Assembly (NCBI GenBank): GCA_913020765.1 | Contig: CAJWAO010000013.1 | Span: forward strand, 1-41,076 | Origin: an uncultured Flavobacteriales bacterium | GTDB taxonomy: Bacteria > Bacteroidota > Bacteroidia > Flavobacteriales_D > Crocinitomicaceae | DNA length: 41,076 bases | Direction of reading: 5' to 3' | Shown here: positions 1 through 41,076 of the stretch, in pieces | Layout: each line of letters begins with the position of its first letter | Numbering within the stretch: position 1 is the stretch's first letter | Notes under the pieces: model-generated | The model's database searches: none | What the model was told of the DNA's origin: nothing | Seen by the model: the letters and a program-made list of their open reading frames with translations, nothing else | Made by a program: the position numbers and the translations under genes

Positions 1-1
1 T

Positions 2-247
2 TGTGGAGGTACGGGGAGTTTTCTCATCGAAAATGCTAAAAGAAAAAAAGCTGATATTTTCATCAGTTCTGATCTGAAATACCACGAGTATTTTGATGCA
101 AATGAGGAACTTATTATCGTAGATATTGGACATTATGAAAGCGAACAATTCACTGTTCACCTCATATATGAAAATCTTAAAGAAAAATTTAGTAACTTTG
201 CCCTCCATTTAACTGAAGTAAATACGAATCCAGTAAAATATATTTAA
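2..247 (+). CDS. NIF3-like dinuclear metal-centre protein, C-terminal part (5' end outside window)
   Basis: The reading frame is open from the window edge and ends in TAA at 247, giving the last 81 residues. The fragment begins CGGTGSFL, runs through ADIFISSDLKYHEY and then IVDIGHYESEQF. This is the conserved C-terminal signature of the NIF3 / DUF34 family (often labelled GTP cyclohydrolase 1 type 2), where the His and Glu of GHYESE belong to the di-metal site. Its biochemical function is not settled in the family. It ends 3 nt before the next gene, so the two are almost certainly co-transcribed; NIF3 next to a zinc-ribbon coiled-coil gene is a common pairing in bacteria. Family call is firm; the start is not visible. 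Confidence 0.9.
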   Translation, partial: CGGTGSFLIENAKRKKADIFISSDLKYHEYFDANEELIIVDIGHYESEQFTVHLIYENLKEKFSNFALHLTEVNTNPVKYI

Positions 248-250
248 TAT

Positions 251-1099
251 ATGTCAGCAACTCCGACTAAAGCTAAAACAGAAAGTAAAACGAAGACCAA
301 CAAAGCTGCGAAGGTTTCTAAGACCGCCGCAAAAAAAGATGGAACTGTAGCAGAAAAATTAGATGCCCTGCATAATTTACAGAAGATTGACTCTGAAATT
401 GACAGAATTAGAATCATCCGAGGCGAACTTCCGCTTGAAGTTGAGGACTTGGAAAACGAAATTATTGGTCTTGAAACAAGAACAGGTAAATTTCAAGATG
501 AAATTGATGAACTTCAGCAAGACATCTCAAACAGAAAAATTTCTTCAAAAGAATCGGATGCAGCGATTCTTAAATATAAAGAAAGACAGAATAATGTTCG
601 AAACAATAGAGAATATGAATCACTTTCCAAAGAAATTGAATTCCAAGAATTGGAAATTAAACTAAATGAAAAGCGTTCGAAAGAGGCTCTTGTTAAAATT
701 GAGCACAAAAATGAGATACTAGCAGAAGCAACGGAGCGACTAAATACAAAAAAAGCAGAGCTTGAGAATAAAAAAGCAGAGCTTGACAATATTGTAAGTT
801 CTACGCAAAAAGATGAAAACAAATTAATTAAGGCATCAAAAGATGCTAAGAAAAATATCGAAGACCGTCTTGTTGTTGCCTATGAAAGATTAAGAGGAAA
901 TGCCAAGAACGGTTTGGCTGTAGTACCCCTAATTTACGGCGCAAAATCCAAATCAGGACATAGAGATGCTTCTTGTGGTGGTTGCTTCAATAAGGTTCCA
1001 CCTCAAAGAGAACTTGATATTGTTACGAAAAAGAAAATAATTATTTGTGAGCACTGCGGGCGAATATCTATCCCAACTGAGGAGGAAGCTACAGCATAG
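251..1099 (+). CDS. C4 zinc-ribbon coiled-coil protein (CdsZ / zf-RING_7 family)
   Basis: A 282-residue cytoplasmic protein. Residues 1-30 are a Lys/Ala/Thr-rich tail and about 35-210 form a long charged coiled coil containing the family motif NNREYESLSKEIE (118-130). The C-terminus is a zinc ribbon with C242, C245, C266 and C269 (SCGGC...CEHCG). This matches the bacterial family named after chlamydial CdsZ, whose members have been proposed to bind nucleic acid or act as regulators; the role here is unknown. It lies 3 nt after the NIF3-like gene and is followed by a hairpin terminator, so it is the last gene of that operon. The Lys-rich N-terminus suggests contact with nucleic acid, which is inference only. 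Confidence 0.85.
   Translation: MSATPTKAKTESKTKTNKAAKVSKTAAKKDGTVAEKLDALHNLQKIDSEIDRIRIIRGELPLEVEDLENEIIGLETRTGKFQDEIDELQQDISNRKISSKESDAAILKYKERQNNVRNNREYESLSKEIEFQELEIKLNEKRSKEALVKIEHKNEILAEATERLNTKKAELENKKAELDNIVSSTQKDENKLIKASKDAKKNIEDRLVVAYERLRGNAKNGLAVVPLIYGAKSKSGHRDASCGGCFNKVPPQRELDIVTKKKIIICEHCGRISIPTEEEATA
749..790 (+). repeat. Two-copy 21-bp tandem repeat inside the zinc-ribbon gene
   Basis: Bases 749-769 and 770-790 are two 21-bp copies differing at one base. They encode two successive seven-residue units, KKAELEN and KKAELDN. The period is exactly one coiled-coil heptad, so the duplication lengthens the coil without disturbing its register. Confidence 0.8.
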
Positions 1100-1116
1100 T
1101 GTTTAAAACTTGAAAT

Positions 1117-1143
1117 AAAGCGCCTCTATGTGGCGCTTTTTTT
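1117..1143 (+). terminator. Rho-independent terminator after the zinc-ribbon gene
   Basis: A perfect 8-bp stem, AAAGCGCC (1117-1124) with GGCGCTTT (1132-1139), encloses a 7-nt loop and runs into a T tract ending at 1143. It lies 18 nt past the zinc-ribbon stop and just before the converging dnaE stop at 1153. The T tract favours plus-strand termination. The same hairpin may also act on dnaE transcripts, but the minus-strand T run is weak. Confidence 0.8.
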
Positions 1144-1152
1144 ATGCGCTCA

Positions 1153-4100
1153 TTAGTTGAGTGCAAAATTGATATGTAACGCTTCAAGTTTTTTTAGCAG
1201 TTCATTCGTAGGGTTCACCATTATACTTCGAGAAGGAAGCGCTACTTGAATTTTTTCAAGAGGATCGTAAACTGAAAAGCGAACACGACAATTACCTTTC
1301 ACCTCATTATCCATTAGTACATTCTGTAAATCCTGTATGAGTGCTTTATTCACTGTTGATGCAGGAAGTTTGATTTCAATGTTTTTTGCCTTCCTTTCTC
1401 GGAGACCTTGCAAAAGCTCCATACCATGAACCACAAATTCTATCTCTTTTTTCCATCTGGTCTTTTCAATCCGACCTTTTATGATCAGAAAAGTGCCAGG
1501 TTCCATAAAATGCTTAAACCTTAAATAATTTTCCTGAAATAAATTCAGTCGAAAGCTCTCGTAATAATCTTCAATGATAAGGGTTCCAAAACCATCTCCC
1601 TTTCGCGTAATTCGGTGCTCGCTAGAGGTCACAACGGCAGCAATCATCAAATCTCTTCCTTCGTGTTCTTGTAATTCAGAAAGTATTCTAATATCACCTT
1701 TACAAAAAGAATCAATTTCAATTCGAAAATCATCCAAGGGATGACCTGATAAAAAGACCCCAACAACTTCTTTTTCCTTGTTTAAGCGATATACACTAGA
1801 CCAAGGCTCAGAAAACGGGATTTTCGGTTCAGGTGTAGCAACCTCATCCGACATATCAAAAATGACCATTTGACGCTTGCCCAGTTGGTCTTGATAATTT
1901 CTTCCAAAGGAAATAACTTGCTCAACAAATGGCCTCGAAGCTCCTTCTTGAACAAAGTACTGGCTTCTGTGGATCTCCTTGTTCAGAGAGTCTATGCCTC
2001 CAGCATAAATGAGACTTTCAAAAACCCTTTTGTTACACAGTCTCAAATTTACACGCTTGGCAAAATCAAAGACTGACGTGAACGGCCTTTCCTTTCTCAC
2101 AGAAACAATCTCATCAATAGGACCGCTACCAAGTCCCTTTACAGCCCCTAAACCAAAGCGTATTGCACCCTGCTTATTGATGGTAAATGTCTCGTTAGAC
2201 TCGTTAATATCGGGGCCAAAAACAGGAATTCCCATACGCTTACTTTCTTCCATAAAAAAGGTCACTTGCTTGATATCATTCATATTATTACTGAGCACAG
2301 ATGCCATATACTCCGCAGGATAATTGGCCTTTAAATATGCAGTTTGATACGCTACCCAGGCATAACAAGTTGAATGGGATTTATTGAAAGCATATGAGGC
2401 AAAGGCCTCCCAGTCCTTCCATATTTTCTCTAATGTATCTTTGCTGTGTCCCTTATCCTTTGCTCTATTTAAAAAGGCAGGTTTCATTTTATCGAGAACA
2501 CGTCGATCTTTTTTACCCATCGCCTTCCTTAAGGTATCCGCCTCACCTTTCGTGAAATCTGCTAGCTTCTGAGAGAGTAACATCACTTGCTCCTGATACA
2601 CAGTTATACCATAGGTTTCTTTTAAATATTCTTCGCAATCAGCAAGGTCATATTCAATGTCTTCATCACCATGTTTTCTTTTTACATAGGACGGGATATA
2701 TTCCATCGGTCCTGGACGATACAGCGCATTCATTGCGATCAAGTCCGCAAATTCAGTAGGCTTGAGTTCCTTTAGATACTTCTGCATACCCGTAGATTCA
2801 TATTGAAAAATACCAACTGTTTCCCCTCGCTGAAAAAGCTCATATGTAGCGGTATCATCAATTGGAATTTGATCTGGATCAATTTTTATTCCCTTAGTTT
2901 GTTCAATATACTTAATGGCATCCTTGATTAATGTCAAAGTTTTTAGCCCAAGAAAATCCATCTTCAATAAACCAGCATTTTCAGCTACCGAGTTGTCGTA
3001 TTGAGTGCATACCAAATCTGAATCTTTCGCAGTTGCCACAGGAACAAATTTTGTCAGGTCGTCAGGGGTAATAATTACTCCACAAGCATGAATACCCGTA
3101 TTTCTGACAGAACCCTCAATCTCTTTGGCTTTTCGCAATACCTCGGCCGACAAAGTGCTTTGCTTATATAATTTTCGAAGGTCTCTTGCTTTGGCGATTT
3201 CTTCCTGATTTCGAAGTTTGTCGATGAGGTCACTTTCATCCATGTCAAAAAGCTTATTTAAAGAAATATCGGGAAGCATCTTGGCCAATCTATCCGCTTC
3301 AGATAACGGAAGGTTCATTACCCGGGCAGTATCCCGTACTGCAGATTTTGCAGCCATCTTTCCGTAGGTAATGATTTGAGCAACCTGATTGGCACCATAT
3401 TTTTCAATAACATAGTCAATTACCTTGGCTCGACCTTGATCATCAAAGTCAATATCAATATCTGGCATAGAGATACGATCCGGATTTAAAAACCGCTCAA
3501 AAAGTAAGTCATACTTAATTGGATCAATATTGGTAATTCCAATTGAATAAGCTACCACAGAACCCGCGGCAGATCCCCTTCCAGGCCCAACACTAACACC
3601 CATGTCACGGGCAGCATTGCAAAAGTCTTGTACAATTAGGAAGTATCCAGGGTAACCGGTGTTTTCAATTGTTGAAAGCTCAAAATCGATTCTCTCCTTT
3701 AAATCATCATCAATTTCCGTATATCTTTTTTTGGCTCCCTCATAAACGAGATGTCTCAAAAATGCATTCTCGCCTCTTTTACCTCCATCTTTTTTATCCT
3801 CAGCTGAAATAAATCGACTGGGAATATCATATTCAGGCAACAACACATCTCTTGCCAAAGTATACGGAGCGCATTTTTTAACAATTTCTTCTGTATTCAA
3901 CAAGGCTTCAGGTAGATCTTGAAATAACTTTTTCATTTGATCAGAGGACTTAATATAGTATTCGTCATTTTCGAGACCATAACGAAAACCACGTCCGTAT
4001 CCTTTTTTTGTTTCAACAAGCTGATTATCTTTCACGCAGAGTAGAACATCGTGAGCAACTGAATCTTCCTTTTCAACATAAAAGGAAGTATTGGTGGCAA

Positions 4101-5526
4101 CAAGCTCTACTTTGTGTTTTCTTGCAAGTCTGACCAAGGCGGGATTTAGTCTGGATTCAACTTCTAAACCATGTCGAGTCAATTCAATGTAAAAATCCTC
4201 CTTAAAGACGTTCTTCCACCAAATTAATGCCTCTTCCGCTTGTTTCTCACCAACATTTAAAATCAAGTTAGAGATCTCCCCTTTGATTCCGCCTGACAGC
4301 ATAATGAGGTTCTCCTTGTGCGCTTGCACAACTTCTCTATCAATTCTCGGAACATAATACATACCCTCAGTATATGCAATGGAGGCAAGCTTAATTAGAT
4401 TTTGATAACCCTCTTTGTTTTTGGCCAGCAAAACCATCTTACTTCCATTATCCTTTTGAGTTTTATCATTGCGATCTCTGCATACGTTAAACTCACAACC
4501 GATAATCGGTAAAATTTCTTTCTTGTTATATCCCCTTCCCTCCTCTTCTGCTTGTAATTTTTCCGCACGGATACGTTTATTGATCTTATTCGCTGCAGCC
4601 TCAAAGTGAAATGCTGCCATCATATTACCCGAATCTGTCAAAGCAATGGAATGCATTCCATGCTCAAAAGCTTTTTCAAGGATCCCAGAAACCTGCGCTG
4701 TAGATTGAAGAATGGAATATTGAGAGTGGTTGTGTAAATGAGTAAAGGTATAGTCTTTAAGTTGCTGAATACCAACTTTACTATCTTGATTACCGCTAGT
4801 ATTATCCTTATGATCGACCGCTTTTCGCAGCTTCTCACTTTCGGCTTTTAAGTTAAGATGTTTTAAACCAATGGGCCGAATTGTCTCAGGATTAGCTGCT
4901 GAATAGTTAATGAAATATTCATCTGCTTTCTTTAGTTCAGTAGCGGTAAAGGTTTTTAGCCTAATCAATTCTAGGAAGCAACGGCTCGTGGCCTCGACAT
5001 CCGCTGAAGCATTGTGTGCCTCTAAAAACTGAGATGCAAAAAGATGCTCATGAAGTTCTGATAAGGTAGGTAATTTAAAACGACCTCCTTTTCCTCCAAG
5101 TAATTTACAAAGGTTAGCTGTTTTCTCTGTACATGTATCCAAGATAGATTTTTCTGTCCATTCGGTACTTTGCTCAGAACGAAAGAACTCACAACCCAAT
5201 GTCTTGACATCGAAATTGACATTATGACCTACCAAAAATGTCGATTTAGTAACCGCATCTTTGAATAAACTCAGCCCCTCAGCCAGTGGTATTCCATTTT
5301 TTGCAGCAAGTTCAGTTGAAATCCCATGGATTTTTTCCGCTCCATAAGGAATATCAAAACCATCTGGTTTTATTAAAAAATCTTTGTGCTCAATAAGTGC
5401 GCCATTATCATCATGCAGCTGCCAGGCGAGCTGAACAACACGAGGCCAGTTATCCACATCACTTATGGGCTCGTAGTAACCTTTTGTTGGCAGACCTGTT
5501 GTTTCGGTATCAAAAATGAGGTACAT
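1153..5526 (-). CDS. dnaE: DNA polymerase III alpha subunit with fused N-terminal proofreading exonuclease
   Basis: A 1457-residue replicative polymerase. Residues 1-190 are a DnaQ-like 3'-5' exonuclease: Exo I DTETTG (D6, E8), Exo II HNVNFD (D106), Exo III HNASAD (H171, D176). A linker leads to a PHP domain from about 261 (THLHNHSQYS), then the polymerase core with GRGSAAGSV and the catalytic aspartates in MPDIDIDFDD (687-696; D689 and D691). An OB fold lies at roughly 1270-1370. The PHP motif usually written LTDHGN reads ALTDSGNM here, so at least one metal ligand is replaced and proofreading presumably rests on the fused exonuclease. DnaE proteins of this length with this fusion are usual in Flavobacteriales. 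The ATG start gives a good Exo I N-terminus. The gene is divergent from glpK with 104 bp between them. Confidence 0.97.
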   Translation of the reverse strand: MYLIFDTETTGLPTKGYYEPISDVDNWPRVVQLAWQLHDDNGALIEHKDFLIKPDGFDIPYGAEKIHGISTELAAKNGIPLAEGLSLFKDAVTKSTFLVGHNVNFDVKTLGCEFFRSEQSTEWTEKSILDTCTEKTANLCKLLGGKGGRFKLPTLSELHEHLFASQFLEAHNASADVEATSRCFLELIRLKTFTATELKKADEYFINYSAANPETIRPIGLKHLNLKAESEKLRKAVDHKDNTSGNQDSKVGIQQLKDYTFTHLHNHSQYSILQSTAQVSGILEKAFEHGMHSIALTDSGNMMAAFHFEAAANKINKRIRAEKLQAEEEGRGYNKKEILPIIGCEFNVCRDRNDKTQKDNGSKMVLLAKNKEGYQNLIKLASIAYTEGMYYVPRIDREVVQAHKENLIMLSGGIKGEISNLILNVGEKQAEEALIWWKNVFKEDFYIELTRHGLEVESRLNPALVRLARKHKVELVATNTSFYVEKEDSVAHDVLLCVKDNQLVETKKGYGRGFRYGLENDEYYIKSSDQMKKLFQDLPEALLNTEEIVKKCAPYTLARDVLLPEYDIPSRFISAEDKKDGGKRGENAFLRHLVYEGAKKRYTEIDDDLKERIDFELSTIENTGYPGYFLIVQDFCNAARDMGVSVGPGRGSAAGSVVAYSIGITNIDPIKYDLLFERFLNPDRISMPDIDIDFDDQGRAKVIDYVIEKYGANQVAQIITYGKMAAKSAVRDTARVMNLPLSEADRLAKMLPDISLNKLFDMDESDLIDKLRNQEEIAKARDLRKLYKQSTLSAEVLRKAKEIEGSVRNTGIHACGVIITPDDLTKFVPVATAKDSDLVCTQYDNSVAENAGLLKMDFLGLKTLTLIKDAIKYIEQTKGIKIDPDQIPIDDTATYELFQRGETVGIFQYESTGMQKYLKELKPTEFADLIAMNALYRPGPMEYIPSYVKRKHGDEDIEYDLADCEEYLKETYGITVYQEQVMLLSQKLADFTKGEADTLRKAMGKKDRRVLDKMKPAFLNRAKDKGHSKDTLEKIWKDWEAFASYAFNKSHSTCYAWVAYQTAYLKANYPAEYMASVLSNNMNDIKQVTFFMEESKRMGIPVFGPDINESNETFTINKQGAIRFGLGAVKGLGSGPIDEIVSVRKERPFTSVFDFAKRVNLRLCNKRVFESLIYAGGIDSLNKEIHRSQYFVQEGASRPFVEQVISFGRNYQDQLGKRQMVIFDMSDEVATPEPKIPFSEPWSSVYRLNKEKEVVGVFLSGHPLDDFRIEIDSFCKGDIRILSELQEHEGRDLMIAAVVTSSEHRITRKGDGFGTLIIEDYYESFRLNLFQENYLRFKHFMEPGTFLIIKGRIEKTRWKKEIEFVVHGMELLQGLRERKAKNIEIKLPASTVNKALIQDLQNVLMDNEVKGNCRVRFSVYDPLEKIQVALPSRSIMVNPTNELLKKLEALHINFALN

Positions 5527-5630
5527 TAAAATTCTCTTTGTAACATTAAAGATAAAGAAATCAATGCGCGACTTTCAGAGTGTTGAAAACTATTTTTTGT
5601 AATTTTTATCGGTAAAAAAGTCATTATCTT

Positions 5631-7109
5631 ATGAATAAATATATCTTATCAATCGATGCAGGTACAACAAGCTCACGCGCACTAATATTCGATAAAAGCG
5701 GGAAGGAAATAGGCAAGGTTCAGCATGAATTTACGCAGTACTTCCCAAAGGAAGGCTGGGTCGAACATAATGCAACTGAGATTTGGATCAGCCAGAAACT
5801 GGCAATTCAAGAAGTTCTTTCTTTAACGGGTATATCAATCAACGAAATTGCCTCAATCGGAATTACAAACCAAAGAGAAACAACAGTGGTTTGGAATAAA
5901 AATACAGGTGAACCAGTATATAATGCGATCGTTTGGCAAGATAGAAGAACCGCGGAATTTTGTAAGGGTCTAAAAAATCAAGGGATGGAACCCATGATTT
6001 CTGAAAAAACCGGATTGCTCCTAGACCCTTATTTTTCAGGTTCAAAAATCCGATGGATTTTAGAGAATATCCCAAATCTTAGAGCTAAAGCAGCGGCGGG
6101 TGAACTTTTGTTCGGAACTGTAGATACCTGGCTCATATGGAAGCTAACTAACGGGAAAAATCACATTACTGATTCAAGCAATGCAAGTAGAACAATGCTT
6201 TTTGATATTCACAAAAACCAGTGGGATGACGACTTAATCGAGCTTCTTGAGATACCAAAAGTAATGCTCCCCAAAATTGTTTCTAGCTCAGGTTTTTTGG
6301 CTGAGGCTAGACTTGAAGAATGGGAAAAGGCGATTCCTATTTGTGGTATTGCGGGAGATCAACAAGCCGCCTTATTCGGACAATTATGTTTTCAAGCGGG
6401 CGATGTTAAAAACACCTACGGAACAGGTTGTTTTTGTATGATGAATACTGGAACAAAAGCAGTGGCCTCTAAAAATAAAATGTTGACAACTATTGCCTGG
6501 GAAATAAACGGTAAAATTGAATACGCATTAGAAGGTAGTGTCTTTATTGGAGGGGCCTTAATTCAATGGCTAAGAGATGGATTAGAAATCATCAGTAAAA
6601 CAGAAGAAATAGAAAACCTAGCCCGATCAGTAGATGATAACGGAGGGGTTACATTTATTTCCTCTCTCACGGGAATTGGAGCACCATATTGGGACCCTGA
6701 AGCCAAGGGAGGCATATTTGGTATTACCCGTGGTACGAAGAAAGGTCATATCGCGAGAGCAGCACTTGAAGCAATAGCCATAAGATCAGCAGAAATAATT
6801 AATGAAATGCAAAAAGACTCGGGTGATAAATTTTCTACGCTAAAAGTAGATGGTGGAGCAAGCATGAATGAGCTCCTTATGCAAATACAGGCCAACATTT
6901 TATCTACAATTGTCATTAGGCCCAAAACAACAGAAATAACGGCACAAGGTATTGCGTTTTTAGCGGGCTTGGGATGTGGATTTTGGAAGAGTCAAGAATC
7001 TCTAAAATCACTTTGGATAAAGGATAAAGAATTCGTTCCAAATACAGATGAACAAAATCAGAAAATGCTCAACCTATGGAATAAGCGCATAGAAAAGATT
7101 CTGCAGTAG
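5631..7109 (+). CDS. glpK: Glycerol kinase
   Basis: A 492-residue FGGY-family kinase that phosphorylates glycerol to sn-glycerol-3-phosphate with ATP in the cytoplasm. The N-terminal phosphate-binding motif SIDAGTTSSR is at 7-16. GITNQRETTVVW and NAIVWQDRRT follow, with the substrate-binding arginine segment and catalytic region AGDQQAALFGQ. The FGGY signature region starts near residue 350 (GAPYWDPEAKGGIFG). Length and motifs match the family throughout. The glycerol facilitator gene follows after 34 bp, so uptake and trapping of glycerol are coupled in one operon. No glycerol-3-phosphate dehydrogenase gene lies in the window. Confidence 0.97.
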   Translation: MNKYILSIDAGTTSSRALIFDKSGKEIGKVQHEFTQYFPKEGWVEHNATEIWISQKLAIQEVLSLTGISINEIASIGITNQRETTVVWNKNTGEPVYNAIVWQDRRTAEFCKGLKNQGMEPMISEKTGLLLDPYFSGSKIRWILENIPNLRAKAAAGELLFGTVDTWLIWKLTNGKNHITDSSNASRTMLFDIHKNQWDDDLIELLEIPKVMLPKIVSSSGFLAEARLEEWEKAIPICGIAGDQQAALFGQLCFQAGDVKNTYGTGCFCMMNTGTKAVASKNKMLTTIAWEINGKIEYALEGSVFIGGALIQWLRDGLEIISKTEEIENLARSVDDNGGVTFISSLTGIGAPYWDPEAKGGIFGITRGTKKGHIARAALEAIAIRSAEIINEMQKDSGDKFSTLKVDGGASMNELLMQIQANILSTIVIRPKTTEITAQGIAFLAGLGCGFWKSQESLKSLWIKDKEFVPNTDEQNQKMLNLWNKRIEKILQ

Positions 7110-7143
7110 TAAGATTTATGTCTAACTTTGAATCAAAAGATTT

Positions 7144-7881
7144 ATGACACCATTTATCGCTGAGTTAATAGGAACATGCATCCTTATTGTTTTTGGAGCC
7201 GGAGTAGTATCTAATGTCTCATTAAAGCGTACGGAAGGAGGAAAAGATCCAAAGTGGATTTTGATTACTATGGCCTGGGGGTTTGCAGTTTTCATTGCAG
7301 CATTCATTACTGCCGATATTAGTGGAGCGCATCTAAACCCTGCTGTAACGATTGGTTTAGCCGTAGCCAACAAATTTGACTGGGCAATGGTTCCTATGTA
7401 TATTGCGGCACAAACAACGGGCGCAATGATTGGCAGTTTCTTAAATTATCAGCTTTACTATGACCAATTTAAGCTTGAAAAAGATGAGCTCACTTTTCGC
7501 GGCTGCTTTTGTACTGCCCCAATGATTAGGAACACGCCAAGGAATTTATTCAGTGAGGCATACGGAACTTTTTTCCTCGTATTTGTTATTTTCTATATCG
7601 CCAAACCTGAACTTCAAATTGAGGGCATAGAAAAACTACAATATGGAATTGGTTCTTTGGATGCATTACCTGTTGGCATATTAGTTTGGGCGATTGGAAT
7701 GTCCTTGGGAGGAACAACAGGTTATGCAATTAATCCTGCGCGTGATCTAGGTCCAAGAATAGTGTATACGCTTATTAGAGGCTCAAAAGCACAATCAAAC
7801 TGGAGCTATGCTTGGATTCCTGTAATTGGGCCCATTATTGGAGCAGTGCTTGCAGGATTTTTGTTCAACGCTCTTCTTTAA
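7144..7881 (+). CDS. glpF: Glycerol facilitator / aquaglyceroporin (MIP family)
   Basis: A 245-residue six-helix channel of the inner membrane. The two half-helix motifs are NPA at 65-67 (HLNPAVT) and NPA at 197-199, followed by R200 and D201 (INPARDLGPR). An aspartate right after the second NPAR is the usual mark of glycerol-conducting members rather than pure water channels. It is directly downstream of glpK, which supports glycerol as substrate. The ATG at 7144 overlaps the TGA of a nine-codon reading frame starting at 7118, an arrangement that could couple translation. No strong terminator separates it from the converging gene at 7915. Confidence 0.95.
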   Translation: MTPFIAELIGTCILIVFGAGVVSNVSLKRTEGGKDPKWILITMAWGFAVFIAAFITADISGAHLNPAVTIGLAVANKFDWAMVPMYIAAQTTGAMIGSFLNYQLYYDQFKLEKDELTFRGCFCTAPMIRNTPRNLFSEAYGTFFLVFVIFYIAKPELQIEGIEKLQYGIGSLDALPVGILVWAIGMSLGGTTGYAINPARDLGPRIVYTLIRGSKAQSNWSYAWIPVIGPIIGAVLAGFLFNALL

Positions 7882-7914
7882 AGACACGTTTGATAGATCC
7901 AATAGTTAATTGAT

Positions 7915-8778
7915 CTAAAGGTCAATCTCCTCAGTAGCTTCCTCCTCAATCGCTTCAAAATCAAACTTAGCTTTTTTACTCTTGTCGCTTCCTGCGTAAT
8001 TCCAATTCCAGGTAACCCCTACTCTAAGTGGATGAACGGCTTTGGTATATGCACCTGTCTTGAACATTGTTGTCAAGCCGTAAGTTCCAAATAACCCAAA
8101 AGCCCCATAACCAATTCTTAAGGATGCATCTAGAAAAATTGGATTCATATTATATTTTGCACGTCGAACGTTGGTGAATCTATCTCCGTTATCATACTTT
8201 CCTTTCAAGGTCGTACTTGACGCAAACCTCACACCTCCAACAACACCCGCATTGAAATAAAAACTCTTTTTTCCTTTTACTTTCGTCGCAAATTCAAGCA
8301 ATAAGGGAATGGTAAAATAATGGGCTGAAAGGTAGTTTCGTTTGATTTCAGAGATGTTTTCTTCTTCTTCATTAATCATATCACCAAAAACATTTTCTTC
8401 ATCATAACTCAATCTATAGTTGTTACGAAATTCAATGTTTATATTTCGGTAACCAAACCCCGTCGTCAATCCCAAATACTGCTTAAATATCGGTAGTTTG
8501 TACTCAAACATATTGAATGAAAATGTCGTAGAATTGGCAATGTCATTTTCCCACCATGGATTGTCTAGCCAAGTCCCATCTGAAAAATCAGTTCCAAAAT
8601 CTGCATTCAACAAAATCGTAGATCCGATATCCATACCGGCCCAGTGTGCCTCATATGACGGTTTATCACCTTTTTCATCGATTTCATTAAAAGAATTTGC
8701 TGACATATCGTCCTGAGCATGAATAGAAAGACATGAGAAGATTAAAAGGACTGAGCCTAAAGAAGAAAGTAATTTCAT
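7915..8778 (-). CDS. Outer-membrane beta-barrel protein, function unknown
   Basis: A 287-residue protein with a signal peptide (about 1-21, ending SIHAQ) and an acidic stretch after it. Alternating hydrophobic/aromatic beta strands then run to the end, such as LGLTTGFGYRNINIEF and AYTKAVHPLRVGVTWNWNYA. The C-terminal 25 residues are very acidic (EAIEEEATEEIDL), which is odd for a barrel that should end in an aromatic strand, so a short periplasmic or extracellular tail is likely. No family with known function is recognised. It has its own promoter at 8804-8831 and is separated by a strong terminator from the TonB-dependent receptor upstream on the same strand. Confidence 0.8.
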   Translation of the reverse strand: MKLLSSLGSVLLIFSCLSIHAQDDMSANSFNEIDEKGDKPSYEAHWAGMDIGSTILLNADFGTDFSDGTWLDNPWWENDIANSTTFSFNMFEYKLPIFKQYLGLTTGFGYRNINIEFRNNYRLSYDEENVFGDMINEEEENISEIKRNYLSAHYFTIPLLLEFATKVKGKKSFYFNAGVVGGVRFASSTTLKGKYDNGDRFTNVRRAKYNMNPIFLDASLRIGYGAFGLFGTYGLTTMFKTGAYTKAVHPLRVGVTWNWNYAGSDKSKKAKFDFEAIEEEATEEIDL

Positions 8779-8803
8779 TTTTGTTTGTTTTTATTAATGC
8801 GTC

Positions 8804-8831
8804 CAAATATACACACTCTGTACGTAACAAA
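8804..8831 (-). promoter_or_regulatory. Predicted Bacteroidota promoter of the barrel gene
   Basis: On the minus strand TTTG (8831-8828) is followed after 16 nt by TATATTTG (8811-8804), a perfect TAnnTTTG -7 box. Transcription should start near 8797, about 20 nt before the ATG. The spacing is slightly short for the published consensus (17-23 nt). Confidence 0.6.
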
Positions 8832-8844
8832 GTTTAGGCCAAAT

Positions 8845-8876
8845 AAAAAAGCAGTGCTTTTAGCCAAAGCACTGCT
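8845..8876 (-). terminator. Rho-independent terminator of the TonB-dependent receptor gene
   Basis: An 11-bp perfect stem (arms 8850-8860 and 8866-8876) with a 5-nt loop is followed on the minus strand by a T run (A's at 8845-8850 on the plus strand). It lies about 20 nt after the receptor stop codon and insulates the next minus-strand gene. Confidence 0.9.
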
Positions 8877-8895
8877 CCATTTATTATTTAACAAT

Positions 8896-11349
8896 CTACA
8901 TCTGAATCAACAGTCTGAACATAAAGTTACGTCCTGCCTGAGGGTAATAGAAATTTTCTACTATTCTCTGTCCACCGGCAATATAACCCCAAGTATATCC
9001 ATTATTTTGGTACTTGGCGTCCAAGATATTGTTGCACTGAATACCTAAAGTGATTGACTTGAAAACAAGGTCTTCAATTGTGTAATTTAGACTCACATTT
9101 GAATATGTGAAGGCATCGATTTTTCGGTCCTGATTTGACGTATTGTCTAGAAATTGATCGCCCACATATTTTGTCATCCAGTTTAATGCAAGACCATCTA
9201 GAAGTCTGTAAGTAAATCCGATATTTCCGATTACGTTGGGTGAAAAAGCCATATCCGTATTCTCGTGTTCAATTTGTGTCTGTTCGTAATTTGGATCATC
9301 ATAATTATCGACATATTCAGTAAATGAAGCAATCTTATTTTCACTGAACGTGAATCCCGCATGGACATCGAACTCATCGATTGGTCGCACAATTGCTGCT
9401 AGCTCAATTCCGAGTCTATAGCTTTCGTCTACATTGATTCGAGTGTATGCACCCACGTCATTTATTTTACCTGTATTTATCAGTTGGTTTTCGTAATTCA
9501 TAAAATAAATATTGGTACGCACCTGAAGCTTGGCGGCCTCAAAAGAATGTCCTAGCTCGAAATCCATTAAAGTCTCATGCTCTGGACGGCTTTGCATAGA
9601 GCTTTCTCTGAAATCCTTGCGAACAGGCTCTCTATTTCCAATACCAGCGCTCAGAAATAACCTGTTGTTTGCATCAAAAGTGAAAGAACCACCTATTTTA
9701 GGATTGATGAAATGATAAACCTCTTTTTGGTCTAAATCAATGAGGTTTCCAGAAACATCATCAAAACCACCAAAATTATAGTCAACATAGCGGTACTGAA
9801 GATCTGCATAGAGGCTCCAATTGTCTTTTACATAATCTGCCTTTAGGTATGAGCTAAATTCTGATTTCTGGGCATTATTGTCGTAATAGCGGTCGTAAAT
9901 CTCACTCTCAGATGCATATCTTGCCCAAACAAGTTCACCGAAATGATCGCCTATGTAGGTATTTCCCGCTCCACCGAGCTGAAGGCTTAAATTTGAATTT
10001 ACGGTATGAGATAGCGAATATACACCACCTACAAAATCGTTATCTAACCAGCGGCGGCGAATTAAATCTGTACTCGTCACAGTATCTGCTCCAATAATTA
10101 CATTACTAAGCCCATACTCATTTAGGTTTTCGCCAAATTTATATTGCTCGTAATACCCTCTTCCTTTCGTGTAATGACCTGCAACGTTCAGCGTCGTTTT
10201 TGGGGAAAAAGTATGCGTAAAGTGAAGCTGGTAATTGTCCTGTTGGTAGTTGTCAACTTCATCCTGGTAGGTATAGTAGTTGTATGAACGACCAGACTGC
10301 AATAAATTTGTGCGTTCTGCATCCGACAAGTAATTTCTGTCTGCATAGGCATTCATCTCATCAACATCGCCATTAACGACACTTTCAGGAGTTCCATACC
10401 AAGATTGGTAAGTGCGTTCTTTACCACTAAAAGCAACAGCCTTGATCAATGATTTTTTTCCAACGTAAGAACCAGATAAATAAAAGGATTTCAGATTGGA
10501 ACTAGCTCTATCAATAAACCCATCACTCAATACCCTTGACAAACGAACATCCATGGCGAATTTACCTCCGATTAAACCTGTTCCTGCACGTACTGAACTT
10601 TTCCAGGTATTAAAGCTTCCAACAGCGTTGTCTATTGTACCATAGGCTTCCTCGGAGATGTTATCAGTCTTGATATTTACACTTGCTCCAAAAGAAGCCG
10701 CCCCGTTTGTTGATGTACCCACACCACGCTGAACTTGGATATTGTCAACAGAGCCAACCAAGTCTGGCATATTCACCCACCATACGCCGTGGGATTCTGG
10801 ATCGTTTACAGGGATTCCATTGATGGTCACATTGATTCGTTCTGCATCAACTCCTCGAATTCGCATTCCTGTATATCCGATTCCAGCCCCTGCATCTGAT
10901 GTCGTCACGACAGAAGGCATTGTATTCAATAAAATAGGAAGGTCCTGTCCAAAGTTTTTACCTTCTAAATCTTCAGCCTTATCAATTTGTGTAGCTGAAG
11001 AAGGAACGATCTGAGGCCTTGTTGCATCTACCTGAACCGTTTCTAAATTTTGCACCTGCTTGAAGAGCTGCACCTTTAATTGTCCTGTTTTGCCTTCGAT
11101 TGAAATTTCTTGCTCTGCATAACCCAATGCGCTCACAATAATCAGTTTCGAATCAGAAGCTATGTTCTCAATTTTGAAATTTCCCTCGAAATCACAAATG
11201 GTTCCTTTTTGCGACTGATCCACGCGTATTTTCGCAAAAGGAATGGCGATACCATCCTCAGATTTGACAACTCCGAAAAGTGTTTTTTGCGAAAAACCTA
11301 AAAGAACAAATAAAGAAAAGGAAAGAGTTAAAAAAACGCTTGTTTTCAT
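8896..11349 (-). CDS. TonB-dependent outer-membrane receptor, probable thiamin/TPP importer (riboswitch-controlled)
   Basis: An 817-residue receptor of the outer membrane. From the ATG at 11349: signal peptide (MKTSVFLTLSFS..., about 1-21), a carboxypeptidase-regulatory-like beta domain (about 22-100), and a plug domain (about 115-230, with IGYTGMRIRGVDAERINVTI). The 22-stranded barrel runs to the end and finishes with the typical terminal strand GRNFMFRLLIQM. An in-frame TTG at 11373 would add eight residues before the signal peptide and is not favoured. The substrate is inferred from the TPP riboswitch in the leader (11414-11490). Riboswitch-linked TonB receptors of Bacteroidota were earlier predicted by comparative genomics to import thiamin. 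No inner-membrane thiamin transporter is in the window. Confidence 0.93.
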   Translation of the reverse strand: MKTSVFLTLSFSLFVLLGFSQKTLFGVVKSEDGIAIPFAKIRVDQSQKGTICDFEGNFKIENIASDSKLIIVSALGYAEQEISIEGKTGQLKVQLFKQVQNLETVQVDATRPQIVPSSATQIDKAEDLEGKNFGQDLPILLNTMPSVVTTSDAGAGIGYTGMRIRGVDAERINVTINGIPVNDPESHGVWWVNMPDLVGSVDNIQVQRGVGTSTNGAASFGASVNIKTDNISEEAYGTIDNAVGSFNTWKSSVRAGTGLIGGKFAMDVRLSRVLSDGFIDRASSNLKSFYLSGSYVGKKSLIKAVAFSGKERTYQSWYGTPESVVNGDVDEMNAYADRNYLSDAERTNLLQSGRSYNYYTYQDEVDNYQQDNYQLHFTHTFSPKTTLNVAGHYTKGRGYYEQYKFGENLNEYGLSNVIIGADTVTSTDLIRRRWLDNDFVGGVYSLSHTVNSNLSLQLGGAGNTYIGDHFGELVWARYASESEIYDRYYDNNAQKSEFSSYLKADYVKDNWSLYADLQYRYVDYNFGGFDDVSGNLIDLDQKEVYHFINPKIGGSFTFDANNRLFLSAGIGNREPVRKDFRESSMQSRPEHETLMDFELGHSFEAAKLQVRTNIYFMNYENQLINTGKINDVGAYTRINVDESYRLGIELAAIVRPIDEFDVHAGFTFSENKIASFTEYVDNYDDPNYEQTQIEHENTDMAFSPNVIGNIGFTYRLLDGLALNWMTKYVGDQFLDNTSNQDRKIDAFTYSNVSLNYTIEDLVFKSITLGIQCNNILDAKYQNNGYTWGYIAGGQRIVENFYYPQAGRNFMFRLLIQM

Positions 11350-11413
11350 TTTTAAAAAATTAAACAAGAACAAGGGGCCAATTCTTATTGGTTATAAATA
11401 ATTGACTAGCTCG

Positions 11414-11490
11414 GTCATCTTCCCTGCGCAGGCATTATCCTAATCAGGTTCAATGGGTATAATCTCAGCCTTTCGGCACCCCTTAGAGAC
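11414..11490 (-). promoter_or_regulatory. TPP riboswitch (THI element) in the leader of the TonB-dependent receptor
   Basis: Read on the minus strand, the element has every conserved block of the TPP aptamer in order: GGGGTGCC, GGCTGAGA, TACCC, GAACCTGAT, GGATAATGCC and GCGCAGGGA. The ends GTCTC (11490-11486) and GATGAC (11419-11414) can pair as P1. P3 is a very short hairpin (GCCGAAAGGC). The aptamer begins a few bases after the -7 box, so it is at the extreme 5' end of the transcript, and the receptor ATG lies 65 nt beyond it. No T-tailed terminator is visible in those 65 nt, which suggests control of translation initiation. TPP binding is expected to switch the receptor off. Confidence 0.95.
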
Positions 11491-11494
11491 GGTG

Positions 11495-11502
11495 CAAAAT
11501 TA
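11495..11502 (-). promoter_or_regulatory. Predicted -7 box for the riboswitch/receptor transcript
   Basis: TAATTTTG on the minus strand is a perfect TAnnTTTG match, 4 nt from the 5' end of the aptamer. No clear TTTG is seen at the -33 distance. Its position right in front of the riboswitch makes it credible. Confidence 0.6.
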
Positions 11503-11554
11503 ATTATTTTTTAAAACACGACGTGGAAAGCTTAATAAATTTTATTTTCATATT

Positions 11555-11797
11555 ATGAATTGGGAAGAATCAGATGGAAAACTAGTTAGAAATGTAAAAT
11601 GCCAGAATTTTACAGAGGCGCTAAACTTATTGAATAAAATTGCAGTCATCGCCGAATCAATGAATCATCATCCAGATTTAAAAATCTACAGTTATAAATT
11701 TCTGAGTATTGAGGTCTATTCACATGATACGAACTCCATTACCGCGAAAGATTATGAACTAGCACAGGCACTAGATCATATTTTGGATAGGAAATAA
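11555..11797 (+). CDS. phhB: Pterin-4a-carbinolamine dehydratase
   Basis: An 80-residue protein of the PCD/DCoH family, which dehydrates 4a-hydroxytetrahydropterin so that the cofactor of aromatic amino acid hydroxylases can be regenerated. The family signature is present: NHHPD at 37-41 with the catalytic histidines, then YSYKFLSIEVYSHD and ITAKDYELAQALD. The length (family about 95-110) is short at the N-terminus, but the ATG at 11555 is preceded by AT-rich DNA without an earlier in-frame start that looks plausible. It is divergent from the riboswitch-controlled receptor. No phenylalanine hydroxylase gene is nearby. Confidence 0.92.
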   Translation: MNWEESDGKLVRNVKCQNFTEALNLLNKIAVIAESMNHHPDLKIYSYKFLSIEVYSHDTNSITAKDYELAQALDHILDRK

Positions 11798-11827
11798 GAG
11801 GATTATTTTTTTCAACTCTTTGACGAC

Positions 11828-11867
11828 AAAAAAAGGGCTGGCTAACGCATAGTTAACCAACCCTTTT
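11828..11867 (-). terminator. Rho-independent terminator of the TolB-like envelope gene
   Basis: The 16-nt arms 11831-11846 and 11852-11867 enclose a 5-nt loop. The two mismatches on the plus strand become G-U pairs on the minus strand, and there the stem is followed by seven T's (A's at 11828-11834). It is therefore best suited to minus-strand transcripts ending after 11886. It may also stop phhB, whose strand has a second T run at 11876-11882. Confidence 0.88.
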
Positions 11868-11885
11868 AAATGCTCTTTTTTTATA

Positions 11886-13055
11886 TTAGAGACCAGTCAT
11901 CACTGTCGTTTTTTTCTTGGTAACATTGAAACCAATGTTTATACCTGCAATACCCCCACCACCTCGAGAAGAATAAAAAATATTCACGGGTATGTTCAAG
12001 GCTCCTGACCTAAATGTTCTTCCAAAAGCCATCACAAACATGAAAGCTCCTTTTACATCCGCACGATCATCAAGGGTTTCTTCCATTGTATTCATTATGT
12101 CTAAATAATCTGGATTATTCATGTGCGAGTTATATGACTCTCCAGAATTCGGATTAAACTCGCCTTCCCAATAGTCTTGGTATTCACGTTGGGTCTGGTA
12201 ATCACCATCCACGAATCTACCCATGGATGTTTTCGTTAATGTAAAACCAGGGCCGAAGGCAAATTCCCATGCCGAATCACCAAATCTAAAACCATTTAAA
12301 ATGGATAATGTTGGTATAAATTTTCCTTGCTCCAATCCATTCACATTAAAGATAAACTCAGCGAGTGCAGAAAAATTATCTGTACCCACATATTGCGCCT
12401 CAAGTTGATAACCGATCATACTTACAGCAGGGAAAATATCTAATCCACCCTGAGACTTCGATCGATTCGCATATTCATAAAAAGCACCTGTCATAAAACC
12501 AACTCCAACACGAGGACCTGCATTACTCACCTTACCCACATTGGCTTTTGTAATGATGTCATTGTCGAACTTTAGTCGATCGCTGAGCTCTTTGTTCACT
12601 GGAATATCCAACATTTCTGTAAGTAAGACCTCAACCATTCTTTGCAGCTCTTTTTCTTGATTGGTGAATTCTTTTAAGCCCGACTTGTAGACTGAATTGT
12701 TCGCAACATCAATCATTTTGAGGGTGATCACAATTTTATTACCAAGTAAATCAAAGCTTCCCGTCATCATATAATTGGCACCCAGCTTTTGCCCAAATTC
12801 TACAAGGCATTTTTTACTTAAACAAGACGTTTTGTAAGCCTCATTAGAGTCATAGAGATCCTGCATGTCGAACTTATCATATACCGAATACTTATTAAGC
12901 TTTGAGAGTTCCAAGCGTATCATTTTAGCACACATTTCTGGTGTTGCATAAAGGCCTTCAACATTTGGATTGGCGACAGCAATAGATGAGTTTCCCTGTG
13001 CGACACCTCCCAAAGTAAAGGCAAATAGACATAGTATTAATAAAGTACTTTTCAT
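11886..13055 (-). CDS. Envelope protein with TolB-N/CsgG-like domain and C-terminal beta-barrel-like region
   Basis: A 389-residue protein with a signal peptide (1-20, ending GGVAQ). Residues about 25-155 form an alpha/beta domain with TPEMCAKMIRLELSKL, CLSKKCLVEFGQKLGANYM and IVITLKMIDVANNSV. This pattern (a paired-cysteine segment, then a strand describing a variable) resembles TolB N-terminal and CsgG/LpoB-like domains that sit in the periplasm. From about 180 the sequence becomes glycine- and aromatic-rich beta strands (GPRVGVGFMTGAFYEY, WEFAFGPGFTLTKT), likely a small barrel or beta sandwich. No precise function can be assigned. It has a strong terminator downstream and is divergent from the 498-aa gene at 13291. 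Confidence 0.75.
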   Translation of the reverse strand: MKSTLLILCLFAFTLGGVAQGNSSIAVANPNVEGLYATPEMCAKMIRLELSKLNKYSVYDKFDMQDLYDSNEAYKTSCLSKKCLVEFGQKLGANYMMTGSFDLLGNKIVITLKMIDVANNSVYKSGLKEFTNQEKELQRMVEVLLTEMLDIPVNKELSDRLKFDNDIITKANVGKVSNAGPRVGVGFMTGAFYEYANRSKSQGGLDIFPAVSMIGYQLEAQYVGTDNFSALAEFIFNVNGLEQGKFIPTLSILNGFRFGDSAWEFAFGPGFTLTKTSMGRFVDGDYQTQREYQDYWEGEFNPNSGESYNSHMNNPDYLDIMNTMEETLDDRADVKGAFMFVMAFGRTFRSGALNIPVNIFYSSRGGGGIAGINIGFNVTKKKTTVMTGL

Positions 13056-13290
13056 TATATATATTTTTTAATTTCTTCACAAAGGAATAGAATTTATTCA
13101 TATCACCGACAAAAAAAATATTTTTTTGAAGATATTTTTAAAAGACTATAATTTAAAATAATGCATTGATTTACAATAATTTAAATACTTTTAAAAAGGA
13201 TATATATATTTAAAAATAAATTGAAGCCTATTTACTTCAAAAGCATATTTTATTTAAACTTTGGCTTTCAAATTAGATTAATATCATTCT

Positions 13291-14787
13291 ATGGACTTAA
13301 TTAAAGAAATCATCTTGACATTATCCGATCCAGATAAGAAAGAATTTGAGCAATTCATTTCGCGAAAACGTCCCGGAGCAATGAGAAAAGATGTCGACGT
13401 GTTTCGAAAGCTTTTTTCGTCATATAATGAAGGAAAAAAAGGCGAAATCGGTATGGTTGGCAACCAGAACTATCACGCAATTCGGAAGAGAATCGCAAAG
13501 TCACTTACAAATTTCATCATACTGAAGAAATCCATTTCGGAGCAAAAGGAAAACAAAAGAGATGGTATGATTTTAATGATTTCGTATTTCATTGAAAGAA
13601 AAAAATTTCAAGCTGCTTGGGACTTGCTAATCAAAGAGGAAAAAAATGCGGAAAAATCAAATAATGTAGATTTAAATTTAAAAATTCAGCGTCTTAAACT
13701 TAAAATATTACCATACTTCAACCAGGAGCTTTTCCCTGCAATAAAAGCGAAAATTCTTGACCTTCAAAGCAAGCAAGCAAAGCTAGACCAATTTCAATTG
13801 TATTTTATTCAAATTAAAAATGACCTGAAATTAAAAATTGCAGAAGGAAGTGTAGAATCACCGACTAAAATCATTAAAGGTGCACTCACTCAGTATGAAA
13901 ATCTCAAGGCTGAATACAAAAACCCAAATATTCACTTGAAGGTTATTGAAATGATTCGTGCCGAATATATTGTAAATCGAAAATTCAAGGTTTTCGCTGA
14001 GGTAGCTCAAAAATATTATGATGAGTTTTCTGAGGAGGCATTCGAAGACCATGCGCAGATCAATACATACGCCCAAATTGAATACATTATGTCGTATACG
14101 TTCTTAAATACGAGAAACTTCAAAAAATCACTCTACCACCTTGCAAAATTGGAAGACCTCATGTCGAGAAGTGAAACAGTCAACCTAAATTACCGAGGCA
14201 AGAGAATGGCCATCTCAAGTTTTATTCAAGTATTTGATTATAAAATTGATCAAGCGATAAAGCAAACAGAAATATTCTTGGAAACTGAAATCAACAAATT
14301 AACGATACAAGAAAATTTAAATTTGTCCTTAAATCTTTCAGGTTATTATATCATTGTAGGGGATTACTCAAGAGCTATTCGGATTCTCAATTTCATGTCA
14401 GAATCTGATAAATACTATCAAAAGGAAATGGGTCGAGAGTGGCTGATAAGAAAAGAAATGATTTTTGCGATTGTTCAAACCTCAATTGGAAACACCGATT
14501 ACAGCATTAAAATCATGAATGGAATTGAGTCAAAACATAAGGAGATGCTCGATGTGGACCAATACGGGATGGTTAGACACTTTATTAGTGCAATTAAAAC
14601 GTACATCAAGAATCCACATGAGGCAGATCAAAAGATGTTATCACAATTTGAAGAGAAAATAAATCTGAGAAAAGAAAGGGTTTTCCGGGACCCACGATTG
14701 ATTATATTCTATGCTTGGATGCGTTCCCGATACGCGAAAAGAGATGCTTACGAAATTTTAATGGAAGAATACAAGCAGATTGAATAA
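13291..14787 (+). CDS. Conserved hypothetical alpha-helical (TPR-like) protein
   Basis: A 498-residue cytoplasmic protein without signal peptide or membrane segment. It opens with LIKEIILTLSDPDKKEFEQF, then a Lys/Arg-rich helix and a long series of amphipathic helices of about 30-40 residues with alternating Tyr/Ala/Leu positions (for example FKVFAEVAQKYYDEFSEEAF, FKKSLYHLAKLEDLM, YSRAIRILNFM). This looks like a degenerate TPR or similar solenoid. Proteins of this size and opening occur in Bacteroidota without assigned function. The 235 bp upstream (13056-13290) are about 80% AT and hold the divergent control region; the best -7-like match there is AAACTTTG near 13256. No operon partner is visible. 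Confidence 0.75.
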   Translation: MDLIKEIILTLSDPDKKEFEQFISRKRPGAMRKDVDVFRKLFSSYNEGKKGEIGMVGNQNYHAIRKRIAKSLTNFIILKKSISEQKENKRDGMILMISYFIERKKFQAAWDLLIKEEKNAEKSNNVDLNLKIQRLKLKILPYFNQELFPAIKAKILDLQSKQAKLDQFQLYFIQIKNDLKLKIAEGSVESPTKIIKGALTQYENLKAEYKNPNIHLKVIEMIRAEYIVNRKFKVFAEVAQKYYDEFSEEAFEDHAQINTYAQIEYIMSYTFLNTRNFKKSLYHLAKLEDLMSRSETVNLNYRGKRMAISSFIQVFDYKIDQAIKQTEIFLETEINKLTIQENLNLSLNLSGYYIIVGDYSRAIRILNFMSESDKYYQKEMGREWLIRKEMIFAIVQTSIGNTDYSIKIMNGIESKHKEMLDVDQYGMVRHFISAIKTYIKNPHEADQKMLSQFEEKINLRKERVFRDPRLIIFYAWMRSRYAKRDAYEILMEEYKQIE

Positions 14788-14793
14788 CTGGCC

Positions 14794-15774
14794 TTAAATA
14801 AATGTAGCAATTATTTTCGCAATTTGAACAGCATTCGTAGCAGCTCCTTTTCTCAAATTATCGGTTACAATCCACAAATTTACAGTTCTGGGTTGAGACT
14901 CGTCCCGCCGAATACGGCCAACAAAAACCTCATTTTTGCCTTCAGCATGAATGGGCATTGGATAAACCTGCTTCGAGGGATCATCCATGACGACTATTCC
15001 TGGCATCGCAGACAAAACCTCTCTCAGTTCTTCAAGCTTAAACTCATGCTCAAATTCAACATTTACAGCCTCTGAATGCCCACCAACAATTGGTACACGA
15101 ACCGCCGTTGCCGAGACATTAATTGTAGGGTCTAAGATTTTTTTAGTTTCATTGGTAAGCTTCATTTCTTCTTTTGTGTAGTCATTTTCAAGAAAAACAT
15201 CACACTGAGGAATACAGTTTTTATCAATAGGATAAGAATAAGCCATATCTGACTCAATCCCTACACGCTCATTATTCATTTGCTTCACAGCTTTCACACC
15301 AGTTCCCGTTATAGATTGATAAGTGGACATGACAACTCTTTTGACTCGATACTTATCGTGCAGGGGTTTTAATACAAGGACTAGTTGAATGGTGCTGCAA
15401 TTTGGATTTGGAATGATTGTATCGCTTTTGGTGAGTGTCTGACCGTTCACCTCTGGAACGATTAATTTTTTTGAAGGATCCATTCTCCATGCCGAAGAGT
15501 TGTCAATGACATAAGTCCCCTGTTCTGCAAATTTAGGCGCCCATTCCAATGATACTGAACCCCCCGCGGAAAAAATAGCAATATCTGGATTTTCCTTAAG
15601 TGCTTCATGCATTTCTACAACGGAATACTCCGCTCCATTAAATTGGATTTTGGAGCCTTTTGACTTTAATGAAGCGACCGGAATAAGTGTTGTGACGGGA
15701 AGCCCCATCTCCGTGAGAACTTTTAACATTACTTGACCAACCATTCCTGTTACACCAACAACTGCTACTTTCAT
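14794..15774 (-). CDS. asd: Aspartate-semialdehyde dehydrogenase
   Basis: A 326-residue NADP-dependent enzyme that reduces aspartyl phosphate to aspartate-4-semialdehyde on the way to lysine/diaminopimelate, threonine and methionine. The nucleotide-binding loop is VVGVTGMVGQ (5-14). The catalytic cysteine is C126 in PNPNCSTIQL, and the acid/base histidine is H233 in VGGHSEAVNVE. Length is normal for the bacterial family. Its stop lies 6 nt from the converging stop at 14787, with no terminator between them. It seems monocistronic, divergent from the lamin-tail gene at 15845. Confidence 0.97.
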   Translation of the reverse strand: MKVAVVGVTGMVGQVMLKVLTEMGLPVTTLIPVASLKSKGSKIQFNGAEYSVVEMHEALKENPDIAIFSAGGSVSLEWAPKFAEQGTYVIDNSSAWRMDPSKKLIVPEVNGQTLTKSDTIIPNPNCSTIQLVLVLKPLHDKYRVKRVVMSTYQSITGTGVKAVKQMNNERVGIESDMAYSYPIDKNCIPQCDVFLENDYTKEEMKLTNETKKILDPTINVSATAVRVPIVGGHSEAVNVEFEHEFKLEELREVLSAMPGIVVMDDPSKQVYPMPIHAEGKNEVFVGRIRRDESQPRTVNLWIVTDNLRKGAATNAVQIAKIIATFI

Positions 15775-15822
15775 CTCACTGTTAAATCTTTATTGAATCA
15801 CAATCTGTGGGTGTAAAATTAA

Positions 15823-15830
15823 TATATTTG
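15823..15830 (+). promoter_or_regulatory. Predicted -7 box for the lamin-tail gene
   Basis: TATATTTG is a perfect TAnnTTTG match placed 14 nt before the ATG at 15845, so the leader would be less than 10 nt. No convincing -33 TTG at the usual distance. Confidence 0.5.
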
Positions 15831-15844
15831 AATACAATCGAGAT

Positions 15845-18415
15845 ATGCATTACAAATTAGCCTTTTTCCTCTTATTATCTTGCCATTCTATCTTTGCTCA
15901 AATCGCTGAAGATTTTTCAGATGGAGACTTTACAAATAATCCCACATGGAGCGGAACAACCTCGGATTATCAGGTGAATGGCGATGAAAGGCTTCAATCT
16001 AATAATTCCATAGCTGCTACCTCATATCTGAGTATCGAAAACAACCTCAACAATTCAGATGACAACGAATGGCGATTTTGGGTTAAGCAGGCTTTTTCAC
16101 CATCCTCTGCTAACTTCGGAAGACTATATTTAACATCGGATAGTGAAGACCTTAGCAATTGTCAAAATGGCTTCTACATTCAGCTTGGAGAATCAGGCTC
16201 AATGGATGCAATTAGACTTTTCAAAATGAATGAGGGGAATTCTATTCTCTTGTGTAGTGGTATTGACGGACAAATCTCGACCAGCTTTGAAATTAACCTT
16301 AAAATAACTCGAGCGACAAACGGAGACTGGAAACTTTTTTGTGACCCGTCGGGAGGAACCAACTTTGTCCTTCTTTCCACTGCGAATGATATTAGCCCTT
16401 TAACCAGCAATTACTCAGGCATACTGAGCAACTATACTGTGAGTAATGCCAATAAATTTTACTATGACGATATTTATGTTGGTATGGAAGAAATTGATGA
16501 AACACCACCATCTTGTATTGATGTTTCGGTTCTTTCTGCAACTGAAATTGACCTACAGTTTAATGAACCGTTAGACGAGATGTCTGCAGAAGAGGAATCA
16601 AACTACACAATTTCTCCTACACTTGATATTGTTGAAGCGAATCTTGACGAGAGCAATACGAGTATTGTTCATTTAAATCTGGCAGAAGCCTTATTAAATG
16701 GTGCAGCATATACGCTGAGTATTGAAAATATTGAGGATTTGGAAGGAAATTCGTCGCAAAGCCAAAGTTTTGATGTGAGCTATCTTGTTGGTGAAATCCC
16801 AGAACATGGAGATGTTATTATAACCGAGATTTTTCCTGATCCAAGTCCATCAGTGGGACTTCCCGCCATCGAGTTCATTGAAATATTCAATACCTCCAAC
16901 AAAATATTCGACTTATCGGAATGGAAAATAGAGGATGCGTCCTCAGCCGGAACCATTCAAGAGGGTTGGCTGTTGCCAAATAGCTATGGCGTTCTCACCG
17001 CCACCGCAAATATTGATTCTTTTCAGTCTTCATATCCAGTCACAAGTTTTCCAAGCCTAAATAACGCAGGAGACTCATTAAAGCTATATAATTCAAATGG
17101 GTTAAGACTCGACGAGGTGAATTACACAGATGATTGGTACCAAGATGAATCAAAGGCATCTGGAGGCTATACTTTGGAGCGGATTAATCTTATTGACCCT
17201 TGCTCAGATGCACTGAATTGGAGCGCCTCCAGCGCAATAAATGGCGGGACTCCAGGAAATCAAAATTCGATTTTTGACAATTCGGAAGACATTGATCCTC
17301 CGCTGATATTGAATACAATCGCACTCGATCCCAATTATTTACAAGTTGAATTCAATGAAGGAATCGATTCAAATTCATTAACAGACCTAATTTTCGAGGC
17401 CCAGCCAAATTTAACCATTGCCAATACGTACATGGAAAGTGCATATGCAAATGGTTTGATATTTTCATTTAACGAAAACCTCACGCCGAGTCAAACCTAT
17501 TCTTTCTCGTTGAGCAACATAAGAGATTGCTGGCTTAACCCTTCAACACTGAGTGGCACATTTGCACTACCAGAGTTGGCAGAACCAGGAGACCTGGTAA
17601 TCAATGAAATTCTTAGTAATCCATTCACAGATGGTGAGGATTGGGTTGAGCTGTTTAACAATTCAAATAAATTCATCGATCTTTACCAATGGCAATTTGC
17701 CAACTTTCAAGACGATACGCTAGATAATTTTGAGACCATCACTTCACATTACGTTATTCCTCCAAGCGAATTTGTTGTCGTTGGAGAAGATCCGCAATTC
17801 ACTGTTGAAAATTACCCAAGCAACAATCCCAGCGTATTTTTGCAAAATGATTTACCCTCCTATGCCAATGATTCTGGTTCTGTAGTTTTACTGCAGGGTT
17901 TTGAGGTGATGGATAAGGTTTCGTATACTGAGGATTGGCATCTAAGTGTAATAGATGACCTAAACGGAGTATCATTAGAAAGAATAGATCCCAATGGAAA
18001 TTCAAATGACCCCTTTAATTGGCATTCTGCTGCACAAGATATTGGATTTGGTACTCCGGGAATTAAAAATTCACAATTTATTGCTGCTGTCTACACAGGG
18101 GATTTCTCTTTCACAAGCCCTACCTTTTCTCCAGATAATGACGGATTTGAGGACGTGCTTCAGGTAAATTACGTACTCGAGAAAGAGGGCTTATTAGGAC
18201 GTGTTCAAATATTTGATAACGCGGGAAGACCCGTAAAAGATTTATTTAGAAATCAATTACTAGGCTCTTCCGGAACGTTTACTTGGGACGGTATGAACCA
18301 AGATGGGCAGAAAAGTCCAATTGGAGCATATGTCATGGTATTTGAAGCTTTTTCAACAGATGGGAGTGTATTCTTTACAAAAATAAAGGCGTTTACCCTG
18401 GCCGGTAAAATCTAA
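15845..18415 (+). CDS. Secreted lamin-tail-domain protein with FlgD-like C-terminal domain
   Basis: An 856-residue exported protein with a signal peptide (1-18, ending SIFAQ). After a jelly-roll-like N-terminal part come alternating domains: a SbsA-type Ig-like domain (about 215-315), a lamin tail domain (about 320-440, GDVIITEIFPDPSPS), a second Ig-like segment (about 480-575) and a second lamin tail domain (about 580-710, GDLVINEILSNPFTDGEDW). The C-terminus (about 755-856) has SPDNDGFEDVLQVNY and GTFTWDGMNQDGQ, a FlgD/gliding-associated C-terminal fold of the sort used with the type IX secretion system. Cell-surface or secreted location is therefore likely; ligand unknown. The next gene begins 10 nt downstream. 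Confidence 0.88.
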   Translation: MHYKLAFFLLLSCHSIFAQIAEDFSDGDFTNNPTWSGTTSDYQVNGDERLQSNNSIAATSYLSIENNLNNSDDNEWRFWVKQAFSPSSANFGRLYLTSDSEDLSNCQNGFYIQLGESGSMDAIRLFKMNEGNSILLCSGIDGQISTSFEINLKITRATNGDWKLFCDPSGGTNFVLLSTANDISPLTSNYSGILSNYTVSNANKFYYDDIYVGMEEIDETPPSCIDVSVLSATEIDLQFNEPLDEMSAEEESNYTISPTLDIVEANLDESNTSIVHLNLAEALLNGAAYTLSIENIEDLEGNSSQSQSFDVSYLVGEIPEHGDVIITEIFPDPSPSVGLPAIEFIEIFNTSNKIFDLSEWKIEDASSAGTIQEGWLLPNSYGVLTATANIDSFQSSYPVTSFPSLNNAGDSLKLYNSNGLRLDEVNYTDDWYQDESKASGGYTLERINLIDPCSDALNWSASSAINGGTPGNQNSIFDNSEDIDPPLILNTIALDPNYLQVEFNEGIDSNSLTDLIFEAQPNLTIANTYMESAYANGLIFSFNENLTPSQTYSFSLSNIRDCWLNPSTLSGTFALPELAEPGDLVINEILSNPFTDGEDWVELFNNSNKFIDLYQWQFANFQDDTLDNFETITSHYVIPPSEFVVVGEDPQFTVENYPSNNPSVFLQNDLPSYANDSGSVVLLQGFEVMDKVSYTEDWHLSVIDDLNGVSLERIDPNGNSNDPFNWHSAAQDIGFGTPGIKNSQFIAAVYTGDFSFTSPTFSPDNDGFEDVLQVNYVLEKEGLLGRVQIFDNAGRPVKDLFRNQLLGSSGTFTWDGMNQDGQKSPIGAYVMVFEAFSTDGSVFFTKIKAFTLAGKI

Positions 18416-18425
18416 ATTTACTTAC

Positions 18426-18887
18426 ATGAAAAAAATACTAACACCTTGTTTTATTTTGCTCAGCATTTCAATTTTTTGCCAGGATTACAAAACTGCATTT
18501 GGGATTAAAGGTGGGTATCCAGGTTTTGGAAGCCTTAATGCAAAGCATTTTATTTCTGAAAGTTCAGCCCTTGAGGCCACATTCGGAGGTATTTCGCGTG
18601 AAAACTACGGGACTGGTGCTTTTTTTATTGTAGACTATGAAATTCAAAATAGTCTTGAATCCTATTTTTCATGGTATTATGGTGGTGGAGTGCTATTAGG
18701 ATTTACGACTAAGAACCAAGAAAATACAACGCTTCAATTCGGAATCAATACCACGGTAGGTCTCGAATATTCATTTGAAGAGGTTCCGATCAATTGTGCC
18801 CTAAATATGGGTCCGTTAATATTTATTAGTCCCGAACCGAGGTTTAATTGGGGAGGAGGCCTTGCCATTCGCTATGCAATTAGATAA
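18426..18887 (+). CDS. Small outer-membrane beta-barrel-like protein
   Basis: A 153-residue protein with signal peptide (about 1-19, ending SIFCQ). Short glycine-rich amphipathic strands follow (TAFGIKGGYPGFGS, YFSWYYGGGVLLGF, FNWGGGLAIRYAIR). This is typical of small eight-stranded barrels of Bacteroidota; no specific family is recognised. It begins 10 nt after the lamin-tail gene, and its last 14 nt overlap the start of the TerB/LETM1-like gene, so it belongs to the same operon. Confidence 0.78.
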   Translation: MKKILTPCFILLSISIFCQDYKTAFGIKGGYPGFGSLNAKHFISESSALEATFGGISRENYGTGAFFIVDYEIQNSLESYFSWYYGGGVLLGFTTKNQENTTLQFGINTTVGLEYSFEEVPINCALNMGPLIFISPEPRFNWGGGLAIRYAIR

Positions 18888-20151
18888 AAATAGAATTTCA
18901 ACAGGATCCACAAATTGGATACCTTACTTTTTTCATCTCTACGATAAAGGATTGCTGTCGATTGGATTCAAATTCAAATCTGATTCATTTGGAGATATGA
19001 TTCACTACATCTTCAATAAGACAGGTATTTTGTACGGTTCGGCTTTATCAAACCTTTACACGAGTCAAAAGTTTGTTTCCCATCTAACCAAAGAGGAAAA
19101 GCTAAAGTTGCTTCTGTTTGAAAATTTATTCTTCGTATATCAATGTGCCGAAAAAAAGGATCAAATCGATACCCAAAAATTTCTGAACCTATTAGAAAGT
19201 TTTTACGATAAATTTCAAAAAAAAATATCGCTATGGGATTTTGACGCCGACAAAGAAACAAGTCTGAAGATTGAAAAAATACTAAGTGAGCGCGTAAAAA
19301 TAAAGTCGAATATCACCAAAGGGAATTATTGGCTAAACCAAAGCACAAATGGACTCGTTTTTGTTGATGTTTTACTTTTCTCAGCCTTTTTAAAGGATAC
19401 TCAAATTGACCTAGTCAACAAATATGACACTTTTGTTTTTAACCTACTATACTTCCTGACCAAGACCGCATATAGCGATGGTAGAATCGAAGAAAAAGAA
19501 AAAAGATTGCTTCAATACTTACTTTCATCAAGTCATTTAAATGAAGGAAATAAGCAAAAAATAGCTCGATGGATTTCGGCCCCGAATGAATTAGAGGAAC
19601 TGGAACTATTTAATGGGTCTCAGCTGGATTATAAATTAGTATTTGAACTATGTGTTTTTGTTGCGTGTGGCACGCACACTGTGCACCCAAGTGAAGAAAG
19701 AAATTTGAAAAAGATTGGAAAAGCACTAAACCTAAAAAACATAGAAATAGATGAAGCATTCCTGGTTGGAAGAACCTTTGTGTTTAAGAACAAAAATGCA
19801 CTTGCTATTTTAAAAGAAGAAAAATCATCTAGTGTATTGCTCAAAGCCATACAAAAAAAGTGGCTTCTGATTCTTGGAAGAAACAAAGAAAAACTTTTCC
19901 GTGAAATTAAGGAGAGTAAAGAGCTAATGGATCTCATTGCAAAATCCGCCATACGAGATTTGAGCCCAGAAGAAAAAGATCAATTTAAGGCCCAATTCTA
20001 TGATATATTAAAATCAATGCCCTCCTTGGCCATATTTTTATTGCCCGGCGGTGCGATATTACTGCCCATTGTCATCAAACTTTTCCCAGATATACTTCCT
20101 TCGGCATTTAAAGAAAATATAATTGACCAAAACCAAAGTGAAAAAGAATAA
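18874..20151 (+). CDS. TerB-domain / LETM1-related protein
   Basis: A 425-residue protein (numbered from the ATG at 18874). The N-terminal half is helical. A TerB/DjlA-like helical domain lies at about 186-306, with the acidic motif TAYSDGRIEEKEKRLL and its second half THTVHPSEERNLKKIG. The C-terminus (about 351-413) reads DLSPEEKDQF, then LLPGGAILLPIVIKLFPD and ILPSAF, the hydrophobic signature of LETM1-like proteins, which probably inserts in the inner membrane. Flavobacterial relatives are annotated as LETM1-related biofilm-associated proteins; their biochemical role is unknown. A TTG 12 nt upstream is an alternative start. It overlaps the preceding gene by 14 nt, and the ABC ATPase follows after 2 nt, so the pair is co-translated. 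Confidence 0.85.
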   Translation: MQLDKNRISTGSTNWIPYFFHLYDKGLLSIGFKFKSDSFGDMIHYIFNKTGILYGSALSNLYTSQKFVSHLTKEEKLKLLLFENLFFVYQCAEKKDQIDTQKFLNLLESFYDKFQKKISLWDFDADKETSLKIEKILSERVKIKSNITKGNYWLNQSTNGLVFVDVLLFSAFLKDTQIDLVNKYDTFVFNLLYFLTKTAYSDGRIEEKEKRLLQYLLSSSHLNEGNKQKIARWISAPNELEELELFNGSQLDYKLVFELCVFVACGTHTVHPSEERNLKKIGKALNLKNIEIDEAFLVGRTFVFKNKNALAILKEEKSSSVLLKAIQKKWLLILGRNKEKLFREIKESKELMDLIAKSAIRDLSPEEKDQFKAQFYDILKSMPSLAIFLLPGGAILLPIVIKLFPDILPSAFKENIIDQNQSEKE

Positions 20152-20153
20152 AT

Positions 20154-21098
20154 ATGCTCGAAATAAAAAATATCTCTGTCGACTTTGATAGGCCAATATT
20201 AAAAAATATTAGCCTCAAAGCTAAACGAGGACAAATAATTGGATTAGTTGGTAAGTCAGGAGCTGGAAAATCAACACTATTAAATGTAATTTCTGGTCAT
20301 CTATCACCAAAAAATGGCATGCTTTATTTAAACGGTGAAGCATTACCCAATGCCTCAACGTTACTGATTCCAGGATTCCAAGAGGTCAAACTAGTGTCTC
20401 AAGATTATAATCTTGACCCCTACCACACTGTTGAAGAAAATATTCGAGAAGCAGCAATTTCTCTTACAGAAAAACATAAGGTGAGACGCGTAGAACAGCT
20501 CATCAAGTTACTCAAACTAGATACGATTCGAAATGTAAAAGCCAGTGAAACCTCTGGTGGAGAGCAACAACGATTGTCCATTGCCAGAGCTATCGCCCTG
20601 AAACCGGATGTCCTTCTTTTGGATGAACCTTTCTCCAATTTAGATGCCCACCTACGGGCAATGCTATTTAAGTATATTTTAATGCTAAGAGAAAAGGAAA
20701 AATTAACAATTATACTTGTTTCTCATGAAGGCCAAGACGTACTCGGACTTTCGGACGCCATATACTTTTTAAACAAGGGAAAACTCAGTCCAAAAAAAAC
20801 ACCCTTTAATGCATACTATCAGCTTAAGCATCTTGGTAATGCAATGCTGCTAGGTATTGTAAATCAGACAAATATAAATGGTCAGAGAATAAGATTTAGA
20901 CCTGATGAGTATAAAATCACTCCGAATGGTACGCTTTCATTGAGCTATACACATACCGTATTCATTGGCAGCCAATATCTGAATTATTTTCTTGACATTG
21001 CAATGGGCACAATTATTCTTTCTAGCACCACACCCTTAACAAAAAACCTCAATATAAGTATCAAACACAAGTACATTAGAGTAAATAAAGAAAGCTGA
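20154..21098 (+). CDS. ABC transporter ATP-binding protein (orphan)
   Basis: A 314-residue ATPase. Walker A GKSGAGKST (33-41), Q-loop Q84, signature SGGEQQ (135-140), Walker B LLLDEP with E159, and H-loop H192 are all intact, so it should hydrolyse ATP. The last 80-90 residues after the nucleotide-binding domain (about 225-314) are strand-rich and resemble the regulatory extension of importer ATPases such as those for iron or polyamines. No permease or binding-protein gene is adjacent. Its partner may be encoded elsewhere, or it may work with the TerB/LETM1-like membrane protein encoded 2 nt upstream (inference). Confidence 0.9.
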   Translation: MLEIKNISVDFDRPILKNISLKAKRGQIIGLVGKSGAGKSTLLNVISGHLSPKNGMLYLNGEALPNASTLLIPGFQEVKLVSQDYNLDPYHTVEENIREAAISLTEKHKVRRVEQLIKLLKLDTIRNVKASETSGGEQQRLSIARAIALKPDVLLLDEPFSNLDAHLRAMLFKYILMLREKEKLTIILVSHEGQDVLGLSDAIYFLNKGKLSPKKTPFNAYYQLKHLGNAMLLGIVNQTNINGQRIRFRPDEYKITPNGTLSLSYTHTVFIGSQYLNYFLDIAMGTIILSSTTPLTKNLNISIKHKYIRVNKES

Positions 21099-21172
21099 TT
21101 TATAAACTGGAATCCTTAAATTATGGCCGCTTGATTTAATTTTATAAATACAATTCGGTACATTTATGTAAA

Positions 21173-22102
21173 ATGTTTTTTATGAGAGTTTCAATTAAAT
21201 CAGCGCTGTGCGTTTCGATTATCTTTTTAATCTATAGCTGTGCGACAAATAACAGCCTAAGAAAACCGGTCTTTAAAACAACCACGTATAAAGGCCAAAC
21301 GGGAGAAAAGGAAGTAACCAAATCAAATAAAAATAGAGCTGAAAGAGAAAAAGCCTTATTCTTGGCTCTGGAAAAAGCCGATGCTGCACAAAGAATTGTC
21401 GAACAGCAAAAAGCGGAAATGGACAAAATTGATACCACTGAAAGGGTTGAAGATATCGAGTTAGCACTTGTAAAAATATATGAAAGAACCGAGGACATTA
21501 TTGCAGAACTCAACAAGACTTCACCATATTCCTTAAACGGTCATAAAAAAACACTTGAGCTTGCAGCGGAACTAAATAACCTTCTACAAAATTATATTGA
21601 GCCACTTAAAAAGATGATTGAGTCTAACAAGGAGGTAAGAAAAATAGGAGGTGACATTAGTTTCGAGGCAGGAAGCTCTGACTTGAACAAATCTGGGAGA
21701 AGAGAGGTTTCGAAGCTCGTCAAGTCCATGCAGGATGACAAAATAATGTGGGATAAATATCTGTTAGATCACAATACAAATATTTTTAATGACTCTATAT
21801 TCAAGCTTATGATTGTCATAAACGGCTATGCCGATGAGCAGGGCTCTAGTGACGAAAATGTGCGAAAAGAACAAAACAAGTTGTTGTCTGAAAAACGAGC
21901 CCAAGCTGTTTCAGACGAGCTCATGAGACAATTCAAAGCGCAAAAATCGAACACAGAAATAATTGTTGATATCGAAATCAATGGTAGAGGTGAAATGCTT
22001 CCGCCTGAAATAAATGCAGCACAGGCAAAAAAGAATAGTGCCGAAAGAAGAATAAGTCGAGTCAGTATGGTGCTAGGCCCGAAAATACTGCTGTATAACT
22101 AA
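21173..22102 (+). CDS. OmpA-family lipoprotein
   Basis: A 309-residue protein with a lipoprotein signal (lipobox LIYSCA, Cys about residue 23). A helical, charged middle region (about 60-145) could span the periplasm. A C-terminal OmpA-like peptidoglycan-binding domain (about 155-300) has ISFEAGSSDLN, INGYADEQGS, LLSEKRAQAVSDELM and a closing AERRISRVSM. The domain carries a roughly 30-residue insertion between its first strand and the NGYAD strand. The likely role is tethering the outer membrane to peptidoglycan. A second ATG three codons in (21182) would give a more usual signal peptide. A GyrI-like gene follows after 15 nt. Confidence 0.88.
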   Translation: MFFMRVSIKSALCVSIIFLIYSCATNNSLRKPVFKTTTYKGQTGEKEVTKSNKNRAEREKALFLALEKADAAQRIVEQQKAEMDKIDTTERVEDIELALVKIYERTEDIIAELNKTSPYSLNGHKKTLELAAELNNLLQNYIEPLKKMIESNKEVRKIGGDISFEAGSSDLNKSGRREVSKLVKSMQDDKIMWDKYLLDHNTNIFNDSIFKLMIVINGYADEQGSSDENVRKEQNKLLSEKRAQAVSDELMRQFKAQKSNTEIIVDIEINGRGEMLPPEINAAQAKKNSAERRISRVSMVLGPKILLYN

Positions 22103-22117
22103 ACGTGCTCAAAGCAT

Positions 22118-22603
22118 ATGATTCCGAGGATTGAATTATTGCCAGAAAAAAAACTTGTGGGCTGCCATGAAGAAATGAGTCTTTCAGATGATAAAACTGC
22201 CCAACTATGGCAAGATTTTGGACCAAGAATTAAAGAATTGCGCAACAGAGTTTCCGCGGACAAAATATCGCTTCAAATATTCCCACCTAAATACCATCAA
22301 AAGTTCAACCCTTCCAATGTTTTTATAAAATGGGCAGCAGTTGAAGTAGGAAATTTTAATAACACACCGAAAGGACTTGATACACTCATACTAAGTCAAG
22401 GGGAATACGCTGTGTTCGACTATAAAGGTCGAAGCTCAGATCAAACCATATTTGAATATATCTTTAAAAAATGGCTGCCAAATTCTAAATATTACATTGA
22501 CAATCGACCTCATTTTGAAGTTTTAGGGATAAATTACAATAACTTAGACGCCTCCTCAGAGGAAGAAATTTGGATCCCAATACGCACAAATAAGATAGAA
22601 TAA
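22118..22603 (+). CDS. GyrI-like / AraC effector-binding domain protein
   Basis: A 161-residue stand-alone ligand-binding domain of the SHS2/GyrI type: it opens with PRIELLPEKKLVGCHEEMSL, carries WAAVEVG in the middle, then LSQGEYAVFDYKG, and finishes with the family's acidic/aromatic end EEEIWIPI. There is no DNA-binding domain, so it is not itself a classical regulator. Stand-alone members bind small hydrophobic or cationic molecules, and some hydrolyse them. Its ligand is unknown. It is probably co-transcribed with the OmpA lipoprotein gene, and converges on lptD with 14 bp between stops. Confidence 0.85.
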   Translation: MIPRIELLPEKKLVGCHEEMSLSDDKTAQLWQDFGPRIKELRNRVSADKISLQIFPPKYHQKFNPSNVFIKWAAVEVGNFNNTPKGLDTLILSQGEYAVFDYKGRSSDQTIFEYIFKKWLPNSKYYIDNRPHFEVLGINYNNLDASSEEEIWIPIRTNKIE

Positions 22604-22617
22604 TTTGAAAATACTGA

Positions 22618-25152
22618 TCACAGAAATGCGGGAGGTTTTCTGAATTCAATTTTCGCATCACTGAAAATAGCTGAAGTATTTCGGATACTCACCAAAAAGC
22701 TTTTGTTCCCTCCAACCGGCGTCCAAAATATGGATAAAGCCCAGCAATGCATATTTCGGTTTAGTGAGAAATTAGCATTTGATAACATCTTATCAACAAT
22801 GTTAAAATTCAGATTACCTGATAAATTCCACCTTTTGGTAAAGCTAAGATCACCCCTAACACTTAGAGACTGAACAAATATTAGAGGGTCAGGATTTGTT
22901 TCTGTGACATTTTGATTTGCCCTGATACTGTATATGTGTGAAAGGTTCATTTTCCAGGGAATATCAAAAAACACCATATGCTCTGGATGCAAGGCAAAAT
23001 AATTGAAATCCGCATTCCATTGATCGTTGAGGTGTTCCGATTCTTCTTTTATTTTTTCTCGGTCTTTTTTTGGTGCCAGCACAAGTGAGGTCGAAAAATT
23101 GACGCTTAAAAACCTACCCAAACCTTGGTCATTTTGGAGGGCATAATCCGATTTAGTCAAACCGGTAAGACTATCCCAAGAATATGGACTAAATGTAGCA
23201 TTCGTAACCACATTCACCCAGTTTTTGGGACTAATCCTCATATTCATAGTGATGTTTGATAATTTCATTGAGTCCTTTAAAAAATCATAATTCCCAGCAA
23301 ATGAAAGTTGATCAATAAGCCGTACCTTTTTGAACTCTGTAACGGTATCTTTATTTGATTTGAGTTTGAGCTCGAATGTATTGTTCAATGCGAAAGAAAG
23401 AAAAGATGCTTCTGCAGAATTACCGACAGAATATAAGCTACGTTCGTAGGATGAATAGCTTATTTCACTCTGGTTGACTCCAACATTTTCGGTCACTAAA
23501 GGATTGATAAGAGGCACGTATCTATAACTCAATTTAGGTGTCATAATATGCCTCATCTTGGCTTGCTTTTTACCAATAAAATCATAATAAGAATAAAGCA
23601 CTGTCGTTGCGCTGAGGTTTAAATTAAATTCATGAGCGAGGTCCGCGGCTGAAATTGTATCAACCTGAGTTGCGTTGTTGACGGCATCATATGATTTTTC
23701 AATTGTACGAAAATTTAATTTCGTAGCATAATTTGCACTTGGAGTTATTTTGAGCACATTTCTAAAAAGCCCTCCGGTCGTTTGAATACTCATAGACTGC
23801 TTGGCACCATACATGAACTGTTGACTAATCCTATTGAAATCTCCCTGATTCAGAAGAGAATCTGAAAAGGTGGATTTATTTTGACCATCAAAATTATAAG
23901 CAAAACCAATTCGTTCAATCATCTTTTTCCATTCTTTATTGGACCTTTTAATAAACCTCTTAAAAGGAAAAATTCTCGTCATATTTGCAGTAAGTATAGG
24001 ACTCGTTAGAGAGATTGATTCTGACAAAGAGTTTTGTCTCAATGATAGCTTCAATCCCATATTTAATGGTTTACCCGGGAAACTTTTATTTAGGTTTATA
24101 TCTGAATTAAATGAATTGTTAAAATAAGTCGGATTAATAGGGTCTAAATTATTTTTGGTTTGGTTGTCGGAAATAAAGTTGACATTGGAGGAAAAAGACC
24201 AATTGGGGTTTGACTTTCTTGCTTTTCGATGGGTCCAAATAATTGTCGCTTTATTGTTGGTTTTATTATCTGGAAAACCAGTTCTAAATTGCTGAAAACC
24301 CAATGATAGATTACCGGTAAAAGCATATCTTTTTGCATAATCTAGATTGTTTCTTAAACCCCAGCTGCCACGACTATATAAATTGGCAAAAATAGTGGTT
24401 TGAAAGCGGTCGTTTATCGGAATATAGTACCCTAAGTTTTGGAAACCAAAACCAAAAGCCGAGCTTGGTACTACTTCAGGAAAGAGAATTCCCTGAGAAC
24501 GTTGCTTTTGATTTGGAATAAGCGCAAATGGTAATCCGAAAGGAGTCGGTATGCCATTAATCCATAGGTTCATAGGCCCTGTAGCGATTCGTTTTTCTGG
24601 AACAATTACACCTTTAGAAAGCTGAAAATGATAATGAGGCTGTTCTTGATTACAGGTGGTGAGCCTGCCTTTCAGTAAGTGAATTTCTTCAGATGGATGG
24701 CGTTTTGCAGTTCCCATCTTAAAATAAAATTCATCCTGCTGTAGGGCAAGCTCTACGATGAATCCTTTTTTAGTCGACATATTATAGCGCATTTCCTCAC
24801 AACGCATTTTTTCTTGACCATCCTGAAACTCAGGATACTCTATTGGTGCCCCAGCTGAATCCAAAATATATTTCGCCGTTACCTCATTAAGGTCAAGATC
24901 GACCTCGATATATCCAGCACGCAAAGAAACAGTGCCCATGTCCACCTTCGCATCCCCGTATAAAAAAACAAGCTTGTTTCTGAGATCACTATAGATTGAA
25001 TCTCTTGCACTGTACGTAATAACATCATCCAAATCGGACTCATAAACAAAAATAGTATCCCTAGGAATGCCTTGAGCAGTAACACTATTACCGTGGAGCA
25101 TTATTAACAAAGCGAGGGGTATAAAATATAGTATGGAATGAAGTTTGCTCAA
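22618..25152 (-). CDS. lptD: LPS-assembly outer-membrane protein LptD (Bacteroidota type)
   Basis: An 844-residue protein that would insert lipopolysaccharide into the outer leaflet. It has a signal peptide (about 1-26, ending SVTAQ) and an OstA-like periplasmic beta-jellyroll (about 45-170, with SDLRNKLVFLYGDAKVDMG and LLKGRLTTCN). The long barrel from about 190 to the end includes INGIPTPFGLPFALIPNQ and GILFPEV, which recur in Bacteroidota LptD. The start codon is TTG at 25152: the first in-frame ATG lies 17 codons later, inside the signal peptide, and no ATG lies upstream between the -7 box and the TTG. Divergent from the amidase-mlaD operon. Confidence 0.9.
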   Translation of the reverse strand: MSKLHSILYFIPLALLIMLHGNSVTAQGIPRDTIFVYESDLDDVITYSARDSIYSDLRNKLVFLYGDAKVDMGTVSLRAGYIEVDLDLNEVTAKYILDSAGAPIEYPEFQDGQEKMRCEEMRYNMSTKKGFIVELALQQDEFYFKMGTAKRHPSEEIHLLKGRLTTCNQEQPHYHFQLSKGVIVPEKRIATGPMNLWINGIPTPFGLPFALIPNQKQRSQGILFPEVVPSSAFGFGFQNLGYYIPINDRFQTTIFANLYSRGSWGLRNNLDYAKRYAFTGNLSLGFQQFRTGFPDNKTNNKATIIWTHRKARKSNPNWSFSSNVNFISDNQTKNNLDPINPTYFNNSFNSDINLNKSFPGKPLNMGLKLSLRQNSLSESISLTSPILTANMTRIFPFKRFIKRSNKEWKKMIERIGFAYNFDGQNKSTFSDSLLNQGDFNRISQQFMYGAKQSMSIQTTGGLFRNVLKITPSANYATKLNFRTIEKSYDAVNNATQVDTISAADLAHEFNLNLSATTVLYSYYDFIGKKQAKMRHIMTPKLSYRYVPLINPLVTENVGVNQSEISYSSYERSLYSVGNSAEASFLSFALNNTFELKLKSNKDTVTEFKKVRLIDQLSFAGNYDFLKDSMKLSNITMNMRISPKNWVNVVTNATFSPYSWDSLTGLTKSDYALQNDQGLGRFLSVNFSTSLVLAPKKDREKIKEESEHLNDQWNADFNYFALHPEHMVFFDIPWKMNLSHIYSIRANQNVTETNPDPLIFVQSLSVRGDLSFTKRWNLSGNLNFNIVDKMLSNANFSLNRNMHCWALSIFWTPVGGNKSFLVSIRNTSAIFSDAKIEFRKPPAFL

Positions 25153-25171
25153 TAGGAGTGCACTAAATTTG
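25144..25171 (+). promoter_or_regulatory. Predicted promoter of the amidase-mlaD operon
   Basis: TTTG (25144-25147), 16 nt spacer, then TAAATTTG (25164-25171), a perfect -7 box. Expected transcription start is about 25178, so an ATG at 25177 could not be translated from it and the ATG at 25231 is the likely start. The -33 box overlaps the first codons of the divergent lptD. Confidence 0.6.
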
Positions 25172-25192
25172 TTTGTATGCCAATGGACAGGA

Positions 25193-25200
25193 CAAAATTA
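25193..25200 (-). promoter_or_regulatory. Predicted -7 box for lptD
   Basis: TAATTTTG on the minus strand is a perfect TAnnTTTG. Start would be near 25186, about 34 nt before the TTG start codon of lptD. No TTTG at the -33 position. Confidence 0.45.
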
Positions 25201-25230
25201 TCAATTTTACGAATTTATAAGGGTAACGCG

Positions 25231-26394
25231 ATGCGAACCTTTTTATTTGTAATGCTTGCATTTTCCGGAGTAACTGTCTTACAAGCTCAAAAGTCTATCG
25301 AAACAGTTGTGATTGACGCCGGACATGGAGGCAAAGATCCAGGTTGCCACGGCAAGTTTTCAAAAGAAAAACACGTTTGTCTATCGATGGCCCTAAAACT
25401 GGGAGCGCTTATTAAAAAAAAATACCCTGAACTTAAAGTAATTTATACGCGTGAGACGGATGTTTTTGTTGAACTTGGTGAACGTGCAAATATAGCCAAT
25501 AAGGCAAGAGCGGATTTATTTATATGCATCCATGCCAATGCTGCATCCCCCGCAGCTTACGGAACAGAAACCTATGTATTGGGATTACACCGTTCTGAAT
25601 CGCAACAAAAAGTAGCTTCGCGCGAGAACTCCATCATTGAGCTCGAGGAAGACGGTGGTGCACAGTATAAAAATTTCGATTTATCACCAGATGCAATAAT
25701 TGCAAAACGATTGCAATTATCTGTTTTTCTTGACCATGCAATTATGTTTGCTCAATATCTTCAAGCAGAGTTTAAAAAACTGGGACGACGCGACCGAGGA
25801 GTAAAGCAAGCAGGATTTATGGTGCTATACAAAACAACCATGCCGAGCGTTTTAATTGAGACAGGGTTTTTGACAAATCCAAGCGAGGAAATTTTCATTG
25901 GTAAAGAAACCGGACAAAATAAAATGGCAAATGCAATGCTTGCCGCGTTTGAAAAATACAAACGAAATATCGAAGGAAAAGAACTTTCAACCCCAATAAA
26001 ATCTGAAAATAAAAACATTAGCGAAGAAAAACCAGTAGAAAAAGTTCTAGAAAAAAATAAATTAAAAGAAGAATCCAAAAACTCAACATTTATTTCTAAA
26101 GTAATTGAAGCTGAAGACAAGAATACAGGGCTCAACTTTAGAGTTCAAATTTTAAGTTTAAATGCAAAAATAAATGCGGATTCTCCTCGTCTAAAAGGCG
26201 AAAAGGACACCTTTGAGTACCGACAGGGGGGACTGTATAAATATTGTACCAAAAGCTTTGGAAAGGATTTAAAGTCTGCTGTAAAATACAAGGTTCAAAT
26301 GCGTGAAAAAGGTTTTCAAGGTGCTTTTGTAGTTGCTTTCTTAGACGGAGAACGCATTGGTATTGAAAAAGCCATTAATTTAGTAGAAAAATAA
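25231..26394 (+). CDS. N-acetylmuramoyl-L-alanine amidase (Amidase_3) with C-terminal SPOR-like domain
   Basis: A 387-residue exported zinc amidase that cleaves the bond between MurNAc and the stem peptide. From the ATG at 25231 the signal peptide is MRTFLFVMLAFSGV to LQAQ. The zinc ligands are H32 (VIDAGHGGKDPG), E46 and H101 (FICIHANA). The catalytic glutamate is E210 in SVLIETGFLTN. A Lys/Glu-rich linker (about 250-295) leads to a C-terminal domain (about 300-387, FRVQILSLNAKI...EKGFQGAFVVAFLDG) of the SPOR type, which usually binds septal, denuded glycan. An upstream ATG at 25177 would precede the signal peptide by 18 residues and overlaps the predicted transcription start. mlaD follows after 3 nt. 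Confidence 0.92.
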   Translation: MRTFLFVMLAFSGVTVLQAQKSIETVVIDAGHGGKDPGCHGKFSKEKHVCLSMALKLGALIKKKYPELKVIYTRETDVFVELGERANIANKARADLFICIHANAASPAAYGTETYVLGLHRSESQQKVASRENSIIELEEDGGAQYKNFDLSPDAIIAKRLQLSVFLDHAIMFAQYLQAEFKKLGRRDRGVKQAGFMVLYKTTMPSVLIETGFLTNPSEEIFIGKETGQNKMANAMLAAFEKYKRNIEGKELSTPIKSENKNISEEKPVEKVLEKNKLKEESKNSTFISKVIEAEDKNTGLNFRVQILSLNAKINADSPRLKGEKDTFEYRQGGLYKYCTKSFGKDLKSAVKYKVQMREKGFQGAFVVAFLDGERIGIEKAINLVEK

Positions 26395-26397
26395 ATT

Positions 26398-27435
26398 TTG
26401 AAATTTCAAAAGGAAATAAAGGCAGGTTTGGTGGCAATTGGCGCTATTTTAATCTTAGTATTTGGTATTAATTTCCTCAAAGGCTATAGTTTTTTTGGGG
26501 GTGACGATGTTTACCATGCTTATTTTGAAAACTCCAATCAGTTAATGGTATCCAGCGATGTAATTCTGAATGGCGTTGTGATAGGAAAAGTAGTGGACGT
26601 TTCTATTTTCCCCAATAACGAACCTAATCGCAGGGTAAAAATAACTTTTAACATTCAGAACAGCACGGTCAAAATAACAAAAGGAAGCACTGTAGAGATT
26701 GGCTCTCCTGATTTTTTCACTAAGGGATTAATTCTTAAAACAAATCCCTCAAATAAAAATGAATACAAAAAAGGGGCTGAAATTCCGGGTATAAAATCTA
26801 ATCTTGACATCGCATATCAGGTCAAAGAGTATGCAGATCCGATAACCCAAAAACTTCAGAGTATGATGATTTCGGTGGACAACATGGTCAACTCGCTCTC
26901 GGCTTTTTGGGATTCAACAGCGACCTCTGAAATTGAAGGAAGCTTTAACCGAGTAAAAACAACGATTGATAAATTGGGTAATGCGGCAGCAGAAATTGAA
27001 CTATTCGTTGCCGAAGAGCGACTACAATTCTCTCGAATAATGTCAAACGTAGAAAGTATCACAGTAAATCTTAAAAAGAGTAATTCCACCGTTACCGAGA
27101 TTATTGGAAATACAAAGAAAATATCTGATGATTTGGTTTCTGCGGATTTTAAAAGCATTGTTTTGGATGCAAATACATCCATCCAAAAAATAAATGCTGT
27201 CCTCGAGGAAGTTGAAAATGGTACTGGAACAATGAGCAAGCTTCTCCATGATGAAGGATTATACAAAGAACTTATAGAATCGAATAAAAAACTTCAAGAC
27301 TTGGTGGAGGACCTTACACTTCATCCTGAGAGATACATCCATTTCTCCCTATTGGGTTCAAAAACAAAAGGGACAACCTTGAGTCCCAAGGAGGAAAGAA
27401 AACTAAGAAAAGTTTTGGATAGCATCCAAGATTAA
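26398..27435 (+). CDS. mlaD: MlaD-family (MCE domain) phospholipid-transport protein
   Basis: A 345-residue periplasmic protein anchored by one N-terminal helix (about 8-28, GLVAIGAILILVFGINFLKG). The MCE domain spans about 37-120, with VILNGVVIGKVVDVSI and IGSPDFFTKGLILKTN. The C-terminal part is helical and coiled, as in other members that form hexamer-based lipid channels. The start codon is TTG at 26398: the next ATG falls about 50 codons later, after the anchor, and TTG is preceded by the amidase stop at 3 nt. No MlaE/MlaF genes are in the window. Co-transcription with an amidase and proximity to lptD point to envelope lipid homeostasis. Confidence 0.92.
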   Translation: MKFQKEIKAGLVAIGAILILVFGINFLKGYSFFGGDDVYHAYFENSNQLMVSSDVILNGVVIGKVVDVSIFPNNEPNRRVKITFNIQNSTVKITKGSTVEIGSPDFFTKGLILKTNPSNKNEYKKGAEIPGIKSNLDIAYQVKEYADPITQKLQSMMISVDNMVNSLSAFWDSTATSEIEGSFNRVKTTIDKLGNAAAEIELFVAEERLQFSRIMSNVESITVNLKKSNSTVTEIIGNTKKISDDLVSADFKSIVLDANTSIQKINAVLEEVENGTGTMSKLLHDEGLYKELIESNKKLQDLVEDLTLHPERYIHFSLLGSKTKGTTLSPKEERKLRKVLDSIQD

Positions 27436-27593
27436 TGCCGGGTAATAGATACTACAACTGTACTGTTGATATGTCCTTTTAGTTTCCCATTTTGATAGTG
27501 TAACAATATTTATATTTAATCAATAATTATTCTAAATAATGCCGTGTATTGATTTTTGACAATACTATGCGTGCATAATATAATAAGTTTAAT

Positions 27594-27601
27594 TATATTT
27601 G
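27594..27601 (+). promoter_or_regulatory. Predicted -7 box for the Fe-S oxidoreductase operon
   Basis: TATATTTG, a perfect TAnnTTTG, lies 17 nt before the ATG at 27619, within the 183-bp gap after mlaD. The -33 position lacks TTG. It supports starting the gene at 27619 rather than at an upstream TTG (27556). Confidence 0.5.
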
Positions 27602-27618
27602 GTATATATAAAGATAAA

Positions 27619-28956
27619 ATGAACATAAGTATTCTTTTTTTCTGTATTATCGCATCCCTAGGGATTGCCTTTTTCTCCTATAATATTTGGAAAATAAAAT
27701 ACAATATTAATCTTGGACTTTCTCTTGAACGAACGGATCAAAAAAGGAAAAGACTAAAAACCATGATACTGGTTGCTTTTGGTCAAAAAAAGATGTTTTC
27801 ACGACCAATACCCGCAATACTCCATTTATGCCTTTACGTCGCTTTCGTTATTACCCAAGTGGAATTATTAGAAATTTTTGCAGACGGAATTTTAAACGAG
27901 CACCGCCTTTTTAAGTCCTCTCTCGGTGGTTTTTACACATTTACAATAAGTTTTATAGAGATACTGTCTGTATTGGCATTTATCGCAACAATTGCATTTC
28001 TTGCAAGAAGGAATTTGCTTAAGCTGCCAAGGCTCAATATGAAAGAAATGATTGGATGGCCGACAAAAGATGCAAACCTGATTCTCATTTTCGAACTAAT
28101 TCTATTGGTCTGCATCTTCACAATGAATGGAACGGATGAGGTATTATTTCAAAGAGGCGCCTCACATTTCAGTGAAGGAACCATTGGTAGCTTTGGTTTT
28201 AGCGTCTCATCATTTATCGGACCTTTATTGTTTGATGGATTCAGTAACCACACCTTGCATATTGCTGAAAGAGTAGGTTGGTGGGGGCATTTATTTATGG
28301 TTTTAGGATTCTTAAACTACCTCCCCTATTCCAAGCATTTTCACATTCTATTAGCATTTCCAAATACCTACTATTCCAACCTCGATAAAAAAGGAAAGTT
28401 TACGAATATGGATAGTGTCACCAGCGAAGTAAAGTTAATGATGGATCCAACAGCAGACCCTTATGCAGCACCAGACCCAAATGCCCCACCTCCCTCGAGG
28501 TTTGGAGCCAAAGATGTGACTGATTTAACTTGGAAAAACTTAATGGATGCATACACATGTACAGAGTGCGGTCGGTGCACCTCATCATGTCCCGCAAACA
28601 TAACAGGGAAGCTTCTTTCACCGAGAAAAATAATGATGGATACACGAGACCGTCTTGTAGAACTAGGTGAAAATAAAAGAAAAAATGGAAAAGATTTTGA
28701 CGATGGCAAGTCTTTACTTGGTGACTATATTTCGGAAGAGGAACTTTGGGCATGTACTTCATGTAATGCCTGTGTAGATGAGTGTCCTGTCAATATTGAT
28801 CCATTATCTATTATCGTTGACCTAAGAAGGTTCTTGGTAATGGAAGAATCAAAAGTTCCTAGCGAATTAACAGGAATGCTCACCAATATTGAAAACAATG
28901 GTGCGCCATGGCAATTCTCACAAAATGATAGATTAAACTGGGCAAATGAAGAATAA
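27619..28956 (+). CDS. Membrane-bound 4Fe-4S oxidoreductase (heterodisulfide-reductase/NarI-like)
   Basis: A 445-residue protein with about five membrane helices in the first 260 residues (MNISILFFCIIASLG; IPAILHLCLYVAFVITQ; FYTFTISFIEILSVLAF; LILIFELILLVCIFTM; GWWGHLFMVLGFLNYL). Histidines in two of these helices (HLCLYVAF, GHLF...KHFHIL) are possible heme b ligands, as in NarI/HdrE-like subunits. The cytoplasmic C-terminus carries two 4Fe-4S motifs: C314, C317, C320, C324 and C379, C382, C385, C389. The likely role is electron transfer between the quinone pool and a soluble partner, for which the CCG protein at 29390 is the obvious candidate. Donor and acceptor are unknown. It overlaps the HAD gene by 11 nt. 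Confidence 0.9.
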   Translation: MNISILFFCIIASLGIAFFSYNIWKIKYNINLGLSLERTDQKRKRLKTMILVAFGQKKMFSRPIPAILHLCLYVAFVITQVELLEIFADGILNEHRLFKSSLGGFYTFTISFIEILSVLAFIATIAFLARRNLLKLPRLNMKEMIGWPTKDANLILIFELILLVCIFTMNGTDEVLFQRGASHFSEGTIGSFGFSVSSFIGPLLFDGFSNHTLHIAERVGWWGHLFMVLGFLNYLPYSKHFHILLAFPNTYYSNLDKKGKFTNMDSVTSEVKLMMDPTADPYAAPDPNAPPPSRFGAKDVTDLTWKNLMDAYTCTECGRCTSSCPANITGKLLSPRKIMMDTRDRLVELGENKRKNGKDFDDGKSLLGDYISEEELWACTSCNACVDECPVNIDPLSIIVDLRRFLVMEESKVPSELTGMLTNIENNGAPWQFSQNDRLNWANEE

Positions 28957-29380
28957 GAACGAAAGATTTAAATTAATTGATGTAAAAGAAGATGGGAAAT
29001 CAATTTCACCTGTTTTACCTGAAGAAGTAAAGAACTATATGATTGACATCGATGGAACGATATGTGATGACATCCCGAACGAAGAGCCAGAAAGAATGGC
29101 AACTGCGGAATTGTTCGATGATGCGCTAGAGACCATAAATACATGGTTCGAACAAGGCCATATCATAACTTTTTTTACCTCCCGAGTGGAGGAACATCGT
29201 GAGGTTACTGAACAATGGCTGAAGAATAATGGTTTCAATTACCATGGCCTTCTCATGGGAAAACCTAGAGGTGGAAATTATCATTGGATAGACAACCATA
29301 TTGTTAGGGCAACCAGATATACAGGAAAGTTTACCAATCTTGTTGAAAAAAGTGCAAACATTCAAGTATTCAAAGAATAA
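28946..29380 (+). CDS. HAD-like phosphatase family protein (often labelled phosphoheptose isomerase)
   Basis: A 144-residue protein. HAD motif I is at 32-40 (MIDIDGTIC; D34 nucleophile and D36), motif II is in ITFFTSR, and a late motif with acidic residue is NYHWIDNH. The conserved loop HREVTEQWLKNNGF and LLMGKPRGGNYHW match a small family found in Flavobacteria that is commonly annotated phosphoheptose isomerase, although no SIS domain is present. Phosphohydrolase activity is plausible but the substrate is unknown. It is embedded between the two Fe-S oxidoreductase genes, overlapping the first by 11 nt and 9 nt from the second, so it is co-expressed with them. Confidence 0.85.
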   Translation: MKNKNERFKLIDVKEDGKSISPVLPEEVKNYMIDIDGTICDDIPNEEPERMATAELFDDALETINTWFEQGHIITFFTSRVEEHREVTEQWLKNNGFNYHGLLMGKPRGGNYHWIDNHIVRATRYTGKFTNLVEKSANIQVFKE

Positions 29381-29389
29381 AATTCTCGT

Positions 29390-30172
29390 ATGCAAGTACC
29401 TACAATGGCAGACATGATGGCTAGAGGAGAAAACCCTGATATTTTATTTTGGGTAGGCTGCTCTGGTAGTTTTGATGACCGTGCGAAAAAGATAACCAAG
29501 GCCTTGGTCAAAATATTGAACAATTGCCAAGTTTCCTTTGCTGTTCTTGGAAGTGAAGAAAGCTGCACTGGTGATCCGGCAAAGCGTGCAGGAAATGAAT
29601 TCACCTACCAAATGCAAGCGATGATGAACATAGAGGTACTAAATGCATACGAAATAAAGAAAATCGTAACCGCTTGTCCCCACTGTTTTAACACACTTAA
29701 GAATGAATATCCAGAGTTGGGTGGAGATTATGAGGTTATTCACCATACCCAAATGATTCAGGACCTTATCAATCGAGGTAAATTGGGTCTCGAAGAATCC
29801 GGGTCATTTAAAGGTAAAAAAATTACTTTTCACGACCCATGCTATTTGGGAAGAGCAAATGATGTTTACGAGGCTCCCCGTCAGCTTATTGAAAAACTAG
29901 ATGCGGAACTTGTAGAAATGAAAAGATGCAGAACAAAGGGTTTATGTTGCGGTGCCGGTGGGGCTCAAATGTTCAAAGAGGCAGAAAAAGGAAACAAAGA
30001 AATCAACATTGAGAGAACCGAGGATGCCATTGAAACTGCGGCAGAAGTGATTGCAACAGGATGCCCTTTTTGTAATACGATGATGACAGATGGAATAAAA
30101 AATGCAGAGAAAGAGGAAACAGTTAAAGTTTTAGATATCGCTGAATTAATTGCCAATGCAGCCGAACTTTAA
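29390..30172 (+). CDS. HdrB-like (Fe-S) protein with two CCG domains
   Basis: A 260-residue soluble protein with tandem cysteine-rich (DUF224/CCG) domains. The second is complete: C151 (HDPCYLGR), C186-C187 (LCCGAGG), C225 and C228 (CPFC). The first has C24, C59 and C96/C99 (CPHC), but the expected Cys-Cys pair is replaced by Cys-Thr (ESCTGDPAKRAGNE). CCG domains hold noncubane 4Fe-4S clusters in heterodisulfide reductase HdrB and are found in glycolate, lactate and glycerol-3-phosphate oxidases. With the membrane 4Fe-4S protein encoded just upstream, this forms a likely two-subunit oxidoreductase; the substrate is unknown. It overlaps the following gene by 17 nt. Confidence 0.9.
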   Translation: MQVPTMADMMARGENPDILFWVGCSGSFDDRAKKITKALVKILNNCQVSFAVLGSEESCTGDPAKRAGNEFTYQMQAMMNIEVLNAYEIKKIVTACPHCFNTLKNEYPELGGDYEVIHHTQMIQDLINRGKLGLEESGSFKGKKITFHDPCYLGRANDVYEAPRQLIEKLDAELVEMKRCRTKGLCCGAGGAQMFKEAEKGNKEINIERTEDAIETAAEVIATGCPFCNTMMTDGIKNAEKEETVKVLDIAELIANAAEL

Positions 30173-30620
30173 ATCCTTATTCCCCGAAATGCCTGGAGAG
30201 AGTCGGGTTTGGGCCTATCTCTGTAGTAGGCGTCTAAGCGACGAGGAAGCCGCTCTAATAAATGATGAAATCAAAAAATTCACAAGCGCTTGGAAGGCAC
30301 ATCAAAAGCCCTTATCAGCGCAAGGGCAGCTCTTTTACAACCAATATATTATTCTGGTTGTTGATGAATCTATTGAACCAATTTCTGGCTGTTCTATTGA
30401 CTCGTCGGTGCATTTTATAAAAGCTATTGAGAGACATCTGTCGGTTGACTTCTTTAACCGGCTCAATGTACTTATCCTCAACGAGGAAACCCCAAAACTG
30501 ATTTCATATCATGATATAGATGATTTCAAGGGTGATTTCGTTTTCAATCCAAGAATCGAAAGATTGCATGAGTTGAGGGATAAATGGCTTGTGGAAATTC
30601 AATCACCACCCTATTTCTAG
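30156..30620 (+). CDS. Conserved hypothetical protein, Fe-S operon (mislabelled ABC transporter ATPase in relatives)
   Basis: A 154-residue soluble protein starting at the ATG 30156 (an in-frame TTG two codons upstream is less likely). Visible blocks are SLFPEMPGESRVWAYLCSRR, FTSAWKAHQKPLSAQGQLFY, IILVVDESIEPISGCSIDSS and LNVLILNEE. To my knowledge related flavobacterial proteins are often named ABC transporter ATPase, but there is no Walker A, signature or Walker B motif, so that name is not supported. It is the last gene of the operon, overlapping the CCG gene by 17 nt. Its stop shares the palindrome CTAG (30617-30620) with the stop of the converging aldehyde dehydrogenase-like gene. Function unknown. 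Confidence 0.82.
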   Translation: MQPNFKSLFPEMPGESRVWAYLCSRRLSDEEAALINDEIKKFTSAWKAHQKPLSAQGQLFYNQYIILVVDESIEPISGCSIDSSVHFIKAIERHLSVDFFNRLNVLILNEETPKLISYHDIDDFKGDFVFNPRIERLHELRDKWLVEIQSPPYF

Positions 30621-31495
30621 TATGAATTCGAGGCACCACCTATTTTCTCAATGGGATGCCACGTTGTTTTAAGCTCTTGAAAATCCGTGATAAATTGAAT
30701 TCCTTGCTCTTGCATCAGACTAAAATCATTTGAATAAGCACGCACACGCTTAAGATTATCAACTGAAGCCAATTGAACTTTAGTAACGTACTTGTTACGT
30801 ACATCCAAACTTATTCCATTCACATCCATGTGAGAAGATAAGGGCGACCATAATTCATCAATATGACCTGTTAGAATATTTACAACTCCTCCGGGAACAT
30901 CAGATGAATTCAGCACCTCAGCCAAAGTAACTGCGCAAAGAGGTTTGTCTTCAGAGGCGATAATTACGCATGAATTGCCTCCTGCAATAACAGGCATGAG
31001 CATCGAAACTAAACCCAATAGACCAGAAGACTGCACTGCCATAATCCCGATTACACCCATGGGTTCATAGCTTGAAAAATTAAAATGAGACGAACTAACA
31101 GGATTTACAGAGCTAGCCACTTGATTAAATTTATCACACCAACCTGCGTAGTAAACAATTCTATCTATGGAATTATCCACCTCCATTTGTGCTTCTTTTT
31201 TGGTAGAATTCTCAAGCATTAATTCTTCCACAAATTGAGCTCTTCTTCCCTCAAGCATTTCAGCAATTCTATACAATACCTGTCCTCGGTTAAAGGCTGT
31301 TCTCTCCTGCCAAGAACCTTGTGCCTTTCTGGCAGACTGAACCGCATTTCTAACGTCTTTTCTTGAGCTGAGGCATACATTTGCAATAGGTTCTTTAGCT
31401 TTATTTAGGACTTTATAAAATCTTCCTGATTCAGTTCTAGGAAACTTTCCATCGATGTATAATTTATATGTTTTCAAAACTTCTACACGTTTCAT
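30617..31495 (-). CDS. Half-length, catalytically dead aldehyde dehydrogenase (ALDH16-like second domain)
   Basis: A 292-residue protein related to the NAD-binding half of aldehyde dehydrogenases: YKLYIDGKFPRTESGRFY, VQSARKAQGSW, IDRIVYYAGWCDKFNQ, EPMGVIGIMAVQSSGLLGL, NSCVIIASEDKPLCAVTLAE and VPGGVVNILTGH. The PWN motif is replaced (MAVQSSG), and the catalytic Cys domain and general-base Glu are absent. It ends in a conserved-looking tail with KTTWHPIEKI. It starts 8 nt after the complete ALDH, in a different frame. The combined length (480 + 292) is close to that of ALDH16, which has one full ALDH unit plus a second unit lacking the catalytic domain. A structural or regulatory partner of the ALDH is the best inference. 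Confidence 0.85.
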   Translation of the reverse strand: MKRVEVLKTYKLYIDGKFPRTESGRFYKVLNKAKEPIANVCLSSRKDVRNAVQSARKAQGSWQERTAFNRGQVLYRIAEMLEGRRAQFVEELMLENSTKKEAQMEVDNSIDRIVYYAGWCDKFNQVASSVNPVSSSHFNFSSYEPMGVIGIMAVQSSGLLGLVSMLMPVIAGGNSCVIIASEDKPLCAVTLAEVLNSSDVPGGVVNILTGHIDELWSPLSSHMDVNGISLDVRNKYVTKVQLASVDNLKRVRAYSNDFSLMQEQGIQFITDFQELKTTWHPIEKIGGASNSY

Positions 31496-31503
31496 ATCTA
31501 TTT

Positions 31504-32946
31504 TTATTTAAGATAGGCTCCCAAGCCATGTAAACCACCTTCTCTCCCAAAACCACTTTCCTTATACCCCCCAAAAGGAGATGAAGGGTCAAACTTATTA
31601 TAGGTATTCGCCCAAACGACTCCTGCTTTTAGCTTGGAAGTAAGGTTAAAAATTTTGGATCCCTTGTCAGTCCATACTCCAGCAGCTAAACCGTAGGGTG
31701 AGTTGTTTGCTTTCTGAATCACCTCGTCAACAGTTCTGAAGGTTTGAATCGTCAACACAGGGCCAAAAATTTCCTCTTGAGCTAAAATACTCGACTGAGC
31801 AACATTTATAAAAAGCGTAGGTCGGCAATAATAACCCTCGGTAGGGATAGCACAATCAGTTTGAAAAAATTCAGAGCCCTCCTTAATTCCAATATCAATA
31901 TACCTGTTAATAATTTTGAGCTGCTCCTTTGAATTTATGGCACCCACATCAGTATTCTTATCTAGAGGATTTCCAACCTGAAGTGATTGCATTCTATGTT
32001 TGAGTTTTCGAATAACCTTCTCCGCAACACTCTCCTCAACGAACAATCGTGAACCCGCGCAGCATACATGACCTTGATTAAAAAATATCCCATTAATAAT
32101 CCCCTCAACAGCCTGATCAATAGGGGCATCACCGAAAATTATGTTGGCAGACTTTCCACCCAACTCAAGTGTTGCCCTCTTATTAGATCCTGCAATCGTT
32201 TTTTGAATTAATTTACCCACCGCCGTTGAACCTGTGAACGCTATTTTAGAAACTTTTGGATGCGCAACGATTGCGGCGCCTGTATCGCCAAAACCAGTTA
32301 CAATATTTACGACTCCTGGAGGAATTCCAGACGCTTCAATAATTTCTGCCAATTTCAATGCAGTCAGAGAGGTCGTCTCTGCTGGTTTCAAAACAACTGT
32401 ATTTCCCGTAGCCAAAGCTGGCGCAATTTTCCATGCAGCCATAAGTAGAGGGAAATTCCATGGTATAATTTGTCCTGCAACACCAAGGGATTTTTTGTGC
32501 TGGTTGGGAAATGCATATTCCAATTTATCCGCCCAACCTGCATAATAAAAGAAATGATTACATGCTAGGGGAATATCGATATCGCGTGCCTCTCTTATGG
32601 GTTTTCCTGAATCTAAAGATTCAATTACTGCCAGCTCACGTGCTTGCTCTTGCATCAATCTGGCGATTCTAAAAATATATTTACCCCGCTCTGCAGCGCT
32701 AATTTTAGACCATAGCTCATAAGCCTTCTCTGCAGCCTGAACTGCAAGGTCAACATCCTCCTCATTGGCTTCTGAAACATCGGCTATATGTTTCTCATCA
32801 TGCGGATTAGATGAAGAAAAATATTTGTTCGATGAAGGTTTGACCCATTTTCCATCGATATACAAGTCATATTGCTTCCTTAAATTGATATGACTGGCAT
32901 TTTCAATAGAATCTGCATACTCCCAAGCGTTATTTTTTGTACTCAT
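31504..32946 (-). CDS. NAD(P)-dependent aldehyde dehydrogenase of the deoC operon
   Basis: A 480-residue complete ALDH. It has the oxyanion asparagine N163 (IPWNFPL), the general base E261 (LELGGKSANI), the catalytic cysteine C295 (FFNQGHVCCAGSR, with C296 next to it), the cofactor segment FTGSTAVGK and the C-terminal EEIFGPVL and SPFGGYKESGFGREGG. It follows deoC after a single base, so it most likely oxidises acetaldehyde, the second product of DeoC, to acetate. The paired half-length ALDH begins 8 nt downstream. The protein ends a little earlier than many ALDHs (at GLGAYLK), as the first domain of ALDH16 does. Confidence 0.93.
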   Translation of the reverse strand: MSTKNNAWEYADSIENASHINLRKQYDLYIDGKWVKPSSNKYFSSSNPHDEKHIADVSEANEEDVDLAVQAAEKAYELWSKISAAERGKYIFRIARLMQEQARELAVIESLDSGKPIREARDIDIPLACNHFFYYAGWADKLEYAFPNQHKKSLGVAGQIIPWNFPLLMAAWKIAPALATGNTVVLKPAETTSLTALKLAEIIEASGIPPGVVNIVTGFGDTGAAIVAHPKVSKIAFTGSTAVGKLIQKTIAGSNKRATLELGGKSANIIFGDAPIDQAVEGIINGIFFNQGHVCCAGSRLFVEESVAEKVIRKLKHRMQSLQVGNPLDKNTDVGAINSKEQLKIINRYIDIGIKEGSEFFQTDCAIPTEGYYCRPTLFINVAQSSILAQEEIFGPVLTIQTFRTVDEVIQKANNSPYGLAAGVWTDKGSKIFNLTSKLKAGVVWANTYNKFDPSSPFGGYKESGFGREGGLHGLGAYLK

Positions 32947-32947
32947 A

Positions 32948-33859
32948 TTAGTCTAATGTAAAATAATCAGCAGATTGATAAATCCCCGACTCAGTCTTCA
33001 AAATCTGCATTAAAACATCATTGGCCAAGCTACTTGCGCCAAATCGAAACCATTTATTTGTAAGCCATTCTTCACCTAAAACCTCCTTTACCATTACTAA
33101 ATTATGCAAGGCGAGCTTCGCATTCGAAATACCACCAGCTGGTTTCATACCAACCATCTTGCCCGTTTCATCGTAATAATCACGAATAGCTTGCAGCATC
33201 GTATAGGTTACCTGTAATGTCGCAGCTGGCTGAATTTTACCCGTAGATGTTTTGATAAAATCCGCACCCGCATAAATAGCAATATCGCTTGCGCGACGAA
33301 CATTATCCAATGTCGTAAGCTCGCCGGTCTCTAAAATAACTTTTAATCTAGCCGAGCCACAAAGCTCTTTGATTGCGGCGATTTCATCAAAAACAAAGGC
33401 ATGTTCTCCCGCCAAAAACTTTCCTCTTGAAATTACCATATCTATTTCATCTGCACCATTTTCAACAGCATATTTCGTATCAGCAATCTTTACATCTAGT
33501 GGGGCCTGACCGGAAGGAAAAGCCGTAGAAACAGAGGCTACTTTTATACCATACTTTCCAACAATAGACTTTGCTAAGCCAACCATAGAAGGATATACGC
33601 ATACTGCTGCAACTACTGGCAAACCAGGATGCCCATTATGCAAATGAGCGGCCTTAAAACACATTTGTTTGACTTTACCCTCGGTATCCTTTCCCTCAAG
33701 TGTGGTTAAATCGATCATGCTAAGTGCCATTTTCAAGCCCTGCATTTTTGCAGTCGTTTTAATACTTCTAGATTGAAATCTCGCCACACGCTCTTCTACA
33801 CCTACCTTATCTATAGATGGAGACGGTGGAACTTCATTGAAACGGTATTTAGCAGTCAT
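32948..33859 (-). CDS. deoC: Deoxyribose-phosphate aldolase (long type)
   Basis: A 303-residue aldolase that splits 2-deoxyribose-5-phosphate into glyceraldehyde-3-phosphate and acetaldehyde. The Schiff-base lysine is K203 in DFIKTSTGK, and the active-site aspartate is D140 in ADEIDMVIS. The second lysine lies in GMKPAGGIS. It carries the N-terminal extension (about 50 residues before MIDLTTLEG) of the eukaryote-like DERA subgroup rather than the 220-250-residue short form. The ATG at 33859 is chosen: the in-frame TTG at 33877 lies inside the -7 box. First gene of a three-gene operon with two ALDH genes. Deoxynucleoside catabolism is the natural role, but no phosphorylase or transporter is adjacent. 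Confidence 0.96.
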   Translation of the reverse strand: MTAKYRFNEVPPSPSIDKVGVEERVARFQSRSIKTTAKMQGLKMALSMIDLTTLEGKDTEGKVKQMCFKAAHLHNGHPGLPVVAAVCVYPSMVGLAKSIVGKYGIKVASVSTAFPSGQAPLDVKIADTKYAVENGADEIDMVISRGKFLAGEHAFVFDEIAAIKELCGSARLKVILETGELTTLDNVRRASDIAIYAGADFIKTSTGKIQPAATLQVTYTMLQAIRDYYDETGKMVGMKPAGGISNAKLALHNLVMVKEVLGEEWLTNKWFRFGASSLANDVLMQILKTESGIYQSADYFTLD

Positions 33860-33874
33860 AAATTCTGTTCTGAT

Positions 33875-33882
33875 CAAAGATA
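33875..33882 (-). promoter_or_regulatory. Predicted -7 box for the deoC operon
   Basis: TATCTTTG on the minus strand is a perfect TAnnTTTG. Transcription would begin near 33868, leaving a leader of about 9 nt before the ATG at 33859. No -33 TTG at the preferred distance. Confidence 0.5.
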
Positions 33883-34000
33883 AGTAAAAGAAATAGTATC
33901 ATTTTTTAATTATTCTCGTACAATATTAAGATTTTAGAATTCATAATAGGAAATCTCAATGAAATCTAAGTACCTTTAATCACGCAAAATAATTAGTGCA

Positions 34001-34594
34001 ATGCGATTTTTTATCTTTTTAATGATGGTTTTATTTGGTCTTTTCTCGAGCCAAAAAGTTCAGGCCCAAAAACTCAATCATAAGAGACACATCATCAAAT
34101 TTGATCTTGCCCCGATATTTGTAGGAGAATTTATGCCCTATTATGAATATGTATTCAAAAAGAAAATAAGTGCTGAAATAGGTTTAGGTTTCGTTACAGA
34201 TAATTACCTCATGAATTTTGTTCAAGAGTCAAATAGCGCACAAACGAGAATTCAAAAAATGGGACCTGCATTTTCGCTGGCAGCTCGCTACTATCCTTAC
34301 ATAGTTGGCGACCTCATATACTGCACTGCAGCACTAAAATACAGGAGATATCGAGAGGCTTATCAGCAATTCTCCACGAGCGGTGAGCTTGAGGAAAACA
34401 TTGAGTACAATCAAAGAATTATTCCAAGATTAGGATTAGGATATCATAGATTCTTTGATCAACATTTTTTAATCGATTTATCTGTGAACATCGGCTTAGG
34501 TTTTGAAAAAGAATTTAAGCAAATGATGGCAAAACCTAATTCTAATTATTTTCTACATTTCGGTATAGGTTGCAAACTGGCTTATGCATTTTAA
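34001..34594 (+). CDS. Small outer-membrane beta-barrel protein
   Basis: A 197-residue protein with a signal peptide (about 1-22, ending KVQAQ). Alternating amphipathic strands follow (HIIKFDLAPIFVGEFMPYYEY, ISAEIGLGFVTDN, FSLAARYYPY, RIIPRLGLGYHRFF), ending in an aromatic strand (FLHFGIGCKLAYAF) typical of the last strand of outer-membrane barrels. Function not recognised. A near-consensus -7 box TACCTTTA is at 33971-33978. radA follows after 18 nt and may be read from the same transcript. Confidence 0.8.
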   Translation: MRFFIFLMMVLFGLFSSQKVQAQKLNHKRHIIKFDLAPIFVGEFMPYYEYVFKKKISAEIGLGFVTDNYLMNFVQESNSAQTRIQKMGPAFSLAARYYPYIVGDLIYCTAALKYRRYREAYQQFSTSGELEENIEYNQRIIPRLGLGYHRFFDQHFLIDLSVNIGLGFEKEFKQMMAKPNSNYFLHFGIGCKLAYAF

Positions 34595-34612
34595 ATACCG
34601 TAACTTCAATTA

Positions 34613-35968
34613 ATGTCAAAAACAAAAACAGCCTTTTTTTGTCAGGATTGTGGCTATGAAAGCCCGAAATGGATGGGGAAATGTCCTTCGTGTTCAAGTT
34701 GGAATTCTTTTGTAGAGGAGATTAAACAAAAGAAGGGAGGTAGTGCCCCCTTTTCTAAAAACTCAACAGACGCTAAACCAGTCGTTCTTCAGGAAATTAC
34801 TAAAAATGTAAAACAAAAAAGAAAACTTCAGGATGAAGAACTAAATCGGGTGTTGGGAGGAGGTATCGTTTTAGGCTCTCTAATTCTTGTGGGAGGAGAC
34901 CCAGGAATTGGAAAATCAACACTCATGCTACAGCTGGCAATTAAAGATCACCACAAAGTCCTTTACGTTTCGGGGGAAGAAAGTGAGAGCCAAATTAAAA
35001 TGCGTGCGGAAAGAATAGGAATACTTAACGAAAGCTGTCACATCCTTACTGAAACGAATTTAGAAGCTATTCTTAACCATGCAAAGCAAGTTCAGCCTCA
35101 AATATTAATTATTGATTCAATTCAGACATTACACAGCAGCCAGATAGATAGTGCCGCAGGGAGTGTATCACAAGTAAGAGAAAGTACGGCCTCTCTATTG
35201 CGATACGCAAAAGAATCCGACGTACCTACCTTTTTAATTGGTCATATTACCAAAGATGGTGGTATTGCAGGGCCAAAGGTACTAGAACACATGGTGGATA
35301 CGGTTTTACAATTTGAAGGTGACCGCAATTATGTGTATCGTTTACTCAGAACAAGTAAAAATCGTTTCGGATCAACCAATGAGATAGGTATTTACGAAAT
35401 GTTAGGAGATGGTTTGCGTCCTGTGGAAAATCCATCTGAAATACTCGTAACGAATTCAGATACAGGATTGAGTGGAATTTCAATTTCGTCAACGATAGAG
35501 GGTGTTAGACCATTTCTCATAGAAATACAAGCTCTTGTCAGTTCAGCTGCATACGGAACACCGCAACGTAGCTCAACAGGGTTTGACGCAAAACGACTCA
35601 ATATGCTACTGGCTGTTCTCGAAAAAAGATGTGGTTTTAAGCTAGGAACAAAAGATGTATTTTTAAATATCGCGGGTGGCATTAAAGTAGACGATCCTGG
35701 AGTCGATCTAGCAGTAACCATGGCGGTATTGTCTTCAAATGCAAATCTACCAATACCTGCAGGTATTGCTTTTGCTGCTGAGGTGGGACTTTCCGGAGAG
35801 ATAAGACCAGTAAATCGAGTCGATCAACGCATTGCGGAAGTGGAGAAGCTCGGCTATAAAAAAATCATAATTTCACAAAATATAAAGGGATTAAATCTCT
35901 CAAATTACAAGATAGATGTTGTGCAGTGCACTAAAATAGGTCAGGTAGTGAAAACTGTATTTTCTTAA
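34613..35968 (+). CDS. radA: DNA repair protein RadA
   Basis: A 451-residue RecA-like ATPase that promotes branch migration and processing of recombination intermediates. The N-terminal zinc finger uses C10, C13, C24 and C27. Walker A is GGDPGIGKST (94-103) and Walker B lies in QILIIDSIQTL. The RadA-specific KNRFG motif is K249-G253, and the C-terminal Lon-protease-like domain covers about 270-451 (LNIAGGIKVDDPGVDLAV). Length is usual for the family. rsmI follows after 12 nt, and the two are probably in one transcript. Confidence 0.97.
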   Translation: MSKTKTAFFCQDCGYESPKWMGKCPSCSSWNSFVEEIKQKKGGSAPFSKNSTDAKPVVLQEITKNVKQKRKLQDEELNRVLGGGIVLGSLILVGGDPGIGKSTLMLQLAIKDHHKVLYVSGEESESQIKMRAERIGILNESCHILTETNLEAILNHAKQVQPQILIIDSIQTLHSSQIDSAAGSVSQVRESTASLLRYAKESDVPTFLIGHITKDGGIAGPKVLEHMVDTVLQFEGDRNYVYRLLRTSKNRFGSTNEIGIYEMLGDGLRPVENPSEILVTNSDTGLSGISISSTIEGVRPFLIEIQALVSSAAYGTPQRSSTGFDAKRLNMLLAVLEKRCGFKLGTKDVFLNIAGGIKVDDPGVDLAVTMAVLSSNANLPIPAGIAFAAEVGLSGEIRPVNRVDQRIAEVEKLGYKKIIISQNIKGLNLSNYKIDVVQCTKIGQVVKTVFS

Positions 35969-35980
35969 ACGCAATGAAAG

Positions 35981-36652
35981 ATGGGAAAACTCATTATTGT
36001 TCCTACACCTATTGGTAACCTCGAAGACATCACACTTCGAGCCATTAGGCATTTAAAAGAATGTGATTTAATCTATGCCGAAGACACAAGGGTTACAAAA
36101 AGATTGTTATCTCATCTCAATATAGAGAAGAAGATTTTCTCTTTTCACTCCCATAACGAACATAAAATTATAGATAAATGTATCGAAACCATCGCAGAAA
36201 ATGAGACCACAGCATTGGTCTCTGATGCGGGCACTCCGGGAATTTCAGATCCTGGATATTTACTCGTACATGAGTGCATCAAACACGACATCAAAATAGA
36301 GTGTCTTCCAGGTCCAACAGCAATCATCCCCGCACTTGTAGGCTCAGGGTTTTCTTGCGAAAGGTTTCACTTTGAAGGGTTTTTACCCCACAAAAAAGGA
36401 AGAGAAACAAGAATTAAAAGTATCGCTGACCTCACATGCACCCTTGTTTACTATGAATCTCCTCATCGAATTGTAAAAACGCTAAATCAATTACACAAAG
36501 TTTTAGGGGAAGATCGTAAGGCATGTGTGGTACGAGAAATATCTAAGATTTATGAAAACTACCACCACGGATCTTTATCTGAACTTTGCACCTTTTTTAC
36601 AGCACAAAAACCCAAGGGAGAGCTTGTCTTAATTGTAGAAGGAAGAGCTTAA
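35981..36652 (+). CDS. rsmI: 16S rRNA (cytidine-1402-2'-O)-methyltransferase
   Basis: A 223-residue SAM-dependent tetrapyrrole-methylase-fold enzyme that 2'-O-methylates C1402 of 16S rRNA in the decoding centre. Conserved segments are VPTPIGNLEDITLRA (8-22), YAEDTRVTKRLL, ALVSDAGTPGISDPG, LPGPTAIIPALVGSGF and FEGFLPHKKGR. It lacks the C-terminal extension of the E. coli enzyme (286 aa), as is usual in this phylum. Its TAA shares the palindrome TTAA (36649-36652) with the stop of the converging gene. Confidence 0.96.
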   Translation: MGKLIIVPTPIGNLEDITLRAIRHLKECDLIYAEDTRVTKRLLSHLNIEKKIFSFHSHNEHKIIDKCIETIAENETTALVSDAGTPGISDPGYLLVHECIKHDIKIECLPGPTAIIPALVGSGFSCERFHFEGFLPHKKGRETRIKSIADLTCTLVYYESPHRIVKTLNQLHKVLGEDRKACVVREISKIYENYHHGSLSELCTFFTAQKPKGELVLIVEGRA

Positions 36653-37311
36653 CGCAACGACTTTAATTGTTTTTCAACCAACTCAACTTGTTTTTTTTGC
36701 TTTTCAATCTCATTCTTTTTCACCGATTGACTTTCTGAATTTTCTTTTATCGCATTTTTATTATCAGCTATCTTTTTTTCAAAATTTATAATCTCTTTTT
36801 CCAGATTTTCTTTTCGCTTTATCAAATCCTTATACTCCTTTTCAAGACCGTTTAATCGTTTGTTCTCCTCACGAACAATCTCCTCAACCCATGATTTAAC
36901 GGCTTTAGAAGCGAATTCCTCAATAATTTTATTCATCACCTTGAATTTCTCTGGATGTTCCCTACTATTAAGATAGGCACCACCTAAGTCGAAACCGAAA
37001 TGAACCGAAACAACCTCATTTTTGGAGATGTAGCTTTTCGCATAGGCATTGAAGGGAAGTTCGCCAAAATCTTTTAGCTCCGCCATCATGGCTACGTGTT
37101 CCTTTTTAGACTCTTTATACTTACCGAAACCTTTGAAAAGCTTTTTAACTTTACCCTCAATAAAATCCTGAGAAACATAAGGGATTTCTACAACAAGTGC
37201 GTTCACATTTTGAGCGGTAGAAAAGTCTGAGTTTGATTCTTTTACTCTAAGCTCCTGCGCGATGCAATTCGCAGAAAAAAGGAGCAATAAAACAAGATAA
37301 TATAGCTTCAT
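36649..37311 (-). CDS. Exported coiled-coil protein, function unknown
   Basis: A 220-residue protein with a signal peptide (1-18, ending NCIAQ). An alpha/beta region (about 20-140) contains LVVEIPYVSQDFIEGKVKKL and VVSVHFGFDLGGAYLN. The C-terminal coiled coil is strongly charged (about 145-220, rich in Lys, Glu and Asn). It is therefore likely periplasmic. No family is recognised. It converges on rsmI with a 4-bp shared stop and is divergent from holB, with only 65 bp between start codons. Confidence 0.75.
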   Translation of the reverse strand: MKLYYLVLLLLFSANCIAQELRVKESNSDFSTAQNVNALVVEIPYVSQDFIEGKVKKLFKGFGKYKESKKEHVAMMAELKDFGELPFNAYAKSYISKNEVVSVHFGFDLGGAYLNSREHPEKFKVMNKIIEEFASKAVKSWVEEIVREENKRLNGLEKEYKDLIKRKENLEKEIINFEKKIADNKNAIKENSESQSVKKNEIEKQKKQVELVEKQLKSLR

Positions 37312-37338
37312 TTTTTTTACTACTAAATTAAACTTCTT

Positions 37339-37372
37339 TTTGAATATTGAACTGAAAACATTCTTAAATTTG
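37339..37372 (+). promoter_or_regulatory. Predicted promoter of holB, placed for a leaderless or nearly leaderless transcript
   Basis: TTTG at 37339-37342, 22-nt spacer, then TAAATTTG at 37365-37372, a perfect -7 box. The ATG of holB is at 37377, only 4 nt after the box, so the expected transcription start falls on or next to the start codon. Confidence 0.5.
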
Positions 37373-37376
37373 AGAG

Positions 37377-38492
37377 ATGCGTTTCGAAGATGTTATCGGG
37401 CAAAGTGATTTGAAAAAAAAACTTCTGAAAGAGGTTAAAAATCAAAAAATCAGCCATGCCCAAATGTTTCATGGTGATCCGGGATTTGGAGGATTGCCCT
37501 TGGCATTGGCTTTTGCTCAATATATTCTATGTGAGGACAAACAAGAAAATGATAGCTGTAGCAAATGTCCCACCTGTAGGCAGGTGCAAGAATTACAGCA
37601 CCCTGATTTGCACTTTAGTTTTCCTACCATTCAATCCATTAGTAAAATTTCCAATGGCCTTCTTTCAGATTGGAGATCACAAATTCAAGCTTCGGCCTAT
37701 TTTTCTTATTTCGACTGGATAAAAAAAATCGATCCGAAGGAAGGCAAACCGATTATATCGGTTCATGAAAGCGAAGAGATTCATAAAAAACTCCGACTCA
37801 AATCCTATCAAGGAGGATATAAGATTTTAATCATGTGGTTGCCTGAAACCATGAATATGGAATGTGCCAATAAAATCCTAAAAATTCTCGAAGAGCCACC
37901 AAAAAAAACACTCTTTCTGCTTGTAGCTGCCAATGGGGATGCCTTACTAGATACAATTCGTTCTCGGTGTCAATTACTTCAGTTGCAGCGAATTGAGAAA
38001 CAGGTCATGGAGGATCATCTAAAAAAAGCTTTTAATATCGATCAAGAAACATGTCAATCCATAACCTCTTTTTCTGAAGGAAACCTCCTTAGAGCCTATG
38101 AAATAGCGCAATCATCGGATGACGATGAAGAGCTTAAAGACGCATTCATAGATATGATGCGTTCTAGTTATAAAAAAAATGTAATTGAAATGATGAATTG
38201 GTCTGATTCCATGGCCAAGAGAGGAAAAGCACGTCAAAAAATATTTTTGACATACACGCTGCATATGCTTAGACAATGTATTGTGAAGAATTATATGGGG
38301 GAACGACTTGTGCATGTCTCAAAAGAAGAAGCTGCATTTATTGACCGTTTTGCACCATTTATCTCTGGAACGAATATCAGAGAATTCATGAGTGCATTTG
38401 ATGAAGCCTATTACCAGCTTGAAAGAAATGCCAATTCCAAGATTCTATTTACCTTGCTGTGCTTTCAATCAATGCGTTTCCTTCACAAGTAA
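37377..38492 (+). CDS. holB: DNA polymerase III delta-prime subunit (clamp loader)
   Basis: A 371-residue AAA+-fold protein. It opens MRFEDVIGQSDLKKKLLKEV and HAQMFHGDPGFGGLPLAL: the P-loop lysine is missing, as expected of delta-prime, which does not bind ATP. A four-cysteine zinc module follows (C59-C71 region, CEDKQENDSCSKCPTC), then ILKILEEPPKKTLFLLVA and the SRC motif DTIRSRCQLL that contributes the arginine finger to the neighbouring clamp-loader subunit. Length fits Bacteroidota DnaX/HolB-like proteins. It begins the holB-ricT-gldH gene order typical of Bacteroidota. Confidence 0.9.
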   Translation: MRFEDVIGQSDLKKKLLKEVKNQKISHAQMFHGDPGFGGLPLALAFAQYILCEDKQENDSCSKCPTCRQVQELQHPDLHFSFPTIQSISKISNGLLSDWRSQIQASAYFSYFDWIKKIDPKEGKPIISVHESEEIHKKLRLKSYQGGYKILIMWLPETMNMECANKILKILEEPPKKTLFLLVAANGDALLDTIRSRCQLLQLQRIEKQVMEDHLKKAFNIDQETCQSITSFSEGNLLRAYEIAQSSDDDEELKDAFIDMMRSSYKKNVIEMMNWSDSMAKRGKARQKIFLTYTLHMLRQCIVKNYMGERLVHVSKEEAAFIDRFAPFISGTNIREFMSAFDEAYYQLERNANSKILFTLLCFQSMRFLHK

Positions 38493-38528
38493 AGAATGAT
38501 ATAAATTATATAATTTTAGGGTTATATT

Positions 38529-39677
38529 ATGAGCTGTAAGTCATGTAGTAATGGTGGTAAAAAAGCAAAAGGGTGCCGTACAAATGGTACCTGTAGTACA
38601 AGTGGCTGTAATAAACTTGAGGTTTATGATTGGCTAGCCCATATAGAACTTCCAGGAGGGCAACAGGCCTACGATGTGATTGAAGTTCGTTTTAAAAATT
38701 CAAGAAAAGATTTTTTTCGAAATGCCCAAAAATTACAAATCCAGGTTGGAGATATTGTTGTTGTAGATGCTGCATCAGGTTTTGATGTCGGTATCGTCTC
38801 AGTTGCGGGAGAGTTGGCGCGCATTCAGGTTCGCAAAAAGAAAAAAGATTTTAAACCACTGGAAGCAAGGAAAGTAATTCGTATTGCAAATCAAAAAGAC
38901 ATCGACCTCTGGATTAAGGCAAGATCAAAAGAAAAAGAGCTGATGTATAAAGCCAGGACACTGGCACTAAATATTGGTCTAGAAATGAAAATTTCAGATG
39001 TTGAATATCAAGGGGATATGACTAAGGCGATATTTTACTACACAGCCGACGGCCGTGTAGATTTTAGACAGCTGATCAAAAATATGGCAGGAGAATTTCG
39101 CATACGTATTGAAATGAAACAAATTGGTTCAAGGCAAGAATCAGCACGCCTTGGAGGAATAGGTTCTTGTGGTAGAGAACTATGTTGCTCTACCTGGCTC
39201 ACAGATTTCAGAAGTGTCAATACCTCAGCAGCTCGTTATCAGCAGCTTTCGTTAAATCCACAAAAGCTTGCGGGACAGTGTGGGAAGCTAAAATGCTGCT
39301 TGAACTTCGAATTAGATACATACCTAGAAGGGCTCAAAAGTTTTCCAAGAACCGATTTGCGTCTAAAAACAAAAAAAGGCGAGGCCTATCACGTTAAAAC
39401 AGATGTATTTAAAGGAACAATGTGGTATGCATTTCGTGGAGAGAGCCAACTTTATCCGCTGACATGCGTTCGTGTCAAAGAAATTATTGAGGCTAATAAA
39501 AAAGGCAAAAACCCCGATGATTTAAAAGATTATCAAATCAAAGAAACAGTTGTTATTGATGATGGCTATTTGAATGTGGTTGGCCAAGATAGTGTAAGTC
39601 GATTTGAAAAAAGTTTGAAGAAAAAGGGACGGAAAAATCCCCTGAGAAAAATCAGGTCAAATAAGAAGAAAGAATAG
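38529..39677 (+). CDS. ricT: PSP1-domain protein RicT (YaaT)
   Basis: A 382-residue protein. The PSP1 domain (about 45-270) has VIEVRFKNSRKDFF and the conserved cysteine blocks C214/C219/C220 (GSCGRELCCSTWL) and C251/C256/C257 (QCGKLKCCLNFELD). A further N-terminal cluster (C3, C6, C16, C22, C27) is a feature of the Bacteroidota members. The C-terminus is very basic. In Bacillus subtilis RicT works with RicA and RicF in an Fe-S complex that affects RNase Y and mRNA processing; Bacteroidota lack a clear equivalent set, so the role here is open. gldH follows directly (start at the base after the stop). Confidence 0.92.
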   Translation: MSCKSCSNGGKKAKGCRTNGTCSTSGCNKLEVYDWLAHIELPGGQQAYDVIEVRFKNSRKDFFRNAQKLQIQVGDIVVVDAASGFDVGIVSVAGELARIQVRKKKKDFKPLEARKVIRIANQKDIDLWIKARSKEKELMYKARTLALNIGLEMKISDVEYQGDMTKAIFYYTADGRVDFRQLIKNMAGEFRIRIEMKQIGSRQESARLGGIGSCGRELCCSTWLTDFRSVNTSAARYQQLSLNPQKLAGQCGKLKCCLNFELDTYLEGLKSFPRTDLRLKTKKGEAYHVKTDVFKGTMWYAFRGESQLYPLTCVRVKEIIEANKKGKNPDDLKDYQIKETVVIDDGYLNVVGQDSVSRFEKSLKKKGRKNPLRKIRSNKKKE

Positions 39678-40172
39678 ATGAAACCTCTTTGTATATATGC
39701 GTTACCCTTGCTTATACTCATGCTTTTTTCTTGTGGAGAAAAGCCGTATTATATGGATACATACGCATTTGAAAACCAAAAATGGTTGGAAGATACAACT
39801 CCCGTTTTCAAGGTAGGGTTCAATGGTGATACGACCTCATATGATGTAATTTTCACCTTTCGTACCTCCACCGACTATGCATTCAATAACTTGTGGTTGT
39901 ATATGAGTACGTCAGGACCCATTTGTAACCAAATGAATGATAAATCTGGATTTTTAGGTCGGAAAGCAAAAGAGCTGAAGATCGCAAAAAAAAATGGGGA
40001 GTGGATTGGTCATAAATCCGGAACATTTGTAGAAAATAAACTGTATTATATTCGAAGTAAATTCTGTAAAGGCATGTATTCATTTAAGCTAGAGCAAGGC
40101 GTGACGATGAGCGAGCTTGAGGCAATACACGATGTCACTATTGAAGTTCTACCAACAAACTGGGAAAAATGA
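39678..40172 (+). CDS. gldH: Gliding motility lipoprotein GldH
   Basis: A 164-residue lipoprotein with signal peptide and lipobox LMLFSC (Cys about residue 19). Conserved stretches are YAFENQKWLEDTTPVFKVGF, YDVIFTFRTSTDYAFNNLWLY and a basic end with LEAIHDVTIEVLPT. GldH is required for gliding in Flavobacterium johnsoniae, though it is also present in non-gliding relatives. It starts directly at the end of ricT and its TGA overlaps the next ATG (ATGA), so it is translationally coupled on both sides. Its presence after ricT is a standard Bacteroidota arrangement. Confidence 0.93.
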   Translation: MKPLCIYALPLLILMLFSCGEKPYYMDTYAFENQKWLEDTTPVFKVGFNGDTTSYDVIFTFRTSTDYAFNNLWLYMSTSGPICNQMNDKSGFLGRKAKELKIAKKNGEWIGHKSGTFVENKLYYIRSKFCKGMYSFKLEQGVTMSELEAIHDVTIEVLPTNWEK

Positions 40173-40660
40173 GGTTCCGAGAGTTATCGAATGTAGAGCT
40201 TGAAGCCTTGTCTGAGGAGCTTACCCAATTTCTTGTTGTTCAGGGTATTGACGATGAGCTTTGGAGAAAAATAAATAAGGAATCACCTCAGAAGGCAGAG
40301 GAGCTCGTTTCACTTTTTAGCGATACAGTTCTCCAAAAGGTATACTCAAAGGTTGGTTTCCTATATTTCGTTTCTGAGCAAATATTTAGCATATTCAAAA
40401 TAGAGGGGGAGGATATGGAGGCAATTGTGATTAAAAATAAATCAAAAACAGAATCTTTCCAAAATCTGAAAAGTGTCATGACTCGAATCACTGAAGATAA
40501 AAATGACTATGAAGTACTTCACGCCAAACGTGCCTTAGGTGACAAAATACTTGATGAAATACATACTTTAACTGAAAAAGGGTGTCTTGTAGCAGAGGAA
40601 GAGCTTTGGCAATATTTCAGTCAATTCTGTAAAAACCTCACGAATAAAGCATCTTTTTAG
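40169..40660 (+). CDS. Conserved hypothetical protein (DUF6495-like)
   Basis: A 163-residue, mostly helical, acidic cytoplasmic protein: MRFRELSNVELEALSEELTQ, then VVQGIDDELWRKINKESP, AEELVSLFSDTVLQKVYSKV and FLYFVSEQIFSIFK. The opening and helix pattern match the small Bacteroidota family I know as DUF6495, which has no known function; I cannot confirm this by search. Its ATG overlaps the gldH stop by 4 nt. It is probably the last gene of the holB-ricT-gldH operon. Confidence 0.78.
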   Translation: MRFRELSNVELEALSEELTQFLVVQGIDDELWRKINKESPQKAEELVSLFSDTVLQKVYSKVGFLYFVSEQIFSIFKIEGEDMEAIVIKNKSKTESFQNLKSVMTRITEDKNDYEVLHAKRALGDKILDEIHTLTEKGCLVAEEELWQYFSQFCKNLTNKASF

Positions 40661-40712
40661 GAGAATTTTCGTTTTTAAGGTATATTTAAAAGATATTATC
40701 AAATTTAGAGTA

Positions 40713-41076
40713 ATGAGAACGATTAAACCTTTTACACTTTTTTTATCATTAGGTCTGATTTTTTCAGCATGTATTGAACATGAAGTTATCCCTAAACCAG
40801 AGACGTCTGTTGACTTAAACTGTGCATTCATCGGCTATATTAATGGAACACAAGTCGAATTCACACAAAATGTAAATGGCTATGAGGCTATTGCTATGAA
40901 TGCAGAGGACATCAATCCACCCCCAACTCCATCACATATGACCTACGGCTCTAAAATTAGATCTAACATATATGATCAAGCGATTCGTGTGAAGTTTGGC
41001 ACACTCGATTGGGATTACTCTCAAAACTCCTACCCCACTGTTTCCATGTTTAATGACTGGTTAAATGTTTGGGCAA
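40713..41076 (+). CDS. Lipoprotein, N-terminal part (3' end outside window)
   Basis: An open frame from the ATG at 40713 runs for 121 codons to the window end. It encodes a lipoprotein signal (MRTIKPFTLFLSLGLIF then SAC, Cys at residue 20), followed by IEHEVIPKPETSVDLNCAF and a beta-rich region (FIGYINGTQVEFTQNVNGYE). This fits an outer-membrane or surface lipoprotein of Bacteroidota with a PKD/Ig-like body, but the rest is outside the window and no family can be named. A -7-like TATATTTA lies at 40681-40688. It is not part of the gldH operon (52-bp gap). Confidence 0.8.
   Translation, partial: MRTIKPFTLFLSLGLIFSACIEHEVIPKPETSVDLNCAFIGYINGTQVEFTQNVNGYEAIAMNAEDINPPPTPSHMTYGSKIRSNIYDQAIRVKFGTLDWDYSQNSYPTVSMFNDWLNVWA

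Follow-up and report, generated by a model that had tools for sequence, protein, structure and literature searches.

EtfD of mycobacteria (Rv0338c / MSMEG_0690) is the ETF:menaquinone oxidoreductase of β-oxidation, and its structure has been solved from M. smegmatis (PDB 9OJN; PMC13083937). The enzyme is a single polypeptide of 1042 residues whose C-terminal region is disordered. Besides a b heme, it contains four Fe-S clusters: the cubanes D3 and D4, the noncubane [4Fe-4S] cluster D2, reported to lie about 8 Å from D3, and the linear [3Fe-4S] cluster D1. This series of cofactors is proposed as the electron path from ETF to menaquinone, and growth on fatty acids has been shown experimentally to require the enzyme (PMC13083937). 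FadF of Bacillus subtilis and DgcB of Pseudomonas aeruginosa are homologues described in the same paper as being without the D1 cysteines; hence these residues appear dispensable for the wider family, and D2 is inferred there as a possible entry point for electrons (PMC13083937). EMO of Syntrophus aciditrophicus, an ETF:methylmenaquinone oxidoreductase, is likewise a membrane heme/FeS enzyme that connects ETF to the menaquinone pool; it is described as diheme (PMC8805022), and we compare it here by that description alone. Classical ETF-QO (Pfam PF05187), which has the same job as that proposed below for a split EtfD, is described as non-homologous to EtfD (PMC13083937).

In the account of a proteome survey that filtered at 30% identity and 75% coverage, EtfD occurs almost only in Actinobacteria. 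An enzyme whose halves lie on two genes would be expected to fail such a coverage filter. Term searches of the main text of two EtfD papers returned no mention of Bacteroidota. Literature searches by titles and abstract openings found no paper on EtfD in Bacteroidota and no experiment on it there; an earlier report is possible. In a paper on flavobacterial phage (PMC11267871), the string EtfD stands for ETFDH, a phage gene.

Here, we analyze the window, a 41,076-nt stretch of DNA from an uncultured Flavobacteriales bacterium of the Crocinitomicaceae, in which two genes probably encode an EtfD of two subunits.

Layout of the gene block

The block comprises four genes on the + strand, encoding a 445-aa membrane protein (27619–28956), a 144-aa protein (28946–29380), a 260-aa CCG protein (29390–30172) and a 154-aa protein (30156–30620). 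The first two genes overlap by 11 nt, a gap of 9 nt precedes the CCG gene, and the last two overlap by 17 nt. An ORF check showed that all four are real, placed and spaced as originally predicted. The best start of the membrane gene is the ATG at 27619. A longer frame begins with TTG at 27556, which is the first base of a 12/12 match to a sigma-70-like promoter (TTGACA-17-TATAAT; 27556–27584, + strand). This site, by consensus match only, corresponds to the promoter predicted ahead of the block. Scanning yielded 8 promoter-like sites with at least 9 matches, compared to a mean of 9.6 in shuffled sequences, so sites below 12/12 can be ascribed to chance. The 154-aa protein also has an ATG start.

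Homology with EtfD

Pfam searches identified a 4Fe-4S dicluster domain in the 445-aa protein and two CCG domains in the 260-aa protein. When these proteins were searched against all solved chains, 9ojn_A was the single outstanding match of both. Residues 12–258 of the CCG protein align with residues 491–745 of this chain (E 5e-79), and residues 59–367 and 389–465 of the membrane protein (466-aa frame) align with residues 47–333 and 401–477 (E 2.9e-40 for the whole). Set end to end, the window proteins have the domain order of mycobacterial EtfD, and the residues that bind its heme and Fe-S clusters recur in them, Thr539 and His583 included; ETF is encoded in the window's genome as well. They differ in being encoded by two genes, with an optional gene between them, and in being without the disordered C-terminal region. 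Because two genes stand in place of one mycobacterial polypeptide, we class the pair as a two-subunit variant.

Ligand numbers from PMC13083937 were verified on the printed alignments, where each fell on the residue named. The heme-b axial histidines of EtfD, H78 and H241, correspond to H69 and H242 of the window membrane protein, with zero substitutions among rows covering both positions, and all eight cubane-cluster cysteines (D3, D4) are present. The window CCG protein has the D2 ligands (C637, C672, C673, C709, C712 and H583) and the D1 site (C503, C538, C581, C584 and T539; EtfD numbering). Across 143 CCG rows from the loci, some of which are one genome entered twice, the six D2 ligands are retained in 142, the four D1 cysteines in 141 and the exact ligand pattern of the window in 124. 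As read from the alignment, Phe85 and Phe230 of the EtfD quinone site are also retained, but Arg150, a heme contact, aligns with Glu in the window, which counts against the assignment. At the Thr539 position, Cys is found in L084 and L085 and Asn in L087, all three of them fused enzymes (see below); Cys at this position has been described for Hdr (PMC13083937).

All four D1 cysteines are lost in L110 and L192, the loci of G068 and G125, the two genomes examined from genus g20 (family f16). Both loci still encode the membrane subunit, and the ligands of D2 are intact; both genomes have ETF, and neither is among the 43 genomes with ETF-QO described below. This lineage, like FadF and DgcB and unlike the window, is a D1-less case, here in a group that otherwise keeps D1.

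These data suggest, with a probability that we put at about 0.87, that the 445-aa and 260-aa proteins are the subunits of a split EtfD, an ETF:menaquinone oxidoreductase. The argument draws on alignments that cover most of both subunits, on the retention of ligands and on gene linkage, with further support from co-occurrence with ETF and acyl-CoA dehydrogenase and from the lack of ETF-QO. Points that weigh against it are the D1-less lineage, the position of the etf genes on a different contig and two relatives in which a CCG gene occurs without an ETF match. On sequence and gene content, the reading of a known enzyme in split form is well supported. Judged by EtfD homology and ligands, the original prediction was right to see a membrane oxidoreductase linked to quinone, in which heme-b histidines and two 4Fe-4S clusters are combined with a CCG subunit of the HdrB type. 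It was wrong to regard the set as lacking an assigned substrate, since the pair is homologous to EtfD, for which ETF is the electron donor; with so clear a homolog of known substrate, the suggested novelty falls away. The block does lack a FAD subunit, as had been remarked, with ETF, encoded elsewhere in the genome, as the FAD carrier.

Split and fused forms

The membrane gene lies upstream of the CCG gene in 57/57 loci with a CCG match (window included). The stronger statement that the genes are adjacent in all 57 does not hold, as a small ORF separates them in some of these loci. Among 80 named loci (the best 80 of 591 candidates), the membrane gene is present in 74, lying at most 1 kb upstream in 69, farther away in 4 and on the opposite strand in 1. 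Hosts in this set of 80 include Flavobacterium, Crocinitomicaceae, Maribacter, Pedobacter, Chryseobacterium and Emticicia, and the closest loci come from Crocinitomicaceae and Flavobacteriales MAGs, which fits the lineage of the window. Genes for lptD, amidase and mlaD are found near 50, 51 and 58 of the same 80 loci, and their order is conserved in many Flavobacteriales. A link with envelope metabolism had been proposed from this neighborhood, but we found no tie to the function of the enzyme.

The CCG query matched 38/40 relatives, 188/197 genomes of a class sample (183 at E ≤ 1e-70) and 201/247 genomes of a phylum sample (152 at E ≤ 1e-50). These E-value limits define strong EtfD in the two samples. 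Among the matches listed, split frames span 256–341 aa within the class and 262–304 aa in family f28. The remaining phylum matches listed have frames of at least 313 aa, mostly 660–730 aa, i.e. EtfD elsewhere in the phylum is usually fused. A fused gene also occurs in one class genome, G315 (L086, 692 aa). The fused enzymes L084, L085 and L087 occupy one open frame of 662–665 aa, compared to two genes in the window; L084 and L085 have the same 4Fe-4S and CCG domains as the window pair.

ETF, acyl-CoA dehydrogenase and ETF-QO

The etf genes of the window's genome are on another contig (G000:C25). In the 40 relatives, ETF was found in 37 and acyl-CoA dehydrogenase in all 40, while a search for Fer4_ETF_QO, the ETF-QO domain, matched 0/40; the same search matched 3/14 controls. 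It also gave no match in the window's genome, which is 88.6% complete. Two of the 38 relatives with a CCG gene (G011, G029) have no ETF match. In two loci with fused EtfD, the genes lie close together. In L085, consecutive genes on one strand encode acyl-CoA dehydrogenase, EtfD, EtfB and EtfA. In L084, EtfD is followed by one other gene and then by two ORFs resembling EtfB and EtfA, the first of which is an ETF match.

In the phylum sample, ETF is present in 243/247 genomes, including all 152 with strong EtfD, and the CCG matches include none of the four genomes that lack it (G184, G216, G232, G236). ETF-QO was found in 43/247, 42 of them above the cut-off. Of these 43 genomes, 39 do not reach E ≤ 1e-50 with the CCG query (best 1e-4 to 1e-8), and both enzymes occur in G044, G124 and G258, and in G266, where the ETF-QO match is the one below the cut-off. 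The mutual exclusion of ETF-QO and strong EtfD has a Fisher P value of 6e-15 (247 genomes), which overstates its weight because the ETF-QO genomes come from three families (f27, f38, f25). Neither enzyme was detected in 56/247 genomes, so another route must exist there.

The two further genes of the block

The 144-aa protein matches two Pfam families, LNS2_PITM1-3 (30 bits versus a cut-off of 27.7) and Acid_phosphat_B (26.7 bits, just below the cut-off of 27). Residues D34, D36, T78, K106 and D116 are invariant in 12 aligned rows, and we take them to be HAD motifs I–IV. Its model has a mean pLDDT of 72.4, and HAD folds top the structure search, namely Pnkp1, a sugar-bisphosphate phosphatase and Nir2/LNS2. 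From its sequence, we regard the protein as a putative phosphatase of the HAD superfamily; resemblance to these three gives no basis for naming a substrate.

Neither Pfam nor NCBIfam gave a family match for the 154-aa protein. When its 32 aligned relatives were scanned at E ≤ 1, the matches were scattered and weak; the best Pfam E value was 0.0077, and the best in NCBIfam, 0.0011, was to CheZ (in 3 members). Residues W18, W45, H48, G77 and D81 are invariant in the 32 rows, and C78 is nearly so. The structure is predicted with a pLDDT of 94.4, yet Foldseek returned zero matches at E ≤ 0.001, and the best VIA-align Z of 5.8 (4wjb_A, rmsd 3.2, 81 aligned) is level with that of several unrelated chains. 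On the predicted model, then, fold searches show neither a relative nor a new fold.

The 154-aa gene is a conserved neighbor of split EtfD, lying downstream of the CCG gene in 54/57 loci and present in 72 of the best 80 of 591. Within the class it is nearly universal (179/197): 174 genomes have both it and strong EtfD, 9 have EtfD only, 5 have the 154-aa protein only and 9 have neither (Fisher P = 7.6e-8, with related genomes counted singly). Among the 129 class genomes for which both positions were listed, 92 have the gene downstream of the CCG gene, in the same orientation and at most 6 kb away (up to 300 bp in 68, 300–6000 bp in 24); it is farther away or otherwise placed in 10 and on another contig in 27. 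Across the 247 phylum genomes, the protein is found in 62/62 with split EtfD, 7/90 with other strong EtfD and 18/95 without strong EtfD, a co-occurrence that amounts to few independent events because the split genomes come from one class and one family. We considered whether it might be a third component needed by split EtfD, such as a docking subunit or a helper in Fe-S cluster assembly. This is a tentative idea that we regard as doubtful, given that 9/183 class genomes with strong EtfD lack the protein. Outside the class, members of the family are also found, next to unrelated genes, in lineages that lack strong EtfD, which rejects strict dependence on EtfD.

Alternative readings

The CCG protein could instead belong to a quinone oxidoreductase for some other donor (heterodisulfide, lactate, glycerol-3-phosphate or sulfur compounds), as in Hdr, LdhH, GlpC, TmcB or DsrK. 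NCBIfam models do match it, e.g. TfrB with 134.6 bits and LdhH with 123.4 bits, and HdrB chains appear in its PDB search at E 1.5e-6 or weaker. However, the NCBIfam scores are far under the curated cut-offs (385 and 800 bits), compared to 5e-79 for EtfD, and the block has no dehydrogenase gene. In addition, HdrB/HdrD has bridging catalytic cysteines at both noncubane clusters, and the window has Thr60 and His98 at these positions, as they are given in PMC13083937. We consider another donor improbable. A slimmer chance still can be given to an EtfD homologue that works mostly in the reverse direction, or whose partners are ETF-linked dehydrogenases of a kind other than acyl-CoA dehydrogenase. 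Precedents are Syntrophus EMO, which can serve enoyl-CoA reduction (PMC8805022), and DgcB, which serves dimethylglycine catabolism (PMC13083937); the presence of acyl-CoA dehydrogenase in every one of the relatives, and its position beside EtfD and etfBA in L085, argue against this reading.

The original prediction took all four proteins as one complex or pathway, with the HAD enzyme making or removing a phosphorylated substrate and with a link to the envelope. Tight overlaps in the window and in some relatives are in keeping with it, as is the fact that many Flavobacteriales keep the genes in one order with lptD, amidase and mlaD. In relatives, the membrane and CCG genes and, mostly, the 154-aa gene stay together, but not the HAD gene, which was said to be built into the operon. 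That gene is present in only 12/57 CCG loci and 26/80 named loci (best 80 of 591), i.e. it is missing from 45 and 54, respectively. In those 26 loci every copy (26/26) is directly upstream of the CCG gene, in a search limited to the loci themselves. Within the class, a close homologue (at least 59% identity) exists in 52/197 genomes. For 45 of these the position of CCG was listed as well; 26 have the HAD gene directly upstream of CCG, and 19 have it at another site. EtfD does not need it, since there are loci and genomes with EtfD and no HAD match, including two of the same genus (G019, G448). The HAD protein is thus an optional passenger; we rejected it as an EtfD subunit, and a four-protein pathway is the least credible of these readings.

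Proposed electron path and significance

In the preferred reading, the most likely task of the split EtfD is to feed the respiratory chain with electrons released when fatty acids are broken down. The soluble FAD carrier ETF (EtfAB, whose genes are on the other contig) would be reduced by acyl-CoA dehydrogenases and perhaps by further dehydrogenases linked to ETF. ETF would then dock on the CCG subunit, in complex with the membrane subunit, and hand electrons to the linear [3Fe-4S] cluster D1 and the noncubane [4Fe-4S] cluster D2. The next stations would be in the membrane subunit, at its two cubane clusters and its b heme, with menaquinone reduced as the acceptor.

Split EtfD would place the recently solved linear [3Fe-4S] site in Bacteroidota. 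The D1-less lineage, which retains EtfD and ETF, lends itself naturally to testing the proposal that D2 can accept electrons straight from ETF, and the 154-aa family is a candidate partner that can be tested. For many Bacteroidota that have no ETF-QO, split EtfD would offer a concrete answer as to how electrons get back from acyl-CoA dehydrogenases to menaquinone.

Ligand comparison with ETF:menaquinone oxidoreductase (EtfD) revealed two departures in other genomes. The fused enzymes of loci L084 (1981-3969, plus strand) and L085 (4702-6696, minus strand) carry cysteine at the Thr539 position, the residue described there in heterodisulfide reductase. In two genomes of one genus, the CCG subunits (L110, 2967-3746, and L192, 1460-2236, both minus strand) lack all four cysteines of the linear [3Fe-4S] site D1 and retain the ligands of the noncubane site D2.

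Model matches of the 154-aa family cross one in-frame TAG in two genomes of the window's genus (G019:C4:116337-116735 and G448:C12:21112-21525). The G019 ORF ends at 137 aa, before the end of its match, and hence the crossing may be just the tail of the family model.

In the window itself, positions 27556-27584 match the sigma-70 consensus at 12/12 with a 17-nt spacer, by consensus match alone; this is odd, as Bacteroidota are thought to rely on other promoter elements. A 292-aa aldehyde dehydrogenase-like ORF (30617-31495, minus strand) has a Pfam match confined to residues 6-232 of a model that is 461 positions long. By eye, the adjoining 480-aa ORF (31504-32946) looks like a full aldehyde dehydrogenase, and the nearby 309-aa ORF (32948-33877) like a DeoC-like aldolase.

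Across the 247-genome phylum sample, 56 genomes have neither strong EtfD (CCG match at E<=1e-50) nor the classical ETF-QO, yet ETF itself is missing from just 4/247, implying a further route of ETF oxidation in genomes without these two enzymes.
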